Source: Caryophanales bacterium
GTDB lineage: Bacteria; Bacillota; Bacilli; Exiguobacteriales; Exiguobacteriaceae
Assembly: GCA_902363455.1 (NCBI GenBank)
Contig: CABJAC010000004.1
Coordinates: forward strand, 124,001 to 188,000
Length of the DNA stretch: 64,000 bases
Direction: 5' to 3'
The notes below the pieces were generated by a model. That model did not search any database and was not told the DNA's origin. It saw only the letters and a program-made list of their open reading frames with translations. The position numbers and the translations under genes are program-made. Positions within the stretch are counted from its first letter, which is position 1; each line of letters starts with the position of its first letter. Of this stretch, positions 1 to 64,000 are shown piece after piece.

Positions 1-624
1 ATATACCCGATTTGATGTCGCAATCGCCCCTTGGCGTAACTGAACTTCGGCAATTGCCTGTTCCGTCTGCGGATCGGTGATTGCAACCTTCCACGGTTGT
101 GTATCCGACCAGACGATGACATCGCCTCCCGCCTCAATCAAACCACGCGGTTGTTTTTTTCGTAACCGTTGTGCCGCGAGCATCGCCGCCGCACCTTTTC
201 CGATGCCGCCTAAATCAATCGCGCCGTGACTCACTCGTGTCACGTCGCATCCTTCAATCACAAACGGACTGCTCTCGGGTGGGGCTTCGATCCTGAATGA
301 TTCAACGGCGCGTTGGAATGGAAACGAGCGGTCGTATCCATTTGCCTGTTGCTGTTCCAGTAAAAAGGGCGAAAAATACTGCTCCGTCTGTTCAAAGTAA
401 CGAATTGCACGTTGCAATAAGCGTGCAAGCGGTAACGAGACACTGAGCGATTCTCCGACCATCAGACCATTTAATCGACTGACCTCACTCGCCGGATCAA
501 ATCGTGACCATTGACGGTCGACATATTGAAAAAATTGTTGGATGGTTTTCCATTCGTCCTCTGTGATCGGTTGATCGGTGACGAACCGAATGGTGTTATG
601 CATCGCATACAACTGACGATTCAT
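1..624 (-). CDS. apbE: FAD:protein FMN transferase ApbE (partial, C-terminus outside window)
   Basis: ApbE proteins move FMN from FAD onto a Thr/Ser of extracytoplasmic redox proteins. Reading leftward from an ATG at 624, 208 codons are open to the window edge without a stop; the family is usually about 300 residues, so roughly a third is missing. The conserved stretch DLGGIGKG (about residue 140) and the AGGDV motif after it are the family signature. No signal peptide is obvious. The start is fixed by an AGGAGG site that lies at the 3' end of the upstream gene, 13 nt away, so the two are one operon. Operon promoter and likely control are described at 989-1006. Confidence 0.88.
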   Translation of the reverse strand, partial: MNRQLYAMHNTIRFVTDQPITEDEWKTIQQFFQYVDRQWSRFDPASEVSRLNGLMVGESLSVSLPLARLLQRAIRYFEQTEQYFSPFLLEQQQANGYDRSFPFQRAVESFRIEAPPESSPFVIEGCDVTRVSHGAIDLGGIGKGAAAMLAAQRLRKKQPRGLIEAGGDVIVWSDTQPWKVAITDPQTEQAIAEVQLRQGAIATSNRVY

Positions 625-637
625 TCCGATTCACCTC

Positions 638-943
638 CTATTTCGAATGACTGGACTGTCCGTCACTTCCACCGCTCGGCTGTTCAAAACCGGATGTTTC
701 GTTGCTCTGCCACCCTTCATCATCGTCCTCCTCATAACTGTCCTCATCTGATTCACCCCACTCATCGTCATCACCTTGCGACGGCTGACTTGGAATCGTC
801 GTTTCATCGAAATAGGAATCGCCTGTATTAACGGGGTTCGTCGGCTGATCATTCGAAGCGACACTCAATTGACCGATTGCAAGACCTAAAAAGACACTGC
901 TGCTCAGACCAACAATCCACTTCGCAAATGGTTTTGGTTTCAT
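638..943 (-). CDS. Small exported acidic low-complexity protein
   Basis: 101 residues. An N-terminal hydrophobic segment (about residues 9-30) works as a signal peptide or membrane anchor. The rest is almost entirely Asp, Glu, Ser, Gly and Gln, with acidic runs at about residues 55-78. I do not recognise a family. It sits directly upstream of apbE with 13 nt between them. It could be an extracytoplasmic partner or flavinylation substrate, but no clear flavinylation motif is visible, so that is only suggestion. An alternative is a metal- or calcium-binding sensor for the divergent two-component system. Confidence 0.75.
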   Translation of the reverse strand: MKPKPFAKWIVGLSSSVFLGLAIGQLSVASNDQPTNPVNTGDSYFDETTIPSQPSQGDDDEWGESDEDSYEEDDDEGWQSNETSGFEQPSGGSDGQSSHSK

Positions 944-988
944 TGTCCCTGCTCCTCTCGTTTCCTGTTATCTTTACTGTATCGATAA

Positions 989-1006
989 AAACTGACAACT
1001 AGCTGA
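989..1006 (-). promoter_or_regulatory. Predicted response-regulator operator/promoter for the acidic protein-apbE operon
   Basis: Read on the minus strand this is TCAGCTAGTTGTCAG plus TTT, about 46-63 nt before the start at 943. The same core, TCAGCTA-NN-TGTCAG, lies in the same orientation 53-70 nt before the gene at 2972. In both places the octamer TACAGTAA follows exactly 25 nt after the first T of the core. A second half copy, GACAACT, repeats at 994-1000 and 1008-1014, which could serve the divergent regulator gene. Confidence 0.6.
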
Positions 1007-1054
1007 TGACAACTGTGGGATAATAAGAAAAACAACGGGACAGGGGGAATGAGA

Positions 1055-1732
1055 ATGCGTGTCTTGATCGCAGAAGATGATGAACGTCTAGCTAAAATGT
1101 TACGCCTTCATCTTGAACGCGCCGGTTACCAGGTGGATGTCGCCCATGACGGGGTAACCGCCATCGAACAGTGTCAGACGTTTCGTTATGATTTGCTTGT
1201 CCTCGACTGGATGATGCCGTATAAAAGTGGCATTGAAGTGGCAACCGAGTTGCGGGGGGAGCGTTTCGAGGGCGGTATCCTGATGTTGACGGCACGCGAT
1301 ACGGAAATTGATTTGGTCCACGGACTCGATAGCGGCGCCGATGATTATCTCGTCAAACCGTTTCAGGCAAACGAGCTGTTAGCCAGACTCCGTGCCCTGA
1401 GCCGCCGTCAGAAAAAAGCATTCATCTCGATCGTTTCTTATCAAGAACTGGAACTGGATATCACGACGCAGACGATTTCCTATGCCCACCATCCCCTTGA
1501 TTTAACGCGCCGTGAGTTCGAGTTTTTATCCTTGTTGCTGCGTCGTCCGGAACAGGTCATGGGGCGGGAATTGATCATTGAAATCGTCTGGGGCATCGGG
1601 GCCGATATTACTGACAATGCGCTCGATGCACTTGTTCGGCTTGTCCGCAAAAAACTGGATGCAGCAGGTGCACCTTCCTTGATCAAAACCGTCCGCGGTT
1701 TCGGCTACCGGCTCGGTGATCCACATGCTTGA
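1055..1732 (+). CDS. OmpR-family response regulator
   Basis: 225-residue DNA-binding response regulator: receiver domain in the first ~120 residues (acidic pocket EDD near residue 8, phospho-acceptor Asp at about 51 in VLDWMM, conserved Lys in LVKPF) and a C-terminal winged helix ending in TVRGFGYRL. An ATG six bases earlier (1049) is possible, but the GGGGG ribosome site is only 2 nt from it and 8 nt from the ATG at 1055, so I prefer 1055. It overlaps the kinase gene by 8 nt. The matching operators at 989-1006 and 2902-2919 on both sides of the pair suggest it controls both flanking operons. Confidence 0.93.
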   Translation: MRVLIAEDDERLAKMLRLHLERAGYQVDVAHDGVTAIEQCQTFRYDLLVLDWMMPYKSGIEVATELRGERFEGGILMLTARDTEIDLVHGLDSGADDYLVKPFQANELLARLRALSRRQKKAFISIVSYQELELDITTQTISYAHHPLDLTRREFEFLSLLLRRPEQVMGRELIIEIVWGIGADITDNALDALVRLVRKKLDAAGAPSLIKTVRGFGYRLGDPHA

Positions 1733-2894
1733 GACGATCCGGAAACGCTTGACGTTATTGTTTAGCGGCACGTTTTTATTATTGTTGATTTTGATTTTAA
1801 TCGGGGTCTATTTTACGACCGCCCGGTTGCTGGATCAAACGGAGTTGAACCAATTAAAGTCGGTCTCGAATCGTGATCTGTTCGAGCGTATCGAACACGG
1901 GGAAGATCGTGTGATCCGGGATCCGATTTATTTTCAACTCTTTAATCCGGATGGGACGGAACGCTATACACGACTGCCCGACGACCTGCCAAAAGAACAT
2001 GTCCGAAAATTCCTGGATTCAAACAAAGTGACCGAAAAGATTTTTTCCGACGGTCAGCATTTTTTGCTTTATCAACGGACCAGTCCGGAAGGATCCACCC
2101 TTCTCTTGAAGGATATCTCCGCGACAGAAGATACGTTGGAACGGTTGATTGCTATGTTAGCCGGTATCACGCTTCTTTCGACTCTCGTCTTGATGGGAAT
2201 CAGCTATATCTTGGCCGGTCGTTCCGTCGTCCCCGTCCAACAAGCATTTGACCGGCAACGCCGATTTACGTCAGATGCTTCCCATGAACTACGGACTCCG
2301 CTGACGATTTTATACAGTGGAATCGAGTTACTCGAAACTGAACCGCTCAGCACGGAAGGACAGGCGATCTTATCGGATTTGAAAGCAGAGACGGCCTCGA
2401 TGCAATATTTAGTCTCTGATTTACTGTTGTTGGCCCGAGAAGGTCAACCCGGACCTACGAATCCAGTCGATTTGAGTACACTCGTCACGCAGACTTCTGA
2501 ACGTTTTAAACATACGTTAGTCAATCGGACATTGTCTTTAACTATCACACCTCATCTGTTTATCAAGGGAGACCCTAACCAATTGATTCGTTTGTTGACG
2601 ATTTTTTTAGAAAATGCAGCGGCCTACAGCGATTCTGATATTGAGGTTCAACTGCAGAACACGTCAACTCATGTTCAATTGATCATTGCCGATCAAGGAA
2701 TCGGCATTCCACCCGAAAATCAAGCTAAAATATTCGAACGTTTTTACCGTGGCGACCACTCTCGTCATGGTACCGGAACCGGTTTGGGTCTCGCCATCGC
2801 CAAATCCATTGCCGATGCTCACGAAGCTACTATCTTCGTTGAATCGACACCCCAAACAGGAACACGTTTCACGATTCTTTTTCCAATTCCTTGA
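1725..2894 (+). CDS. Sensor histidine kinase
   Basis: 389-residue membrane kinase. Two transmembrane segments (about 8-30 and 140-162) bracket a ~110-residue extracytoplasmic sensor region of no family I recognise. The dimerisation/phospho-acceptor box SHELRTPLT puts the His at residue 187; N, G1, F and G2 boxes follow (ENAAAYS, DQGIGIP, FERFYRGD, GTGLGLAI). The ATG at 1725 overlaps the regulator stop; an in-frame GTG at 1716 is the alternative. Cognate partner is clearly the regulator just upstream. The position between an ApbE operon and a DUF2231 gene suggests an envelope redox or stress signal, which is inference. Confidence 0.92.
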   Translation: MLETIRKRLTLLFSGTFLLLLILILIGVYFTTARLLDQTELNQLKSVSNRDLFERIEHGEDRVIRDPIYFQLFNPDGTERYTRLPDDLPKEHVRKFLDSNKVTEKIFSDGQHFLLYQRTSPEGSTLLLKDISATEDTLERLIAMLAGITLLSTLVLMGISYILAGRSVVPVQQAFDRQRRFTSDASHELRTPLTILYSGIELLETEPLSTEGQAILSDLKAETASMQYLVSDLLLLAREGQPGPTNPVDLSTLVTQTSERFKHTLVNRTLSLTITPHLFIKGDPNQLIRLLTIFLENAAAYSDSDIEVQLQNTSTHVQLIIADQGIGIPPENQAKIFERFYRGDHSRHGTGTGLGLAIAKSIADAHEATIFVESTPQTGTRFTILFPIP

Positions 2895-2901
2895 TGGACC
2901 G

Positions 2902-2919
2902 TCAGCTAACTGTCAGATA
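2902..2919 (+). promoter_or_regulatory. Predicted response-regulator operator/promoter for the DUF2231 gene
   Basis: TCAGCTAACTGTCAG followed by ATA, matching the site at 989-1006 in sequence, orientation and distance to the controlled gene. TACAGTAA follows at the same 25-nt spacing and a TATATT hexamer lies at 2938-2943. A site over the -35 region fits activation by an OmpR-type regulator. Confidence 0.6.
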
Positions 2920-2971
2920 ACCTCGTTACAGTAAGAGTATATTCTTATTACTGATCGAGGAGGTTTTTCAT

Positions 2972-3385
2972 ATGTTAGCTGGTGTACCGCTCCATCCATT
3001 ACTCGTCCACGCTCCAATCGCGCTGTTACTGTTTGCGACCGTTCTGTTGGTATTCAGTTTGAAATGGGTGCAGTTAAAATTATTTGTCCTAATCACTTTA
3101 TTTGCAGGTCTTCTGTCTGGTGTCGCCGCTTACTTATCCGGTGACGGCGCAGAAGAGTATGCAGAAACCAATCTCAGCAGTGTAACGCACGCTGCCATCG
3201 AGAATCATGAACACTTTGCGTTATTCAGCCTTGTCGCTTTTGGAATCGCGTTTGTCTTTTTGCTGCTTGGCTACCGTTCGAACAAAAAAACGATGCTCAT
3301 GTTGAGCCTGCTCGTCGCCGTCGTCGGAAGCGGTTTACTCGCTTATACCGGTCATCTCGGCGGACAAATGGTTTACGCCAAATAA
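2972..3385 (+). CDS. DUF2231 family membrane protein
   Basis: 137 residues with four predicted transmembrane helices (about 10-28, 36-54, 78-97, 107-127). The opening motif HPLLVHAPIALL is typical of DUF2231 proteins, in which conserved histidines may bind haem or metal. Its function is not established. It follows the histidine kinase by 77 nt but has its own operator/promoter, shared with the divergent apbE operon, so I place it in the same regulon. The AGGAGG site 8 nt upstream fixes the start. Confidence 0.8.
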   Translation: MLAGVPLHPLLVHAPIALLLFATVLLVFSLKWVQLKLFVLITLFAGLLSGVAAYLSGDGAEEYAETNLSSVTHAAIENHEHFALFSLVAFGIAFVFLLLGYRSNKKTMLMLSLLVAVVGSGLLAYTGHLGGQMVYAK

Positions 3386-3400
3386 TCAGATATTACAAAA

Positions 3401-3434
3401 AATGCCCTCCTATCTGTGGATAAGAGGGCATTTT
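3401..3434 (+). terminator. Rho-independent terminator, probably bidirectional
   Basis: Stem AATGCCCTC / GAGGGCATT (3401-3409 with 3424-3432), T-run after it and A-run before it, between convergent genes. The loop carries a consensus DnaA box on the minus strand (3415-3423). Confidence 0.85.
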
Positions 3435-3442
3435 AAATTCAC

Positions 3443-4675
3443 TTATTTACGATGGGCACGTCCTGGACGGCGGTTGTTCGAGCGGCGTGTATTGCCACGA
3501 CCTTCTGCAGGAGCCTTTGTTCCTTTGCTTTGATCATGTTGCGCACGAATCATCTCGTCCGATAACTCGACGACGATTGGTGTCACTTCGACCCCAAGTT
3601 CGCGTTCCATGTCGCGGAAACTCCGACCGTCTCTTGGTGTGACGATTGAGATCGCCACGCCGTCGTTCCCGGCACGTCCCGTCCGACCAATCCGGTGGAC
3701 GTAACTTTCGGCATCATCCGGTAAATCGTAGTTGAAGACGTGTGTGACACCCGTGACGTCAAGACCACGTGACGCAACATCCGTCGCGATCAAAAACGGT
3801 GTTTTGCCTTGGTAGAACTTCGCCATTGCCTTTTCACGTTTTCCTTGTGTCAAACCACCGTGCAATTCATCCGTCGGATATCCTTGCATCTGTAACTCTT
3901 CGTTCAGCTTGCTGACACGACGTTGTGTCCGGCAGAAGATGATGGCGGCATAAGGACGCATCTCGTCAAGCATCGTCCGAAGTGTCGCTTGTTTCCGGCG
4001 GTCTGTCGTTTCGACGACGAATTGTTCGATGGCATCAACCGTTACTTTTTCGGCTTCGACTTGGACTTCAATCGGATCACGGAGATACGTTTTTGCGAGT
4101 TGCTCGACTTTCGGTGGCATCGTCGCCGATAACATGACGAATTGACGATCAACAGGTGCTGCCGCGATGATATCTTCGATTTCCGGTAAAAATCCGATTT
4201 GCAGCATTTGATCGGCTTCATCCAAGACCAGCGTCTTCAGTTCACTCAAATCAAGTGTTCCCCGTCCGACATGATCTAAAATCCGACCTGGTGTCCCGAT
4301 GATGATTTGCGGCATCCGGCCGAGACGTTGGATTTGTTTGAACACATCTTGTCCACCATACACCGCAAGTGCACGGATGTCTTCCATGTTCCGGATCAAC
4401 TTGTGTGTTTCGTCTGCAATCTGACGCGCGAGTTCTCGTGTCGGTGCGACGATTAACGCTTGAACGGTTTTGCTCTCTAAATCGATTTGTTCGAGGATTG
4501 GTAATAAGAACGCAAGCGTCTTCCCTGTCCCGGTTTGTGCTTTTCCTATTAAGTCACGACCCGCCAGTAAATGCGGAATCGCCTGTTCCTGAATCGGTGT
4601 CGGTTGTTTAATGCCTTGTTTTTGTAATTTTTTCACCCATTGTTCTTGAATGTGTAATGCTTCAAATGTTGACAT
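3443..4675 (-). CDS. DEAD-box ATP-dependent RNA helicase
   Basis: 410 residues with the full SF2 set: Q motif (PTPIQEQAI), motif I AQTGTGKT (about 45-52), PTRELA, DEADQ, SAT, and motif VI HRIGRTGR near 330. The C-terminal ~35 residues are basic and Arg/Asn-rich, as in RNA-chaperone helicases of cold and stress responses. It is not an obvious CshA or CshB orthologue, so I give no symbol. The second DEAD-box gene in the window (51722-53167) is the DbpA type. The leader upstream holds three consensus DnaA boxes. The ATG at 4675 has AGGAGG 6 nt upstream. Confidence 0.93.
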   Translation of the reverse strand: MSTFEALHIQEQWVKKLQKQGIKQPTPIQEQAIPHLLAGRDLIGKAQTGTGKTLAFLLPILEQIDLESKTVQALIVAPTRELARQIADETHKLIRNMEDIRALAVYGGQDVFKQIQRLGRMPQIIIGTPGRILDHVGRGTLDLSELKTLVLDEADQMLQIGFLPEIEDIIAAAPVDRQFVMLSATMPPKVEQLAKTYLRDPIEVQVEAEKVTVDAIEQFVVETTDRRKQATLRTMLDEMRPYAAIIFCRTQRRVSKLNEELQMQGYPTDELHGGLTQGKREKAMAKFYQGKTPFLIATDVASRGLDVTGVTHVFNYDLPDDAESYVHRIGRTGRAGNDGVAISIVTPRDGRSFRDMERELGVEVTPIVVELSDEMIRAQHDQSKGTKAPAEGRGNTRRSNNRRPGRAHRK

Positions 4676-4691
4676 AGTATCCTCCTAAAAA

Positions 4692-4751
4692 TTATCCACA
4701 GAAAAAAGCTGTGGATAACCTGCTTCGAATCGACAAAAACAGTTATCCACA
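4692..4751. promoter_or_regulatory. DnaA-box cluster in the helicase leader
   Basis: Three perfect copies of TTATCCACA within 60 nt: 4692-4700 (+), 4710-4718 (minus) and 4743-4751 (+). The first two form an inverted repeat around an A-run. A TATACT extended -10 just upstream on the minus strand would put all three in the 5' untranslated leader of the DEAD-box gene. Exact 9-mers this dense are not expected by chance. Confidence 0.7.
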
Positions 4752-4777
4752 GCCGTGCTTTTACTAGTATACACAAT

Positions 4778-5077
4778 TTACGCGTTCATTGCTTCCTGTT
4801 TTAACTTTCGATCGAGTACAAATGTACCAAATGGAATGAACGAAGCGATAAAGGCAATCCCTGCTTTTACAAACGACCAACGGTATTTAAATTTAACGAC
4901 AGCTAACCATAATGCGTACATGACGAACAAGACACCGTGCAGGGCACCGACGATTGAAACGGCTTCCGGCATGCCCGCCATATATTTTAACGGCATCGCA
5001 ATCAACAACAAGACCAAAAATGAAATCCCCTCTAACACGGCAATCAATCGAAATTGACCTAACGTAGTTCCTAACAT
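4778..5077 (-). CDS. DUF3817 family membrane protein
   Basis: 99 residues with three hydrophobic helices (about 11-31, 42-62, 70-88). The pattern FRLIAVLEGISFLVLL followed by GALHGVLF is characteristic of DUF3817, a small integral membrane family of unknown function common in Bacillales. The start at 5077 has GGAG 7 nt upstream. It stands alone between the DnaA-box leader and the VOC dioxygenase. Confidence 0.82.
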   Translation of the reverse strand: MLGTTLGQFRLIAVLEGISFLVLLLIAMPLKYMAGMPEAVSIVGALHGVLFVMYALWLAVVKFKYRWSFVKAGIAFIASFIPFGTFVLDRKLKQEAMNA

Positions 5078-5154
5078 CCCGTCACTCCTTTTTCCTGTTT
5101 ACTTCCTTTAGTATACGGGACGTCGGCCAGTCTGTGACCTGTGTCACAGGATTG

Positions 5155-6120
5155 TCAGATTTCGAGCGGACGGAGCCGTGCTTCAATCTCTTGGCGCTTT
5201 GGCTCGAGGAATGGTGGAAGTGCCAATGTCTCGCCGAGCGTTTCGACCGATTCATCTGTCGCAAATCCAGGTGTATCCGTGGATAACTCAAATAAGATGT
5301 GGTTCGGTTCCCGGAAATAAAGCGCTTGGAAATAGTGGCGGTCGACCTTCCCCGAATTCGGCAGACGATACTGGTTGAGTCGTTCCACCCATAAATCATA
5401 CTCTGCGCTGTTCGGAACACGGAAGGCGACGTGATGGACACCACCACGACCCAAGCGTTCCCGGTCGAGATCCGGACGGGCTTCGAGATGTACCTCTGCC
5501 CCGATCCCGCCTTGTCCTGTCGAGTAGACTTCGATCTCTGCAAAATCACCGGCAAGCGACGGATAACTGCCGACTTTTTTAAAGCCCAGCACTTCTGTCA
5601 AGACGAGTGCTGTTGGTGCCGGATCATTGACAGTCAATGTTACGGCACCTAATCCGACGATGGCATGCTCCGCTGGAATTTCCTCATGTTTCCAAGGTAC
5701 ACCACCTGCGACACCTTGTTCCCCGTCTTCTGCGACGAGAATCAGCCGAGTGCCTTCTTGATCACGAAAAGCGAGTGTCTGCCGTCCTGCCCGTTCCACG
5801 ATGGCATCATGATCGATTCCTTGTGCTGTAAAACGCTCTGCCCAAAACTTGAGTGAATCCGACGTTTTGACACGGAGTGATGTCGAAGAAATACTCGAGG
5901 CACCGGGTACCCCCGTCCCTAGATGCGGGATATCAAAAAATGTCAGATCCGTTCCCGGATTGCCTTCAGCATCTCCGTAAAAAAGGTGATACGATGTCGT
6001 ATCGTCCTGATTGACGGTTTTTTTGATGAGACGCATCCCAAGAACTTGTGTATAAAATTGATAATTCCGCTCTGCCATTCCGGTTAAGATTGACACATGA
6101 TGAATACCGAGTAATTCCAT
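5155..6120 (-). CDS. VOC-family ring-cleaving dioxygenase (MhqO/MhqE-like)
   Basis: 321 residues made of two glyoxalase/VOC repeats, each opening with the metal-ligand pattern (IHHVSIL near residue 5; VHHVAFR near 205) and with EPNHILFELST supplying the downstream Glu. Such proteins are Fe/Mn extradiol-type dioxygenases induced by quinones and catechols in Bacillus. The start is set at 6120 (MELLGIHH), with AAAGGAC upstream; an upstream in-frame ATG at 6174 lies inside the operator palindrome and would add a non-homologous leader. Monocistronic. The palindrome at 6173-6196 suggests MhqR-type repression by electrophile-sensing MarR proteins. Confidence 0.88.
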   Translation of the reverse strand: MELLGIHHVSILTGMAERNYQFYTQVLGMRLIKKTVNQDDTTSYHLFYGDAEGNPGTDLTFFDIPHLGTGVPGASSISSTSLRVKTSDSLKFWAERFTAQGIDHDAIVERAGRQTLAFRDQEGTRLILVAEDGEQGVAGGVPWKHEEIPAEHAIVGLGAVTLTVNDPAPTALVLTEVLGFKKVGSYPSLAGDFAEIEVYSTGQGGIGAEVHLEARPDLDRERLGRGGVHHVAFRVPNSAEYDLWVERLNQYRLPNSGKVDRHYFQALYFREPNHILFELSTDTPGFATDESVETLGETLALPPFLEPKRQEIEARLRPLEI

Positions 6121-6172
6121 ATTTGTCACGTCCTTTTGGTTGTTTTTAATTTGTACCGTCAGTATATCGCAC

Positions 6173-6196
6173 AATTATCTTGAATTCAAGATAATT
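6173..6196. promoter_or_regulatory. 24-bp perfect palindrome, MhqR-like operator
   Basis: Perfect dyad whose core is ATCTTGAATTCAAGAT, 53 nt upstream of the dioxygenase start. It closely resembles the MhqR site of Bacillus subtilis (ATCTcgaattcgAGAT core), which controls the same class of genes. Identification rests on recalled consensus and target type. Confidence 0.65.
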
Positions 6197-6203
6197 ACTC
6201 ATT

Positions 6204-6233
6204 AAAAAAATCGCCCTTTCGAAAAAGGACGAT
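6204..6233 (-). terminator. Terminator of the cold-shock gene
   Basis: On the minus strand, an imperfect 10-bp stem (6210-6233) followed by a run of T (A-run at 6204-6210 on the plus strand). Confidence 0.7.
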
Positions 6234-6246
6234 TGAATAGTTAAGA

Positions 6247-6447
6247 TTAAAGTTTTACGACGTTAGCAGCTTGTGCTCCACGTGCGCCTTCAGTGATTTC
6301 GAATTCAACTTCTTGACCTTCGTCAAGTGATTTGAAACCTTCACCAGTGATTGCTGAGAAATGTACGAATACGTCTTCTCCGCCTTCAACTTCGATGAAA
6401 CCGAAACCTTTTTCTGCGTTAAACCATTTTACTTTACCTGTGTTCAT
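6247..6447 (-). CDS. Cold-shock protein (CspA family)
   Basis: 66-residue single CSD domain that binds single-stranded RNA/DNA. RNP1 (KGFGFI) and RNP2 (VFVHFS) motifs are intact and the protein ends in the usual AANVVKL. The start is the ATG at 6447 with GGAGG 8 nt upstream; an upstream in-frame ATG (6462) precedes the ribosome site and is rejected. A strong promoter at 6597-6626 implies a ~140-nt untranslated leader, the arrangement used for cold-regulated translation of csp genes. Confidence 0.96.
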
Positions 6448-6596
6448 GGGAACAACCTCCAAAAATAAATTACTTAATACATATGCACGGCATATGAAAG
6501 AAATTCATTATTGTCCCGAAATACATGGAGCGACGAAAAGATTGTTCGTGACGCAATGTGAATCAGTAGTGACAATAACAATATTAAGCTACCGTT

Positions 6597-6626
6597 AGTA
6601 TAGAATGATTGCGCTTTAAAAGTCAA
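6597..6626 (-). promoter_or_regulatory. Promoter of the cold-shock gene
   Basis: On the minus strand TTGACT (6626-6621) and TATACT (6602-6597) with 18 nt between. Transcription would start near 6590, leaving a ~140-nt leader without genes (6448-6590) that may act as an RNA thermosensor. Confidence 0.7.
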
Positions 6627-6669
6627 GTTGTCTGACCAATAAATTTCCATTTGATTCCACTTTTCACGT

Positions 6670-6701
6670 AAAAAAAACAGATTCGGAATGATCCGAACCT
6701 G
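6670..6701 (-). terminator. Terminator of the M6 protease gene
   Basis: Hairpin over 6678-6701 with a 4-nt loop (TCAT on the transcript strand), followed on the minus strand by eight T. Confidence 0.8.
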
Positions 6702-6711
6702 CTTCTGTTTC

Positions 6712-9102
6712 TTAACGGTGGATCCAGACAGCTCCTGCAGAGTTATCTTTCGCTTCACCGATGACTTGAATTTTAAGACCGTTGTTCGGAAGCAGTTTTC
6801 CTGCATCCGGGATCAACTGATTGATGTACGATTTTGAATCGTCAAACTTCGTGACACCTGCAAGTCCTTTATAGTCGTAAAGACCGCGAGTCGGCGAATC
6901 GATGACCCAAGCCGGTGCTTTATCATAGCTGAAAGCAGCATCCGCCACTTGGTAACGTGTGCTTCCTGCAACGACCGGTTGTCCTTTAAGCGTTCCGACG
7001 ATGGCTTCAGGATGCGAATCGACGACACCGAGGAAACCTTCACCCGGGTGAACACCAACCCAGTTATCCGTAAAGCTGCTATCGGCATACCATACGACGA
7101 GACCTGTGTTGTATTTGACGCCACGTGCATGCTCAAGCGCTTTGTCTGAGCCTGCATAGTTCCGCCATTCGAGGTAGTATGTGTTATCCGCATAGCTGAA
7201 ACCGTCCGAAGCAATGAATCCGTCTAATTTAAATTTCGGTGTACCTTCTGCATCGTCTTCAAAGACGACTTTTCCGTCGACCGTCAATTTCGCGTTATCA
7301 AGTGCGAATCCGTCGAGGGCAAGACCAGCATCTCCTGTGTAGTCGAATGTCAATGTGACTTTTTTGCCGGCAAATTCACTGAGGTCATACGATTTGTCGA
7401 CCCATGCACCTTTTGAAGATTCTGCACGTTGATCGCCGTCTGTATCTTCATCACCAATTACATCAATGACTTTTGACACGCCATCAGCTGTAGCTGTGAC
7501 TTCCAGGAAGTCGTAATTAAATTCAACATCAAAGTATGCTTTGTAGTCGAATTTTGCTGCTTTTGCAGCTGTCAAGTCAAATTCAGGTGATGTCATCGAT
7601 GTGTGGAGATCATTTCCTTTTGTACTGTAGTAATATTTTTTCCCGAAGGCCGGTGCGATTCCTTTGACCGGTTTTTTCGGAAGATTCACTTTGATGATAC
7701 CCGGATTTTTTGACTTTGTGACACTTTGGTCGAGGTATGAAGCCGTTCCTGCTGATCCGAGAGAATCAAAGTCAACGTTTTCGATATTCGCCCAGTTTCC
7801 ACCCATCAACGTTTGGAAGAACTCTTTGTTTTGTGGTGAGAAACTCGTCGGTTCTGTTCCAGCTACGTTACCATTCCAACTTCCGCCGCTCATGATGGAC
7901 CATGAAGCAACCGGTTCACCTTGACCCGTATACTGTGTATCGTACTCATCCGGAAGACCTAAATCGTGACCAAATTCGTGTGCAAATACTCCGACTGCAC
8001 CGTCTTCCGGTTGGACAGTGTAATCATACGCCGCCATCTTTCCGCCCCAGTTCGTTGAGTTTGAAGTGGTGTTTTCAACCGGGTATACTCCGCCGAGTGT
8101 CCAACGGTGTGACCAGATTGCATCGTCACCAAGCGTACCACCGCCTGCTTCCTGACCTGTACCTGCATGAATGATCATCAAGTGATCCACAATGCCATCC
8201 GGCTCGTTGAAGTTGCCGTCTCCATCAAGATCATACTGATCAAACGTATCGTAATCAGCTAAATTAATACCGGCTTTGACCGCTGCATTTAACGTGTCTT
8301 TGACAAGATCTCGTGGTCCTTTTGGTCCAAGATTATCATTCCCACCATTTGGACTGTCTGCACCATAATCTTTAGCTGTTCCCGGAACCGTCAACCAATC
8401 AGAAACTTTCCCGTCAACCGTATAACTTCCACCTGATTGCTCTTCGTAATATTGTTTAAACGTTTTGACTTTCTCTCCGTTAAAGAGTTTGAACTCTTGA
8501 TCACCGAACATCAATTTTTCATAATGCTCTTTATTGAAGTTGTCTGCATACATATAGCCGTCTTCCTGTACGACATTGTTATGCTTAAAGTCGCTGTACT
8601 CTGTTAACAGAACCAGTACTTTGTCCGAGCGAACAGCACCATTGTATGGTGATTGCTTGGCTTTATCGACTTTGACAAATCCATCTTTTTTCCCTTTTTT
8701 GTAGTTGTTATGGTTTTTCTTGAGTTGTTTTGCCAGTTGATCTTTTTGTTTCGTTAAAAAGTCTTTTGTTTTTTTATCGAACTTTTCTTCTTTACCTGAT
8801 TCGTGATCATGGTCTTCATGATCAACTGTCGGTTTTCCATTAGCCTTTTTGTCCAAGTACTTCTGAACGGCTTGTTGTTTTGCTTCTGCTGATGCTGCTT
8901 TTGAGACGACCCCACGTTTTTCAAGCACTTTCAATAAGCGTTCCTGATCGACTGTATTTAAGTCCATCGGTGCACCGGCTGCTGCTTTTTCAGCAGCTTC
9001 CACAGATTTTACCTTCCCACCAGGTAAAACTGGACCAACGACAAATGCAGCAGCCGTGATTCCGGATAAGACCGCTAAGCTGAGTTGTTTCTTTTTTCCC
9101 AC
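6712..9102 (-). CDS. Secreted M6-family metalloprotease (immune inhibitor A type)
   Basis: 796 residues. A signal peptide (KKKQ, then a hydrophobic stretch to about residue 30) is followed by a propeptide with a charged Lys/Asp/His-rich segment (about 75-150). The M6 catalytic domain carries the zinc motif [14 protein letters not shown] (first His at 375). C-terminal domains include a MAM/carbohydrate-binding-like region (about 500-620), as in InhA of the Bacillus cereus group, which degrades host or environmental proteins. Several Asp-rich stretches may bind calcium. Stands alone with its own terminator. The upstream region shares a motif with the M4 protease gene (9187-9217 and 11375-11405), hinting at joint control. 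Confidence 0.93.
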
Positions 9103-9186
9103 GTGAACTGACCCCCTATGTAATAGTGAAAAGCACGACTGAAATAACTTTTCTGAATATTCAAATCATATGTTCTTTTAGTTGGT

Positions 9187-9217
9187 TAATCAATTAGTTT
9201 TTGAATAATTAGTACTT
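9187..9217 (-). promoter_or_regulatory. Motif shared with the M4 protease upstream region
   Basis: On the minus strand AAGTACTAATTATTC then AAAAACTAATTGATT, 85-115 nt before the protease start. A closely similar stretch lies 73-103 nt before the M4 protease gene. Could be a regulator site; no known consensus matches well. Confidence 0.4.
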
Positions 9218-9351
9218 TGTAACTATACCTATTTTTGGGATTTAGTTCATGTTTACTGAAATCTGCCGATAGAGGTAATAAACAGTCTGTTTCTCGCCCA
9301 TCTACTAGGCTCGGTACATACAATTCCATATCTCATTGAAGGAGGACTTTC

Positions 9352-10845
9352 ATGTCACCCCTACAGAAATTCGAACGGCAGCTTTTAAAAAACTATTTGA
9401 TCGGCTCATTCGTCGCCGTGTTTGGTGTCGGTTGTCTCTTTATCTTTGAAACACTGACCTTTGATGTACGTGAACGGGTGGTTTTATTGACAATCATGAC
9501 GATTTCCGTCATCACGATGTTCAGTTTTGAATATACGGTTTACAAAAAACATATGCGTCCGCTTTATCGAGTTTTCCAAAACACCTTTCCGAGCCAGGAG
9601 CAATTGACTGCTGCTTTTCGGACAACCCACCGCTTCCCTTTGTTGACGATTAGACGGATTCTTGGTCCACACTTCCTCGGTCTCTCGATTCCTTCATCCG
9701 GATTGACGGCTCTGGCGATTCGGTTTGGATGGCTCGATATGCCCTATTATCTGATTGGTCTCGCTTGTTTCGGGGCTGTACTTGTCGCGATTTTACACGC
9801 CTTGATTGAATTCTTCCTGACGTACCGTGTGACGGAAGCGATGTTAGCAGAACTGACGGCACAGGCTCGCATGCGTGGTTACGGTGAGCTGATGCTGACC
9901 AAAAAAGATTTCATCAGCCTCCGCCAAAAGATGTTGATCAGCACCTTGATCATCGGTGTTTTTCCGATCCTGTTATTCGTTCTCGCCTCTGCCGTCCAAT
10001 TGACGGAAAACGAAAGTTTGCGTTCGTACTGGAGTTGGTCGACGTTGATTCTGATCGTCATCCTGTGTCTTGCCACATTCTGCAGTTTGCTTCTATATGA
10101 AAATATCCAAAAACCGATTTTGGCTCTGCAGGACGGCGTCGCCCAGATTAAATCCGGACAATTGAATACGATTGCCAATCCGTTTTCCGATGAATTCTCT
10201 CAATTGATCGGCGGATTCAACTTGATGGTCGAAGGCATCCAAGGCCGGGATCAGGAAAATGAAAAGTTGCTCGACAGCTTATTTACCTTGTTTGCCGCGA
10301 CGCTTGATGCCCGTGATCCTTATACAGCCGGACATTCGTTACGTGTCGCGGAATACTCGGTTGAAATTGCCCGTGCCGCCGGATTAGCCGACGATCAAGT
10401 CGAGTTGCTGCGTAAATCGGCCCTCTTGCATGACATCGGAAAAATCGGGATCCGGGATGATGTGCTTTTGAAGGAAGGACGATTGACAGAAGAGGAATTC
10501 GATAAAATCAAACAACATCCCGTCATCGGAGTGCACATTCTATCGCAAGTTCATCTTCCAATGAAGTTACAACCGATTCTTCCCGGGGTAAAGTACCACC
10601 ATGAACGCTATGATGGAAAAGGATACCCAGAAGGATTAGCCGGTGAAGCGATTCCCGTCTTCGGACGCATCATGGCGATTGCCGATGCCTATGACGCCAT
10701 GACATCCGATCGTCCCTACCGAAAAGGAATGCCCGTCGAAAAAGCACTCGCTATCTTGGAAGACGGTAGCGGGACACAGTGGGATGCTTCCTTTACGCAA
10801 CTGTTCCTGGATTTGAAGAGACGTTCTGTCATTACTGCCTCTTGA
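9352..10845 (+). CDS. Membrane HD-GYP domain phosphodiesterase
   Basis: 497 residues. The N-terminal half is membrane-embedded, with about six hydrophobic helices (pairs near 20-65, 110-165 and 195-250). A HAMP linker (about 250-300) leads to an HD-GYP domain, the family that hydrolyses cyclic di-GMP. Catalytic motifs are intact: HDIGKIGI with the His at 360, and HHERYDGKGYP near 419-429. No receiver or PAS domain is visible, so the membrane part is the likely sensor. The GyrI-like gene starts 21 nt downstream and is probably co-transcribed. Clear GGAGGA upstream of the ATG. Confidence 0.92.
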   Translation: MSPLQKFERQLLKNYLIGSFVAVFGVGCLFIFETLTFDVRERVVLLTIMTISVITMFSFEYTVYKKHMRPLYRVFQNTFPSQEQLTAAFRTTHRFPLLTIRRILGPHFLGLSIPSSGLTALAIRFGWLDMPYYLIGLACFGAVLVAILHALIEFFLTYRVTEAMLAELTAQARMRGYGELMLTKKDFISLRQKMLISTLIIGVFPILLFVLASAVQLTENESLRSYWSWSTLILIVILCLATFCSLLLYENIQKPILALQDGVAQIKSGQLNTIANPFSDEFSQLIGGFNLMVEGIQGRDQENEKLLDSLFTLFAATLDARDPYTAGHSLRVAEYSVEIARAAGLADDQVELLRKSALLHDIGKIGIRDDVLLKEGRLTEEEFDKIKQHPVIGVHILSQVHLPMKLQPILPGVKYHHERYDGKGYPEGLAGEAIPVFGRIMAIADAYDAMTSDRPYRKGMPVEKALAILEDGSGTQWDASFTQLFLDLKRRSVITAS

Positions 10846-10866
10846 TTACCATGAAAGGAGTTTCTC

Positions 10867-11298
10867 ATGCATCCTAAAATTGTCGATCGTCACGAACTGT
10901 ATGTCATCGGACTTGGTCTGACCTGTGAAGAAAATGAACTGCATACCTTGATGCCGGAATTATGGCGTGAGTTCTCACGTCGCTCACATGAGATTCCCGC
11001 AGAACCGGGCAGTTATCCGCTCGATTTATCACTCGGACAACGCGGAACGAAACATACACAATGTATCGGCCTTCCCGTTGCTTCGCTCGATCATGTCCCA
11101 AAAGGCATGAAAGGACATCATATTCCATCTGCCCGTTATGTGTTCTGGAAACATGAAGGTCCCGATATCGAGATTTGGAAATCGTTTGAAAAGATTCAGC
11201 GGTTCGCTCAGAAGCAGGGAATCACCCTTGACCCGCTTGATTTTAAAATTGATGAGACACGTGACAAGACACATCATCTCTATCAACGCATTCTCTAA
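10867..11298 (+). CDS. GyrI-like effector-binding domain protein
   Basis: 143 residues; a stand-alone GyrI-like (AraC effector-binding type) domain with the typical order: an early V-x-G-L strand, LMPELWREF helix, and a mid-domain G-x-x-V pattern. Such proteins bind small hydrophobic ligands. No DNA-binding domain is present. It follows the HD-GYP gene closely and ends at a strong terminator, so the two form an operon; whether they work together is unknown. Confidence 0.72.
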   Translation: MHPKIVDRHELYVIGLGLTCEENELHTLMPELWREFSRRSHEIPAEPGSYPLDLSLGQRGTKHTQCIGLPVASLDHVPKGMKGHHIPSARYVFWKHEGPDIEIWKSFEKIQRFAQKQGITLDPLDFKIDETRDKTHHLYQRIL

Positions 11299-11324
11299 AA
11301 CCGCTGTCTGAAGCGGTTTTTTTT
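11297..11324 (+). terminator. Terminator of the HD-GYP/GyrI operon
   Basis: Stem AAAACCGCT / AGCGGTTTT (11297-11305 with 11312-11320) followed by T-run. Confidence 0.9.
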
Positions 11325-11374
11325 ACTTTCTTCTTCTCTTTTTTTCGGTCACTTAACTATTCAGTACGGGTATT

Positions 11375-11405
11375 AAGTACTATAATCTGAAAATTCTAAT
11401 TAATG
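11375..11405 (+). promoter_or_regulatory. Motif shared with the M6 protease upstream region; TATAAT inside
   Basis: AAGTACTATAATCTG followed by AAAATTCTAATTAATG, 73-103 nt before the M4 start. TATAAT at 11381-11386 is a good -10, but no convincing -35 is present, which would fit an activator-dependent promoter. Confidence 0.45.
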
Positions 11406-11444
11406 CGAACGGCTTATTCTCGGTTTCTCCTTTCTTTGGCATAG

Positions 11445-12974
<1,530 letters not shown>

Positions 12975-13000
12975 GAAAACTTCCTCCCAAGGATTTTCGA

Positions 13001-13031
13001 CCTCCTGAGTCCATGACTCGGGAGGTTTTTT
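13001..13031 (+). terminator. Terminator of the M4 protease gene
   Basis: Ten-base stem CCTCCTGAGT / ACTCGGGAGG (13001-13025) followed by six T. The IS30 left end begins only a few bases later. Confidence 0.9.
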
Positions 13032-13034
13032 GCA

Positions 13035-14092
13035 TTGACGAATTGTAATATTAAGTGCAACACCTAGCTGAAAACACAAAAAAACCCATAACGGCCTCGT
13101 GTAGAATAGAGTTACCACACAAAATTCAATGGAGGATTCGTTATGAGCTATGTTCATCTTACCACATCAGAAAGAGTCAAAATAGATACGTATCTCGAGC
13201 TAGGTTTCTCTGTCCGAAAGATTGCTGGACGCCTGGGGCGTCAACCTTCTACGATTTCACGAGAATTGAAACGAAATCCTTACTATGATGCTTCCTGTGC
13301 TGACCAGCGTTATGTGGAACGCAAAAAGAAGTGCGGTGCACGGACGAAGTTTACGCTCGAAAAAGGAGACCGTATCCTCGAAAAGTTACGCGAGACATGG
13401 TCCCCTGAACAGATTGCTGGACGATTATTCCAAGAAGAAGGACTCTCGTTCAAGACAATTTATCGCTGGATCTATACGGGCCTCGTCGAGGCCGATTCTG
13501 GACTCCTTCGACAAAAGGGAAAGCGTCAGAAACCACGTGAGACGCGTGGACGCTTTAACGTCGGACTGCCAATCAGTAAACGTCCGTCTGACGTCAAAGG
13601 GCGCCAAACGTTCGGACATTGGGAGCTTGATACTGTTGTCTCGGGTAGAGGGAAATCCAAAGCCTGTGTCGCAACGTTCGTCGAGCGAAAGAGCCGTTTT
13701 TATCTCGCTGTACCGATGGAAGATCGGTCCGCTCAATCGATGGAGTCTGCGATTCAAGCATTGCATCTTTACTTCCCGTTGGGAACGTTCCAAACTGCGA
13801 CGACAGATCGTGGAAAAGAGTTTAGTTGTCATGAACGAATTCGTGACACGTTAGGCGTACCGATGTATTTTGCGGATCCGTATTCTTCTTGGCAGCGTGG
13901 GAGTAACGAGAACGCCAATGGTCTTCTCCGTGAATTTTTCCCGAAGGGGACAGATTTCGGAAAGGTCAGCCGTTCTGAACTCGCTCAAGCGCTCGCCTGG
14001 ATTAATGGGAGACCTCGGAAATGTCTCAACTGGAAAACTGCATACGAGGTCTTCACGGAAGAAGTGTTGCACTTAATTTGACAAACCGTCCA
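13035..14092 (+). mobile_element. IS30-family insertion sequence
   Basis: About 1.06 kb. Imperfect terminal inverted repeats share a perfect 14-bp core ATTAAGTGCAACAC (13050-13063, inverted at 14064-14077) and extend outward with mismatches to about 13035 and 14092. One intact transposase gene fills it. I could not see a convincing flanking direct repeat, so the outer boundaries are approximate. Confidence 0.85.
13143..14081 (+). CDS. IS30-family transposase
   Basis: 312 residues. An N-terminal helix-turn-helix (VRKIAGRLGRQPSTISREL, about 23-41) is followed by the DDE integrase core: first Asp in HWELDTVV, second in TTDRGKEF, Glu in GSNENANG, followed by the LNWKTAYEVF tail typical of the family. 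The frame is open throughout, so it is probably active. GGAGG lies 7 nt before the ATG. Confidence 0.96.
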   Translation: MSYVHLTTSERVKIDTYLELGFSVRKIAGRLGRQPSTISRELKRNPYYDASCADQRYVERKKKCGARTKFTLEKGDRILEKLRETWSPEQIAGRLFQEEGLSFKTIYRWIYTGLVEADSGLLRQKGKRQKPRETRGRFNVGLPISKRPSDVKGRQTFGHWELDTVVSGRGKSKACVATFVERKSRFYLAVPMEDRSAQSMESAIQALHLYFPLGTFQTATTDRGKEFSCHERIRDTLGVPMYFADPYSSWQRGSNENANGLLREFFPKGTDFGKVSRSELAQALAWINGRPRKCLNWKTAYEVFTEEVLHLI

Positions 14093-14094
14093 TT

Positions 14095-14121
14095 AAAAAA
14101 TGGCCTGTCAGAGACAGACCA
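14095..14121 (-). terminator. Terminator of the SH3-domain protein gene
   Basis: Minus-strand hairpin with nine-base arms TGGTCTGTC / GACAGGCCA (14101-14121), one G-T pair, followed by T-run. Confidence 0.8.
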
Positions 14122-14128
14122 TGATTTC

Positions 14129-14995
14129 TTACTTCCCTGGATCACGTGCGAGACGGAGTCGTGTTGATCCGTTGTCCGGAAAAGCTTTTAATTGTAACTT
14201 CTCACCTTGATACCATGTACCGTAAGCTGTTTCAACAACCGGTTTTCCTAAGACGGACAAGCCGGAAGCTGAAGCATTCGTCCAGTCGATCGCTTCGATG
14301 ATCCCGTCGGATACGACAAGCAGATAACCTGCGTTTGAGAAGTGATACGTATTGACGGCGTCTTTCTGAGTATTCCCCAGCTTGCCGTACTTCGCTTCAA
14401 ATTTCTCAAGCGATTGACCGAGATATTGTTCCGGTTTCTCGATTGGTTGATTCGCAACTGCTTGTTGTAACGTCTCAAGCAGTGTTTTGTCCTTGACCGA
14501 TGATGAAACGTCCATCCGGACATCAGTTTCCGGAACATATCCTTCGACAGTATCACTTAATTTTATATGCACCATTCCGTTCTTTGCATCCAAAATTTCG
14601 TAGACATCCCCTAAATCCGCTTTATAGATGACACGACTCCGATTGGCATCTTGATACACATCAGCAAAAGGACGCGTGATCCAAGCCGGTTGACTGACTT
14701 CCGGTTTGTCGGTCTTTTTCTTTGCTTTCGGCTCTTTTTTCTTTTGATCGGTTGAGGCGGATTTTTTAGTCTCTTTGGTTTCCTTCTCTTTTTCACTGTT
14801 CACTGACTTAGGTGACTCTACTGTCGATGTCGCTTGACTGGCATCATTCGTTGACACCATATATCCCCAGCCGCCGACAATCAAAACGGTTGCCAGAACG
14901 CCACCTAGCGCGATACTCCGACGGTTGCGCTTTTGTTTTCGGCGTTCTTTGCGGGATAACCGTTCTTGTTCATTTTGCTGTTCATTTTGACTCAT
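14129..14995 (-). CDS. Membrane-anchored SH3b-domain protein
   Basis: 288 residues. A very basic cytoplasmic N-terminus (Arg/Lys-rich, 8-26), one transmembrane helix (about 28-46), and a Ser/Thr/Lys/Glu-rich linker (50-100) lead to a bacterial SH3-like module (about 102-160, WITRPFADVY to EGYVPETDV). The C-terminal ~110 residues resemble domains found in other Bacillales lipoproteins and surface proteins, but I cannot name them. Probably extracytoplasmic, wall-associated. Good AGGAGG at the start. Monocistronic. Confidence 0.7.
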   Translation of the reverse strand: MSQNEQQNEQERLSRKERRKQKRNRRSIALGGVLATVLIVGGWGYMVSTNDASQATSTVESPKSVNSEKEKETKETKKSASTDQKKKEPKAKKKTDKPEVSQPAWITRPFADVYQDANRSRVIYKADLGDVYEILDAKNGMVHIKLSDTVEGYVPETDVRMDVSSSVKDKTLLETLQQAVANQPIEKPEQYLGQSLEKFEAKYGKLGNTQKDAVNTYHFSNAGYLLVVSDGIIEAIDWTNASASGLSVLGKPVVETAYGTWYQGEKLQLKAFPDNGSTRLRLARDPGK

Positions 14996-15065
14996 CTATT
15001 GTTCCTCCTGAATTGATCGAGACACTTTTTAACCACTATACCATCGAATCGGATCATGGCAGTGG

Positions 15066-16049
15066 TTAAATTTCGATGACAGTTCTGCCTTGATGGGTTC
15101 CGTCGAGCAGGGACGCTACGACGTCCGGAAGATCGTGTAAACTTTTTGTTTCGACCCATTCCTGAACCGGTAATCGCCAGTCATCCGCGAGGTGCTCCCA
15201 GAGACGGGTCCGCTCCGAAACCGGTACTTGGACGGCATCGATTCCAATCAAGCGAACGCCGCGCAGGATGAACGGGTAGACAGTCAGCGTTATCTCAGCC
15301 CCGCCGACGTTGCCGCATGTCGTGACTAATCCGCCGTATTGTACGTACCGGAGGACGGACGCAAGTAACGGTCCACCAACCGTATCGATGATGCCAGCAT
15401 AACTTCCCTTCTTCAAGGGACGTGTCGTTTCGTCCAAAAACGATTGCCGGGATAATACTTCCGTCACGCCTGCTTGTTTCAAACGATCCGCTTCCGCTTC
15501 TTTTCCCGTAACGGCATGAACGGTGAATCCGAGCTTCAGAAGTAGTGCGACGGCAATACTTCCGACTCCACCCGTCGCGCCTGTGACGAGCACCGGACCA
15601 TCATCCGGCTTCACCCGTTGCAACAGTTCATCCACTGATTGCGCGGCGGTCAAACCGGCCGTGCCGTATGCCATCGCTTCAAACGTCGTGAGTCCGTCCG
15701 GTAACGGTGTGATCCAGTCCCCGGGGACACGTATGTATTCCTGAAAGCCGCCTGACGTGTTCATCCCAAAATCAAATCCATTGACGACGACTGCTGTTCC
15801 TTCTTGAAACCGTGCATCGGTTGAGCGGACGACGTGACCTGCTGCATCGACACCCGGTGTATGCGGATATTCTTTCGTCACACCCCGGTTTCCCGTGACC
15901 GATAACGCATCTTTGTAATTGACACAGGAATAGTCAACACGAATCAAGACATCTCCTTCCGGCAAATCGACAATCTGCTTCTGTTCAAGTGTTCCTGTAA
16001 ACGTTTCGTCCTGTTCGCGAACGACAAAGGCTTTAAATGTCTCTTTCAT
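15066..16049 (-). CDS. Acrylyl-CoA reductase/quinone oxidoreductase, MDR family (YhdH/AcuI-like)
   Basis: 327-residue NADPH-dependent medium-chain reductase without zinc ligands. Features: YKDALSVTG near the N-terminus, the cofactor Rossmann motif TGATGGVGSIA (about 155-165), and GIDTVGG. YhdH/AcuI members reduce acrylyl-CoA or related enoyl compounds; the substrate cannot be settled from sequence. The start is the ATG at 16049, 8 nt after GGAGG; the in-frame ATG at 16067 lies before that site. It seems to stand alone. Confidence 0.88.
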   Translation of the reverse strand: MKETFKAFVVREQDETFTGTLEQKQIVDLPEGDVLIRVDYSCVNYKDALSVTGNRGVTKEYPHTPGVDAAGHVVRSTDARFQEGTAVVVNGFDFGMNTSGGFQEYIRVPGDWITPLPDGLTTFEAMAYGTAGLTAAQSVDELLQRVKPDDGPVLVTGATGGVGSIAVALLLKLGFTVHAVTGKEAEADRLKQAGVTEVLSRQSFLDETTRPLKKGSYAGIIDTVGGPLLASVLRYVQYGGLVTTCGNVGGAEITLTVYPFILRGVRLIGIDAVQVPVSERTRLWEHLADDWRLPVQEWVETKSLHDLPDVVASLLDGTHQGRTVIEI

Positions 16050-16133
16050 ATCCAAGTCCTCCTTCATGAATCACTTCCAGTAAGCTATACCCGAACACAG
16101 TCATCGGCATACCTTTTATGCACGTTTTGTTCA

Positions 16134-16172
16134 TACAAAAAAACCGTGAATGCCGAAGCACTCACGGTTTTT
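16134..16172 (-). terminator. Terminator downstream of the DIP1984-family gene
   Basis: Eleven-base stem AAAAACCGTGA / TCACGGTTTTT (16139-16149 with 16162-16172); a T-run follows on either strand. The ~165 nt between this and the next gene contain only short degenerate GGTCA/TCACTGG-type repeats. Confidence 0.75.
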
Positions 16173-16338
16173 GGCGTCTGACGAAAAGAAACGTTTTTCC
16201 GCAGGTAGTCACTGGTGACAGGTCAGAACGTCATCGGTCAGTGGTCATGGGTGTGCCGTGGCCGTTGAAATTCCCTATTGGAAGAGGTTTTGTGTCAGAA
16301 GCGCCGTCCCTGATCAGGAGTCTCACCTGACCAGAGTC

Positions 16339-16845
16339 TCACATGTAACGTGTACCGTCAAAATCAATTTCCGTCCGGTAATTGGCGGCATTGATTGCAT
16401 TTGAAATCCGATGTGCTGCCCGTTCCATCTCCTGCGCTTTAATCCGGTAGGCGTCCGGGTCATACAAAGCATGCCGAATGACGGTCGTTCCTTCAAATCC
16501 ATATTGGAATTCGCGTTTTGGACGGGCGGCGAGTTCTTGGAACTGTGTGGCTTTTGCCCGGAGTTGGGTTGCCAGTTCAATCGCTTCGACGAGAGGTACT
16601 TCACCTTCTGTCGTCTCAATTGTCGTCGACAAGTTCGCAGCGTAGACTAACCGATCTAGTGTCCGCATATCCCGGCGAACTTCATCCATCGCCGATTCGA
16701 CATCCAGTAGCGTCCGCTCTTGACCGGTCGGCAGGGCCTCCCCTTTTTCAAGATCAACAAATGCAATCCGGTCCACTTCCTCGACCAGCTGTTCGAGCTG
16801 CTTCCGTAAGATACTTTTCAGTTTCACGGCATCTGCTAAGTACAT
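16339..16845 (-). CDS. DIP1984 family protein
   Basis: 168-residue, mostly helical soluble protein with LADAVKLKSILRKQLEQL at the start and an internal heptad-like pattern. It matches the DIP1984 family, sometimes labelled septicolysin without experimental support in this group. No signal peptide, membrane segment or catalytic motif is visible. GGGGG lies 9 nt before the ATG. The function is unknown. Confidence 0.7.
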   Translation of the reverse strand: MYLADAVKLKSILRKQLEQLVEEVDRIAFVDLEKGEALPTGQERTLLDVESAMDEVRRDMRTLDRLVYAANLSTTIETTEGEVPLVEAIELATQLRAKATQFQELAARPKREFQYGFEGTTVIRHALYDPDAYRIKAQEMERAAHRISNAINAANYRTEIDFDGTRYM

Positions 16846-16910
16846 CTCTTCAGTCCCCCGTTTCTTGATATCATTCTTCTAACCTGTACGCCTTGCCGGT
16901 CTGAAAAGTT

Positions 16911-17672
16911 TCATTTTAATTGGCCGAGATACGTGGAAAAGTCTTGCTCGATATCGGTCAGTACCCTTTTTGTCACATCAGACGATTGATTCGGATCATA
17001 GCGGACCGTCTCATACAGCTGTTGCAATTCAGGTGACGGCTGAAAACCGATCCGGGCAAACCATTCCCGGAACGACTCGGTCTCCCGTCGTTTCAGTTTT
17101 TGCGGGAGATGACGGTTAAACAAGACGACTTGTTGCCGGACCTGCTCTACCGGTAATGGCGGCAGTTCGTCTTCTAGATTCGTTTCTCCCAGGCGTTTTT
17201 TTATTCGAACCGAACGTGGTACTAACTCGTCTTCAGTATTGTCCCATTTCTTTCGTTTTCGGAAACGCTGAACAATCAGAATCAGTAAGATTACCCCGGC
17301 GAGACCGGCAGCGACAAGCAGATACGGAAAGCCGTTTTCTCCTTCTTCGCTTTGACCTTTTGAGAATGGATGAAATCCTAGGGAGATGAACTTTACTTTC
17401 CGCCCATTTCCGTCGCCTTTTCCTCTTTCATCCGTATCATATACATAGATGATTTTTTTCTTTGGCGGCTCTTTTTTCTTAAACAAGTTCGACCACCAAA
17501 ACGTCAACGGTTTGGATTCACAATCTCTTACACACTGTTGTTGTGCACCGCCTCCCGGAAATACTTCAACGGTTTGTAACGTCTTGTATCCTGCCTGAAC
17601 TAACGGTTTCATGATACCCAGCCCTAGAATGACCACACCAATCAAAATGAACAACCGACTTCGAAAGCGCAT
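16911..17672 (-). CDS. Two-helix membrane protein with DUF4129-like C-terminus
   Basis: 253 residues. Hydrophobic helices at about 7-27 and 115-135 flank an extracytoplasmic region containing a Cys pair (QQCVRDCES) and a basic stretch. The cytoplasmic tail ends in a DUF4129-like pattern (ETESFREWFARIGF ... LQQLYETVRYD). DUF4129 proteins usually sit in transglutaminase/DUF58/MoxR clusters; none of these is nearby, so this copy is an orphan. Assignment of the tail is by eye and moderate. Confidence 0.6.
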   Translation of the reverse strand: MRFRSRLFILIGVVILGLGIMKPLVQAGYKTLQTVEVFPGGGAQQQCVRDCESKPLTFWWSNLFKKKEPPKKKIIYVYDTDERGKGDGNGRKVKFISLGFHPFSKGQSEEGENGFPYLLVAAGLAGVILLILIVQRFRKRKKWDNTEDELVPRSVRIKKRLGETNLEDELPPLPVEQVRQQVVLFNRHLPQKLKRRETESFREWFARIGFQPSPELQQLYETVRYDPNQSSDVTKRVLTDIEQDFSTYLGQLK

Positions 17673-17817
17673 GTCCCCACCTCTTTAATGTCATTTTTAT
17701 CCATTATATACGAGTCCCGTCCTAATTATCGGAATTTTTTGTTTTTTACAGAAAGGGGCTTGAATCCAGAAGGGGACGGGAAAAGGAAAAGAGTGGTTTT
17801 TAGAGAGGGGTTTCCAT

Positions 17818-19455
17818 ATGCTGAGACTAGATGAAACACACGACCCGTATCAGAATGGTCAACTAATTGCAGAATATACAGAAACGAAATCAAATAAAGA
17901 GGCTGTTCTTCGGGCGGAACAATTGATGAATGATAGTCCATTCGTTGCACCGCGTCGGACGACTCATCCGAGCCGCTATCTCCGTTCACTGATTTCACCA
18001 CTCTTTTTGACAGACCGGGATAAACATATCCTACCGTTGACGAAAGCCTTCGTCAGTGAACAGGATGAAATCCGACCAAGTTGGTGCGGACGACTGACAT
18101 ATGAATTCGAACAGTTAATCAGCCAGGTCGAAAAAGTCGACGTTCGGGCATATGGGGCGGTCGGGGACGGCGTGACGGATGATACGCTCGCCTTTAAGGA
18201 AGCACTCGCTGACGGACACCGCCAAGTCCATGTCCCTGCCGGCACGTATCTTGTTCGGGGCATCCGCCTGCCAAACTATACGATTTTGACCGGAGACGGC
18301 AAAGGACAGACGATTTTAAAACTTCATGGCACGGCACCAAAAGGGCGACGGTTGATCACAAACCAAAATTACTTACTTGGTAATCATCATCTGCTCGTCG
18401 AACGGATGACACTGGATTGGAACATCGAACGGATCGGCGACGCGAAAAAAAGTAGCACATGGGGTAATCATTCCAGTTGTTTGACTTATGCTCATGTCAC
18501 GTATGGCTGGGTCTTTGACGTCGAGGCCGTTAATCCGGGACTGCACTGCTTTGATATTTCGACACCTTATTACAACTACAATGGAGACGGCGCACGTGCC
18601 AACCTCAGCAGTTCGTTCATCTGGTTCGACGGTCTGACGGGATCCGGTTTCGGGGACGACGGCATTACGACGCACCACAGTGATCACCTGTTTATCTCGA
18701 ATTGTTTCATGCGTGACCCGAGCGGTCGTGCACATGCCTCCGGGTTCTCGAACTCGAATGGAATCGAAATCGACGACGGTTCCCGTGATGTCTGGTTATT
18801 CAACAATGCGACGACCCGTTGCTTCGGCGGGCTTGAAATCAAAGCGCACGCAACGTCGTCTGCCGCGTCGACCGTTAAAATCGTGGGTCATCTGTCTATT
18901 GATGATCACCGGTCGTTTAACTTCCGTCACATTGGACATCATCAGGCTTCGGATCCGACGTCACAAACAGCCTATAACATCATCGCGACCCGTTTGATCG
19001 CCCAGACACCCCAATATACGTCGCTGTATCAAAATTCAAAACCGCGAGCGCTCGTCGTCTCAGCGTATCGAAATGTCGTCATTCATGATTTCACGGTGCT
19101 CGGTGATCCCTATTATGATTATGAGGAACAACCGGTCATCGGGATTCAATATAAAGCACGAAATGTGACATTGAGTCAGGTCAAGATGAGTGGATTCCGA
19201 CAAGCCAAAACGGATATTCACGTCTTCGGCGGAGATAACCGGGCAGAAGACGTTCGACTGATCGATGTCCGGATTGAAGATTCGGCTAAACATGGTATCA
19301 CAATCGGTCCAAATATCGACCATGTTCGATTGGCGAATGTCGCCATTAAAGGGGATGGAACGGTTGGTCTGAATGCTAAGTCCGAACCTGAACTGGAACG
19401 GTTTATTGCGACCGGCTACAAAGTACCGGTCCGGACGCATGCAACATCCGGCTGA
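17818..19455 (+). CDS. Right-handed beta-helix (pectate-lyase superfamily) protein
   Basis: 545 residues. After an unrecognised ~100-residue N-terminus comes the hallmark VRAYGAVGDGVTDDTLAF of the pectate-lyase-3/GH55 superfamily, then repeated beta-helix coils with NGIEIDDGS and similar turns. Such folds occur in polysaccharide hydrolases and epimerases and in phage tail spikes. Unlike most, this has no signal peptide, and no phage genes are near. The substrate is unknown. GAGAGGGG precedes the ATG; convergent with the DUF1028 gene. Confidence 0.78.
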   Translation: MLRLDETHDPYQNGQLIAEYTETKSNKEAVLRAEQLMNDSPFVAPRRTTHPSRYLRSLISPLFLTDRDKHILPLTKAFVSEQDEIRPSWCGRLTYEFEQLISQVEKVDVRAYGAVGDGVTDDTLAFKEALADGHRQVHVPAGTYLVRGIRLPNYTILTGDGKGQTILKLHGTAPKGRRLITNQNYLLGNHHLLVERMTLDWNIERIGDAKKSSTWGNHSSCLTYAHVTYGWVFDVEAVNPGLHCFDISTPYYNYNGDGARANLSSSFIWFDGLTGSGFGDDGITTHHSDHLFISNCFMRDPSGRAHASGFSNSNGIEIDDGSRDVWLFNNATTRCFGGLEIKAHATSSAASTVKIVGHLSIDDHRSFNFRHIGHHQASDPTSQTAYNIIATRLIAQTPQYTSLYQNSKPRALVVSAYRNVVIHDFTVLGDPYYDYEEQPVIGIQYKARNVTLSQVKMSGFRQAKTDIHVFGGDNRAEDVRLIDVRIEDSAKHGITIGPNIDHVRLANVAIKGDGTVGLNAKSEPELERFIATGYKVPVRTHATSG

Positions 19456-19462
19456 TTCATCA

Positions 19463-19502
19463 AATAAGGCTGCTCCGACTTATGTCGAAACAGCCTTATT
19501 TT
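19463..19502. terminator. Bidirectional terminator between convergent genes
   Basis: Stem AATAAGGCTG / CAGCCTTATT (19463-19472 with 19491-19500), enclosing a smaller hairpin, with T-rich flanks in both directions. Confidence 0.85.
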
Positions 19503-20323
19503 CATTGTGCCCGAAGATACGCCAAGACCCGGGTATCAATCGAACGATCCGTTTGTTCCCGCATTTCAAAATTTTCAGTATGCAGATAGGTTCGGAAGGC
19601 TTCTGCAAACGAACCGCGGTATCCGAGTTCGAGTAACTTATCCATCAATTCCGATTCGAGTGCATCATCAATCGGCTTGATTTCTTCCGGCTTACTTGGT
19701 TGTAAATAAAGTGTGTGCAACTGATAGATCCGTTCCAGTTCTTGAATCGGACTCGTGTGATCATCAACACGCAAATCAATGTACCGATCATTAAAGCCAC
19801 CGTACCCGCCGCCTTCTTTAACGACCAACAGTGCCGCGGACTGCATCCCCCGTGAATCGCCGCCTGCTGCTTGACCGGCAGCCAGTGCGCGCAGTAAACG
19901 CTCTGCTAGTGGACCTTCCGTCGTCTCAAACACACGAGCCATTTCTTTGACTGTGTTCCCGTCGACCAGAATATTTCCCTGTGCCGCAAAGTGTTTACCG
20001 GCAATCCCGCCTGCCCAATCATTGCAACCTTCTCCTGTGAATGTCGCACTTTTACCAGAGGCATCCACGATTCCGACTTGACGATCCGCCCGACCTTCGT
20101 CCGCTTCCGTCAGGCGTTTTAACACTTCATCCGCTGACTTGCCTTCCGTAATCATCCGCAGTCCGTCTGGTCCATAAGCTGTATTCGCAAATGATTGTGT
20201 CGCGATGGCACCAACACCGGCTTTCGCAAATGGAACTGCACTGCCGACTGCCAAAAATTTAGATTGAACCGCTACACCCCAAGCTTGTTCTTTTTCACAA
20301 TACCCAACGATTGAATAGGTCAT
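19502..20323 (-). CDS. DUF1028 family protein (Ntn-hydrolase-like)
   Basis: 273 residues opening MTYSIVGYCEKEQAWGVAVQ, with the conserved GVGAIATQSFANTAYG segment (about 37-52) and the GRADRQVGIVD pattern. DUF1028 proteins have an Ntn-hydrolase-like fold and often neighbour peptidases or amino-acid catabolic genes. The gene lies 108 nt downstream of a YfcC-family transporter, but a terminator hairpin stands between, so coupling would be partial. A catabolic or amidase role is inference. Confidence 0.82.
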   Translation of the reverse strand: MTYSIVGYCEKEQAWGVAVQSKFLAVGSAVPFAKAGVGAIATQSFANTAYGPDGLRMITEGKSADEVLKRLTEADEGRADRQVGIVDASGKSATFTGEGCNDWAGGIAGKHFAAQGNILVDGNTVKEMARVFETTEGPLAERLLRALAAGQAAGGDSRGMQSAALLVVKEGGGYGGFNDRYIDLRVDDHTSPIQELERIYQLHTLYLQPSKPEEIKPIDDALESELMDKLLELGYRGSFAEAFRTYLHTENFEMREQTDRSIDTRVLAYLRAQ

Positions 20324-20390
20324 CTGTCAAAAATCCCCCTCGATTGTCATATGTATTCGTTCGTCGTAAGGATTCCCGTTTCCTGCATGT

Positions 20391-20427
20391 CAAAAACCTT
20401 TCGCTCACTTGGAACGAAAGGTTTTTG
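20391..20427 (-). terminator. Terminator of the YfcC-family gene
   Basis: Thirteen-base stem CAAAAACCTTTCG / CGAAAGGTTTTTG (20391-20403 with 20415-20427). On the minus strand it ends in five T, and it lies between yfcC and the DUF1028 gene. Confidence 0.75.
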
Positions 20428-20431
20428 ATGA

Positions 20432-21838
20432 TTATTGAATTCCGAGCACCACCGCGAGAAGCAATGCGCCGCACGCAAGAACAATCCAAATCGCAAACAG
20501 TTTCCAAACGAACCGTAACCATTTTTCGTATGGAATGCCGGCAATCGCCAAGAATGCCATTAAGTGCGCACTTGTCGGAAAAATCATATTCGTTAAGCCA
20601 TCTCCGTATTGAAAGGCCAGGACCGCGACTTGCCGCTCAATCCCGAGCAGGTCGGCGAGTGGTGCCATGATCGGCATCGTCGTTGCCGCTTGTCCACTTC
20701 CTGAGGGAATAAAGAAGTTCGTAATCAGTTGGACGATATACATACCGATGACAGCAAGTGATGTCGGTAACTGTCCGACGGCGTTCGATAAACCGTAGAT
20801 GACGGTATCGATGACACGACCGTCCTCTAAGATGACGACAATCGCCCGGGCGAACCCGACAATCAAAGCACCAAACGTAACCGCTTTCGCTCCGTCAATC
20901 AAACTCTCAAACGTCCGGTTGACTCCCATCGTCACAATCCCGGCAAGGAGACCGATGATCAGGAACGAGGCCGTCAGTTCCGTCAAATACCAGCCCCATT
21001 CGAAGATTCCGATGACGTTCAGTGTGATACCGCCAATCAATACGACCAGTACAAACAGATGTTTTTTCGAGAACCGTGAAAAGGTTGTCGTCGTCTCTTC
21101 TTTCCGATGTTGTTCCAGATCATGAACCAGACTTTTCGTCGGATCTTTTTTAACTTTTTGCGCATAATTCATCACATACAGAATCGTGACGACCAAAAAG
21201 ACAAGATAGACTGCTGTCCGATAACCGAGTCCACTAAACAGAGGCACTTCGGCAATGGATTGCGCGACACCGACCGTAAATGGATTCAACATCCCGCCGG
21301 CAAAGCCGACTGCTGCTCCGAGACTGACGATGGCGGCACCCGTCATCGCATCATATCCAAGTGCACGTGCCAACATAATGCCGATCGGAACGAAGATGAT
21401 CGTTTCTTCCGCCATTCCGATCGTTGCGCCCGCGACCGAAAAGACGAACATCGTCATCGGAATCATGATGTGTCCCTTTTGACCAAATCGGTTGATCAAT
21501 TGATTGATACCGGACTCGATTGCTCCGGTTTGTCGGATGATTCCGAAGACGCCACCGACCAAGAAGATGTAGAAAATGATGGCAGCGCCTGCCTCCATTC
21601 CTTTCGGGATCGCTTCAAACAAACCAAACAAGTTGACTGGAGCCGACTCGACCGCACGATACGTACCGTCAATGACAACCGTTTGTCCGTCCTGTTTTTC
21701 CCGATCGAACTGTCCTGCCGGTAATGTATACGTCAAGATGACTGCAATCAATAAAATTCCCATGATGATAGCATATGTGTGAGGCATCTTGAAGAAAGAC
21801 CGGGCAGAAGCGTCTGTCTGTGGTTTCTGTTCGTTCAT
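20432..21838 (-). CDS. YfcC-family membrane transporter
   Basis: 468 residues with about 12 transmembrane helices. The sequence matches YfcC/C4-dicarboxylate anaerobic carrier-like proteins (FFKMPHTYAIIMGILLIAV at the start; FIPSGSGQAATTMPIMAPLADLLG near 385, the conserved substrate-loop region). Related proteins move dicarboxylates, arginine/ornithine or peptides, so the substrate is open. The DUF1028 gene downstream would fit uptake plus hydrolysis of an amide or peptide. AGGAGG 7 nt before the ATG. Confidence 0.85.
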   Translation of the reverse strand: MNEQKPQTDASARSFFKMPHTYAIIMGILLIAVILTYTLPAGQFDREKQDGQTVVIDGTYRAVESAPVNLFGLFEAIPKGMEAGAAIIFYIFLVGGVFGIIRQTGAIESGINQLINRFGQKGHIMIPMTMFVFSVAGATIGMAEETIIFVPIGIMLARALGYDAMTGAAIVSLGAAVGFAGGMLNPFTVGVAQSIAEVPLFSGLGYRTAVYLVFLVVTILYVMNYAQKVKKDPTKSLVHDLEQHRKEETTTTFSRFSKKHLFVLVVLIGGITLNVIGIFEWGWYLTELTASFLIIGLLAGIVTMGVNRTFESLIDGAKAVTFGALIVGFARAIVVILEDGRVIDTVIYGLSNAVGQLPTSLAVIGMYIVQLITNFFIPSGSGQAATTMPIMAPLADLLGIERQVAVLAFQYGDGLTNMIFPTSAHLMAFLAIAGIPYEKWLRFVWKLFAIWIVLACGALLLAVVLGIQ

Positions 21839-21980
21839 TCGTTTGCCTCCTGACCTACTTTTAAAATTTTACTCTCTTCAAAGATAATGCCCTATTTATG
21901 GAAAAAATAACAGAGTATTTCGTCATTTAATTTTTTTGTAATATATTATTCACTGGTTTTTCTTTATTAGAAACCACAAA

Positions 21981-22004
21981 AAAACCTGACAATTGTCAGG
22001 TTTT
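21981..22004 (-). terminator. Terminator of the antibiotic-biosynthesis-monooxygenase gene
   Basis: Perfect 24-bp palindrome with core ACCTGACAATTGTCAGGT, followed on the minus strand by seven T. Confidence 0.85.
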
Positions 22005-22018
22005 ACGACGTTCTCTGT

Positions 22019-22300
22019 TTAGGCGTTGAAAGATTGAACATCTAATGGTTTCGCAAGCGCTGTTTGAGCAAATGCTACGAACTGACCGAAATGGGCACTT
22101 GTGTTATGCGACTCGATTGCTGCTTGATCTTCCCATTTCTCGATCATCATGAAGACATTTTCGTCTTCGATGCTTTGAAAGAGATCGTAACTGATATTGC
22201 CTGCTTCCAGACGTGATCCTTCGATCAGTGTTTTCGTCGCTTCTAAAAATTCTTGGCGTTTTGCAGGTTGTACTTCTAATTTTGCTTCAATGGCGATCAT
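22019..22300 (-). CDS. Putative quinol monooxygenase (ABM domain)
   Basis: 93-residue antibiotic-biosynthesis-monooxygenase domain (IEAKLEVQPAKRQEFL at the start, MMIEKWEDQAAIESH with the conserved Trp and His). The dimeric fold is used by YgiN-like quinol monooxygenases and other small oxygenases. Monocistronic, good GAGGAGG. An inverted repeat AGCATCTT / AAGATGCT lies in the intergenic region with the divergent cupin gene. Confidence 0.82.
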   Translation of the reverse strand: MIAIEAKLEVQPAKRQEFLEATKTLIEGSRLEAGNISYDLFQSIEDENVFMMIEKWEDQAAIESHNTSAHFGQFVAFAQTALAKPLDVQSFNA

Positions 22301-22340
22301 TGGAAAGCCTCCTCTAAAATTTCATTAACTTAAGTATAGT

Positions 22341-22374
22341 AGCATCTTCCCTTTCGATTCTCCATTAAGATGCT
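22341..22374. promoter_or_regulatory. Inverted repeat between divergent ABM and cupin genes
   Basis: AGCATCTT (22341-22348) and AAGATGCT (22367-22374), 18 nt apart, just upstream of a TATACT -10 (22338-22333, minus strand) for the ABM gene. A possible operator shared by both genes. Confidence 0.4.
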
Positions 22375-22445
22375 TGTACGATTAAAGAAGTTATATTTCG
22401 GGTAAAAAAATGTATCATTTTGACATCAGAGAGGAGTCCATTCAA

Positions 22446-22931
22446 ATGACGGTCGAGATTTTTTATTTCGATGATGATGGCGAGATTCCAAACAACCCAG
22501 ATCTACCTGTTCTGATTTATCGTCATGTCTTTGACGATCCGTCTTCCATCGAAGACACCTTTCATTCGCACAATTGGCAGAATAGCTGGGTCGACGGCAT
22601 TTTTGATTTCCATCATTATCACAGCGTCGCTCATGAAGTCATCGGTATTCTTGAAGGACATGCCAGCATCCAACTCGGTGGACCACTCGGAAAAACCTTT
22701 ACTCTGACGGCCGGTGATGTCGTCGTTCTTCCTGCCGGTACGGGACATAAGGCGCTGCACACCAGCCGACAATTTAAAGTCATCGGGGCGTATCCAAACG
22801 GTCAGGATTACGATACTTTGACGGGCGATCCGTGCGAACGCCCGGCGAACCTGGAACGGATTGCTCAGGTCGAACGACCGCAAACAGATCCCGTTTATGG
22901 AAAACAAGGACCGTTATTTGAACACTGGTAG
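22446..22931 (+). CDS. Cupin-domain protein
   Basis: 161-residue single cupin. Motif 1 is HSVAHEVIGILEGHASIQLGG and motif 2 GDVVVLPAGTGHKAL, so the metal-binding His/Glu set is largely kept. The start is the ATG at 22446 with AGGAG 9 nt upstream; an in-frame ATG at 22410 precedes the ribosome site. The role is unknown; possibly a small-molecule dioxygenase or isomerase. Followed by a terminator. Confidence 0.8.
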   Translation: MTVEIFYFDDDGEIPNNPDLPVLIYRHVFDDPSSIEDTFHSHNWQNSWVDGIFDFHHYHSVAHEVIGILEGHASIQLGGPLGKTFTLTAGDVVVLPAGTGHKALHTSRQFKVIGAYPNGQDYDTLTGDPCERPANLERIAQVERPQTDPVYGKQGPLFEHW

Positions 22932-22933
22932 CC

Positions 22934-22973
22934 ACGTCTGCTTTCCGTCCACTGGAAAGCAGACGTTTTTTTC
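22934..22973 (+). terminator. Terminator of the cupin gene
   Basis: Thirteen-base stem ACGTCTGCTTTCC / GGAAAGCAGACGT (22934-22946 with 22954-22966) followed by T-run. Confidence 0.9.
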
Positions 22974-23025
22974 TGCCACATCCGTGGTAAACCCTACTAT
23001 TGTGTTTTTTAAAGGAGGAAGAAAG

Positions 23026-23916
23026 ATGAATGAGACAGAACGGACCGTCATACTTGCAGCACTGAAGCAACAAACCGTCACGCTTCCGGATCAGACTCAC
23101 GTACGCGCACTCGGTCAAGGAACATGGCGCATGGGTGAAGATCAAACGAAGCGTCAGGCTGAAATCGAAGCGTTGCATGTCGGGCTCGACAGCGGGATGG
23201 AACTGATTGATACCGCGGAAATGTACGGGGAAGGTGCATCCGAACAGTTGATTCGCGAGGTGCTCAAAGAGCGACGCGACGAAGTGTTTCTCGTCTCGAA
23301 AGTCTACCCGCATAATGCCGGGGGGGAAAAGTTACGCACCGCCTGCGAGCGGACACTCGAAAACCTCGGCACCGACTATCTCGATCTTTATTTATTGCAC
23401 TGGCGTGGCAGTATTCCGCTACAGGAAACAATCGATGGACTGGAACAGTTAAAAGCCGAAGGGAAAATTCGCCGTTGGGGCGTCTCAAACTTTGATGTCA
23501 AAGATATGAAAGAACTTCTTTCGCTCGATCAAGGCGATCAATGCGCCGTCAATCAAGTGCTGTACCATCTCGGTTCACGCGGAATTGAGTACGAGCTGAT
23601 GCCGCTTCTCAAACAACACGGGATACCGGTGATGGCGTATTGTCCGCTCGCTGAAGGCGGCAGTTTACGGGATCAGTTGCTGGACCATCCGACTGTCGAA
23701 CGCCTCGCCGAAGAACACGGCGTCAAACCGGCACAAATCCTGCTTGCCTGGGCCATCCGAAGCGGTGACGTCATCGCGATTCCAAAAGCCGGACAAGCGC
23801 AGCATGTGGAGGAAAACGGGAAAGCCGCTTTGGTCGATTTAACCGAAGAAGAATTGGCTGCACTCGACGAAGCGTTCCCGGCACCTACAAAAAAAGAACC
23901 ACTCGATATCGTCTAA
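23026..23916 (+). CDS. Aldo/keto reductase
   Basis: 296-residue NADPH-dependent TIM-barrel reductase. The catalytic tetrad is visible: Asp in DTAEMYGEG with the Tyr four residues on, Lys in LVSKVYPHN, and His in LLHWRGS. C-terminal cofactor motif [14 protein letters not shown]. The start is the ATG at 23026 with AAAGGAGG 7 nt upstream; the reading frame stays open back to 22861 but overlaps the cupin gene. First of a two-gene operon, 10 nt before the second reductase. The substrate is unknown; a general stress detoxification role is likely. Confidence 0.9.
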
Positions 23917-23926
23917 GGAGGAGTCA

Positions 23927-24862
23927 ATGATGAACAAATCAGTCAAACTCGGAAAATCTAATTTAACGGTCAACCCAATCGGTCTTGGGACCAATGCGGT
24001 CGGAGGACATAACCTCTACCCTAACCTCGACGAACAGGCAGGTCGGGATCTTGTCCGCGTCGCCTTGATGAACGGAATCAACTTTTTGGATACCGCCTAC
24101 ATTTACGGACCGGAACGTTCGGAAGAACTGGTCGGAGAAGTCTGGAGTGAAACGGTGGAGCGTGAAGAGGTTATTCTCGCGACAAAAGGAGCGCACCAAC
24201 TGGTGAACGGAGATGTTGTTATGAACAACTCACCTGAATTTTTAAAACAATCGGTCGAGGACAGCTTAAAACGTCTGCGAACAGACTATATCGATCTCTA
24301 TTATATTCATTTCCCGGATGAACAGACACCAAAAGACGAAGCGGTCGCCGCACTTGCCGAGTTGAAAGCCGAAGGAAAAATCCGGGCAATCGGTGTTTCG
24401 AACTTCTCACTCGAACAATTAAAAGAAGCGAACAAAGACGGTCATATCGATGTCTATCAAGGAGAGTACAACCTCTTTAAGCGCGATGCCGAAAAAGAGA
24501 TTCTTCCGTACATCCGGGAACACGGCATTTCGTTTGTCCCGTACTTCCCGCTCGCAGCCGGTCTGCTTGCCGGAAAATACGATGCCGAAACGAAATTTGA
24601 TGACCTTCGGAAAAATGATCCGTTGTTCCAAGAGGATGTATTCAAAGACAACTTGGCGAAAGTCGACTTATTACGCCCGATTGCGGAAGCGAAAGATGCC
24701 GAAGTGGCCCATATCGTCCTCGCCTGGTATTTGGCACAAGACGGCATTGATGCCATCATTCCAGGTGCGAAACGGGCTGAGCAAGTCACAGATACAATCC
24801 GGACACTCGATGTGGAATTGACGGAAGAGGAAATCCGCCAAATCGATCACATCTTTAGCTGA
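23927..24862 (+). CDS. Aldo/keto reductase (YqkF/GSP39-like)
   Basis: 311 residues. Tetrad: DTAYIYG (Asp, Tyr), LATKGAH (Lys) and YYIHFPD (His). C-terminal [11 protein letters not shown] binds NADPH. It is clearly different from the reductase upstream (not a recent duplicate). GGAGGAG from the 3' end of the previous gene supplies the ribosome site; tandem ATG codons at 23927 and 23930. The operon ends at a terminator. Confidence 0.9.
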
Positions 24863-24870
24863 CCCAATAA

Positions 24871-24905
24871 AAACCACGCCATTTTGACTTGGCGTGGTTT
24901 TGTTT
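24871..24905 (+). terminator. Terminator of the aldo/keto reductase operon
   Basis: Stem AAACCACGCC / GGCGTGGTTT (24871-24880 with 24891-24900) followed by T-rich bases. Confidence 0.88.
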
Positions 24906-24967
24906 GAGCAAATTAAGCGAAAATCTTTGGGCAGGCTCGTATGATAAAGAAACAGGAGGCGATTCAT

Positions 24968-25414
24968 ATGAAACACCATTTTCACCTTACAGCAGACTGG
25001 CCCGGCAATCGGAATGACGTCGGACAGATCGAGACCGGCGAGTTAAAAACGAAGATTTCGATTCCGGACGCGATGGACGGTCCCGGTGTCGGAACCAATC
25101 CGGATGAAATGTTGCTGGGTGCGGCAGCAACGTGTTACATCATTACGCTGGCCGCGATGCTCGAACGCAACAACATTCCGAAAGTGTCCCTGACGATGGA
25201 ATCGGAAGGAATCGTCGACGTCACGAACGGAGTCTTCACCTATGACGCCATCATTCATCGACCAACATTGATTCTTCCGGAGGACACAACAGAAGCGAAC
25301 CTGACAAAAGCACGCCGTCTTGCCGAAAAAGCGGAAGGCTCGTGTATGATTACCCGGGCACTGGCCGGTAATGTGAACGTTTCGTTAGAAGTGGTTGTGG
25401 AGTTGGCAGGTTAA
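24968..25414 (+). CDS. OsmC/Ohr-family peroxiredoxin
   Basis: 148-residue OsmC-fold thiol peroxidase. The two redox cysteines are in AAATCYIIT (Cys near 56) and EGSCMITRA (Cys near 126), spaced as in the family; reduces organic hydroperoxides. The start is the ATG at 24968, 8 nt after AGGAGG; an in-frame ATG at 24941 is upstream of the ribosome site. Monocistronic. Confidence 0.88.
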   Translation: MKHHFHLTADWPGNRNDVGQIETGELKTKISIPDAMDGPGVGTNPDEMLLGAAATCYIITLAAMLERNNIPKVSLTMESEGIVDVTNGVFTYDAIIHRPTLILPEDTTEANLTKARRLAEKAEGSCMITRALAGNVNVSLEVVVELAG

Positions 25415-25445
25415 TCTTCCATGTTTACGCAGTATGATACCTTTG

Positions 25446-25477
25446 ACTTCATTTCCTAATTGGAAATGAAGTTTTTT
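25446..25477 (+). terminator. Terminator of the OsmC-family gene
   Basis: Stem ACTTCATTTCC / GGAAATGAAGT (25446-25456 with 25462-25472) followed by T-run. Confidence 0.88.
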
Positions 25478-25559
25478 GTAGTTTGATTCGATTCTTGCTG
25501 CACGATTTTCCGTTCCTTCGTATACTGAACTTAGTTTGGAATTTATTGGAGGTCATCAG

Positions 25560-28500
25560 ATGTCATCGTTTCAAGAAAAGTTACGCAGTCAAAATACCGC
25601 AGCTTCACTATCCGGAAAAAGTTCACCGGTTCAACCAGCCGATTATACAGCCGAATTACTCACACATTTAAATGAACTCTTCTATAAATCCATTGTAGAG
25701 CTTCAACAAAATCAACTGACAGGAGAAATGATTGAAACAACAAATCATTGGCTCTCTGCATTAAACGAACCGCTTTTAGCCACTCCCCTGCACCGAGAAT
25801 TAACTTCGTCTGCGGCTCTGCCTGTACAATATGAACGATCACTGAGAGCTTGGGACTTAATTGCACCGGGTCAAGAAAATCAAGAAAAACTGTTGCATCA
25901 CTTGATTGATGAACTATCGACAGCTCAATCCGCGGACTGGATGGTCAGTTTTACCCGCCATTCCGGAATTCAAGCTCTGGTCCCTTCTCTTCAAGAAGCA
26001 GAACGTATCCATAAGCCGATTCGTATTTTGACTTCATTTTATATGAACATTACAGAAGCCAAGGCATTACGCACCTTGATGCAGTTTAAAAATATCGAGA
26101 TTAAAATTTATGAACCAATCAAAAAAAATCAAGCGTTCCATCCAAAAGCGTATTTATTTACACGGGAAGCCAATTTACATAGTGCGATTATCGGTTCATC
26201 CAATCTATCAAAGTCAGCTTTAACAAATGGATTAGAATGGAATGTTCGAATTCCCCATTCTCCTCTCACCTCTTTAGTTTCTCAAGCACAAACCTTGTTT
26301 AATAATCTCTGGAACAGTGATGAAGCAATTTCCTGTACCTCAGCTATTTTAGATCAATATGAACAACACCATCTAGATTCTCCGAAGATCAAACAGTTTG
26401 TTGTGAATGATCGCGTCGCAGAACCAACTGTTGAATACGAAGTGATTCAACCAAATGAAATGCAACTTCCAGCTTTGGAACAATTACACCGCTTACGATT
26501 AAAGCAACAAACAAAAGCCATGGTCATTGCAGCGACCGGAACAGGAAAAACATATTTGGCTGCTTTCGACGTCAAACAGTTTGCAGCTAAACGTGTTCTG
26601 TTTGTTGCCCATCGCGGAAAACTGTTATCTCAAGCTGAAGAAACATTTAAAAAGATCTTTACGGATGCTCGTGCCACTTTTGGTCGCTATCAGGCGAATC
26701 AAAAAGATCTCGATAAACAATTTACGTTTGCGACCATTCAAACGTTTTCAAAAGAAGTCCATTTGGAACAATTTGATCCCAATACCTTTGATTACATCAT
26801 TATTGATGAGTTCCACCATGCAGCGTCCGAGTCTTATCAAAAAATTCTCAACTACTTCACACCACAATTTTTACTCGGGATTACGGCAACGCCGGAACGA
26901 ATGGATGGATTAAATATCTTTAAGTTGGTCGACCACAACGTTGCGTACGAAATTCGATTATATGATGCTCTGGCCCAAGACTTATTAACGCCGTTCCATT
27001 ACTTTGGTATTCAAGATGATGAAGCCATTGATTACGAAGCCATTCCGCAAAAAAATGGATTATACATTGAAAAAGATTTAGTGGAAGCACTCGAACGTTC
27101 TTCCCGGACGGAATATATTCTCGAGATGATGACTAAATTTGGTCACAGCGGTACAAATCAGGTCGGTCTCGGCTTTTGTGTCAATATTGATCATGCGGAA
27201 TACATGGCTGCCGAGTTTAATCGACACCAAATCGAGTCATTGGCCATCACAAGTAAACAAACAGAATCAGAACGGGAACAAGCCATTCAACGGCTGGAAG
27301 ATGATCGGGATCCACTATCGTTTATCTTTACAGTCGATCTTTTTAATGAAGGTGTCGATATTCCCAAAATTAATGTCATGCTGTTTTTACGTCCAACAGA
27401 ATCTCCAACCATCTTTATTCAGCAACTCGGTCGCGGCTTGCGGAAACATGAATCCAAAGAATACGTTACGATTTTAGATTTCATCGGCAATAGTCAACGA
27501 GCTTTTGTAGCACCACTTGTGTTATCCGGTCAGCAATCTTTCCATTCAATCGACCGGTATCACGTAGCGAATGCTGTTCAAAATCATTTTCCGATTTTGC
27601 CTGAAGGATCTTTAGCGATTTTAGATCGTGTGACAGAAACATTTATCATTGAACAAATGAAAAAAATTGAGTTCTCGGCCAGTAAGCAGTTGCGTGAAAG
27701 TTACCAGCGTCTTATGACCATGATCGGCGACACACCATCATTAAATGATTTGGTCACGCATCCGGATGCTCCCGCCATTGAAACCATTATTCAACAGTGG
27801 AAAAGTGTCCTGCGATTAAAACAACTGGAAAAAGTAGCAACCGATGAAGAAGTGGCTTTGTTGCTTAATCCGGATACACGACGTGTGCTTCAACATCTCG
27901 AAAGTTGGTTCCCGATCCGTGAACCGTTCAGCTTGTTGATGGTTCGATTGCTGTTCAACCAGCAAACCATTTCCGCTGATGATGTCATTCGAGCGACAGC
28001 AAGCCGCTTTGCCGTTTCACCGGAAGCCTTAACACATCGTTTGCCTTTGATTCAGCATTTATTCAATCGCTGGTCTACTTCTTTAAAACATGATCGGATT
28101 ATTTTGCTCGTGGAATCTGCCGCTGGTGAATATACATTCTCGGAAGAGATGACCCGGATTTTAGCCTTGTCACCACAGTTAGTCGACTATTTGCAGGAGC
28201 TGATTCAAGCTGGTCTCCACTCATTTGAGCAACTTTCCGGAGGTGAAAACTGGTTGACTAGCCGTCAATCGCTGATTTCGAGAATGACATACAGTCGGTC
28301 TGTCATCCAGCGATTATTACAATCTCCAAGCCAGGAAGGTTCATGGCGTGAAGGTGTCGCTCAGGCCGGAAATGATTATGTATTATTCGTTAATTTACAC
28401 AAAAATGAATCGATTGAAGATCAGTTGAATTACCAAGACTACTTTATTGATAAAGATCATTTCCATTGGCAATCCCAAAGTATTGCTACAGCTCACGGAA

Positions 28501-28718
28501 AAGCAGGGGAGCTGTACCGCCACCACGAAGAACGCGGAATCAAGATTCATCTGTTTATCCGCAAGGCTGAAAAAGAACAAGGCCGGTCCTTACCGTTTAC
28601 GTACTTCGGTGAACTGATCCATAAACACAGTCACGGATCTAAACCGATTAATGTTGAATGGATTTTAAAAGAACCTTTAACTAGCGAAGAATTTATTTCG
28701 TGGAAAAAGCTTTCATAA
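25560..28718 (+). CDS. PLD-like nuclease / SF2 helicase / DUF3427 protein
   Basis: 1052 residues. N-terminal PLD-type nuclease module: HPKAYLF (HxK, His about 194) followed by IIGSSNLS, with one such motif visible, so it may dimerise. SF2 helicase core: Walker A AATGTGKT (about 324-331), DEFHHA (about 416), SATPE-like ITATPER, and motif VI QQLGRGLRKH (about 620-629). The long C-terminus (about 700-1052) fits DUF3427 and ends in an EVE/restriction-like region (YFIDKDHFHWQSQ). COG1061/COG3886-type proteins occur in restriction and defence loci. Codon use is visibly more A/T-ending than in neighbours, suggesting transfer. The start is the ATG at 25560 behind GGAGG. It overlaps the NUDIX gene tail to tail by 26 nt. 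Confidence 0.88.
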   Translation: MSSFQEKLRSQNTAASLSGKSSPVQPADYTAELLTHLNELFYKSIVELQQNQLTGEMIETTNHWLSALNEPLLATPLHRELTSSAALPVQYERSLRAWDLIAPGQENQEKLLHHLIDELSTAQSADWMVSFTRHSGIQALVPSLQEAERIHKPIRILTSFYMNITEAKALRTLMQFKNIEIKIYEPIKKNQAFHPKAYLFTREANLHSAIIGSSNLSKSALTNGLEWNVRIPHSPLTSLVSQAQTLFNNLWNSDEAISCTSAILDQYEQHHLDSPKIKQFVVNDRVAEPTVEYEVIQPNEMQLPALEQLHRLRLKQQTKAMVIAATGTGKTYLAAFDVKQFAAKRVLFVAHRGKLLSQAEETFKKIFTDARATFGRYQANQKDLDKQFTFATIQTFSKEVHLEQFDPNTFDYIIIDEFHHAASESYQKILNYFTPQFLLGITATPERMDGLNIFKLVDHNVAYEIRLYDALAQDLLTPFHYFGIQDDEAIDYEAIPQKNGLYIEKDLVEALERSSRTEYILEMMTKFGHSGTNQVGLGFCVNIDHAEYMAAEFNRHQIESLAITSKQTESEREQAIQRLEDDRDPLSFIFTVDLFNEGVDIPKINVMLFLRPTESPTIFIQQLGRGLRKHESKEYVTILDFIGNSQRAFVAPLVLSGQQSFHSIDRYHVANAVQNHFPILPEGSLAILDRVTETFIIEQMKKIEFSASKQLRESYQRLMTMIGDTPSLNDLVTHPDAPAIETIIQQWKSVLRLKQLEKVATDEEVALLLNPDTRRVLQHLESWFPIREPFSLLMVRLLFNQQTISADDVIRATASRFAVSPEALTHRLPLIQHLFNRWSTSLKHDRIILLVESAAGEYTFSEEMTRILALSPQLVDYLQELIQAGLHSFEQLSGGENWLTSRQSLISRMTYSRSVIQRLLQSPSQEGSWREGVAQAGNDYVLFVNLHKNESIEDQLNYQDYFIDKDHFHWQSQSIATAHGKAGELYRHHEERGIKIHLFIRKAEKEQGRSLPFTYFGELIHKHSHGSKPINVEWILKEPLTSEEFISWKKLS

Positions 28719-29100
28719 TTTTTTCAACAGCTGGCACATCAGCCGGCGCCCAGTTCAAAGAATTTAACTGTTTGACGGGTACCCAGCGTAATTCGGCATG
28801 TTCCAGTGCTTCCGGTGCACCTGATACAATCGTTGATTGAAAAGTCGATAACTCGACAATCACTTTTTCATATTCGTACCGTGTCGTTTCAATATGATCG
28901 CCTACTTGAATCGTACAATTTAATTCTTCCTGAATTTCGCGGTAAAGAGACTCTTCAGGACGTTCACCCGGTTCAATTTTTCCACCCGGAAACTCCCAAA
29001 GGTTCGGTAATGACATGACAGGGCTTCGAAGAGCACACAGAATTTCGTTTTTTGAATTAGTCACTACTGCACCTACAACAGAAATCGTCTTTTTTGACAT
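28693..29100 (-). CDS. MutT-type NUDIX (deoxy)nucleoside triphosphate pyrophosphohydrolase
   Basis: 135 residues. Close to the 8-oxo-dGTPase/CTP pyrophosphohydrolase group: early VVGAVVTN, then a Nudix box GKIEPGERPEESLYREIQEEL with catalytic glutamates kept and the usual late Gly replaced by Asn. Hydrolyses modified nucleotides to monophosphates. The start is the ATG at 29100 with GAGAGG 9 nt upstream (an ATG at 29109 touches that site). Its 3' end runs 26 nt into the convergent helicase gene, so the pair shares transcript ends. Confidence 0.88.
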   Translation of the reverse strand: MSKKTISVVGAVVTNSKNEILCALRSPVMSLPNLWEFPGGKIEPGERPEESLYREIQEELNCTIQVGDHIETTRYEYEKVIVELSTFQSTIVSGAPEALEHAELRWVPVKQLNSLNWAPADVPAVEKIMKAFSTK

Positions 29101-29159
29101 GCTGTTCATCCTCTCTTAATCAATCATTTATGTCTATCCTAAACTACGACTCGTGAAAA

Positions 29160-29307
29160 AGGATCACTTCTTTCATGCGACTCCTACAGGAAAAAGCGCA
29201 GGAATCTGCGCTGTCAGAGACAAATAAGACCCGATTCTCGATTCCATGGAATCGAGAATTCTGGCTTATGTCTCGCCTGAGGAAAGCGCATGGAAAAGAA
29301 GCGATTC
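29160..29307. repeat. Complex palindromic dispersed repeat element
   Basis: About 148 nt built from nested inverted repeats. An outer stem pairs ATCACTTCTTTCATGCG with CGCATGGAAAAGAAGCGAT, an inner hairpin is AGCGCAG/CTGCGCT, and a long arm starts GAGACAAATAAG (29217-29228) / CTTATGTCTC (29265-29274) around a perfect 26-bp palindrome (29234-29259, core CGATTCCATGGAATCG). The words GCGACTCCTACAGGAAAA and GCCTGAGGAAAGCGCATGGA resemble a repeat common in Bacillus intergenic regions, from memory. No coding potential. Confidence 0.7.
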
Positions 29308-29321
29308 TTTTTTTACAAAAG

Positions 29322-29421
29322 TTATCCACACACTAGTAGCTATTTGGGTCAATCTTTTTTTATTCAAATTATCCACATGTGGATAACTTTCCATATGCTA
29401 TACTTTTACTACTTATCCACA
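29322..29421. promoter_or_regulatory. DnaA-box cluster overlapping the promoter of the RlmI-like gene
   Basis: Four perfect TTATCCACA 9-mers in 100 nt: 29322-29330 (+), 29369-29377 (+), 29378-29386 (minus) and 29413-29421 (+). The middle two abut as an 18-bp palindrome. An extended -10 TGCTATACT ends at 29404, so the palindrome covers the -35 region and the last box lies just downstream of the transcription start. Confidence 0.75.
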
Positions 29422-29441
29422 ATCAGAAATGAGGAACTTAT

Positions 29442-30629
29442 GTGCCACGTGAAATTTATCCGGTCGTCGTTAAAACGACGGCCATCGAACAAATTACAAA
29501 CGGACAACCGCTTCTGTACAAAGAACTGTTTCAAAAGAGCAATCATCTAAAAGAAGCCGGTGCCTTGCTCCGGCTGACAACAGAAGATAAAGAATACCTT
29601 GCGACCGGTTACTTTGGCAAGCAGGAAAAAGGTCTTGGCTGGTTACTTTCAACCGATGAACTGCAAGACATCGATGAAACTTTCTTCAAAGAAAAAATCG
29701 AGGTTGCCCTCGATCGTCGAAATGATTTTTTTGAAAATGATTTGATTGATACGTTCCGGGTCTTCAACGGTTCCGGCGACGGCATCGGTGGACTGACGAT
29801 CGATTGTTTTGATCATCATTACTTAATCACGTTTGAGAACGAAGGTATCTATTCCTTTAAGCAGGATATCGTCTCGGCTCTCGAGTCACTCATTCATTTT
29901 AAAAGTATTTACGAAAAACGGGCTTTCCAGATTGACGGTCAACCTGTCAAAGGCGATGACTTCTTGGCCGGTGAACGTGGTGACTTCCCGGAAGTCTTGC
30001 AAGAAAACGGTCTACCGTTGTTGTACCATTTGGATGCCGGTATGCGTACCGGACTCGATATCCAGCAACGCGAGCTCCGTTCGCTCGTCAAAGAACATGC
30101 CGCAGACCGACATGTCCTGAATCTCTTTTCGGATACCGGGACGTTGACCGCCTCGGCGTTGCTCGGTGGTGCTACTGAAACAACGAGTGTCGATTTCTCG
30201 ACCCGGAGCCGCAATAAGACGATCGAACAACTCGAGCTGCATCAACTGGATCCGGCGACACAAACGATCCTTGTACAAGATGCCTTTGATTACATCGATC
30301 AAGCGGACAAAAAAACACGGTTTGACTTTGTCATCGTTCATCCACCGGCGCTCGTCAAAACACAGGCACGTCATTTCCGGGCTGAAGTCGATTTGACGGC
30401 ATTGATTCAACAGACGATTCATATGACGCATCGTGGCGGGTTGTTGCTCGTAACGACGGATTGTCCGCTGTTTGATCAAGTTCGGTTTATGAAGATGGTT
30501 GACCAAGCCTTCAAAAAGCTTCGCCAAACGTACGACATCGTTTGGGAAAGTACGTCGTTACCTGATTTTCCAGAACACCCTTCTTTGAAAGAAGTCACAT
30601 TAAAATCGGTTTTAGTTCGCCGTAAATAA
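29442..30629 (+). CDS. Class I SAM-dependent rRNA methyltransferase (RlmI/YwbD-like)
   Basis: 395 residues. N-terminal PUA-like region (1-75) then a methyltransferase domain: GGLTIDCFDHHYL (about 110), ERGDFPEVLQENGL, AGMRTGLDIQQRE, SAM motif I NLFSDTGTLTASALLGG (about 228-244), and FDFVIVHPPAL, the NPPY-like catalytic motif. Most likely a 23S rRNA m5C methyltransferase. The start is a GTG at 29442 after GAGGAA. Promoter embedded in DnaA boxes. Monocistronic with its own terminator. Confidence 0.88.
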   Translation: MPREIYPVVVKTTAIEQITNGQPLLYKELFQKSNHLKEAGALLRLTTEDKEYLATGYFGKQEKGLGWLLSTDELQDIDETFFKEKIEVALDRRNDFFENDLIDTFRVFNGSGDGIGGLTIDCFDHHYLITFENEGIYSFKQDIVSALESLIHFKSIYEKRAFQIDGQPVKGDDFLAGERGDFPEVLQENGLPLLYHLDAGMRTGLDIQQRELRSLVKEHAADRHVLNLFSDTGTLTASALLGGATETTSVDFSTRSRNKTIEQLELHQLDPATQTILVQDAFDYIDQADKKTRFDFVIVHPPALVKTQARHFRAEVDLTALIQQTIHMTHRGGLLLVTTDCPLFDQVRFMKMVDQAFKKLRQTYDIVWESTSLPDFPEHPSLKEVTLKSVLVRRK

Positions 30630-30643
30630 TCAATAATCCAACG

Positions 30644-30681
30644 ATTCTGCTGATGAAAAAACCATCAGCAGAATTTTTTTG
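30644..30681 (+). terminator. Terminator of the RlmI-like gene
   Basis: Twelve-base stem ATTCTGCTGATG / CATCAGCAGAAT (30644-30655 with 30663-30674) followed by T-run. Confidence 0.92.
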
Positions 30682-30739
30682 GGATTAAAAGGAAAAGTAT
30701 ACTGAATAGCGAATCATTACTCTTAGGAAAAATAAACAC

Positions 30740-31726
30740 TCACGTAGTGATACTCACTTTTCCAAAATGTGACCGTTGATCAAAGAGGTGATACGCAGCA
30801 TTTAAAGCATCAATCTCACGTGACACGTGCTCTTCGATCACGAGATCAATGACTCCATCCGCTACGAGTTGCACGACTTCTGCCAAATGCTTTTTTTGAC
30901 GTAACATCTCTTCCTCTTTCCCTTTCAGTAATGGAAGGGCAACAAACACAGCTTCGAGCGTCAATGCCTTACTGTGCATCGGCGTCAAATCCTGTGTCGT
31001 CCGCGTTGCGATAGAGATGATTTTGCCACGTTCTTTTGCGAGGATGAAGGACTCTTGCAAATGATCTCCTCCGACCGTATCGATGATGACATCAAATCCG
31101 TCATGCCCAAGACGTTTTAAAAGTTGTTCGGCTGATTCTTCCCGGTAACAGTGTGGACGAATCCCATGCTCGTCCAGCCACGTTGCTTTTTCATCATTTG
31201 CCGCACTTGCCGTCACGTCACACCCATAGTGTTTGGCGAGTTGTCCGACAAGATGTCCGACACCACCTGTTCCACCAGCTACATACAATCGCATCCCCGG
31301 GTAAACGGCTGCCCGTTCCTTCAATACTTCCATCGCTGTCAGACTGATAACCGGCAAACACCCTGCAGTCGCAACGTCAAGATGTTCCGGTCTGTGGACC
31401 GCCATCTGTTCCGGAACCAGCATTTCCTCTGCCAATGCCCCGGACCGGTTTCCGAGTCCACCACCAAAGGCAATGACGTGATCGCCGATGGAAAAAGACG
31501 TCACACTCTTTCCAGTTTCAATGACTGTCCCCGTAACATCTCCCTGGAGAATTCCAGTTGACGGAGCTGCCGCCACATGACCCAAAAACATTTTTGTGTC
31601 CAGTGGATTCAGGCTCGTCCCCTCAACTTTGATCTTTAAATCGTAGTTCCCCGTTTGATCGAGTGTGACGTCTTTTTCTGTTAACGCAGCGTCTTTCCCG
31701 TACTGTTCAACGACAAATGCTTTCAT
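30740..31726 (-). CDS. NADP-dependent zinc-independent alcohol dehydrogenase/quinone oxidoreductase
   Basis: 328-residue MDR-superfamily enzyme: N-terminal GroES-like fold (GTSLNPLDTKMF), Rossmann motif VAGGTGGVGHLVGQLA (about 149-164), and DVIIDTVGGDHL. Zinc-ligand cysteines are absent, as in quinone reductase/enoyl reductase types. The substrate is unknown. GGGGGA precedes the ATG. The IS605 element inserted just upstream may separate it from its original promoter region. Confidence 0.87.
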   Translation of the reverse strand: MKAFVVEQYGKDAALTEKDVTLDQTGNYDLKIKVEGTSLNPLDTKMFLGHVAAAPSTGILQGDVTGTVIETGKSVTSFSIGDHVIAFGGGLGNRSGALAEEMLVPEQMAVHRPEHLDVATAGCLPVISLTAMEVLKERAAVYPGMRLYVAGGTGGVGHLVGQLAKHYGCDVTASAANDEKATWLDEHGIRPHCYREESAEQLLKRLGHDGFDVIIDTVGGDHLQESFILAKERGKIISIATRTTQDLTPMHSKALTLEAVFVALPLLKGKEEEMLRQKKHLAEVVQLVADGVIDLVIEEHVSREIDALNAAYHLFDQRSHFGKVSITT

Positions 31727-31898
31727 TTTAAATCCCCCTTTTTTTCATCATCAGTTTAACTAAATTTAGCGAGAATTCTCCCACCTCTAAGCATACCGGG
31801 GCGAAGCCAAGCGTAGGTGGGAGATGAATCGCTCGTCTTGGTAAGAATGCAATTATTTGATAAAATCAGTATAACTCATCAAAAGGACTGATATATTA

Positions 31899-32297
31899 AT
31901 GAAAATGGATACAAATAAACATTCAGTCTTCCTTCTGAATTATCATCTTGTCCTCGTCGTGAAATACAGACGAAAAGTGATCGATGACGCCATCTCGGAG
32001 TTCGCGAGACAGACCTTCGAACGAATCGGCGCGTCGTATCATATCACGCTGAACGAGTGGAATCATGACGGCGATCATATCCATGTGCTGTTCAAAGCAC
32101 ACCCGAACACGGAGATGTCAAAGTTTCTGAACGCTTACAAGAGTGCAAGCAGCCGACTGATCAAACGAGACTTTCCGCATGTCAAGAAACAACTATGGAA
32201 AGAAATGTTTTGGTCTCGAAATTATTGTCTAGTGACGACCGGAGGTGCGACAAGCGACGTCATCAGACACTATATCGAAAAACAAGGGAAGGAGTGA
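31899..32297 (+). CDS. tnpA: IS200/IS605 TnpA, HUH-Y1 transposase
   Basis: 132 residues. HUH motif HIHVLF (about residues 64-69) and the catalytic Tyr in VIRHYIEKQGKE near residue 125 are intact, as is the opening VFLLNYHLVLVVKYRRK. It cuts and joins single-stranded DNA at the element ends. An ATG at 31905 is an alternative start. Ends 5 nt before the tnpB start. Confidence 0.93.
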   Translation: MKMDTNKHSVFLLNYHLVLVVKYRRKVIDDAISEFARQTFERIGASYHITLNEWNHDGDHIHVLFKAHPNTEMSKFLNAYKSASSRLIKRDFPHVKKQLWKEMFWSRNYCLVTTGGATSDVIRHYIEKQGKE

Positions 32298-32302
32298 TCA
32301 CT

Positions 32303-33394
32303 TTGCTGAAGGCGTATAAGTTTCGACTTTATCCGACGAAACCGCAACGAGAATATTTTATGAAGACGTTCGGTTGTGTCCGTTTCGTCTACAATAAGAT
32401 GCTCGAAGAGCGGATTCGACTGTATGAAGACTCGAAGCTCAACCCTGGCGCAAAGCAAAAGCTCCCAACCCCAGCGAAGTACAAGCCTGAATTCCCTTTC
32501 CTCAAAGAAGTCGACAGTCTTTCCCTTGCGAACGCTCAGATGGACTTGAACAGGGCGTACCAAAACTTTTTTCGGGATCAGTCTGTCGGATTTCCGAAAT
32601 CCAAATCAAAGCATAACGACCGAGCCTCTTACACGACCAACAATCTGAAGGGGAGCATCCGCATCGAAGAGTGTAAGGTGAAACTGCCTAAAATCGGTTT
32701 TGTGAAGTTGAAACAACATCGTCCGTTTGATGGTGTCATCAAGTCCGCGACGGTCTCGATGACGAAGACAAAGAAATTCTTCATCTCGATCCTTGTCGAT
32801 CAATCCGAAGAGCAATGGGTTCCGGCCAAGAATAAAGTAGGAATCGACCTTGGTCTGGAGCACTTCGCCATCATGACAAATGATGAGCGTGTTTCTGAGA
32901 AAGTTGACAATCCTCGTTTTCTTCGAAAGTCCGAAGAGAAAATCAAGAAGGCGCAACGCGCCTTGTCACGCAAGAAAATCGGAAGTAAGAACCGAGACAA
33001 GGCGAGGATGATCCTAGCCAAGAAGCATGAAAAGATTGCACATCAACGTCAAGATTTTCTTAATAAGCTGTCGAAACGGATCGTTGACGATAACCAAGTC
33101 ATCGTCGTCGAGACACTGAAGTCGAAGAACATGATGAAGAACCATAAGATCGCCAAATCGATTGGAGACGTCAGTTGGTATGCGTTCGTCCGACAGCTGG
33201 AATACAAATGCACATTCTACGGACGAACACTAATCAAAGCGGACCAATGGTACGCCTCTACTCAAATCTGTTCTTCTTGTGGAGTAAAAGGTGAGAAGAA
33301 AACGATCGATGTACGCGAATGGACGTGTACTTGTGGCGCTCATCATGACAGAGATATTAATGCGAGTATCAACTTGTTGCTGTTAGCAGACTGA
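32303..33394 (+). CDS. tnpB: TnpB RNA-guided nuclease
   Basis: 363 residues starting at TTG with GGAG 8 nt upstream (GTG at 32294 is possible). N-terminal KAYKFRLYPTKPQ, RuvC-like catalytic Asp in GIDLGLEHF (about 182), Glu in VVETLKSKNM, and final Asp in HHDRDINASINLLL; zinc ribbon CSSC...CTCG. All catalytic residues are present, so it should be active with an omega RNA from the right end. TnpB is the ancestor type of Cas12 and favours retention of the element. Confidence 0.93.
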   Translation: MLKAYKFRLYPTKPQREYFMKTFGCVRFVYNKMLEERIRLYEDSKLNPGAKQKLPTPAKYKPEFPFLKEVDSLSLANAQMDLNRAYQNFFRDQSVGFPKSKSKHNDRASYTTNNLKGSIRIEECKVKLPKIGFVKLKQHRPFDGVIKSATVSMTKTKKFFISILVDQSEEQWVPAKNKVGIDLGLEHFAIMTNDERVSEKVDNPRFLRKSEEKIKKAQRALSRKKIGSKNRDKARMILAKKHEKIAHQRQDFLNKLSKRIVDDNQVIVVETLKSKNMMKNHKIAKSIGDVSWYAFVRQLEYKCTFYGRTLIKADQWYASTQICSSCGVKGEKKTIDVREWTCTCGAHHDRDINASINLLLLAD

Positions 33395-33515
33395 AAACCC
33401 TTCAGGGTGGGAACCACCCGATGAGCTTGGTAAATAACCGTAGCTAGTAAAAGTACGATCTTCCCAAGAAGCTCCCACTTCAATTTGCGAAGCAAATACG
33501 TGGTGAGTAGTTCAC
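33350..33515 (+). ncRNA. Predicted omega RNA (reRNA) at the IS605 right end
   Basis: In this family the guide RNA overlaps the 3' end of tnpB and runs to the element end; here 33395-33515 is noncoding and rich in hairpins. If the element ends in TTCAC at 33515, the guide would start with CATGATTCAGAATACTC just outside it. Boundaries are inferred, not observed. Confidence 0.5.
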
Positions 33516-33591
33516 CATGATTCAGAATACTCTAACATTCTCGCTTCATGATATGATGAAGTTACCTTAACTCAGAAAGGACGTTTTTTTC

Positions 33592-34827
33592 GTGAAACAT
33601 GATTTGATTCGTCGTTTGACTACATATGCAAAAATCGATACCCAGTCGAACTACGCCAGTACAACCGTCCCGACAACCGAAGGACAATGGACGCTTGCTC
33701 GACTTCTCGTGGACGAGCTGAAGGAAATTGGGATGAGTGATGTGACCGTTGATGCCAATGGATATGTCATGGCGACTCTCCCTTCAAACACGGATACCGA
33801 CGTTCCAACGATTGGATTTTTAGCCCATCTCGATACGGCGACTGACTTTACGGGAACAAACGTTAATCCGCAAATCGTCGAAGAGTATGATGGCGAAGAC
33901 TTGGTTCTCAACGCGACGCTCCCTGTCATCCTGTCACCAAAGGATTTTCCGGCGCTGAAAAACTATGTCGGACATACACTGATGACGACAGACGGGACGA
34001 CTTTGCTGGGAGCAGATAATAAAGCTGGCATCGCCGAGATCATGACAGCGATGCACCACCTTATCACCCATCCGGAAATCAAACATGGTCGGATCCGGGT
34101 CGCGTTTACACCGGATGAAGAAATCGGTCGTGGTCCCCACCATTTTGATGTCGCGGCCTTTGATGCGAAGTTTGCGTATACAGTCGACGGTGGTCCACTC
34201 GGCGAACTCGAATATGAAAGCTTTAACGCCGCTGCGGCAGAAATCGTTTTCCATGGCACGAACGTCCATCCAGGGACGGCGAAAGACAAGATGGTCAATT
34301 CGCAAAAACATGCGATGGCTTTCCAAAACCGGTTACCGGGTGACGAAGCTCCTGAATTTACGGATGGTTTCGAAGGGTTCTATCATCTAATCTCGTTTGA
34401 AGGATCGGTCGAAAAAACGACGGTCCAGTACATCATCCGTGATTTTGACCGCGCAAAATTCGAAGCCCGGAAACACTTCCTGACGGCTTTGGTCGAAGAA
34501 TGGAACAAGAAATATGGCGCAGGAAGCGTTGAAATCAAACTGAACGATCAATACTACAACATGCGTGAAAAAATCGAGCCACACATGGAAATCGTTGATA
34601 TCGCCCATGCGGCGATGGAGTCACGTGGTGTCACACCAATCATCAAACCGATTCGTGGCGGGACGGACGGCTCTCAGCTCTCTTACATGGGACTTCCGAC
34701 ACCAAACATCTTTACGGGCGGCGAAAACTACCACGGAAAGTTTGAATTCATTTCCGTCGACAATATGGTCAAAGCAACAGAAGTTGTGGTTGCGATTGCC
34801 GAACGATTCGCTCAGTCGTCTAAATAA
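33592..34827 (+). CDS. pepT: Peptidase T (tripeptide aminopeptidase)
   Basis: 411-residue M20 dizinc exopeptidase that removes the N-terminal residue of tripeptides. Metal and catalytic motifs: HLDTATDF (His near 82), LLGADNKAG (bridging Asp), TPDEEIGRG (catalytic and ligand Glu), VDGGPLG, and the late His in NYHGKFEF. The start is a GTG at 33592 behind AAAGGAC. Monocistronic; length is standard. Confidence 0.95.
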
Positions 34828-34839
34828 GATTGCTCAAGA

Positions 34840-34873
34840 AAAGCAGATTCTCGCCTCGAGAATCTGCTTTTTT
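34840..34873. terminator. Terminator between pepT and the convergent DUF916 gene
   Basis: Fourteen-base stem AAAGCAGATTCTCG / CGAGAATCTGCTTT (34840-34853 with 34857-34870), T-run to 34873; it can serve both directions. Confidence 0.88.
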
Positions 34874-34875
34874 CA

Positions 34876-35880
34876 TCAAGAATGCTGTTGCTTCTTTAAA
34901 CGATAGATGTATCCGAGCAGGAGAAAAATAATCAAGGTCGAGGCAATCATTAATTCTTTTGACCATTCTCCAATCAAGGAGTTTGAATTCTTTTCGATTT
35001 TTGGAATCTTCTCTTCCATTTGTTTTACTTGTTTTTCCGTCACCGTAAATTCATCGTTCCATATCCACGTCCGTTCTTTCCCCTCGACGCGAATCACCAC
35101 TTGGTACGTGCCGGCTTTTAAAATCCCCATCGTCTCAATCGGCACCGTCATGTAGGTCGATGGTGCAAAGCGAACGTCCATTTCTTTTCGAACGATAACC
35201 TTTTTATTTTTCGAAATGACCGCTTCAAATTTCATCGGTTTCGTAATCGTCGCGGCTTGGTTCGCAAGCTTCACCAAAATGTTCGGGCGTGTCAGGTAGG
35301 ATTTGGTTTGAATTCCTTCATACGTCAATTCAGGAGAGACGTCTTTAATCTCGGAACGGACCTTCAATCCGATGATATAGGCATGTCGGTTTTGAATCCC
35401 GATTGTATCTTCTTTTGTTTCGTTTTCGTCGAATTTTTTTTCGACTCGGATTCCTGCAAGAACGGTTCCGGTCAGTTCATTTGGAATTTGCAGGGGCAAG
35501 GAAACAACCTTCGATTCGCCGCCTTTGATGAAGGTCGATTCCGTAGCTGGTCGAATCATTTCTGTTAAGGAAACAGGAGCAAGCGGTTTTTTCTGCTCAT
35601 AGACGATTAATCCATTCCCATTCGTCGTCGCGTTGCGAATGGATGTTAAAAACGTTTGATCGTCCGAACCATGATTGTAGATACGAACCCGGACATCCGT
35701 TTTTTGATTGGCCGCCATCCGTAAATCAAAGTACGTGACACCCGAGTCGACTTGAAATTCGTTTGGTATCGCTTCAATCGAAAAATTGACAGGCGCATCT
35801 GCTTTGACGAAAGATGGACTTCCTATACCGAATACAAGATACAATACGACAAAAAAACCACTAAGTCCCCACTTCTTCAT
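34876..35880 (-). CDS. DUF916/DUF3324 WxL-interacting-type surface protein
   Basis: 334 residues. Signal peptide (about 1-27, ending near VKADA), DUF916 domain (FSIEAIPNEFQVDSGVTYFDL onward), DUF3324 region (about 170-290), C-terminal transmembrane helix (about 306-324) and a basic tail: the layout of WxL-interacting proteins that bind peptidoglycan. The start is the ATG at 35880, overlapping the upstream gene by 20 nt; the frame is open to 35964 but that stretch is a basic Lys/Arg leader without homology. No WxL-domain gene is near, so this is an orphan. Confidence 0.78.
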   Translation of the reverse strand: MKKWGLSGFFVVLYLVFGIGSPSFVKADAPVNFSIEAIPNEFQVDSGVTYFDLRMAANQKTDVRVRIYNHGSDDQTFLTSIRNATTNGNGLIVYEQKKPLAPVSLTEMIRPATESTFIKGGESKVVSLPLQIPNELTGTVLAGIRVEKKFDENETKEDTIGIQNRHAYIIGLKVRSEIKDVSPELTYEGIQTKSYLTRPNILVKLANQAATITKPMKFEAVISKNKKVIVRKEMDVRFAPSTYMTVPIETMGILKAGTYQVVIRVEGKERTWIWNDEFTVTEKQVKQMEEKIPKIEKNSNSLIGEWSKELMIASTLIIFLLLGYIYRLKKQQHS

Positions 35881-36172
35881 TCGTTTCTTCCGGTGATTCC
35901 GTGTCTGGAACTGTCGCTTCTTCTTCTTGATCCTGCGTATTTGTTTGTTCAAGAAGTATTTCACATGTTTTCTTTTTTTCTAAACGTATAGAATCATCCG
36001 GCGATTCAGCCTCTCTCTCCAGTTCTTCTAATAATTTTTTACAAATTTCAATCGTTAACGGTTCTTCCACTTCCGTCTGATTCGTGACCGCCCGGCTTGA
36101 GTCGACCGGTAAGAACAGGGAACAAAGAAAAATTATGATTACAATGAGATTCGGAGAACAATTTTTATGCAT
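35861..36172 (-). CDS. Small exported acidic protein, partner of the DUF916 gene
   Basis: 103 residues: signal peptide (hydrophobic about 8-22, cleavage near SRA), then an acidic Glu/Thr-rich region with two cysteines (IEICKKLL and KKTCEILL) spaced about 26 apart in helical segments, which could form a disulfide, and a Glu-rich tail. No family recognised. It overlaps the DUF916 gene by 20 nt, so translation is coupled. The 249 nt upstream (36173-36421) are very AT-rich and contain only the next gene's terminator. Confidence 0.65.
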   Translation of the reverse strand: MHKNCSPNLIVIIIFLCSLFLPVDSSRAVTNQTEVEEPLTIEICKKLLEELEREAESPDDSIRLEKKKTCEILLEQTNTQDQEEEATVPDTESPEETNEEVGT

Positions 36173-36381
36173 GCATCTCTTCCCCTCCCATTTGACCTAT
36201 TTCGTTAGACCTAGTCATATTATCGTTAATTTCCTTTTAAACAGGCAAATAAACCAATTAATGGGTATTTGAAAAATGTACTTTATAGATTTTTTTCTTG
36301 AAATATGATTTTAAGTGTCTATTGCTTGTTTTTCACTTTATTTTACTTTTTCAGAATTACAGTTTTTTTTAAATTTGTAGC

Positions 36382-36412
36382 AAGAAAAATACGCCTTTCT
36401 CTCGAAAGGCGC
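36382..36412 (-). terminator. Terminator of the SPFH operon
   Basis: Minus-strand hairpin CGCCTTTC / GAAAGGCG (36392-36411) followed by a T-rich stretch. Confidence 0.75.
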
Positions 36413-36421
36413 ATCGTTCGC

Positions 36422-37291
36422 TTATTTTTCTTCTGTTGTTGGTTGATCCTGAATCGGCAATTGGACCATGCTCCCTGAACCACTGACGAGCGGTGATTTT
36501 CCGTCCCATTTCTTGACGGCTTCGTACTGAATCATTTCTTCTGTTAATGTTTTTTGTAATTCTTTTTGAGCCTTGGCGAGCCCTTGCGCTTCAATGAGTC
36601 GAGCATCAGCTGCCCCCTTCGCTTCTACCCGCAACCGTTCTGCTTCTGCCTTTGCAATCGCAAGATCGGTCTTCTTTTTATCGAGTTCCTGTGAGGCTTT
36701 GACCCGCGCATCGATGGCTTCCTGCGTCTTCGCATCTGGTTTCGGCGCACCGAGTGCGACATCTTCGATGATGAACCCGATCTTTTTCACATCTTCCGCG
36801 AACTGTGTCTGAATGCTTGTCGAGACATTTCCGGACTGTTCTCCGAACAGCTCAAGGACCGTGACTTTTGAAATTTGCTCACGCGAGGCATCATAGAGAC
36901 GTTGCTTTAAATAACCCGCAGCAATCTCATCAATTTCAATCGGACCAAATTTATTAAAGACTTCTGTTACTCGATCAGGCGAAACAGAAAAACTGTACGT
37001 GAAGTCGACGACGATGTTTTTCCCGTCTTTTGTCGCCAGTGTCATATTATCAAGTGACTTCGTTTGTGTCCGAATCGGATATTCGGTTACGCGTGTGATC
37101 GGTGACACGATATGCCAGCCTTGTGACAACGTCTCATCTTGAACACCACTCGATGGTTTATATACGACACCGACTTGACCTGGTTCGATTTGTTCGACGA
37201 TGAATGGCGTCATTGCAAGCAGAGCGACGACGAGCACCCCCGCGATGATCATCGATGGTCGTATACGTTTTTTCGGTTTAATTTCTCTCAT
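36422..37291 (-). CDS. SPFH/prohibitin-family membrane protein
   Basis: 289 residues. One N-terminal transmembrane helix (about 14-33), then the SPFH domain (IEPGQVGVVYKPSSG to about 200) and a long Ala/Glu/Lys coiled coil (about 190-260) typical of oligomerising prohibitin-like proteins; the C-terminus is Gln/Pro-rich. These form membrane scaffolds that interact with proteases such as FtsH. Its start codon overlaps the stop of a 34-residue membrane protein gene (ATGA), so the two are co-translated. Confidence 0.88.
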   Translation of the reverse strand: MREIKPKKRIRPSMIIAGVLVVALLAMTPFIVEQIEPGQVGVVYKPSSGVQDETLSQGWHIVSPITRVTEYPIRTQTKSLDNMTLATKDGKNIVVDFTYSFSVSPDRVTEVFNKFGPIEIDEIAAGYLKQRLYDASREQISKVTVLELFGEQSGNVSTSIQTQFAEDVKKIGFIIEDVALGAPKPDAKTQEAIDARVKASQELDKKKTDLAIAKAEAERLRVEAKGAADARLIEAQGLAKAQKELQKTLTEEMIQYEAVKKWDGKSPLVSGSGSMVQLPIQDQPTTEEK

Positions 37292-37392
37292 TTAGAATCC
37301 CCTTTATCAATTTTGTCTTGGATGTACTTGTACAGTTCAATGGCCAGCAAAACGATGAGTGCAAAAAATAATAATGTGAAAAGTGCTGCCAT
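37288..37392 (-). CDS. 34-residue single-pass membrane protein, coupled to the SPFH gene
   Basis: Short frame with AGGAGG 7 nt before its ATG at 37392 and a stop that overlaps the SPFH start (ATGA). Residues 3-20 are strongly hydrophobic (Leu, Phe, Ile, Val), followed by an amphipathic charged tail ELYKYIQDKIDKGD. The layout is that of small membrane modulators. No homologue is recognised. Strong ribosome site plus stop-start overlap make translation likely. Confidence 0.7.
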   Translation of the reverse strand: MAALFTLLFFALIVLLAIELYKYIQDKIDKGDSK

Positions 37393-37592
37393 GCCGTCCT
37401 CCTCCTTTGTGAACTCCTTACTTCATCTTACGCTTCAGACTGGAAAATGTTTCATTTTGATTAAAAGCATGGTTGCTAATTTTCGCAATCCGGTCTAAGA
37501 TGTAAAGAACTTTGTCCTTGAAACGAAGCGTATCATTTTGTGGTACACTCGTAACAGCACATCACACACTAGAAACGAGGGTTCATCTCTAT

Positions 37593-39218
37593 ATGATTAC
37601 AGTACAAAACGTCGGTCTCCGCTTTGCGGACCGCAAATTATTCGAAGACGTCAACATCAAGTTCACACCAGGCAACTGCTACGGTCTCATCGGTGCAAAC
37701 GGTGCCGGTAAATCAACGTTCCTTAAAATTCTTGCCGGCGATATCGAAGCGCAGCAAGGAGACGTCATCATCACACCGGGCGAACGCCTTGGTGTCCTGC
37801 GCCAGAATCACTACGAATATGAAGAGTTCCAAGTCATTGAAACTGTCATGATGGGACATAAACGTCTGTATGAAGTCATGAAAGAAAAAGATGCTATTTA
37901 TATGAAAGAAAACTTCTCGGATGAAGACGGCATGCGTGCTGCTGAACTCGAAGGTGAATTCGCTGAAATGAACGGGTGGGAAGCAGAGTCGGAAGCGGCA
38001 ATGCTTTTACAAGGTCTCGGAATCAAGGAAAACCTGCATACGAAAACAATGGCTGAGTTGACTGGTGGCGAAAAAGTCAAAGTCTTGCTTGCACAAGCTT
38101 TGTTCGGTAAGCCGGATATCCTGTTACTCGATGAGCCGACCAATGGTCTTGACTTGAAAGCCGTCAAATGGCTCGAAGAGTTCTTAATCGGATTTGAGAA
38201 TACGGTCATCGTCATTTCCCACGACCGTCACTTCCTCAACAACGTGTGTACGCACATGGCCGATCTCGACTACGGAAAAATCCAACTCTACATCGGAAAC
38301 TATGATTTCTGGTATGAGTCAAGTCAGCTCGCTTCACGTATGGCAGGCGACCAAAACAAGAAAAAAGAAGAAAAAATCAAAGAACTTCAAGCCTTTATCG
38401 CCCGTTTCAGCTCGAACGCCTCAAAAGCGAAACAAGCGACATCACGGAAGAAGTTGTTGGATAAGATCACACTCGACGACATCCGTCCGTCTTCACGCCG
38501 CTATCCGTTCGTCGGCTTCACACCGGAACGTGAAATCGGAAACGACCTGTTGATTGTTGATGGCATTTCGAAGACAATCGATGGCGTCAAAGTACTGGAT
38601 AATGTTCGTTTCTCATTAAACAAAACGGATAAAGTCGTCTTTATCAGCCAAAATGACATTGCCATCACAACACTCTTTAAAATCCTCATGGGTGAAATCG
38701 AAGCGGACAGTGGGACTTTCAAATGGGGCGTCACGACGTCACAATCGTACTTGCCAAAAGATAACTCGGCATTCTTCGAAGGATCGGATAAAACAATCCT
38801 CGACTGGTTACGTCAGTATTCACCAGCCGATGAAAGCGACACGTTCCTCCGTGGTTTCCTCGGTCGCATGCTCTTCTCAGGTGAAGAAGTCATGAAAAAA
38901 GCGTCTGTTTTATCTGGGGGAGAGAAAGTCCGTTGTATGTTATCAAAAGCGATGCTTAGCGGCTCAAACGTTCTTGTTCTCGACGACCCGACGAATCACT
39001 TGGATCTTGAATCGATCACAGCCCTCAACGATGGCTTGATCGCTTATAAAGGGGCAATGCTCTTCAGCTCGCATGACCATCAGTTTGTTGAAACAATCGC
39101 AAACCGGATCATCGAATTGACGCCAAACGGTATCGTCGACAAAGAAACGACGTATGATGAATACCTCAACAATGACTCTGTCCAAGAACAATTATCAACG
39201 TTATATGCAACGAACTAA
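37593..39218 (+). CDS. ykpA: ABC-F family ATPase YkpA (YbiT-like)
   Basis: 541 residues with two ABC nucleotide-binding domains and no membrane part: Walker A GANGAGKST (about 36-44), signature LTGGEKV, Walker B LLLDEPTNGLD in the first half; a degenerate first motif and LSGGEKV, VLDDPTNHLD in the second, joined by the charged P-site linker. It matches YkpA/YbiT closely over its whole length from memory. ABC-F proteins bind the ribosomal E site. Start ATG 37593; the open frame continues to 37512 but with no ribosome site there. Confidence 0.92.
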   Translation: MITVQNVGLRFADRKLFEDVNIKFTPGNCYGLIGANGAGKSTFLKILAGDIEAQQGDVIITPGERLGVLRQNHYEYEEFQVIETVMMGHKRLYEVMKEKDAIYMKENFSDEDGMRAAELEGEFAEMNGWEAESEAAMLLQGLGIKENLHTKTMAELTGGEKVKVLLAQALFGKPDILLLDEPTNGLDLKAVKWLEEFLIGFENTVIVISHDRHFLNNVCTHMADLDYGKIQLYIGNYDFWYESSQLASRMAGDQNKKKEEKIKELQAFIARFSSNASKAKQATSRKKLLDKITLDDIRPSSRRYPFVGFTPEREIGNDLLIVDGISKTIDGVKVLDNVRFSLNKTDKVVFISQNDIAITTLFKILMGEIEADSGTFKWGVTTSQSYLPKDNSAFFEGSDKTILDWLRQYSPADESDTFLRGFLGRMLFSGEEVMKKASVLSGGEKVRCMLSKAMLSGSNVLVLDDPTNHLDLESITALNDGLIAYKGAMLFSSHDHQFVETIANRIIELTPNGIVDKETTYDEYLNNDSVQEQLSTLYATN

Positions 39219-39227
39219 TCATTGAAC

Positions 39228-39263
39228 AAGAGACCTGTCCTAGCGGATGAGGTCTCTTTTTTT
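39228..39263 (+). terminator. Terminator of ykpA
   Basis: Stem AGAGACC / GGTCTCT (39229-39235 with 39251-39257) followed by seven T. Confidence 0.88.
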
Positions 39264-39303
39264 GTAGACTGAAGATATCATGCCCATCAGAGGAGGAAAA
39301 ACG

Positions 39304-39705
39304 TTGCGCCATCGTGCCTGTGCAGCCTTAATTGAGAACGGTCGGATTTTAATGGTTCGTCTAGAGACAAACGATCGAAGTTTTTGGACATTACCCGGAG
39401 GGGGTCTCGAGGCGAATGAAACCTTCGAACAATCCGTCGTTCGGGAAGTCAGAGAAGAAGCCAATCTCAAAGTCCGTGTCATTCGACCGTTGTATACGAA
39501 AATCGACTCATCCGGAAAGGAAGTCTGCTTTCTCGTCGAACGCGTTGATACAACAATTCCTTTAATCGGGTACGATCCCGAACGACCAATCAATCAACAA
39601 GTGCTGTCCGAAATTGACTGGCATCCTCTTACTGAAAGGAAGGACGACGTACAAGTCTCCAAAGTCTTGGCAGCTTTGAAAAACACGCCTTCTCTTCTTT
39701 TGTAA
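39304..39705 (+). CDS. NUDIX hydrolase
   Basis: 133 residues starting at TTG (39304) 8 nt after GAGGAGG; an ATG at 39280 lies upstream of that site and is rejected. Early ACAALIENGRILMVRL, then an intact Nudix box GGGLEANETFEQSVVREVRE followed by EAN. ADP-ribose or nucleotide-sugar type substrates are plausible but not resolvable. Between ykpA and the PhoX-like gene. Confidence 0.86.
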   Translation: MRHRACAALIENGRILMVRLETNDRSFWTLPGGGLEANETFEQSVVREVREEANLKVRVIRPLYTKIDSSGKEVCFLVERVDTTIPLIGYDPERPINQQVLSEIDWHPLTERKDDVQVSKVLAALKNTPSLLL

Positions 39706-39818
39706 ATAAAAGATTAACCAAGTGAAATGAAACTGTCCTGTTATGTTTACATCCTCTTCATAATCAACTGATTAAATGAGAAAGTAGCAAGATAACAAAC
39801 AACTTGGGGGAAATCATC

Positions 39819-41687
39819 ATGAAACGTACACTGATCGTCGGTTTATCTGCAGCTGTTCTGTCGTCTAGTCTGATTCCGACATCTGCTGATGCGCACGCAA
39901 CGCGTGACATCAAAAAAGTTGAATTTTTATCGATGGATGCACCAAACACCATTAATCAAATGGTCAAAACATATACGGAAGCCAAAGTTAAAGTGACTTA
40001 TCAAAACGGCAAGACGGAAATCAAACCGCTCGACTACAACCAATTGTTCTTATCACAAGATAAGATTGTCGAGAATAAAGGCGATATGATCGCTGCTGGA
40101 ACACCGATTGACGTCAACGGCGATCCAATCATCGATCGGAGTGTACCGGATAAACCGGAAGCATTCGTATCAGATGCACCCGACTCCAACAGTCTGCTCG
40201 AAGTCCACGGCAAAAAGTACATGGTCTCACACTTCGAATATGATTCGATTGATAACGCCGGGAATGAGGTCAAGGGACTTCCTGCCTCGATGACTTTGAC
40301 AGAAGTTGTTCAAGATAAAAAAACAGGAAAACTCGCCGTCAAGAAGGCAAGTAAAATCGACTTCAAGAACGTCAACGGTCTGTGGACACCATGCAACGGC
40401 TCAACGACACCATGGGGCACACACCTCGGTTCGGAAGAATACGAACCGGACGCCCGTGCTTTTGAGTCGGATCCGACTTCCTCTGCCTCCAAAGAAGTCA
40501 ACGCGTTCGCCGAACGTTACTTCGGAACGAAAACAAAAGCCAATCCTTATTTCTACGGCTTCACACCGGAAATCTCGGTGGACCGTAAAGGGAAGTCATC
40601 GGTCGTCAAACATTACAGTACCGGACGCTTCTCACACGAAATGATGCAAATCCTCCCGGATCAGAAGACAGCCATCTTTGGTGATGACGGGAACAATACG
40701 ATGATGTTCATGTATGTCGCGGATAAAAAGAAGGACTTCTCAAAAGGGACGCTCTATGCCGCAAAATTCAAACAGACCCAAGCAACGGACGGTGGAGCCG
40801 GGGATCTTGAATGGATCAAGCTCGGGCATGCATCCGACAAAGAGGTCAAACGTATAATCGACAAAGGAACGAAGTTTAGTGACATCTTTGAGACAGCTGA
40901 GGCACCCACGCCTGGATTTAAAGCGGTTAAGACAGCTGCCAGCAAAAAGGTCGAGTATCTGAAGCTTAAATCAGGCAAAGAGAAGGAAGCGGCCTTCCTC
41001 GAATCCCGCCGTTATGGTGCGATGCTCGGTGCCACGTCTGAGTTCAACAAGATGGAAGGCATCACGGTCAATGAAGAGGATAAGAAAGCGTACATCGCCC
41101 TGTCTTATGTCTCCGGCAGTACAGAAAAACAAGAAGGTGCCGTCCAAGACGACATCCAGCTTGAAAAACGGGAATCCGGTGCCACTTTTGAAATCGATCT
41201 CGGTCGTGCCAAAGGTATCGACAGTCGTTATGTCCCGACTAACATGCAGGCACTCGTCATCGGTGAAGATTTAGCAAAACCGGATGCGTACGGCAATACG
41301 GCGAACCCGAACCTCGTCGCTAATCCGGATAATCTCGCATACTCGGCCACATCAAAAACGCTGTTCATCGGTGAAGACAGCTCGCTCCACACTAACAATT
41401 TCGTCTGGGCCTATAACCTGAAGACGAAAAAGCTCTCACGGATTCTTTCCGTCCCGGTCGGTGCTGAAGCGACAGGACTCCGATCGCTCGATCACGTCGG
41501 TGGTTACAGTTACTTGCTCAGTAACTATCAGCATCCGGGCGAAGGATTAAACGGAAAACAAATCACGGCCGTTGATCCGAAGAAATTGGAGCAAGCGATG
41601 CAAGATGGCATCGGTATCCAAAAAACAGGCGGTGTCGGTTACCTGTCCGGTCTGCCGGCAGGTCAAAAATCATATTCTCACCGTTGA
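39819..41687 (+). CDS. PhoX-family (DUF839) secreted phosphatase-like protein
   Basis: 622 residues with a signal peptide (MKRTLIVGLSAAVLSSSL, cleavage near ADAHA). Beta-propeller of the PhoX/DUF839 type: CNGSTTPWGTHLGSEEYEPD (about 193-212) is the conserved iron/calcium-binding segment, GRFSHEM and FGDDGNNTMMFMY follow, and LFIGEDSSLHTNNF is a late calcium-site motif. Likely an extracellular alkaline phosphatase. Upstream, TTTACA and TTCATA 11 nt apart (39746-39762) are weak Pho-box-like half sites. GGGGG before the ATG. Confidence 0.85.
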   Translation: MKRTLIVGLSAAVLSSSLIPTSADAHATRDIKKVEFLSMDAPNTINQMVKTYTEAKVKVTYQNGKTEIKPLDYNQLFLSQDKIVENKGDMIAAGTPIDVNGDPIIDRSVPDKPEAFVSDAPDSNSLLEVHGKKYMVSHFEYDSIDNAGNEVKGLPASMTLTEVVQDKKTGKLAVKKASKIDFKNVNGLWTPCNGSTTPWGTHLGSEEYEPDARAFESDPTSSASKEVNAFAERYFGTKTKANPYFYGFTPEISVDRKGKSSVVKHYSTGRFSHEMMQILPDQKTAIFGDDGNNTMMFMYVADKKKDFSKGTLYAAKFKQTQATDGGAGDLEWIKLGHASDKEVKRIIDKGTKFSDIFETAEAPTPGFKAVKTAASKKVEYLKLKSGKEKEAAFLESRRYGAMLGATSEFNKMEGITVNEEDKKAYIALSYVSGSTEKQEGAVQDDIQLEKRESGATFEIDLGRAKGIDSRYVPTNMQALVIGEDLAKPDAYGNTANPNLVANPDNLAYSATSKTLFIGEDSSLHTNNFVWAYNLKTKKLSRILSVPVGAEATGLRSLDHVGGYSYLLSNYQHPGEGLNGKQITAVDPKKLEQAMQDGIGIQKTGGVGYLSGLPAGQKSYSHR

Positions 41688-41730
41688 GACAACACAAGAG
41701 GCCGATTCAAAAAATCAGCTTCAGACGAAA

Positions 41731-41766
41731 TAGAGAGGTGGACTTTGAAGTCCACCTCTCTATTTC
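41731..41766 (+). terminator. Terminator of the PhoX-like gene
   Basis: Fifteen-base arms with a 2-nt loop (41731-41762, TAGAGAGGTGGACTT and its complement), then TTTC. Confidence 0.8.
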
Positions 41767-41822
41767 TGTTTTCAGGACTCATACTCCAACAGGAACATGA
41801 TTGCTTTCACGCCGCTTGTAAA

Positions 41823-42281
41823 TCACGCACGCAGTTGACTGGCTTCTTCTTCGACACGACGGAGTAACCCTTGTACGATTTTTTCCGTCTCCCGTTCTCC
41901 TCCGAGTGACAACAGGCTTCGGCCGACAAAGTTGGCGCCTTCGTTTTTTCCGGTATAAATCAGCTGACAGCTCGTTTCGTCGAGCCGTTTCAGTGTAAAC
42001 GTCATCTCGAGCTGAAAGATTTTCGCAAGGGTAAAGCCAATCGTGTTTTGCTTAAAGTCCGGTTCGCTTGTATACGCAAGATCCGTCACGATGTACGTCT
42101 CTAACCGGTTCCCCTGCATGTACGTTTGCCGATACGTCGAACCGACGACATCCGGTTTGCGTTCAATCACTTCGTGCTGGACGACACCCGGAATTAACCG
42201 TTGCAACCGATCGTGGTCAAATAAATGCCAAGCCTGCTCGATTGGAACGTCGAGGACTTTTTCTTCGTGCCATGTCACCAT
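41823..42281 (-). CDS. SRPBCC/START-like domain protein
   Basis: 152-residue polyketide-cyclase/CoxG-like SRPBCC fold: HEEKVLDVPIEQAWHLFDHDRL at the start, central strands, and the long C-terminal helix LLRRVEEEASQLRA. These bind hydrophobic ligands; no specific role is visible. The start is the ATG at 42281 with GGGAGG 6 nt upstream; the frame continues upstream to 42344 but crosses the terminator of the preceding operon. Monocistronic. Confidence 0.82.
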   Translation of the reverse strand: MVTWHEEKVLDVPIEQAWHLFDHDRLQRLIPGVVQHEVIERKPDVVGSTYRQTYMQGNRLETYIVTDLAYTSEPDFKQNTIGFTLAKIFQLEMTFTLKRLDETSCQLIYTGKNEGANFVGRSLLSLGGERETEKIVQGLLRRVEEEASQLRA

Positions 42282-42301
42282 CGGAACACCTCCCTTTACT
42301 A

Positions 42302-42358
42302 AAAAATACCCTGATGTGTGCAGTTCTAACTTCAGACTACACACAGACAGGGTATTTG
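42302..42358 (-). terminator. Terminator of the SAM-riboswitch operon
   Basis: Large hairpin AAATACCCTG / CAGGGTATTT (42304-42313 with 42348-42357) with an inner TGTGTG/CACACA stem, T-run on the minus strand. Confidence 0.82.
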
Positions 42359-42383
42359 GCTTATTTTAATCGGCAATCATAAT

Positions 42384-43331
42384 TTATTTTACCGTTTGAC
42401 GCTCCAACGCATTCCCAAGGAACTTCGCGAGCTCCAGCATTCCGAACTTACCGGCCGCCGCTTCCGCATCCGAGTTGTAGTTCGTATTCGTGTTGACATC
42501 ATACGTATAGATCGTCCCGTCCGCATCCTTGATGAATTCAATCCCGGCGACAGCAATCTGATTCGCCTGCAGGAAGGCTTCGTATTGCTGGATGATCGGA
42601 TCATCGAATCCATCAACGACTTTAAACTTCATCGGAGTTTGTGGTGCTTCTTCCCCGACCGGGCAGAATAAATCGTCAATCACACACGCATCCGCCGGGC
42701 ACAGTTCAAAGCCTTCTGATGTATCAACTTGTACGGCGTAAACGAATTTTCCGCCGACGAATTCACAACGCGTGATATACGGTTCAGGCGCTTGGATATA
42801 CTCTTGAATCAGGGTGATGCCGTCGACCGGCTCATCAAAGGTCGGACCATCGAGATACGTTTCAAGTGCTTCAATCGAATGGAACAACTGGACACCAAGT
42901 CCTTTTCCGGCACGGTTGTGTTTCGTGATGAACGACGACACCCCGATGTTTTTCGCCGCTTCAACAATCTGATCACGTCCGACGGCAGCCGTCGTTTTCG
43001 GAACACGGATACCGGCTTTTCGAAGAGCCGTATATTGATTGATTTTACTGACTTCCAGTCGCAACGCACGTGTTCCGTTGAAGACCGTCCGGTCGTGTTC
43101 CTCGAGCCATGCGAGCACCCCTTCCGTCAGTTCCGGCGCGTAGCGGTGCCCGCGCGTATGCGAAGACGCACTCATCCGGCTGTAGAAGACGCCTTCTGGC
43201 GGGATTTCATCAAGCGGGACCTGTCCTTCATCGAGATGCCACTGTTCATACGGCAACTCCAGTTCCTCGAGTCGTTTAATTAAATGGTCCGTCCATTCTT
43301 GGTTTTCGTGTAAGATATGAATTTTTGTCAT
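42384..43331 (-). CDS. RimK-like ATP-grasp enzyme
   Basis: 315 residues. ATP-grasp core: ITKHNRAGKGLGVQLF (about 135-150, ATP-binding Lys and Gly-rich loop), EYIQAPEPYITRCEFVGGKFV, and the metal-binding NTNTNYNSDAE near the end. ATP-grasp enzymes ligate a carboxylate to an amine or thiol. The substrate is not recognisable. Its start overlaps the stop of the flavin monooxygenase by 4 nt, and the operon is led by a SAM-I riboswitch, so a sulfur-compound substrate (for example a cysteine- or thiol-containing conjugate) is inferred. Confidence 0.85.
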   Translation of the reverse strand: MTKIHILHENQEWTDHLIKRLEELELPYEQWHLDEGQVPLDEIPPEGVFYSRMSASSHTRGHRYAPELTEGVLAWLEEHDRTVFNGTRALRLEVSKINQYTALRKAGIRVPKTTAAVGRDQIVEAAKNIGVSSFITKHNRAGKGLGVQLFHSIEALETYLDGPTFDEPVDGITLIQEYIQAPEPYITRCEFVGGKFVYAVQVDTSEGFELCPADACVIDDLFCPVGEEAPQTPMKFKVVDGFDDPIIQQYEAFLQANQIAVAGIEFIKDADGTIYTYDVNTNTNYNSDAEAAAGKFGMLELAKFLGNALERQTVK

Positions 43332-44386
43332 TTGGTTTGACCTACCTTTCGTTTTTCTTCGACAAGCGGCATGACGTCGCGCGCGAAGCGTTCCATCTCT
43401 TCAAGTTGTGGTGAGAATTGAAGTAATAATAAGGAGACACCCACCTGCTCAAACGCAAGAATCCGTTCGGCAATCTGTTCCGGTGTGCCGATCAAATCAG
43501 GACGGAGTCCACGGTTGGAGACCGAATAATCGTTCCGTTTTACTTGCTGTTCGAGTTGCGATTTGCTGACGAAATCGTCGTACCCGACGTACCCGGCACC
43601 GTCTTCCTTGACGTCTGTGATCCGCTGCCACTCTTGAACGGCCTCTTCTTCCGTATCACGGCAGATGATATACGCAGCCAGTCCAAAACTTTCAAGCGGC
43701 GATTGTCCTGTCTCTTGTCGACGTGCCTTCATATCCTCAATCTTGACGGATACTTCTTCCACCGTTCCGCCGTGCATGACATAGGCATCACAATGATTGA
43801 CGATGGTTTGTTTGCCGGCTTCACTTTCCCCGCCTGCGTACAACTTGATGCCCGGTCGTTGAATCGGCTTCGGATGCAGTTGTGTCTTCTCGAGCGTATA
43901 GTAGTTCCCATCGAAGCTGTACGGTGACGAGTCTGCCCATAATCCTTTCATGATCGTGACAAACTCTTCCGTCCGCGCATACCGTTCGTCATGCGCCGTG
44001 AAGATCCCGTTGTATTGCCGCGCTTCTTCTTCCCACCAGGCAGAGACGACGTTCAGTGTAAAGCGTCCGTTGCTGAGTTGATCGATGTTTGCTGCCATCT
44101 TCGCGGTCGTCGCCGGGTTATGGAACCCCGGACGGACAGCTGTCATGATTTCCAGCCGTTCCGTCGTCGCAGCAATCGCCGCTGCTGTCGTCCAGGCTTC
44201 AAGACTTGGTGCTTCCAGCCCTTTGATATCATTTAAGTTCAATTCCGCAATCAGCGTCGTCGAAAATCCGATTTGTTCTGCTGTTTGCGCCACCTGCTTG
44301 GCATAATCGAACGTCGCCGGCATCTGTTCGTCCTCGACGTTTCGTAACCACCCTCCAAAAATCGGTAACCAAAATCCATACTCCAT
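43328..44386 (-). CDS. LLM-class flavin-dependent monooxygenase (SsuD/SfnG-like)
   Basis: 352-residue FMNH2-dependent luciferase-like TIM barrel. It resembles sulfone/alkanesulfonate monooxygenases: FWLPIFGGWLRNV at the start, MTAVRPGFHNPATTAKM, and FTLNVVSAWWEEEARQYNG, HDERYARTEEFV (active-site His/Arg region). Those enzymes free sulfite from organosulfur compounds. First gene after the riboswitch, co-translated with the ATP-grasp gene. No dedicated flavin reductase in the operon. GGGGG 7 nt before the ATG. Confidence 0.9.
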   Translation of the reverse strand: MEYGFWLPIFGGWLRNVEDEQMPATFDYAKQVAQTAEQIGFSTTLIAELNLNDIKGLEAPSLEAWTTAAAIAATTERLEIMTAVRPGFHNPATTAKMAANIDQLSNGRFTLNVVSAWWEEEARQYNGIFTAHDERYARTEEFVTIMKGLWADSSPYSFDGNYYTLEKTQLHPKPIQRPGIKLYAGGESEAGKQTIVNHCDAYVMHGGTVEEVSVKIEDMKARRQETGQSPLESFGLAAYIICRDTEEEAVQEWQRITDVKEDGAGYVGYDDFVSKSQLEQQVKRNDYSVSNRGLRPDLIGTPEQIAERILAFEQVGVSLLLLQFSPQLEEMERFARDVMPLVEEKRKVGQTK

Positions 44387-44405
44387 CCGTTATGTCCCCC
44401 TTATT

Positions 44406-44441
44406 AAAAAAATCGCTCTTCTCGAAAATCGAAAAGAGCGA
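44406..44441 (-). terminator. Riboswitch-controlled terminator
   Basis: Minus-strand hairpin CGCTCTTTTCG / CGAGAAGAGCG (44414-44440) followed by seven T, between the SAM-I aptamer and the monooxygenase start; the expression platform. Confidence 0.88.
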
Positions 44442-44458
44442 CGGATTCATCATGTCGA

Positions 44459-44567
44459 CTCTTATCTGTAAAGGGATTGATCCCTTTAGGAAGTAGCACC
44501 TTCCGCGCATGATGCGGGGTTGCTGAAGTGTCTTCGGGCCATTCCCTCGACTTCTCTTGATAAGAAT
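44459..44567 (-). promoter_or_regulatory. SAM-I (S-box) riboswitch
   Basis: The minus strand reads CTTATCAAGAGAAG at the P1/P2 start, GAGGGA, a P2 GGCCC loop, CAGCAACC, AAGGTGCTA and the closing AGATAAGAG: the classic S-box order. With SAM bound, the adjacent terminator forms and switches off sulfur assimilation genes. The core conserved elements are all present and properly spaced. Confidence 0.95.
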
Positions 44568-44645
44568 TATTGGAATTATCGTACACTTTTTAGCAGAGTA
44601 AAGCAACCATTAAACCCTGTTTTCCAATCGGAATTAAAAAGACAT

Positions 44646-44678
44646 TAAAAAAAGGAGGAGAGCTGGGCTCTCATCCTC
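44646..44678 (-). terminator. Terminator of the DUF975 gene
   Basis: Stem GGATGAGAGC / GCTCTCCTCC on the minus strand (44654-44676), followed by seven T. Confidence 0.82.
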
Positions 44679-44684
44679 ATTTTC

Positions 44685-45323
44685 TTAATATGGGGCAACA
44701 AACGTCGACTCTTCAACAGGTGCTTCTTCACCACGGATACGATCATAAAATTTCGCGAGTGTGACACTGACATAAGGAATGATCCACAAGAATCCGATTC
44801 CGATTGTAATCACGCCAAGTAAAAACCAACCGATGAATGACAAAATCAATAGGAATGCCTCCATTTTGTGTCCATCCATCATTTGGCGTGAGCGTGTGAT
44901 GGCTTCCAGTACACCAATCGACGGTTCGTCCCGCAAAATGTAGTATGTCAACATGTACGAGAATGATTTGATGATGGCCGGTACAACCAGCAACAATGCC
45001 CAAAGGAATAAGAAGATGAATTGAACGATAGAAAGCAGGACGACTTTTACGAAATATTTATAAGGCTCAAATAGATCGCTGATTTTCGTTTTTTCCCCCC
45101 GGGCGATGGACAATGCAAACCAGCCCCATCCTGCACTGAGCGGAATTAATAGAACGGTTACAATCAATCCGATGAAGTCAATCATCTGAAAAGGTTCGTC
45201 ATAATCAGACGATAGCAGGTTTGGAATACCTTGCAGGATTCCAAATAATAAGAACATTAAGACCGTGAAGCCCCAACGACCGCTTAATGCTTCCTTTGCT
45301 GATTTTTTTAATTGTGATGACAT
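44685..45323 (-). CDS. DUF975 family membrane protein
   Basis: 212 residues opening LKKSAKEALSGRWGFTVLMFLLF, the DUF975 signature, with about five transmembrane helices and the mid-protein VVPAIIKSFSYMLTYYILRDEPSI, GHKMEAFLLILSFIGW pattern. Unknown function; other members sit near envelope or peptide-resistance genes. Monocistronic with strong AGGAGG. Confidence 0.85.
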   Translation of the reverse strand: MSSQLKKSAKEALSGRWGFTVLMFLLFGILQGIPNLLSSDYDEPFQMIDFIGLIVTVLLIPLSAGWGWFALSIARGEKTKISDLFEPYKYFVKVVLLSIVQFIFLFLWALLLVVPAIIKSFSYMLTYYILRDEPSIGVLEAITRSRQMMDGHKMEAFLLILSFIGWFLLGVITIGIGFLWIIPYVSVTLAKFYDRIRGEEAPVEESTFVAPY

Positions 45324-45393
45324 GAATAAGATCCTCCTTAAAATAAGTGCTACTCCTATTTACGGTTTATGCGGCAAGGAGTTTCAGTTATTT

Positions 45394-46665
45394 TTAAGAT
45401 TTTCCTGTTTTTAACTTGTGCAGGCGTGCTTTTTCGAGCTGACGTTGGCAGGCCGTATAGAGCGAACGACGACCATCGAGGCGTTCCATCGCAAATGGGA
45501 TGGCATGTTTTTTGGCTTGTGCGATGACATGGGCTGACGCCGCATGCGAAACACGACTCGTAATTACGACGATGGCATCCGTCTTTTGCGCGAGGCTGGC
45601 AATTTTCTTCGCCGACTGGGCATCTCCCGCTAAATGAATCAGCTCGATTCCGGTCTCAGCAAAAAATGTCCGGTAGACCGGTGCCTGCTGTTCGTTTCCG
45701 ACGATGACGAGCCGCATTCCTTTAAACGCTGCAAACTCAAGCGGCTCCTTGTCGACGTAATCGATGGGTTGTCCCGGCAGCGACGTCGTGACGAGCGGTG
45801 TCATCGGTTGTTGTTTCTTTTCACGAATCCGGCGTGGTTGCCGGACCTTTTTCACAGTCGGTTTTCGCTTCATCTGCTTGGCATATCGTCCGGTCGATTT
45901 TTTTGATACGGATGTCACGTCCATTTCTGCCGTCGCGTCTGTTGGTTTCGATTCTGTTGACGGATCGAACGGTTGAACGATCGGTTCTTCATATTGGAAG
46001 GCATACTTCCAGGCAATCGTCAGTGTTTCCGGATGACCTTTCCACATGACCAAGTCGACGAGTTGTCCTTCCTTCAATTGAAAGAATCGCATATCTTCGA
46101 CCGGAGTTGCGTAGTAAAACGGTTTTCCCGTTTCATCCTTCAACGGACCGTTGACCGTCGACTCGATGATGCCGTGATTTTTGACGATACATTTTTCAAA
46201 GACGATTCGTTGCTCCAGCGTCTTCATTTGATCGGTTGCGACGACGGCGAGCACTTCCAGTGACGTCCGCCGTTGGTCTTGATGAATAATCTGGACGCGG
46301 ACTTCCATGCCGTGCTCGAGATTCCATTGACGGATTTCCTTTTCCGAGATATGGCTGTTCGGCCATTCCTGCAACGATCCGCCTTTTAATTCCCGGACAA
46401 ATGTGTACGCATACCGTTGTTCGACAATCGGTTCGTCCGATTTCGGCAGTTCTGTCAACGGACCGGGTGACGCCGGCTGCTCTTCTTTCGTCGGTTGAAG
46501 CACCTCTTGCGGATGTACGCGTGGTGTATAATAGCGCGACAGTTGGACCCACTCATCGATTCCCCGGATTTCCTCGAGCAGCAACTCCCAATCTTCCGCC
46601 GTTTCAACGATCTGTAATTTACCGGCGACCAATTCTTTCGCCCGTTCCATGATTTGTTGCATCAT
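45394..46665 (-). CDS. DUF2325-domain protein
   Basis: 423 residues. N-terminal helical region, a middle part with an acidic/Pro linker (55-85) and a basic segment (KRKPTVKKVRQPRRIREKK, near 265-285), and a C-terminal Rossmann-like DUF2325 domain (about 320-415: MRLVIVGNEQQAPVYRTFF, TDAIVVITSRVSHAASA). DUF2325 proteins are soluble and of unknown function. The start is a tandem ATG at 46665 behind GGGG; a TTG at 46674 is less likely. Confidence 0.72.
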   Translation of the reverse strand: MMQQIMERAKELVAGKLQIVETAEDWELLLEEIRGIDEWVQLSRYYTPRVHPQEVLQPTKEEQPASPGPLTELPKSDEPIVEQRYAYTFVRELKGGSLQEWPNSHISEKEIRQWNLEHGMEVRVQIIHQDQRRTSLEVLAVVATDQMKTLEQRIVFEKCIVKNHGIIESTVNGPLKDETGKPFYYATPVEDMRFFQLKEGQLVDLVMWKGHPETLTIAWKYAFQYEEPIVQPFDPSTESKPTDATAEMDVTSVSKKSTGRYAKQMKRKPTVKKVRQPRRIREKKQQPMTPLVTTSLPGQPIDYVDKEPLEFAAFKGMRLVIVGNEQQAPVYRTFFAETGIELIHLAGDAQSAKKIASLAQKTDAIVVITSRVSHAASAHVIAQAKKHAIPFAMERLDGRRSLYTACQRQLEKARLHKLKTGKS

Positions 46666-46755
46666 CTCAAACAACCCCTTTGCTTTTTTTCAACTATAGC
46701 AAGGGGATTTCGTGTAGGTTGGTCTAAAAATAACCAGGTATTTTTTTGTTTAGGG

Positions 46756-47535
46756 TTAGGTTTTAATTTCGATTGACGGGTCGCCCAACCGGTATTTTTC
46801 GACGGCTACAATTAAGATTGTGATGATCACAAGCAAAAACCAAGACGACAGTTTTCCGAAGTCGACCAGTTCCCAGCCTTCTTCTTGATTCGGATAGACC
46901 CATCCCTTAAAAAACGTCACGATATTTTCCGCGAGCCAGATGAACCAGGCGATTAGACCAAATGACAAAACCAACGGCATCCGGTAGACGGTCTCATCCA
47001 ACCGGTAATAGACCCAGGATCTTAAGAAAACAACGGCAACAAGTCCCATTAACAGCCAACGGAAATCAAATAACCAGTGATGGGTAAAAAAGTTTAAGTA
47101 GACTAACAGCCCTAACAAGGAGGCGAGAAGCGGACGGGGAAATTCGGTGATCCGAAGATCAAACCGGCGAAAGGCCTGGCAGATGTAGCTTGCGACACTC
47201 GCATACATGAAACCGGCATAAAGCGGCACACCAAACACCTTGCTCCATGCTTCTTCCGGATAACTCCAGGAACCGACCTGGACTTTAAACAACTCTAGTC
47301 CCAAACCAATCGCATGAAAGATTAAAATCAATTTGAACTCTTCTTTTGTTTCGTACCGTACTACAAGCAGCACGATTTGAACAAAAAGACACCATGCTAA
47401 AAGCAAGTCATAGCGCGCAATCGGTTCCGACGGAAGATAACGAGATACCGCAAGCGCCAAGAAAATCGCAACCGGAAAGACACAACAGATGGCTTCGAGA
47501 TATGTAAAACGGATGAAATGGCGGATTTTTTGCAT
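46756..47535 (-). CDS. DUF817 family membrane protein
   Basis: 259 residues with about eight transmembrane helices. Family features are VGSWSYPEEAW and GVPLYAGFMYASVASYICQAF in the middle. The function is not established. GGAGG 7 nt before the ATG. Diverges from the YczE-like gene across a ~150-nt spacer. Confidence 0.82.
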   Translation of the reverse strand: MQKIRHFIRFTYLEAICCVFPVAIFLALAVSRYLPSEPIARYDLLLAWCLFVQIVLLVVRYETKEEFKLILIFHAIGLGLELFKVQVGSWSYPEEAWSKVFGVPLYAGFMYASVASYICQAFRRFDLRITEFPRPLLASLLGLLVYLNFFTHHWLFDFRWLLMGLVAVVFLRSWVYYRLDETVYRMPLVLSFGLIAWFIWLAENIVTFFKGWVYPNQEEGWELVDFGKLSSWFLLVIITILIVAVEKYRLGDPSIEIKT

Positions 47536-47685
47536 GAGGTGACCTCCTTTTCATTAGTATACGCATCAAGAGAAGTGATTCCCTCCATCTCAAGATGGAA
47601 AATATCGGATTCACTTCAATTTTCTCCATCAAACATGGTACAGTTAATGAATCAATTTTACTCCGAAACGAGGTGTCTTCCGTAA

Positions 47686-48354
47686 ATGAGACAAACAATT
47701 CAAACGTCCTGGCTGTTACGCTCCGTCCTGAAATGGACATTGTTCTTATTTGGTCTGTTTTTACTCGCCGTCGGTTCATCGATAATGATCACGGCACAGC
47801 TTGGCGTCTCGACATGGGACGTCCTTCATTTGGGTCTTCAAAACAAAACGCCGTTTTCCGTCGGGACGATCATTCTCCTCGTCGGATTGTTGCTTGTGTT
47901 CGTCAAGTATTTGCTTGACCGGATCACACCGCAAGTCGGTACACTCGTCAATGCAATCTTTGTCGGGGTGTTCATGAACCTCGTCCTTGGTTCAGGTCTT
48001 CTGCCCTCGTTTGCTTCCGTTTGGCAAAACACGCTGTGGCTGATTGCCGGGATCTTCATCATCGGAATGGGCGCCGGACTCTATGTCGCCGTCGGTTACG
48101 GTGCCGGACCACGGGACGGCCTGACACTGACACTGGCGGAACGATTCGGAACGTCGATCCGGATGATGCGGACCTTCATGGAAATCACTGCCTGCGGAAT
48201 CGGTTGGCTACTCGGCGGACCGGTGTTCTTCGGAACGATTTTATCGATTTTCTTGATCGGTCCGTTCCTGCAGTTTTGGTTGGGTCATTTCCGCCGGATG
48301 ATTGCTGCCATCGATGCCGGAACGATTCCCCGGAAACAACAGAAAATTAGTTAA
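47686..48354 (+). CDS. YczE/YyaS/YitT-family membrane protein
   Basis: 222 residues with five predicted helices. Features: GSSIMITAQLGVSTWDVLHLGL (about 26-47) and AVGYGAGPRDGLTLTLAERF (about 131-150), both hallmarks of the YczE group, whose Bacillus member is linked to surfactin production through an unknown step. The ATG follows GAGG. Monocistronic. Confidence 0.85.
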   Translation: MRQTIQTSWLLRSVLKWTLFLFGLFLLAVGSSIMITAQLGVSTWDVLHLGLQNKTPFSVGTIILLVGLLLVFVKYLLDRITPQVGTLVNAIFVGVFMNLVLGSGLLPSFASVWQNTLWLIAGIFIIGMGAGLYVAVGYGAGPRDGLTLTLAERFGTSIRMMRTFMEITACGIGWLLGGPVFFGTILSIFLIGPFLQFWLGHFRRMIAAIDAGTIPRKQQKIS

Positions 48355-48417
48355 GTCGTTTGACTCGATACCTTTTCATCCGAAATGGTATCTTTTTTTG
48401 TGGATGAAGCATATTAG

Positions 48418-48469
48418 TTGCAGCATGAAAACAGACACGTTATATTCGTTTACATATCAATCTTTGATA
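48418..48469 (+). promoter_or_regulatory. Promoter and predicted operator of the marR-nitroreductase operon
   Basis: TTGCAG (48418-48423), 17 nt, TATATT (48441-48446). The inverted repeat TATCAA-TCT-TTGATA (48455-48469) lies immediately after the expected start point, an ideal place for an autorepressor to block transcription. Confidence 0.6.
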
Positions 48470-48508
48470 CGTCAAGGATTTTTCGAACGAAGGGAAGGAT
48501 GTGATGAC

Positions 48509-48958
48509 TTGAGTATTTCTTGTACTGAAAAAGGACGATTGATTTATGCGCTCGTCTCCGTCAATAAGACAATCGCTCAAAAATTTGATCTTTGTACGGA
48601 CGGTTTCAGCCAAACCCGGATGGACTTATTAGCCCAACTCGAGGTGGATACGACGATCAGCCAAAAAGAATTGCAACAACGCGTCAACGTCGATAATGCT
48701 GCCGTGACACGCCACTTGAAGCATCTCGAAACGAACGGGATGATTGAACGTGTCCGTTCAGCAACAGATAACCGCGTCATTCTCGTTTCATTGACGCAAG
48801 AAGGCGCCGCCCGGATTACACGGTTACGCCAGCAAAAAGATGAATTCCTCGAGCAACTGCTTGAAGGATTTACGGTAGACGAACAACATCAGTTGGCTCA
48901 AATGATGCAACGAATTGAAACGAATGCCCTCACTTTACCTAAAACAACGGTTAATTAA
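48509..48958 (+). CDS. MarR-family transcriptional regulator
   Basis: 149 residues starting at TTG (48509) 8 nt after AAGGAT. Winged helix-turn-helix: ISQKELQQRVNVDNAAVTRHLKHLETNGMIER split over about 52-82, then the wing SATDNRVILVSLT. One Cys near the N-terminus (ISCTE) could sense redox, but this is weak. Followed after 15 nt by two nitroreductase genes, so it most likely represses its own operon in response to quinones or nitroaromatics. Confidence 0.88.
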   Translation: MSISCTEKGRLIYALVSVNKTIAQKFDLCTDGFSQTRMDLLAQLEVDTTISQKELQQRVNVDNAAVTRHLKHLETNGMIERVRSATDNRVILVSLTQEGAARITRLRQQKDEFLEQLLEGFTVDEQHQLAQMMQRIETNALTLPKTTVN

Positions 48959-48973
48959 AAAGGAGAATGTCAG

Positions 48974-49609
48974 ATGACTACACAAACTACAACTGATTTC
49001 ATGGAAATCGTTAAAGGACGCCGCTCGATCCGTAACTACGACACAAACGTCAAGATTTCTAAAGAAGAGATGACACAAATTCTTGAAGAAGCAACACTTG
49101 CTCCCTCTTCAGTTAACATGCAACCATGGCGCTTCCTCGTCATCGACAGCGCTGAAGGGAAAGCGACACTCGCTCCACTCGCTAAATTCAACCAAGTTCA
49201 AGTCGAGACATCATCTGCTGTCATCGCTGTCTTCGGTGACATGAATGCAATCGATCAACTTGAAAATATTTATGATACAGCAGTCGCACAAGGACTCATG
49301 CCGCAAGAAGTCCGCGATCGTCAAGTACCTGCGATTCAAGGCATGTACGAAAGCGTTCCGGCAAGTGCTCTCAAAGACAGCATTTTGATCGATTCAGGTC
49401 TCGTCTCAATGCAATTGATGCTCGTCGCCCGTGCGCATGGTTATGATACAAACCCAATCGGTGGCTACGAAAAAGACCAAATCGCAGAAGCCTTCGGCAT
49501 GGAGAAAGACCGTTACGTACCGGTCATGCTTCTGTCCATCGGGAAAGCCGTCGACGCTGGATACCCATCCGTTCGTCTGCCGATCAACGATATCGCAGAC
49601 TGGAAATAA
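48974..49609 (+). CDS. Nitroreductase family protein (copy 1)
   Basis: 211-residue FMN-dependent NAD(P)H nitro/quinone reductase. FMN-binding motifs: KGRRSIRNYD (about 14-23), PSSVNMQPWRF (about 42-52), and late GYEKDQIAEAFGM. Forms a tandem with a second copy 46 nt downstream; the two differ at only about 21 residues, most of them within 91-135 next to the active-site lid. MarR-controlled operon. Resembles MhqN/YodC-like enzymes. Confidence 0.92.
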   Translation: MTTQTTTDFMEIVKGRRSIRNYDTNVKISKEEMTQILEEATLAPSSVNMQPWRFLVIDSAEGKATLAPLAKFNQVQVETSSAVIAVFGDMNAIDQLENIYDTAVAQGLMPQEVRDRQVPAIQGMYESVPASALKDSILIDSGLVSMQLMLVARAHGYDTNPIGGYEKDQIAEAFGMEKDRYVPVMLLSIGKAVDAGYPSVRLPINDIADWK

Positions 49610-49655
49610 GCAGTTCAATCAAAAATAGAGAAAAACAAAAAGGGAGATTATTACT

Positions 49656-50291
49656 ATGACAACTCAAACAACTACAGACTTTATGGAAATCGTTAAAGGA
49701 CGCCGCTCAATCCGGAACTACGACACGAACGTCAAAATTTCTAAAGAAGAAATGACACAAATTCTTGAAGAAGCAACACTTGCTCCATCTTCAGTCAACA
49801 TGCAGCCGTGGCGTTTCCTCGTCATCGACAGCGCTGAAGGGAAAGCGACACTTGCACCACTCGCTAAATTCAACCAAGTCCAAGTCGAGACATCATCTGC
49901 TGTCATCGCTGTCTTCGGTGATATGAATGCAGTCGACAGCATCGATACAATCTATGATATGGCTGTTGAAAAAGGCTTGATGCCGCAAGAAGTCCGTGAC
50001 CGCCAAGTCCCTGCCATCAAAGGTTTCTACAGCCCGGAAGATACAGAGACACTTCGCGACAGCATCTTGATCGATTCAGGTCTCGTCTCAATGCAATTGA
50101 TGCTTGTGGCACGTGCGCACGGTTATGATACAAACCCAATCGGCGGCTACGAAAAAGATCAAATCGCTGAAGCCTTTGGTATGGATAAAGACCGTTACCT
50201 TCCTGTCATGCTTCTTTCGATCGGGAAAGCAGTTGACGCTGGTTACCCATCGGTTCGTTTGCCGATCAACGACATCACAGACTGGAAATAA
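49656..50291 (+). CDS. Nitroreductase family protein (copy 2)
   Basis: 211 residues, about 90% identical to copy 1. Residues 1-90 are the same in both and the DNA is nearly identical there and at the 3' end; the 91-135 segment (VDSIDTIYDMAVEKG, FYSPEDTETLRDS) has diverged. The recent duplication is probably kept similar by gene conversion, with altered substrate choice possible. Own AGGGAG ribosome site. A terminator follows. Confidence 0.92.
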   Translation: MTTQTTTDFMEIVKGRRSIRNYDTNVKISKEEMTQILEEATLAPSSVNMQPWRFLVIDSAEGKATLAPLAKFNQVQVETSSAVIAVFGDMNAVDSIDTIYDMAVEKGLMPQEVRDRQVPAIKGFYSPEDTETLRDSILIDSGLVSMQLMLVARAHGYDTNPIGGYEKDQIAEAFGMDKDRYLPVMLLSIGKAVDAGYPSVRLPINDITDWK

Positions 50292-50306
50292 TCACAAACA
50301 ACCAAT

Positions 50307-50337
50307 CGGATTCCTCAACAGGAATCCGGTTTTTTTG
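50307..50337 (+). terminator. Terminator of the marR-nitroreductase operon
   Basis: Stem CGGATTCC / GGAATCCG (50307-50314 with 50321-50328) followed by seven T. Confidence 0.9.
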
Positions 50338-50366
50338 TATACTGACCAAAAGGAGCTGGTCAAACG

Positions 50367-51677
50367 ATGTATGATGTCACGATTATCGGTGCCGGCATCG
50401 CCGGAATCTTTTTAGCCCATGAACTGATGGAACAGGGTCAGACGGTCCTGTTGATCGATGCCGGAAAACCACTTGCGCAACGGACGAAACAGGAAGCCTA
50501 TCTTGGTTTTGGCGGACTTGGTAAATCAGAAGGAAAATACAACTATTCTGCCGGATTCGGAGGTGAACTCGCCGAGAAGCTTGGAGCAGAGACGACGCTC
50601 CGCTTGATGCAACAAGTCGATGCGCTCCTTTGCCGCTACGGAGCAGATGAAGTCGAGTCGTACTCCACGTCTAATCCCGTTTTAGCTGATCGGGCAAAAG
50701 TGGCCGGTCTTGAGACAATCGAAACGACAGTCCGGCATTTAGGGACCGCACTATCGGAACGGATTTTAAGACGGCTCGAAGCCGCACTTCACGAACACGT
50801 TACCTTTCGTTTTGAGACGGCTGTTGCGACAATCGAACAGCAAGCGGACGGATTTCTGCTTACGACTGAACACGAAACATTTTCGAGTCAACGCGTCGTT
50901 TTCGCGACTGGACGCTCCGGTACTGCATGGATGCAGGAACAACTTCGGGCATTAGGTCTGGCTCAAAGCAAAACCCGTCTCGACCTCGGCATCCGGATCG
51001 AGATGGAAGAAACGGCCTTCCGAACATTTTTACAGGATACGTTCGAAACAAAATTGGCCTACGCGTCAGCAGCAGGGACCGCCGTTACATACTGCATGAA
51101 TCCGAAAGGACGGATCATCCGCAAACATCAGGAAGGTCTCGTCATGCCGGACGGGCAAAACTTCCGCGAACAGGATTTCGGCACGACCAACTTAAACTTC
51201 ACGCTGTTTTTACCGCGCTATTTTGCGACACTCGAAGAAGCGAATCATTATGCCGCTTCCGTCATCGGACAGATCAATCAAGGGACGGACCGGATTGTCG
51301 TGCAACGACTCGGGGATTTGCGGGCCGGTCGTTCGACGCAGTCAGGTGCTCTCGCCGAAAACAAAGTGCGTCCGACACTTACAGCGACAGCGGGGAATCT
51401 GATCGAGGAGGTCCCGGGCACGGACATCACGGTCTTGTTGGAGTTCCTCGAACGACTTGAGCAGTTGCTCGATACGCCGCTCTCAAACGACACATTGCTG
51501 TACGGCATGGACGGAAAATTTTATGCTCCGATGCTGTCGACGTCCGTCACCTTTGAAACGGACATCCCGGGACTGTATGCCATCGGCGATTGTTCCGGTG
51601 TGACGCATTCGTTGTCGCAAGCCGCTGCGAGCGGACTCCATCTCGGACAACACCTGACACAAAAACAGCCGTCCTAA
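50367..51677 (+). CDS. FAD-dependent dehydrogenase (NAD(P)/FAD oxidoreductase)
   Basis: 436 residues. N-terminal dinucleotide motif IIGAGIAGIFLAHEL (about 5-19), middle VVFATGRSGTAWM, and the C-terminal FAD motif PGLYAIGDCSGVTHSLSQAAASG. It matches the group annotated as FAD-dependent dehydrogenases/uncharacterised NAD(FAD)-utilising proteins. No iron-sulfur motif is seen. The substrate is unknown. Monocistronic, AGGAG before the ATG. Confidence 0.85.
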   Translation: MYDVTIIGAGIAGIFLAHELMEQGQTVLLIDAGKPLAQRTKQEAYLGFGGLGKSEGKYNYSAGFGGELAEKLGAETTLRLMQQVDALLCRYGADEVESYSTSNPVLADRAKVAGLETIETTVRHLGTALSERILRRLEAALHEHVTFRFETAVATIEQQADGFLLTTEHETFSSQRVVFATGRSGTAWMQEQLRALGLAQSKTRLDLGIRIEMEETAFRTFLQDTFETKLAYASAAGTAVTYCMNPKGRIIRKHQEGLVMPDGQNFREQDFGTTNLNFTLFLPRYFATLEEANHYAASVIGQINQGTDRIVVQRLGDLRAGRSTQSGALAENKVRPTLTATAGNLIEEVPGTDITVLLEFLERLEQLLDTPLSNDTLLYGMDGKFYAPMLSTSVTFETDIPGLYAIGDCSGVTHSLSQAAASGLHLGQHLTQKQPS

Positions 51678-51721
51678 GAGATAAGTTCTCTTGAGACGGC
51701 TGGTTGAACGTGCAGGGCACT

Positions 51722-53167
51722 TTATTTTTTAAACGCTTCATACACCTTCAGCTGTTTGCCTTTGACTTTTGTCGTCTTCATTGCCCGCAAGACGAGTGGA
51801 CCTTTTCCATTCAGGATTTCCACGTACGTGACCGTATCCTGGATTGTGATGATCCCGATGTCTTGAGCGGTCATGCCTTCGATTTTCGCAATCGTTCCGA
51901 CAAAATCAACGGCACGCAGTTTCTTTTTCTTCCCGCCGTTAAAATACAGCTTCATGATATCCGCGTTAAGTTGCTCCGTTTTCGATGCCCGGACGTCTGC
52001 CGTCGTGATTTTCTCTTCAAACGCATCCGCCGTCCGAATCAATTCCCGCTCAGTCGGTGCCTGGCGTTTTTCAATCGTCTCACCGCGGTACTGTTCGACT
52101 TCACGCAGACGACGCATGTCAGACTCCGTTACTAAGCTGATCGCTTTTCCGAGTGCTCCGGCGCGCCCTGTCCGACCCGTCCGGTGGACATAACTCTCTT
52201 TTTCGACCGGCATATCGTACTGGATGACGTGCGTAATGTTTTCAATATCGATTCCCCGTGCTGCAACATCCGTCGCGACGAGATAGCGGAACTCGCCTGC
52301 CCGGAATGCTTTCATGACGGCGAGACGCTCATCCTGTTCCATGCCACCGTGAATTTTTTCAACCGGATAATCCATCGAGGCCAACCCTTGGGCGACGAAA
52401 TCGACGTGTTCTTTCGTCCGGCAGAAAATCATGCAGCGATCTGGATTTTCGACGACCGTGACGTCTTTCAGAATCGCGAACTTCGTTTTATCGGTTACTG
52501 TGATATAACTGTGTTCGATTTCGGCGATTTCCGTTGCCTTCGTCGTAATTTCAACTTCTTTCGGTGACTGCATGTACCGGTCACTTAACTGATGGATGTC
52601 TTGCGGGAATGTTGCTGAGAACAACATCGTCGTCCGTTGTTTGGGCAACTGTTTGAGAATCGTATCGACTTGATCAAGAAAGCCCATGTTGAGCATCTCG
52701 TCCGCTTCGTCAAGGACAAGGTATTTGACCTTTTCAAGCGATAACGTGCCCCGCTCCAAGTGATCGAGCACACGACCCGGTGTCCCGACAACGATATGCG
52801 TCTTTTGTTTCAGTTCCGCCACTTGTCCGCGGAATGGCTGTTTTCCGAAGACGGCTGTCGCTTTGATCCGCTTGTAGCGTCCAATGTTCATGACATCTTC
52901 CGTGACTTGCAGTGCAAGTTCGCGTGTCGGCGTCAAGATCAGGGCTTGCGGTTTGTTTTCTTCCCACTCGACGAGCTCACAGAGCGGAATCCCGAAAGAT
53001 GCCGTCTTTCCGCTGCCGGTGCGGGATTTGACGATGATATCTTTTTCTGACAAGGCGACCGGAATGACCGCTTGTTGGACATCCGTCGGCGTATGGTAAC
53101 CAAGTTGTTCAATCGCTTCTAGAATCGGTGCACTGAGTTGAAAATCCGTAAATGGTTTTTTAGACAT
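51722..53167 (-). CDS. dbpA: ATP-dependent RNA helicase DbpA (YxiN-like)
   Basis: 481-residue DEAD-box helicase with motif [22 protein letters not shown] and HRTGRTGR, followed by the C-terminal DbpA RNA-binding domain (about 405-481: [19 protein letters not shown]) that targets 23S rRNA hairpin 92. Length matches YxiN/DbpA. The start is the ATG at 53167. Works in large-subunit assembly, and fits with the nearby rRNA methyltransferase gene rlmN. Confidence 0.93.
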
Positions 53168-53258
53168 AAGAATACCTCATTTATTTTGTAGTTTTTTTTA
53201 GTGTGATTAGTGAATCAGACGTGACCTCTCATTATGCGCTACTTTCGACAGGACGTCA

Positions 53259-53290
53259 AAAGAGCTTCCCACCTGTTGGCGGGAAGCTCG
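53259..53290 (-). terminator. Terminator of rlmN
   Basis: Stem GAGCTTCCC / GGGAAGCTC (53262-53270 with 53281-53289), T-run on the minus strand. Confidence 0.8.
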
Positions 53291-53296
53291 ACTTGC

Positions 53297-54370
53297 TTAT
53301 TTTGCTGAAACTGTATCTTTTTTGATTTGCTTACTGCGTAACTGACCACATGCCGCGTCGATATCCGTACCGTGCTCAAGACGCACACCACAGTTGAGAC
53401 CGTTCTTTTTCAACGTGTCGTAGAACGTGGAAATGTCTTCCGACGTACTCCGTTGGTATTGACCGTGCTCATCAACCGGGTTGTATGGAATCAAGTTGAC
53501 GTACGTCAAGTGGCGTTTGTCTTCGAACAATTTCGCAAGCTCGATTGCTTGGGCTTTTTGGTCGTTGACACCACGTAAGAGAATGTACTCAATCGTGATT
53601 TTCCGGTTCGTCGTCTTGACGTAGTAATCGATGGCAGGCATCAATTTCTCGAGCGGAATCGCACGGTTGATCTTCATGATTTGTGTCCGGAGTTCATTGT
53701 TTGGCGCGTGTAATGAAATCGCCAAGTTGACTTGAAGTTTTAAATCTGCGAATTTGTAGATTTTGTCTGCGAGCCCACTTGTCGAAACTGTAATGTGACG
53801 CGCACCGATCGCAAGACCGTTGTGATCCTTGATGACGTTCAAGAAATCGACCATGTTGTCGAAGTTATCAAACGGCTCACCGATACCCATGACGACAACG
53901 TGGCTGACACGTTCTTCTTTTCCGACTGCATCGAGGTGATGCTGAACATTCATGATTTGCTCGACGATTTCTCCAGCAGAGAGATCGCGGCTCTTCTTGA
54001 TCAAACCACTCGCGCAGAAACTACAGCCGATGTTACAACCGACTTGCGTCGTGACACAGACCGAAAGTCCGTACTTATGACGCATTAAAACAGTTTCAAT
54101 CAAGCTGCCGTCATACAATTTGAAGAGGAACTTGATTGTTCCGTCTGCTGATTCTTGTTTCACGGCTTCTGTCATCGAATTAATCGCAAAACTCTGATCT
54201 AACAACTCAAGGCAATCCTTGTTGACATTCGTCATTTCTGCGAAAGTAGTGACACGTTTACGATAGAGCCAATCCCAAACTTGTTTTGCTCGGAACGGTT
54301 TGTGACCTTGATGCGATAACCATTCCGTCATCTGCTCAAGTGTTAATCCATAAATGGATGGTTTATTCAT
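53297..54370 (-). CDS. rlmN: 23S rRNA (adenine-2503-C2)-methyltransferase RlmN
   Basis: 357-residue radical SAM enzyme. Cluster motif [11 protein letters not shown] (CxxxCxxC), [12 protein letters not shown], and the two catalytic cysteines (VTTQVGC region and the late [20 protein letters not shown]). It methylates A2503 in 23S rRNA and A37 of some tRNAs. The start is the ATG at 54370 with GAGG 9 nt upstream, not the frame's earlier ATG at 54442. Monocistronic. Confidence 0.95.
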
Positions 54371-54514
54371 TAGTGAGACCTCATTTCTTTTTCCAGAACT
54401 ATAACATTCCTTTATCTTAGTAAAAATCAGCCGCTTACGCAACGTTCAAATCCTAAATGTTCACTTTCTGTAAATTTCCGCGTCTTCTTTGGCTTATTTT
54501 ACGGTCCAGTTGTG

Positions 54515-55321
54515 TCAAATCGACAAACTTCGTTTCCGAAAACTCAAAAATGCTCCGACATGGAAGATCAGACTGATACTCGCAAGGATCAGAAGGTGAA
54601 TCAAAAACTGATCAGTTCCTTCTAATAATTGTTGGGTGTTGAACAAGCTGAAAATCGAGCCGTAACGCATCCATTCCACTTTTTCACTCAGACCGGATCC
54701 GATCGTCAAGACGACCGACAGTACAAGGACACTGCCGGCAATCGAAAAAGCACGCCGTTCATCATCAAACAAGGTGGCAATAAACAGCGTGAATCCACCA
54801 ATGGCATACAGTAACAAAAGTGCGTTCACTTGAAAACGAATCAAGGTCAGCACATCAATCGACACCCCGGAAACAAACCAGTCTGCGAGCAGCAAGACGA
54901 GCGTATTGCATACTACCAGGCATGTACTGGCGAGTATCATCACGATCATTGCGGCCGCCGTATATTGATGCCGGGTAATCGGCGCTGCCAAGTATAAAAT
55001 CAATTCGCCATTATCGATCGGTCGTGCCAGCAGACGGGCGGCAAGCGATAACAAGAACAGGGACGCGATGATTTGAAAGATCAGTCCGTAATAATTACCG
55101 CCAAGTAAATCAAGCACATTATCAAAACCGGTCACCTTGTCGTATTGAAAAGCTTTTAAGACTTCCGGTGGCAACGCTTGAAGTTTCGCTTCGAGCAATC
55201 CGGTCTTCATCATCGAGGGGTAGAGTGCCGCAAGCATCAATAAATACAGACTGGTGCCAATCGCATACGCCATGATCGGTTTTACGTTGTGTTTCAACAA
55301 CGACCAAATGATGGTCATCAT
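54515..55321 (-). CDS. ABC-2 type transporter permease
   Basis: 268 residues with six transmembrane helices (TM1 about 14-34, the rest between 75 and 260), and the LARPIDNGELILYLAAPITRHQY segment common to ABC-2 permeases of drug or lantibiotic efflux systems. Starts within the stop of the ATPase gene (ATGA overlap). Partner: the ATPase just upstream. The substrate is unknown. Confidence 0.88.
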   Translation of the reverse strand: MMTIIWSLLKHNVKPIMAYAIGTSLYLLMLAALYPSMMKTGLLEAKLQALPPEVLKAFQYDKVTGFDNVLDLLGGNYYGLIFQIIASLFLLSLAARLLARPIDNGELILYLAAPITRHQYTAAAMIVMILASTCLVVCNTLVLLLADWFVSGVSIDVLTLIRFQVNALLLLYAIGGFTLFIATLFDDERRAFSIAGSVLVLSVVLTIGSGLSEKVEWMRYGSIFSLFNTQQLLEGTDQFLIHLLILASISLIFHVGAFLSFRKRSLSI

Positions 55322-56199
55322 GATGATTCCTCCTCACCGTAATAATGTAAGAAGACATGTTCCAAGTCATCCGCTGACGATTGAATCATCCGGACATCGT
55401 ACGCTGTTAACAGGTGAATGATCTGATTTAAAGTCAGTTCGTGACCCGTGACAAACGAGACCTGCTTCTGAAGTCGTTGACTGCCGATCTGCAGCGCAAA
55501 TTGTTCCGCCTCTGCCTCGAGTCCAAATTCGATCGTATATTGTTTCTGACTCGAACGGACCAGCTCATGAATGTCCGCTTCCACGATGATCCGCCCTTCT
55601 TTGATCAGGGCGGCCCGGTCACACGATTTTTCCATCTCCGGAAAATGGTGTGAGCTCATCAAAATCGCTTTTCCGCGTTGCCGTTCGATGTCGATCAAGT
55701 CTAAAAAATGTTCCTGCATCAGCGGATCGAGCCCGCTCGTCGGCTCGTCGAGCAGGTAGACCGGTGTATCCTTCATGAAACAGCCGACCAAAGCCAGTTT
55801 TTGTTTCATCCCTTTTGACATCTTCCGAATCTTGGTTTTCGTCTCAAACGGAAATCGGTTGAGCAACTCTTGCTGTCGCTGCGGCGAACTGTGATGCAGT
55901 TTTTGCATCAACTGCATCACCTGTTCTCCGGTGAAGTCACCCGGCAGATTGATTTCTCCCGGTAAATAACCGACCAGACGTTTGACCTCTTCCGATTGAT
56001 TCCAACAATCAAATCCGCCGATCGTCGCACGTCCCGTATCTGCTTGAATCAATCCCATCAATTGCCGGATAGCGGTTGATTTCCCGGCACCGTTCGGTCC
56101 GATGAAACCAAACACCATCCCCGGCTCCACCGTAAAACTGACGTCAAACAATCCTCGTTTCGGGGCAAATTCCTTCGTCACGTGGTCCAAGTGAATCAT
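55318..56199 (-). CDS. ABC transporter ATP-binding protein
   Basis: 293 residues. Walker A GPNGAGKST (about 36-44), signature MSKGMKQK, Walker B YLLDEPTSGLDP, switch His in MSSHHF. C-terminal ~70-residue regulatory domain as in BcrA/CcmA-like exporters. The start is ATG 56199 with GAGG 8 nt upstream; the frame's earlier ATG (56301) would run into the upstream gene. Second gene of a methyltransferase-ATPase-permease operon. Confidence 0.9.
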   Translation of the reverse strand: MIHLDHVTKEFAPKRGLFDVSFTVEPGMVFGFIGPNGAGKSTAIRQLMGLIQADTGRATIGGFDCWNQSEEVKRLVGYLPGEINLPGDFTGEQVMQLMQKLHHSSPQRQQELLNRFPFETKTKIRKMSKGMKQKLALVGCFMKDTPVYLLDEPTSGLDPLMQEHFLDLIDIERQRGKAILMSSHHFPEMEKSCDRAALIKEGRIIVEADIHELVRSSQKQYTIEFGLEAEAEQFALQIGSQRLQKQVSFVTGHELTLNQIIHLLTAYDVRMIQSSADDLEHVFLHYYGEEESS

Positions 56200-56239
56200 C
56201 CCAATCGCCTCACTTCTTTTGGAGATCGTCGTTAGTACC

Positions 56240-56872
56240 TTATACCCGTTTTGGCACTTCTTGGGACAAATCAGTCCGATAAATGACAAACCGTTCGTCA
56301 TGGTTTTTGTCGAACAATTCTTTTAACCGAACTTCGTCGACTTGCTCGAATACCGTCTGATGCTCTAAAAAATACCGATACTCGTCTGCCGGATAATACA
56401 GAATCAAATCCACCGGTCTCGGACGGCGTTCGATCGAGGCTAAGATATTGTCCACGACCTTCATGAAGATTTGCACAGAAAACGGATTAAAGAAATAACA
56501 TTTCGTGACATCATCGGGAATCGAGTACGCTTCTGCATAGGTCTGCTCAAAACGGATGCTTCCACGCCGCCTCTTCATTTTTTTCGTATACGCCATCTGA
56601 TTCGTGAGCGCATCCTGATAATATTGACCGTTCATCTCGACACCGATGACGGAGCAATCAAACCGATCGTGCAGATAAAAATTCAGTCGTCCTTTGCCGC
56701 ATCCAAAATCCACTACCGTATCGGTCTGATCAAACGGATAAACGGCACACAGCTCCTCAAGCGCTGCATAAGGAGTCGGTTCATAGCGGTTGTAGTGACT
56801 AAAGGCGTTGTAGAGATGTTGGATATCAATTGTCTCGATTCGCAATCGTTCTTCGTACTCTTTTTCATTCAT
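56240..56872 (-). CDS. Class I SAM-dependent methyltransferase
   Basis: 210 residues. SAM motif I VVDFGCGKGRLNFYL (about 52-66), then SVIGVEMNGQYY. The C-terminal part (YFFNPFSVQIFMKVVDNIL, LILYYPADEYRYFL) resembles small-molecule methyltransferases. First gene of an operon with an ABC exporter 40 nt downstream, so a shared role in modifying or exporting a compound is possible; the target is unknown. Confidence 0.82.
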   Translation of the reverse strand: MNEKEYEERLRIETIDIQHLYNAFSHYNRYEPTPYAALEELCAVYPFDQTDTVVDFGCGKGRLNFYLHDRFDCSVIGVEMNGQYYQDALTNQMAYTKKMKRRRGSIRFEQTYAEAYSIPDDVTKCYFFNPFSVQIFMKVVDNILASIERRPRPVDLILYYPADEYRYFLEHQTVFEQVDEVRLKELFDKNHDERFVIYRTDLSQEVPKRV

Positions 56873-56957
56873 CTAGGATTCCTTCTTTCAAGCATTGTTT
56901 GTTTCATCGTACTATACTATGAATGTACGCATTTTATTCCGTAAGGGGGAAATATAC

Positions 56958-57287
56958 ATGATCGTCGTAACGAATCGGATTAAAGTCAAAAAAGGAATGG
57001 CTGCCGCAATGGCACCACGCTTTACCCGTCCAAGCGGACTTGACTCGATGAAAGGTTTTGTTCGGGTCGAGGTTTTATTGACTCAGGGGCTTGAAGAACA
57101 TGATGAAATGAACGTCAACATGTATTGGGAAGAGATGACGGATTTCGAAGCTTGGCGAAACAGCGATGATTTTAAAGCCTCCCACAAACGTCCGGCACAA
57201 ACTGAAGACAAACAAGAAGAATCACCGATGCTCGGAAGCGAAATCTTTATTTATGAGGTAGCCTCTGTTAAAGAACGGAATTCATGA
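56958..57287 (+). CDS. IsdG-like haem-degrading monooxygenase
   Basis: 109-residue ABM-fold protein. The catalytic triad of IsdG/HmoB enzymes is present by position: Asn6 (VVTNRIKV), Trp66 (FEAWRNSDDF) and His76 (KASHKRP). Such enzymes break haem to release iron. The length equals IsdG. The start is the ATG at 56958 with GGGGG upstream. No haem-uptake genes are in view. Its downstream terminator region is interrupted by the IS1182 element. Confidence 0.85.
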   Translation: MIVVTNRIKVKKGMAAAMAPRFTRPSGLDSMKGFVRVEVLLTQGLEEHDEMNVNMYWEEMTDFEAWRNSDDFKASHKRPAQTEDKQEESPMLGSEIFIYEVASVKERNS

Positions 57288-57338
57288 TTTTATACACGCG
57301 ATCAGTGAGGCTGGGACATAACTCAGCTTTATAAATGA

Positions 57339-57375
57339 GAAGGCCCTCGAAACGTTTTTCGTTTCGAGGGCCTTC
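57339..57375 (+). terminator. Hairpin at the left end of the IS1182 element
   Basis: Sixteen-base perfect stem GAAGGCCCTCGAAACG and its complement around a T-rich loop, upstream of the transposase. It would block read-in transcription, a known way transposons limit impulsive expression. Confidence 0.7.
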
Positions 57376-57467
57376 TTCTATGATGAAAAACCGATTTTAA
57401 GTAAACAAATAAGGACTGCCTCTGATAAAGTTAAAGTGACCAAACCATAACTATCGGAGGTGTCCTT

Positions 57468-59051
57468 ATGTTTAAAAATTATAACATGAACCAGCTGGTT
57501 CTGCCTTTAGATTTAGAAATTCGTCTTCAAGAAAACGATATCGCTTTCGCCGTTCATCATCTTGTCGAGTCCATTCCCGACGATGCCTTTGAACCTTTTA
57601 CTCGAACGACAGGCTGCCCCGCCTATCATCCACGCATGATGATGAAAATCATTTTATGCGCCTATACGCAATCGGTCTTCTCTGGTCGGAAGATCGAAGG
57701 ACTCCTTCAAGACAGTCTGCGTATGATGTGGCTCGCTCAAGGGAATGAACCGAGCTATCGTACGATCAATCGCTTTCGAGTGCACCCGGCAGTCACACCT
57801 ATCCTGAAGCAGGCGTTCGTCACCTTCCGTTGCCATCTCGTCGAGATGGGAGAAATTAAGGAAGAAGCGATCTTCATTGATGGTACGAAACTAGAAGCGA
57901 ATGCGAATCGATATACGTTCGTCTGGCGAAAATCCGTCGAGCGATATAGTGCGTCGCTCGTCGAAAAGTCTAATCTTCTCTATGAAGAACTCGTCGCACA
58001 GGAAATCTTACCGGAGATTGAACGGGAAAGTCCAGACGAACTGACCATTCCTGAACTCGAGTACATCGGTGATGTTTTGGAGGAACGAATCGCGTCTATC
58101 AATCAAGAAATCGAGGCAAGTTCAGATACGCAGGAGAGAAAACGGCTTCGTTCCGAACGAAAGCAACCCCATCTTTTCCGAAAAAAGTTCGCTGAGTTCG
58201 TGGAAAGAAAAAGGAAGTATGCCGTCCAAAAGAAGACGTTCGATGGACGGAACAGCTATTCGAAGACGGATACGGATGCGACGTTTATGCGGATGAAGGA
58301 AGATCATATGCAAAATGGACAACTCAAGCCTGGGTACAACGTGCAGATTGCGACCGAAGGTCAATATACCCTCGCTTATGATGTCTATCCTAATCCGACC
58401 GATGCCCGCACGTTCATCCCGTTTTTAGATGAGGTGGCCTCGTACCTTAATTTACCGGAACATATCGTAGCGGACGCCGGCTATGGGAGCCAAGAAAATT
58501 ATCAGGAGATTCTGATGCGCCGAGGGCGCATTCCGCTCGTTCCCTATACGATGTTTCAAAAAGAGAAGACGCGAAAATGGCGTGATGATCCTTTTAATCT
58601 CGCCAACTGGTCCTACGATGAAACGACCGATCACTTTGTATGCCCGAACGGGCGGAACGTGACGTTCCGTTACATGTCTAAGAGGACGGATCGATATGGT
58701 TTTACCCGCGATTTCAAGGTGTACGAAAGTGAGAGTTGTGATGACTGCCCGCTTCGATCCCTCTGTACCAAGGCAGAGAAGGGTCGTCATCGCCAAGTCC
58801 GAGTAAACGTTTCGTGGGAAGAGCAAAAGGAACAGGTAAAGGACCTGCTTTCAGATCAAAAAACCGGGAAAATCTACGCGAAACGTAAGATAGACGTAGA
58901 ACCAGTTTTTGGGAATCTGAACGCTAATTTGCGTTTCACTCGTTTTTCCGTAAGAGGAAAAGCAAAGGTGAAACGTGAGCTTGGCTTCATCCTTATGGCA
59001 GTAAATCTGAGAAAGTGGCTCACCCAAAGTATTGCCCGAGGGGTAATTTAA
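57468..59051 (+). CDS. IS1182-family transposase
   Basis: 527 residues. N-terminal DUF772-type region (CPAYHPRMMMKIILCAYTQS, about 44-63). DDE transposase core: Asp in IFIDGTKLEANANRY (near 138), second Asp in VADAGYGSQENY (about 337), and the late Glu in DVEPVFGNLNANLRF. Middle zinc-binding-like CDDCPLRSLC. The frame is intact, so probably active. GGAGG precedes the ATG. Confidence 0.95.
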   Translation: MFKNYNMNQLVLPLDLEIRLQENDIAFAVHHLVESIPDDAFEPFTRTTGCPAYHPRMMMKIILCAYTQSVFSGRKIEGLLQDSLRMMWLAQGNEPSYRTINRFRVHPAVTPILKQAFVTFRCHLVEMGEIKEEAIFIDGTKLEANANRYTFVWRKSVERYSASLVEKSNLLYEELVAQEILPEIERESPDELTIPELEYIGDVLEERIASINQEIEASSDTQERKRLRSERKQPHLFRKKFAEFVERKRKYAVQKKTFDGRNSYSKTDTDATFMRMKEDHMQNGQLKPGYNVQIATEGQYTLAYDVYPNPTDARTFIPFLDEVASYLNLPEHIVADAGYGSQENYQEILMRRGRIPLVPYTMFQKEKTRKWRDDPFNLANWSYDETTDHFVCPNGRNVTFRYMSKRTDRYGFTRDFKVYESESCDDCPLRSLCTKAEKGRHRQVRVNVSWEEQKEQVKDLLSDQKTGKIYAKRKIDVEPVFGNLNANLRFTRFSVRGKAKVKRELGFILMAVNLRKWLTQSIARGVI

Positions 59052-59065
59052 CAAGAGGCGATGAA

Positions 59066-59112
59066 AAAAATAAGGGATTGCGCATCGTGACGATGGCAAT
59101 CCCTTATTTTCT
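59066..59112 (+). terminator. Terminator of the IS1182 transposase gene
   Basis: Stem TAAGGGATTGC / GCAATCCCTTA (59071-59081 with 59096-59106), then T-rich. Confidence 0.85.
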
Positions 59113-59248
59113 TTAAAAGTCAGCTAGTTATGTCCCAGCCTCTTTTTTATATGCTCAGGACCCCACACTATATTTACTTAGGGTTTAATTGTATGTAATA
59201 CCATTATTTGTTATTATAGGTCCAATACGGAAAGAGAGAGGATCTATC

Positions 59249-59992
59249 ATGCTGAATTCGTTGTCTATTTTTGAACAGGCGATCCGTGCTTTACCGGCGG
59301 ATCGATCGCTGACCCGTCAAGATGTATGTGTGGACAGTTTCCTGTTGCAACAGGATCAAGATTTATCGGTATACTACTCACCAATCGGCGAGTACATCAA
59401 TCGTTCCGCAAAAATTGTCTTCCTCGGCATTACACCCGGATTCGAACAAATGCGGATTGCCTATGAAGAAGCCGGAAACGCATTTCGTAACGGTGCAAGT
59501 ATTGAAGAGACTTCAAAAATTGTCAAATACAGCGCCAGTTTCGCCGGACCGATGCGACGAAATCTGACGACGATGTTGGATGAACTGGAGCTAAACCGAT
59601 TACTCGGAATTTCCTCCACTGCGACTCTGTTTCATACCCATCAAGAACTGTTGCACACAACTTCGCTGTTAAGACATCCTGTTTTTTACCGCGGTAAAAA
59701 TTATACAGGACACCAACCAAAAATTGAGCGGAATCCGTTATTGCAACATTATGCCTATGAACATTTTGTTGCCGAGTTAAGCCAGTTGCCGCAACCCGTC
59801 CTGCTCGTTCCATTTGGGCGGGTCGTCGAGTCGACGGTCGAGACATTGCTGTATCAAGGAAGAATTCAAAAACACACGGTTTTATTTGGTTTTCCTCACC
59901 CTTCCGGCGCAAATGGTCACCGGAAACGGCAGTTTGAAGAAAATAAAGACTATCTAAAGAAGCAGTTACAGGATTATTTTAGTGCACAATAA
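59249..59992 (+). CDS. Uncharacterised protein, possibly uracil-DNA-glycosylase-like fold
   Basis: 247 residues. FLGITPGFEQM (about 53-63) and a late FPHPSGANGHR (about 215-225) resemble motifs A and B of the uracil-DNA glycosylase superfamily, and LLVPFGRVVEST sits before the second motif as expected. The usual catalytic Asp/Asn after motif A is not evident, so activity is uncertain. No firm family is recognised. The start is the ATG at 59249 behind GAGAGG; a longer frame to 59189 overlaps no ribosome site. Confidence 0.55.
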   Translation: MLNSLSIFEQAIRALPADRSLTRQDVCVDSFLLQQDQDLSVYYSPIGEYINRSAKIVFLGITPGFEQMRIAYEEAGNAFRNGASIEETSKIVKYSASFAGPMRRNLTTMLDELELNRLLGISSTATLFHTHQELLHTTSLLRHPVFYRGKNYTGHQPKIERNPLLQHYAYEHFVAELSQLPQPVLLVPFGRVVESTVETLLYQGRIQKHTVLFGFPHPSGANGHRKRQFEENKDYLKKQLQDYFSAQ

Positions 59993-60030
59993 GTAGAAAT
60001 CTGTGAAACGTCATACAATTATTTTAACTA

Positions 60031-60068
60031 ACAAGCCGGTCCCGATGAGTTCATCAGGACCGGCTTGT
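60031..60068. terminator. Bidirectional terminator between convergent genes
   Basis: Twelve-base perfect stem ACAAGCCGGTCC / GGACCGGCTTGT (60031-60042 with 60057-60068) between the gene at 59249 and htpG. Confidence 0.85.
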
Positions 60069-60093
60069 ATTGATTATCAAGTGCGTATAATTA

Positions 60094-61959
60094 TCAGACC
60101 ATCAACGCGCAGACTTCATTGGCAAAGGCGACCGGGTCTTCGATCGGCAATCCTTCAATCAATAACGCTTGTTGATACATCAGTTTAGTATACCGTTCGA
60201 ATTTTGGATGGTCTTCGGCATAGGCCGTCTCGATCGCTTGGAACACATCGTGCGACGTGTTCAATTCGAGAATTTTCACGGCTGCGACATCTTGGTTGTT
60301 CGGCATCGATTTGAGGATTTTCTCCATTTCGATTGAAACCGCACCATCCGTCGCGAAGCAGACCGGATGTGACTTCAAACGTGTTGAAGCTTTGACTTCT
60401 TTCACCTGTCCTGCCAGTACGTCCTGCATCGCGTTAAACATCTCGACTTGTGTCTCCGTCGTTTCGGCTTGATCCGTCTGCTCGATACCGAGATCGCTGC
60501 TCGTGACGGACTTGAATTCTTTTCCGTCGTAATTGAGCAACATCTGAATCGCAAACTCATCAATCTCTTCAGTGAAGTAAAGGATATCGAATCCTTTGTC
60601 TTTGACGAGCTCCGACTGCGGCAATTTATCCAACCGGTCCGTACTCTCCCCTGACGCATAATAGATGTACTTCTGCTCTTCCGGCATCGCGGCGACGTAT
60701 TCTGCAAGCGTCACCAGTTTTTTCTCTTTTGCCGAATGGAATAGGACGAGGTCTTTGACCGTATCCTTTTGCATGCCGTAATCATTGTAGATGCCGAACT
60801 TCAATTGACGGCCAAAGGCTTGATAAAACGTCTCGTATTTTTCCCGGTCGTCCCGAAGCAACGCTTCAAGTTGTGTCTTGATTTTGCTTTGAATGTTTTT
60901 GGCGATCAACTTCAACTGGCGATCGTGCTGCAACATTTCACGCGAGATGTTGAGCGACAAGTCTTCCGAATCGACCATCCCTTTGACGAAGCTGAAATGA
61001 TCCGGCAACAGATCACTGCACTTTTCCATGATCAAGACGCCATTCGCATACAGTTCAAGCCCCTTCTCGAACTCTTTTGAATAATAATCAAAGGAAGGCT
61101 GTTCTGGAATGAACAAGATCGATTGATAACGGACGGCTCCATCGGCACTGATGTGAATGTGTCTGATCGGCGCATCAAATCCGTAACGTTTTTCTTGATA
61201 GAAGTTACGGTAGTCCTCATCCGTCAGCTCCCGTTTGTTTTTCCGCCAGATCGGAACCATGCTATTGACCGTTTTCATGACCGTGACCGTCTCTGTTTCA
61301 TCTGATCCGTCGACCGGACGTTGTTCCGTTTCCTCCATCTCGATCGGATAACGGATGAAGTCCGAGTATTTCTTGACGATACTCCGCAGACGGTGTGGTT
61401 CCAGGTATTCATCGTAGTTCTCTTCGTCTTCGTTAGCTTTGATATGAAGTGTGATGTCTGTTCCGACGGTCTCTTTTTCGACCTCTTCGATCGTATACCC
61501 GTCGACCCCATGTGACTCCCACTTATAAGCGACGTCACTGCCAAACGGTTTCGTGACGACCGTCACGGTGTCGGCGACCATGAAGGCGGAATAAAAACCG
61601 ACGCCGAACTGCCCGATGATATCATGACCGTCTTGCGATTCATTTTCTGCCTTAAAGGCGAGCGATCCGCTTTTGGCAATCGTTCCGAGGTTTTCTTCGA
61701 GCTCTTCTTTTGTCATTCCGATTCCTGTATCGCGTAAAATCAGTTGACGGGTTTCAGGGTTCGGCTGAATCGTAATCTTGTAAGCATCCTTGTCGAACGT
61801 AATCGTCTCGTCCGTCAACGCTTTGTAGTAAATCTTATCCATTGCGTCACTGGCGTTCGAAATCAACTCACGTAAAAAGATTTCCTTGTGTGTGTAGATG
61901 GAATGAATCATCATTTCGAGCAATCGCTTGGATTCTGCTTTAAATTGTTTCGTTTCCAT
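60094..61959 (-). CDS. htpG: Molecular chaperone HtpG (Hsp90)
   Basis: 621 residues. N-terminal GHKL ATPase: [13 protein letters not shown] (about 26-38), [29 protein letters not shown]; middle domain with the catalytic Arg ([11 protein letters not shown]); C-terminal dimerisation domain. The start is the ATG at 61959 with GGGGG 8 nt upstream. A perfect CIRCE element lies 23-49 nt before it, so HrcA control is expected, unlike htpG of Bacillus subtilis, which is HrcA-independent. Confidence 0.96.
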
Positions 61960-61981
61960 TTTCGATACCCCCATGTATTTT

Positions 61982-62008
61982 TTAGCACTCTATAAGACAG
62001 AGTGCTAA
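61982..62008. promoter_or_regulatory. CIRCE element (HrcA operator)
   Basis: Perfect consensus TTAGCACTC-N9-GAGTGCTAA at 61982-62008, directly upstream of htpG. Confidence 0.95.
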
Positions 62009-62042
62009 TTCATTTCCATTATTACGGATACAAAAACGACTG

Positions 62043-62924
62043 TCAATCCTCCAATTCATCGAGTGTCTCAAGTTTTTGCCGCACCTGTCGTCCGATATCA
62101 CGCAGTCCTTTTGTCGAACCGTATGTCCCGTGACTCCGGCCCTTTTCGTCAGGACGACTGCCGAGACCAAGGAACTGTTCGCTTGGTTTAAAGTGAAGTC
62201 CAATGACCGGAATCTCGAATGCAGCAGAATAACCAAATTCGACGACGGCATCCGGATAATCGGTCAAAGCGACGGGATCTTGCCACGTGATGCTTGGATC
62301 CAGTTTCCGGAAACGGTCCGTGTGCTCGCGTCCCAGCAAAATGATGCCATGCAGGGAAAACAACGGCAGCAGCTTTTTCAAAAAAGTTTGTCCAAAGTCC
62401 GTCTGTTCGAGATCCTGCCGCATCGCGATCGTCCCCATGTAGCGTCTGGTCGGGAACGGAAAAAAATCCGTATGAATGACCGGAAGGAGCGCGTCATCAT
62501 AAAAGGACGCCCCAAATCCATTTAAGAACCCTTCCAGTTTTCCACCCTGTTCTTTTCCGAACCATGTCTTATAAACATCCGGTTGTTGAAAATAGTGATT
62601 AAACTTGTCGATCGTTTGTTCAACGTGTTGCTCCGTTAGATAAGTTTCTAAAGACATGTCCGGCCCGAGCAAAAAGAACGGACCCGTCGAATCAAAACGC
62701 ATCGTTCCTTCCTTATTCAAAAATTGTCCGGCTGACGGATTCGTCGCGACCGTCAACCAGCTTTTCTTCGAGACGTCACCAAACCATAAGACGGGTGTCG
62801 TTCCCTCAATCAATTCGTTTCGCATCGGTCCACGTGCCAACTCCATTTGGTGCTGCACGGCTTCCGTCAATAATTTTTTTGCATGTTCCCGTTGCTCTGA
62901 TGTCAGCGTTCTCATTCCTTTCAT
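62043..62924 (-). CDS. Uncharacterised protein, possibly UDG-superfamily-like
   Basis: 293 residues. VLWFGDVSKKSWLTVATNPSAGQFLN (split about 45-70) and the late IGLHFKPSEQF resemble the two motif regions of UDG-like proteins, weakly. The last ~40 residues are charged. No firm family. The start is ATG 62924 with AGGAAA 8 nt upstream; the ATG nine bases on is too close to its own possible site, and the frame's further extension to 63095 would overlap the divergent SDR gene. Divergent from the SDR gene; CIRCE lies just past its 3' end. Confidence 0.5.
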   Translation of the reverse strand: MKGMRTLTSEQREHAKKLLTEAVQHQMELARGPMRNELIEGTTPVLWFGDVSKKSWLTVATNPSAGQFLNKEGTMRFDSTGPFFLLGPDMSLETYLTEQHVEQTIDKFNHYFQQPDVYKTWFGKEQGGKLEGFLNGFGASFYDDALLPVIHTDFFPFPTRRYMGTIAMRQDLEQTDFGQTFLKKLLPLFSLHGIILLGREHTDRFRKLDPSITWQDPVALTDYPDAVVEFGYSAAFEIPVIGLHFKPSEQFLGLGSRPDEKGRSHGTYGSTKGLRDIGRQVRQKLETLDELED

Positions 62925-63063
62925 TTTGCGCTTTCCTGTTTTTTTGATGTTCCCGTTCCTCCAGAACGTTAGACACTTCGATGGGTTTAGCTCGATTCGC
63001 GGAGGGAATGTTTCATAAGGTAAAGCACAAAATCGGACATCACTTTTCAGGAGGAGATTTTTT

Positions 63064-63885
63064 ATGAAACGACTTGAGGATAAAGTAGCCGTCATTACCG
63101 GATCGGCGACAGGAATCGGTCAGGCAACGGCACTCGTCTTTGCCGAACAGGGAGCGACCGTCGTCTGTGCGGATGTTGATCTGGAAAAAGCACAAGCAAC
63201 GGTCAAACAGATTGAGCAGGCAGGCGGAAAAGCAGAAGCGGTTCATGTCGACGTCTCACAAGTCGACAGCGTAAAACAGCTCGCCGACCATTTAGCGTCT
63301 ACATACGGGACGGTTGATGTCCTGTTCAACAATGCCGGGATTGATCAGCAAGGCGGGAAAGTCCATGAATATCCGATCGAACTGTTTGACCAAATCATCG
63401 CCGTCGATTTACGGGGGACTTTCTTGACGAGTAAGTTTGTCATTCCATTGATGTTGAAAAACGGCGGATCGATCATCAACACGTCATCGATGTCAGGACG
63501 TGCAGCCGACTTGAATCGTTCCGGATATAACGCGGCGAAAGGCGGCATCGCCAACTTCACACGCGCGATGGCAATCGACTATGCCCGGGAAGGCATCCGC
63601 GTCAACTCGCTTTCGCCGGGAACAATCGAAACGCCGCTCATCGATACACTCGTCGGCGGAAAAGAAGAAGATCAAGGGAAGCAGTTCCGTGATGCCAATG
63701 CTTGGATCACACCACTCGGTCGCCTCGGTAAACCGCGTGAGATGGCAACGGTTGCCTTGTTCCTCGCTTCAGATGACAGTTCATACGTTACGGGTGAAGA
63801 CATCACGGCTGACGGCGGTATCATGGCCTATACGTGGCCGGGTGAAATGTTAATCGATGATAAATGGAAAACAGACGCGGAATAA
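63064..63885 (+). CDS. SDR-family oxidoreductase (glucose 1-dehydrogenase-like)
   Basis: 273-residue short-chain dehydrogenase. Cofactor motif TGSATGIGQ (about 12-20), NNAGIDQQ, catalytic Ser (INTSSMSG), Tyr-x-x-x-Lys (YNAAKGG), and the C-terminal substrate part DITADGGIMAYTWPGE. An acidic Asp at the end of strand 2 (CADVD) suggests NAD preference. The substrate is unresolved. AGGAGG 8 nt before the ATG. Confidence 0.9.
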   Translation: MKRLEDKVAVITGSATGIGQATALVFAEQGATVVCADVDLEKAQATVKQIEQAGGKAEAVHVDVSQVDSVKQLADHLASTYGTVDVLFNNAGIDQQGGKVHEYPIELFDQIIAVDLRGTFLTSKFVIPLMLKNGGSIINTSSMSGRAADLNRSGYNAAKGGIANFTRAMAIDYAREGIRVNSLSPGTIETPLIDTLVGGKEEDQGKQFRDANAWITPLGRLGKPREMATVALFLASDDSSYVTGEDITADGGIMAYTWPGEMLIDDKWKTDAE

Positions 63886-63899
63886 GCGACGTTTTTTTC

Positions 63900-63934
63900 A
63901 GCACGGTTCCTACTTGTGGAGCCGTGCTTTTTTT
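63900..63934 (+). terminator. Terminator of the SDR gene
   Basis: Stem AGCACGGTTCC / GGAGCCGTGCT (63900-63910 with 63918-63928), T-run after it. Nothing further is recognised in the last ~65 nt of the window. Confidence 0.9.
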
Positions 63935-64000
63935 GTTCATTTTTGAACGGTTTGAGCCTAAGAAATTCGAGACGCTTAAATGTTTTGGGCATTAGTTTAC

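Follow-up and report, generated by a model that had tools for sequence, protein, structure and literature searches.

Known ApbE flavin transferases attach FMN to the last residue of a seven-residue target motif, Dxx[ST]GA[ST], which performs best as a tag at a protein terminus (PMC12052999). The closest described counterparts of the locus reported here are, in the passages of PMC8238504 that concern them, the MsrQ-like flavinylation systems, which are mainly actinobacterial; in these, apbE adjoins a gene for a ferric-reductase-like membrane protein (PF01794), and electrons have been proposed to cross the membrane to a flavinylated protein. The same passages state a selection rule by which the target gene carries a signal peptide or lipidation site. 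They also describe orphan apbE genes without FMN_bind that have a candidate substrate gene next to them (DUF2271 and DUF3570, which keep [S/T]GA[S/T] and were shown to be flavinylated), and they note that genomes with apbE but without a known substrate remain. The passages drawn on from PMC11334425 add Flavodoxin_4, FMN_red and DUF4405 to what is known; its FMN_red proteins, mainly from Firmicutes, are linked to ApbE and carry a candidate motif on a C-terminal extension.

The module described here, found in Bacilli, shares with the MsrQ-like systems of PMC8238504 the neighbourhood of apbE and a PF01794-type gene and, by proposal, the electron path. Unlike those systems as the passages present them, it has a small tail protein and no FMN-binding domain protein that we could find, an ApbE without an evident signal peptide, and a dedicated response regulator (RR) and sensor histidine kinase (HK) together with a conserved promoter box. 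Since the typical FMN-binding domain is missing, we set the module apart from the MsrQ-like members, as a variant that would work alike. It resembles the orphan apbE loci in having a candidate substrate gene adjacent and no FMN_bind; whereas DUF2271 and DUF3570 keep their motif, its heptad is C-terminal, lacks Gly-Ala and is a candidate site. It resembles the FMN_red proteins in carrying a candidate motif at a C-terminal end linked to ApbE, and differs from them in that the tail protein has one membrane segment and a linker instead of a flavin-binding fold. Neither the tail family nor a two-component regulator is mentioned in the passages of PMC8238504 and PMC11334425, and no description of the module was found among open-licence papers.

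The module genes lie on both strands of the first 3.4 kb of the window, the 64,000-nt stretch of an Exiguobacteriaceae contig that was analysed, and were recognised from open reading frames and Pfam profiles. On the minus strand, the tail gene (638..943) encodes a small membrane-anchored acidic protein of 101 residues ending in DGQSSHSK, a candidate ApbE substrate, and is followed by the 5' part of apbE (1..624, 208 codons; Pfam ApbE 98.5 bits), which continues past the window edge. The full apbE and the gene downstream of it were read in genome G001 (locus L044), where a gene for a 191-aa ferric-reductase-like membrane protein lies 3' of apbE, completing the operon order tail protein, apbE, ferric-reductase-like protein. 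On the plus strand follow the OmpR-family RR (1049..1732, 227 aa; Response_reg and Trans_reg_C), the HK (1725..2894; HisKA and HATPase_c; its query sequences started at codon 2, position 1728) and a DUF2231 membrane protein (2972..3385, 137 aa; Pfam DUF2231 43.9 bits) predicted to be a four-helix bundle. Further into the window, at 6712-9102 on the minus strand, a 796-aa open frame carries an HEFGH motif and looks like a secreted M6-type metalloprotease.

In 15 of 19 genus genomes the arrangement is unchanged: the operon in this order on one side, RR-HK-DUF2231 with a DEAD-box gene on the other. In G016 the stretch from inside the ferric-reductase-like gene to the middle of HK is deleted (locus L059, 12237-13199), and box 2 (described below) and DUF2231 are retained; in G003 the deletion runs from mid-apbE to mid-DUF2231 (L153, about 4144-4700). 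These are two distinct natural deletions in single Exiguobacterium genomes, and both take out the regulator and most of the module. In G012 and G013, apbE and DUF2231 had no match. The module locus is the sole ApbE match in each of 15 genus genomes, and G003 has a fragment.

Among 398 Bacilli genomes the ApbE profile found a match in 30, of which 16 are Exiguobacterium; within the order it matched 16 of 38, with none among the 19 genomes of the sister genus. We assembled 41 loci outside the genus with related ApbEs (489 kb), hereafter the far loci: all 15 that the class search gave outside Exiguobacterium (L141-L152, L249, L250 and L251), 20 chosen among 38 matches (L223-L242) and the remaining loci (L243-L248). 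They are not independent, as many come from one family (f3). By profiles made from a few members each, all 41 contain ApbE, 39 a ferric-reductase-like gene adjoining apbE (no match in L148 and L229), 37 both RR and HK (no match in L152, L223, L247 and L251), and one DUF2231. An Asp/Glu-rich, secreted-looking protein with a Cu_amine_oxidN1 domain, found in 27 of the 41, heads the operon (L142:6942-7586, L145:6919-7593 and relatives) and does not occur at the module locus in Exiguobacterium. A second small membrane protein, MP2, with an acidic N-terminal part and weak ferric-reductase similarity, is present in eight (for example L142:2364-2912, L146:2727-3266 and L149:2756-3304).

The full ApbE of G001 scored 133.4 bits against the ApbE domain (cut-off 25.6), and its profile matches solved ApbEs. 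The D..T of the ADALST-type motif provides the metal ligands of ApbE, and alignment placed E..K at this position in the present branch. The pattern [AGC]E[VI]xxK occurs in the ApbEs of 37 of the 41 far loci; L151 reads ADVWAK, L231 reads SEVGAK, and the ApbEs of L149 and L250 are not covered by the pattern. By hydropathy, none of the 11 ApbEs checked has a hydrophobic N-terminus, so enzyme and tail protein may lie on different sides of the membrane.

The sequence-only reading had called the product of the first minus-strand gene an exported acidic protein. Gene and acidity were right, and the protein itself proved to be a membrane-anchored tail protein: a hydrophobic segment near residue 10 is followed by 1 basic and 21 acidic residues. 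Proteins of this family begin with a basic N-terminal stretch, cross the membrane once (KWxxG...) and continue through a linker of variable, often acidic sequence to a conserved C-terminal end. A C-terminal [DE]xx[ST]xx[ST] is present in 96 of 107 homologues, a count inflated by relatedness since 59 of the 107 are identical at this end (ERKTKRT); the heptad lies one residue before the end in four (Exiguobacterium), only [ST]xx[ST] is kept in four, and neither is found in three. Elsewhere in the tail proteins the heptad fits 51 of 8522 positions. Seven f22 tail proteins from seven loci (L243, L244 and L246-L250), 218-278 residues long, keep their ends (KWxKWKxGG ... SHTKSRRS and similar) despite the long linker, with the leading acid missing. 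The tail proteins were chosen by a rough rule that gave spurious frames for L247, L248 and L251; those of L247 and L248 were replaced by the f22 sequences just described, and no tail protein was found in L251.

Because known ApbEs modify the last residue of their target motif, we place the proposed FMN site at the terminal Ser/Thr, and because the heptad resembles this motif minus Gly-Ala and the FMN_bind domain (PF04205) was found in none of the 19 Exiguobacterium genomes (4 of 14 control genomes were positive), the tail protein is a candidate FMN acceptor, a role to which we give an even chance. The main competitor, a substantial possibility that we place somewhat below even, is that the regulon is as described and the tail is not an ApbE substrate: its end would then serve recognition by a protease, a PDZ domain or a complex, and ApbE would bind or hydrolyse FAD or modify another protein. 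Three features count against flavinylation of the tail and in favour of this competitor: Gly-Ala, and with it the canonical D-x-x-[S/T]-G-A-[S/T], occurs in none of the listed tails (31 representatives of the 107); the enzyme has E..K for D..T; and it lacks a signal-like N-terminus. To these is added the strongly basic end of most members outside Exiguobacterium. The first is borne out by substitutions at Gly-Ala that left one substrate with about half its flavinylation (PMC12052999, section 8), and the third is softened by the existence of cytosolic ApbEs that do flavinylate (passages of the same paper). The competitor is further opposed by the position of the tail gene immediately upstream of apbE in most loci, by the conservation of the acid and the Ser/Thr residues at heptad positions 1, 4 and 7, and by the lack of an FMN_bind alternative in the 19 genomes.

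The ferric-reductase-like protein scored 27.5 bits against PF01794 in G001, just under the cut-off of 28, and 41.0 bits in L142. Ten aligned members share four invariant His residues, paired at distances of 14 and 13 residues, and this arrangement would fit two b hemes. The model of the DUF2231 protein is a four-helix bundle (mean pLDDT 93.5) with no Foldseek match at E <= 0.001, and the VIA-align rows are generic bundles; its conserved His allow a guess, and we offer it as such, that it might bind heme. Five Exiguobacterium genomes carry six further DUF2231 genes (L077-L082) away from the module locus, and none of these six has TCA-N8-TCA within 200 nt upstream, which suggests that the box goes with the locus rather than with the DUF2231 family. 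The absence of DUF2231 from 40 of the 41 far loci counts against its membership in the module, which would rest mainly on Exiguobacterium.

The two structural promoters share a motif, as the sequence-only reading had noticed. TCAGCTANNTGTCAG occurs exactly at 992-1006 on the minus strand (box 1, TCAGCTAGTTGTCAG) and at 2902-2916 on the plus strand (box 2, TCAGCTAACTGTCAG); the sites were correctly picked out, and the outer limits first given, 989 and 2919, overshoot the motif by 3 nt. Allowing up to three mismatches, the window holds 12 matches against 10.7 expected, and these two are the only exact ones. From the end of the box to the start codon there are 48 nt for the acidic tail protein (ATG 943-941) and 55 nt for DUF2231 (ATG 2972). 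The fixed offset held as well: counted from the first base of the box, TACAGTAA begins 25 nt further on at both sites (981, minus strand; 2927, plus strand). Both promoters thus read TCAG-N7-TCAG, an 11-bp direct repeat, then 10 bp and TAnnnT, the hexamer being TACAGT at 976..981 on the minus strand for the tail-apbE operon and at 2927..2932 on the plus strand for DUF2231.

Alignment demonstrated that every row retains box, 10-bp gap and TAnnnT, 16 of 16 for site 1 (15 genomes and the window) and 17 of 17 for site 2 (16 genomes and the window), so the motif is conserved where the gene order stays. The exact motif gave 13 matches in the 19 same-genus genomes (two each in six, one in G016), all at this locus, and its reversed control gave six scattered matches; this form, found in 7 of 16 and 8 of 17 rows, belongs to the undae-sibiricum-antarcticum part of Exiguobacterium. 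A looser pattern of box and -10 yielded 22 matches in 14 of the 19 genomes, every one at these two promoters, against 0 for the control. Allowing one mismatch gave 63 matches, of which 31 fall here and 32 in other places; the control pattern likewise gave 32, so further regulon members are not seen at this sensitivity. One recurring one-mismatch match (TCATATTCYTGTCAGG...) was not counted as a member, being present also in three genomes devoid of the RR (G003, G012 and G013). Such a one-mismatch relative of the box turns up in several Exiguobacterium genomes, three without the RR among them, and in L155, L164 and L183, near 1501-1531, it overlaps the 5' portion of a long open reading frame.

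TACAGTAA had been considered as a second operator element, and this was rejected: in relatives TAnnnT alone is conserved, with the exact TACAGTAA present in 14 of the 16 site 1 rows and in 3 of the 17 site 2 rows. By itself, with one mismatch, it fits 40 window sites against 24 expected and is merely common. As predicted from these alignments, TACAGTAA (TACAGT) is the -10 hexamer and no operator; outside the genus the -10 consensus leans to TAnAAT. Box 1 also stands in front of the divergent RR gene, a position missing from the earlier reading. The RR-HK promoter has an extended -10, TGGGATAAT, at 1016..1024 on the plus strand (ATTATCCCA on the other strand), conserved in 16 of 16 rows, and box 1 lies, reversed, at about -25 to -40 of it, so that autoregulation is likely and the RR would act on its own divergent promoter.

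The same architecture extends beyond the genus. TCA[GT]-N7-TCA[GT]-N9-11-TAnnnT occurs 65 times in the 41 far loci, whereas 40 dinucleotide shuffles gave 5.65 on average (sd 2.47, maximum 12). With the spacing fixed at 10, period 11 gave 54 matches and periods 8-10 and 12-15 gave 1-10; with the period fixed at 11, spacing 10 gave 54 and spacings 3-9 and 11-18 gave 0-13. Recognised module genes follow 51 of the 65 boxes, one of these (L236, 6412) lying inside coding sequence; of the other 14, seven lie 61-70 nt upstream of a tail gene and seven precede no module gene (two in L145, one each in L146, L149, L233, L241 and L245). Far boxes stand upstream of the structural operon and in many loci also of the RR gene itself; the RR promoters of L147 and L236 have TCAA as first half-site and so fall outside the counted pattern. 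In L142 and L242 boxes precede MP2. The expectation that the box would recur upstream of apbE and DUF2231 relatives was thus borne out for the ApbE operon, and extended to the RR and the second membrane protein; for DUF2231 it concerns one locus, L235, where TCAG-N7-TCAG stands before the gene without a good -10 at 10 bp.

OmpR/PhoB-family regulators bind tandem half-sites about 11 bp apart, and the RR belongs to this family by its Response_reg (96.3 bits) and Trans_reg_C (77.1 bits) domains, both above cut-off. It falls below the cut-offs of the NCBIfam PhoB equivalog TIGR02154 (196.1 against 296.2 bits) and of the best NCBIfam model, RppA (210.2 against 250 bits). A recognition helix NxLDALV[KR]L[VL]R[KR]K is common to most far RRs and Exiguobacterium, with close variants in the RRs of L141, L228, L150, L230 and the f22 loci. 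The best evidence that the RR would read the box is their co-occurrence. A box is present in 36 of the 37 loci with RR and HK, the exception, L151, having an RR with a different recognition helix, and in one of the four without, L247, whose genome (G625) has the RR in L245; L152, L223 and L251 also lack a box. For these non-independent loci, a one-sided Fisher test gave 4.9e-5 with L151 grouped as without the RR and, by hand with the same formula, about 1.5e-3 with L151 grouped as with it. It is therefore highly probable, on this comparative evidence, that the RR reads the boxes. No conserved Cys or His was seen by eye in the HK sensor region of 20 aligned kinases (17 of the 37 loci).

From the promoter geometry we infer that the RR would bind and activate. 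In PhoB-like regulators, a repeat at -35 at a fixed distance from the -10 is the geometry of activation, and the two structural promoters resemble such PhoB/OmpR-type promoters, the 11-bp direct repeat replacing the -35 with the -10 about 10 bp on; the likeness to PhoB ends at the sub-threshold PhoB score and at a regulon that, as found, is unrelated to phosphate. Use of the boxes by the RR as a repressor, or in a mixed mode with one promoter activated and RR-HK repressed, would be in keeping with the divergent RR promoter, whose -35 zone is overlapped by box 1 and which has a good extended -10 itself, and is unlikely given that at both structural promoters the repeat takes the place of the -35, a fixed 10 bp from the -10. 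That a different OmpR-type regulator reads the boxes, the adjacent RR-HK being a passenger, is more improbable still: although box 2 survives in G016 without this RR, which also counts against the RR as reader, and TGTCA-type repeats resemble those of the E. coli Pho box, boxes and RR co-occur as above, the RR gene itself is preceded by boxes in other families, and the 19 Exiguobacterium genomes hold no strict match of box and -10 elsewhere.

Taken together, the conserved boxes and gene order support the original proposal of a regulon shared by the two promoters, which needs the ferric-reductase-like gene added to it and TACAGTAA reassigned to the -10. In the mechanism we favour, phosphorylated RR would bind the 11-bp repeats head to tail in the -35 position and recruit RNA polymerase to the -10 hexamer 10 bp downstream, turning on the operon for the tail protein, ApbE and the ferric-reductase-like protein as well as the DUF2231 gene; with action at its own divergent promoter, three promoters would be involved if it is autoregulated. 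The ferric-reductase-like protein would pass electrons across the membrane via two hemes, ApbE would load FMN onto the anchored tail protein in its C-terminal Ser/Thr region, the flavinylated tail would act as a tethered flavin carrier, and DUF2231 may be an accessory membrane protein. That the products form an envelope electron-transfer module is probable; the whole explanation, an RR-switched flavin/heme electron-transfer module with the tail as FMN carrier, we hold to be somewhat less so, though still the better bet. More tentatively, and just short of even, we suggest a general form: an ApbE branch with a changed metal site (E..K) and no evident signal peptide would flavinylate the extreme C-terminus of a tethered tail, at a non-canonical heptad, typically [DE]xx[ST][RK][RK][ST], and a flavin on a tether of about 50 to more than 200 residues would trade electrons with the diheme protein, as part of an RR-HK regulon found across several Bacilli families.

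The module offers a candidate substrate family with a candidate site of modification, together with a dedicated regulator whose operator is sharply defined. DUF2231, a family of unknown function, would be tied to a redox regulon in Exiguobacterium. If this reading is true, the question of what orphan apbE genes act on would be answered in part.
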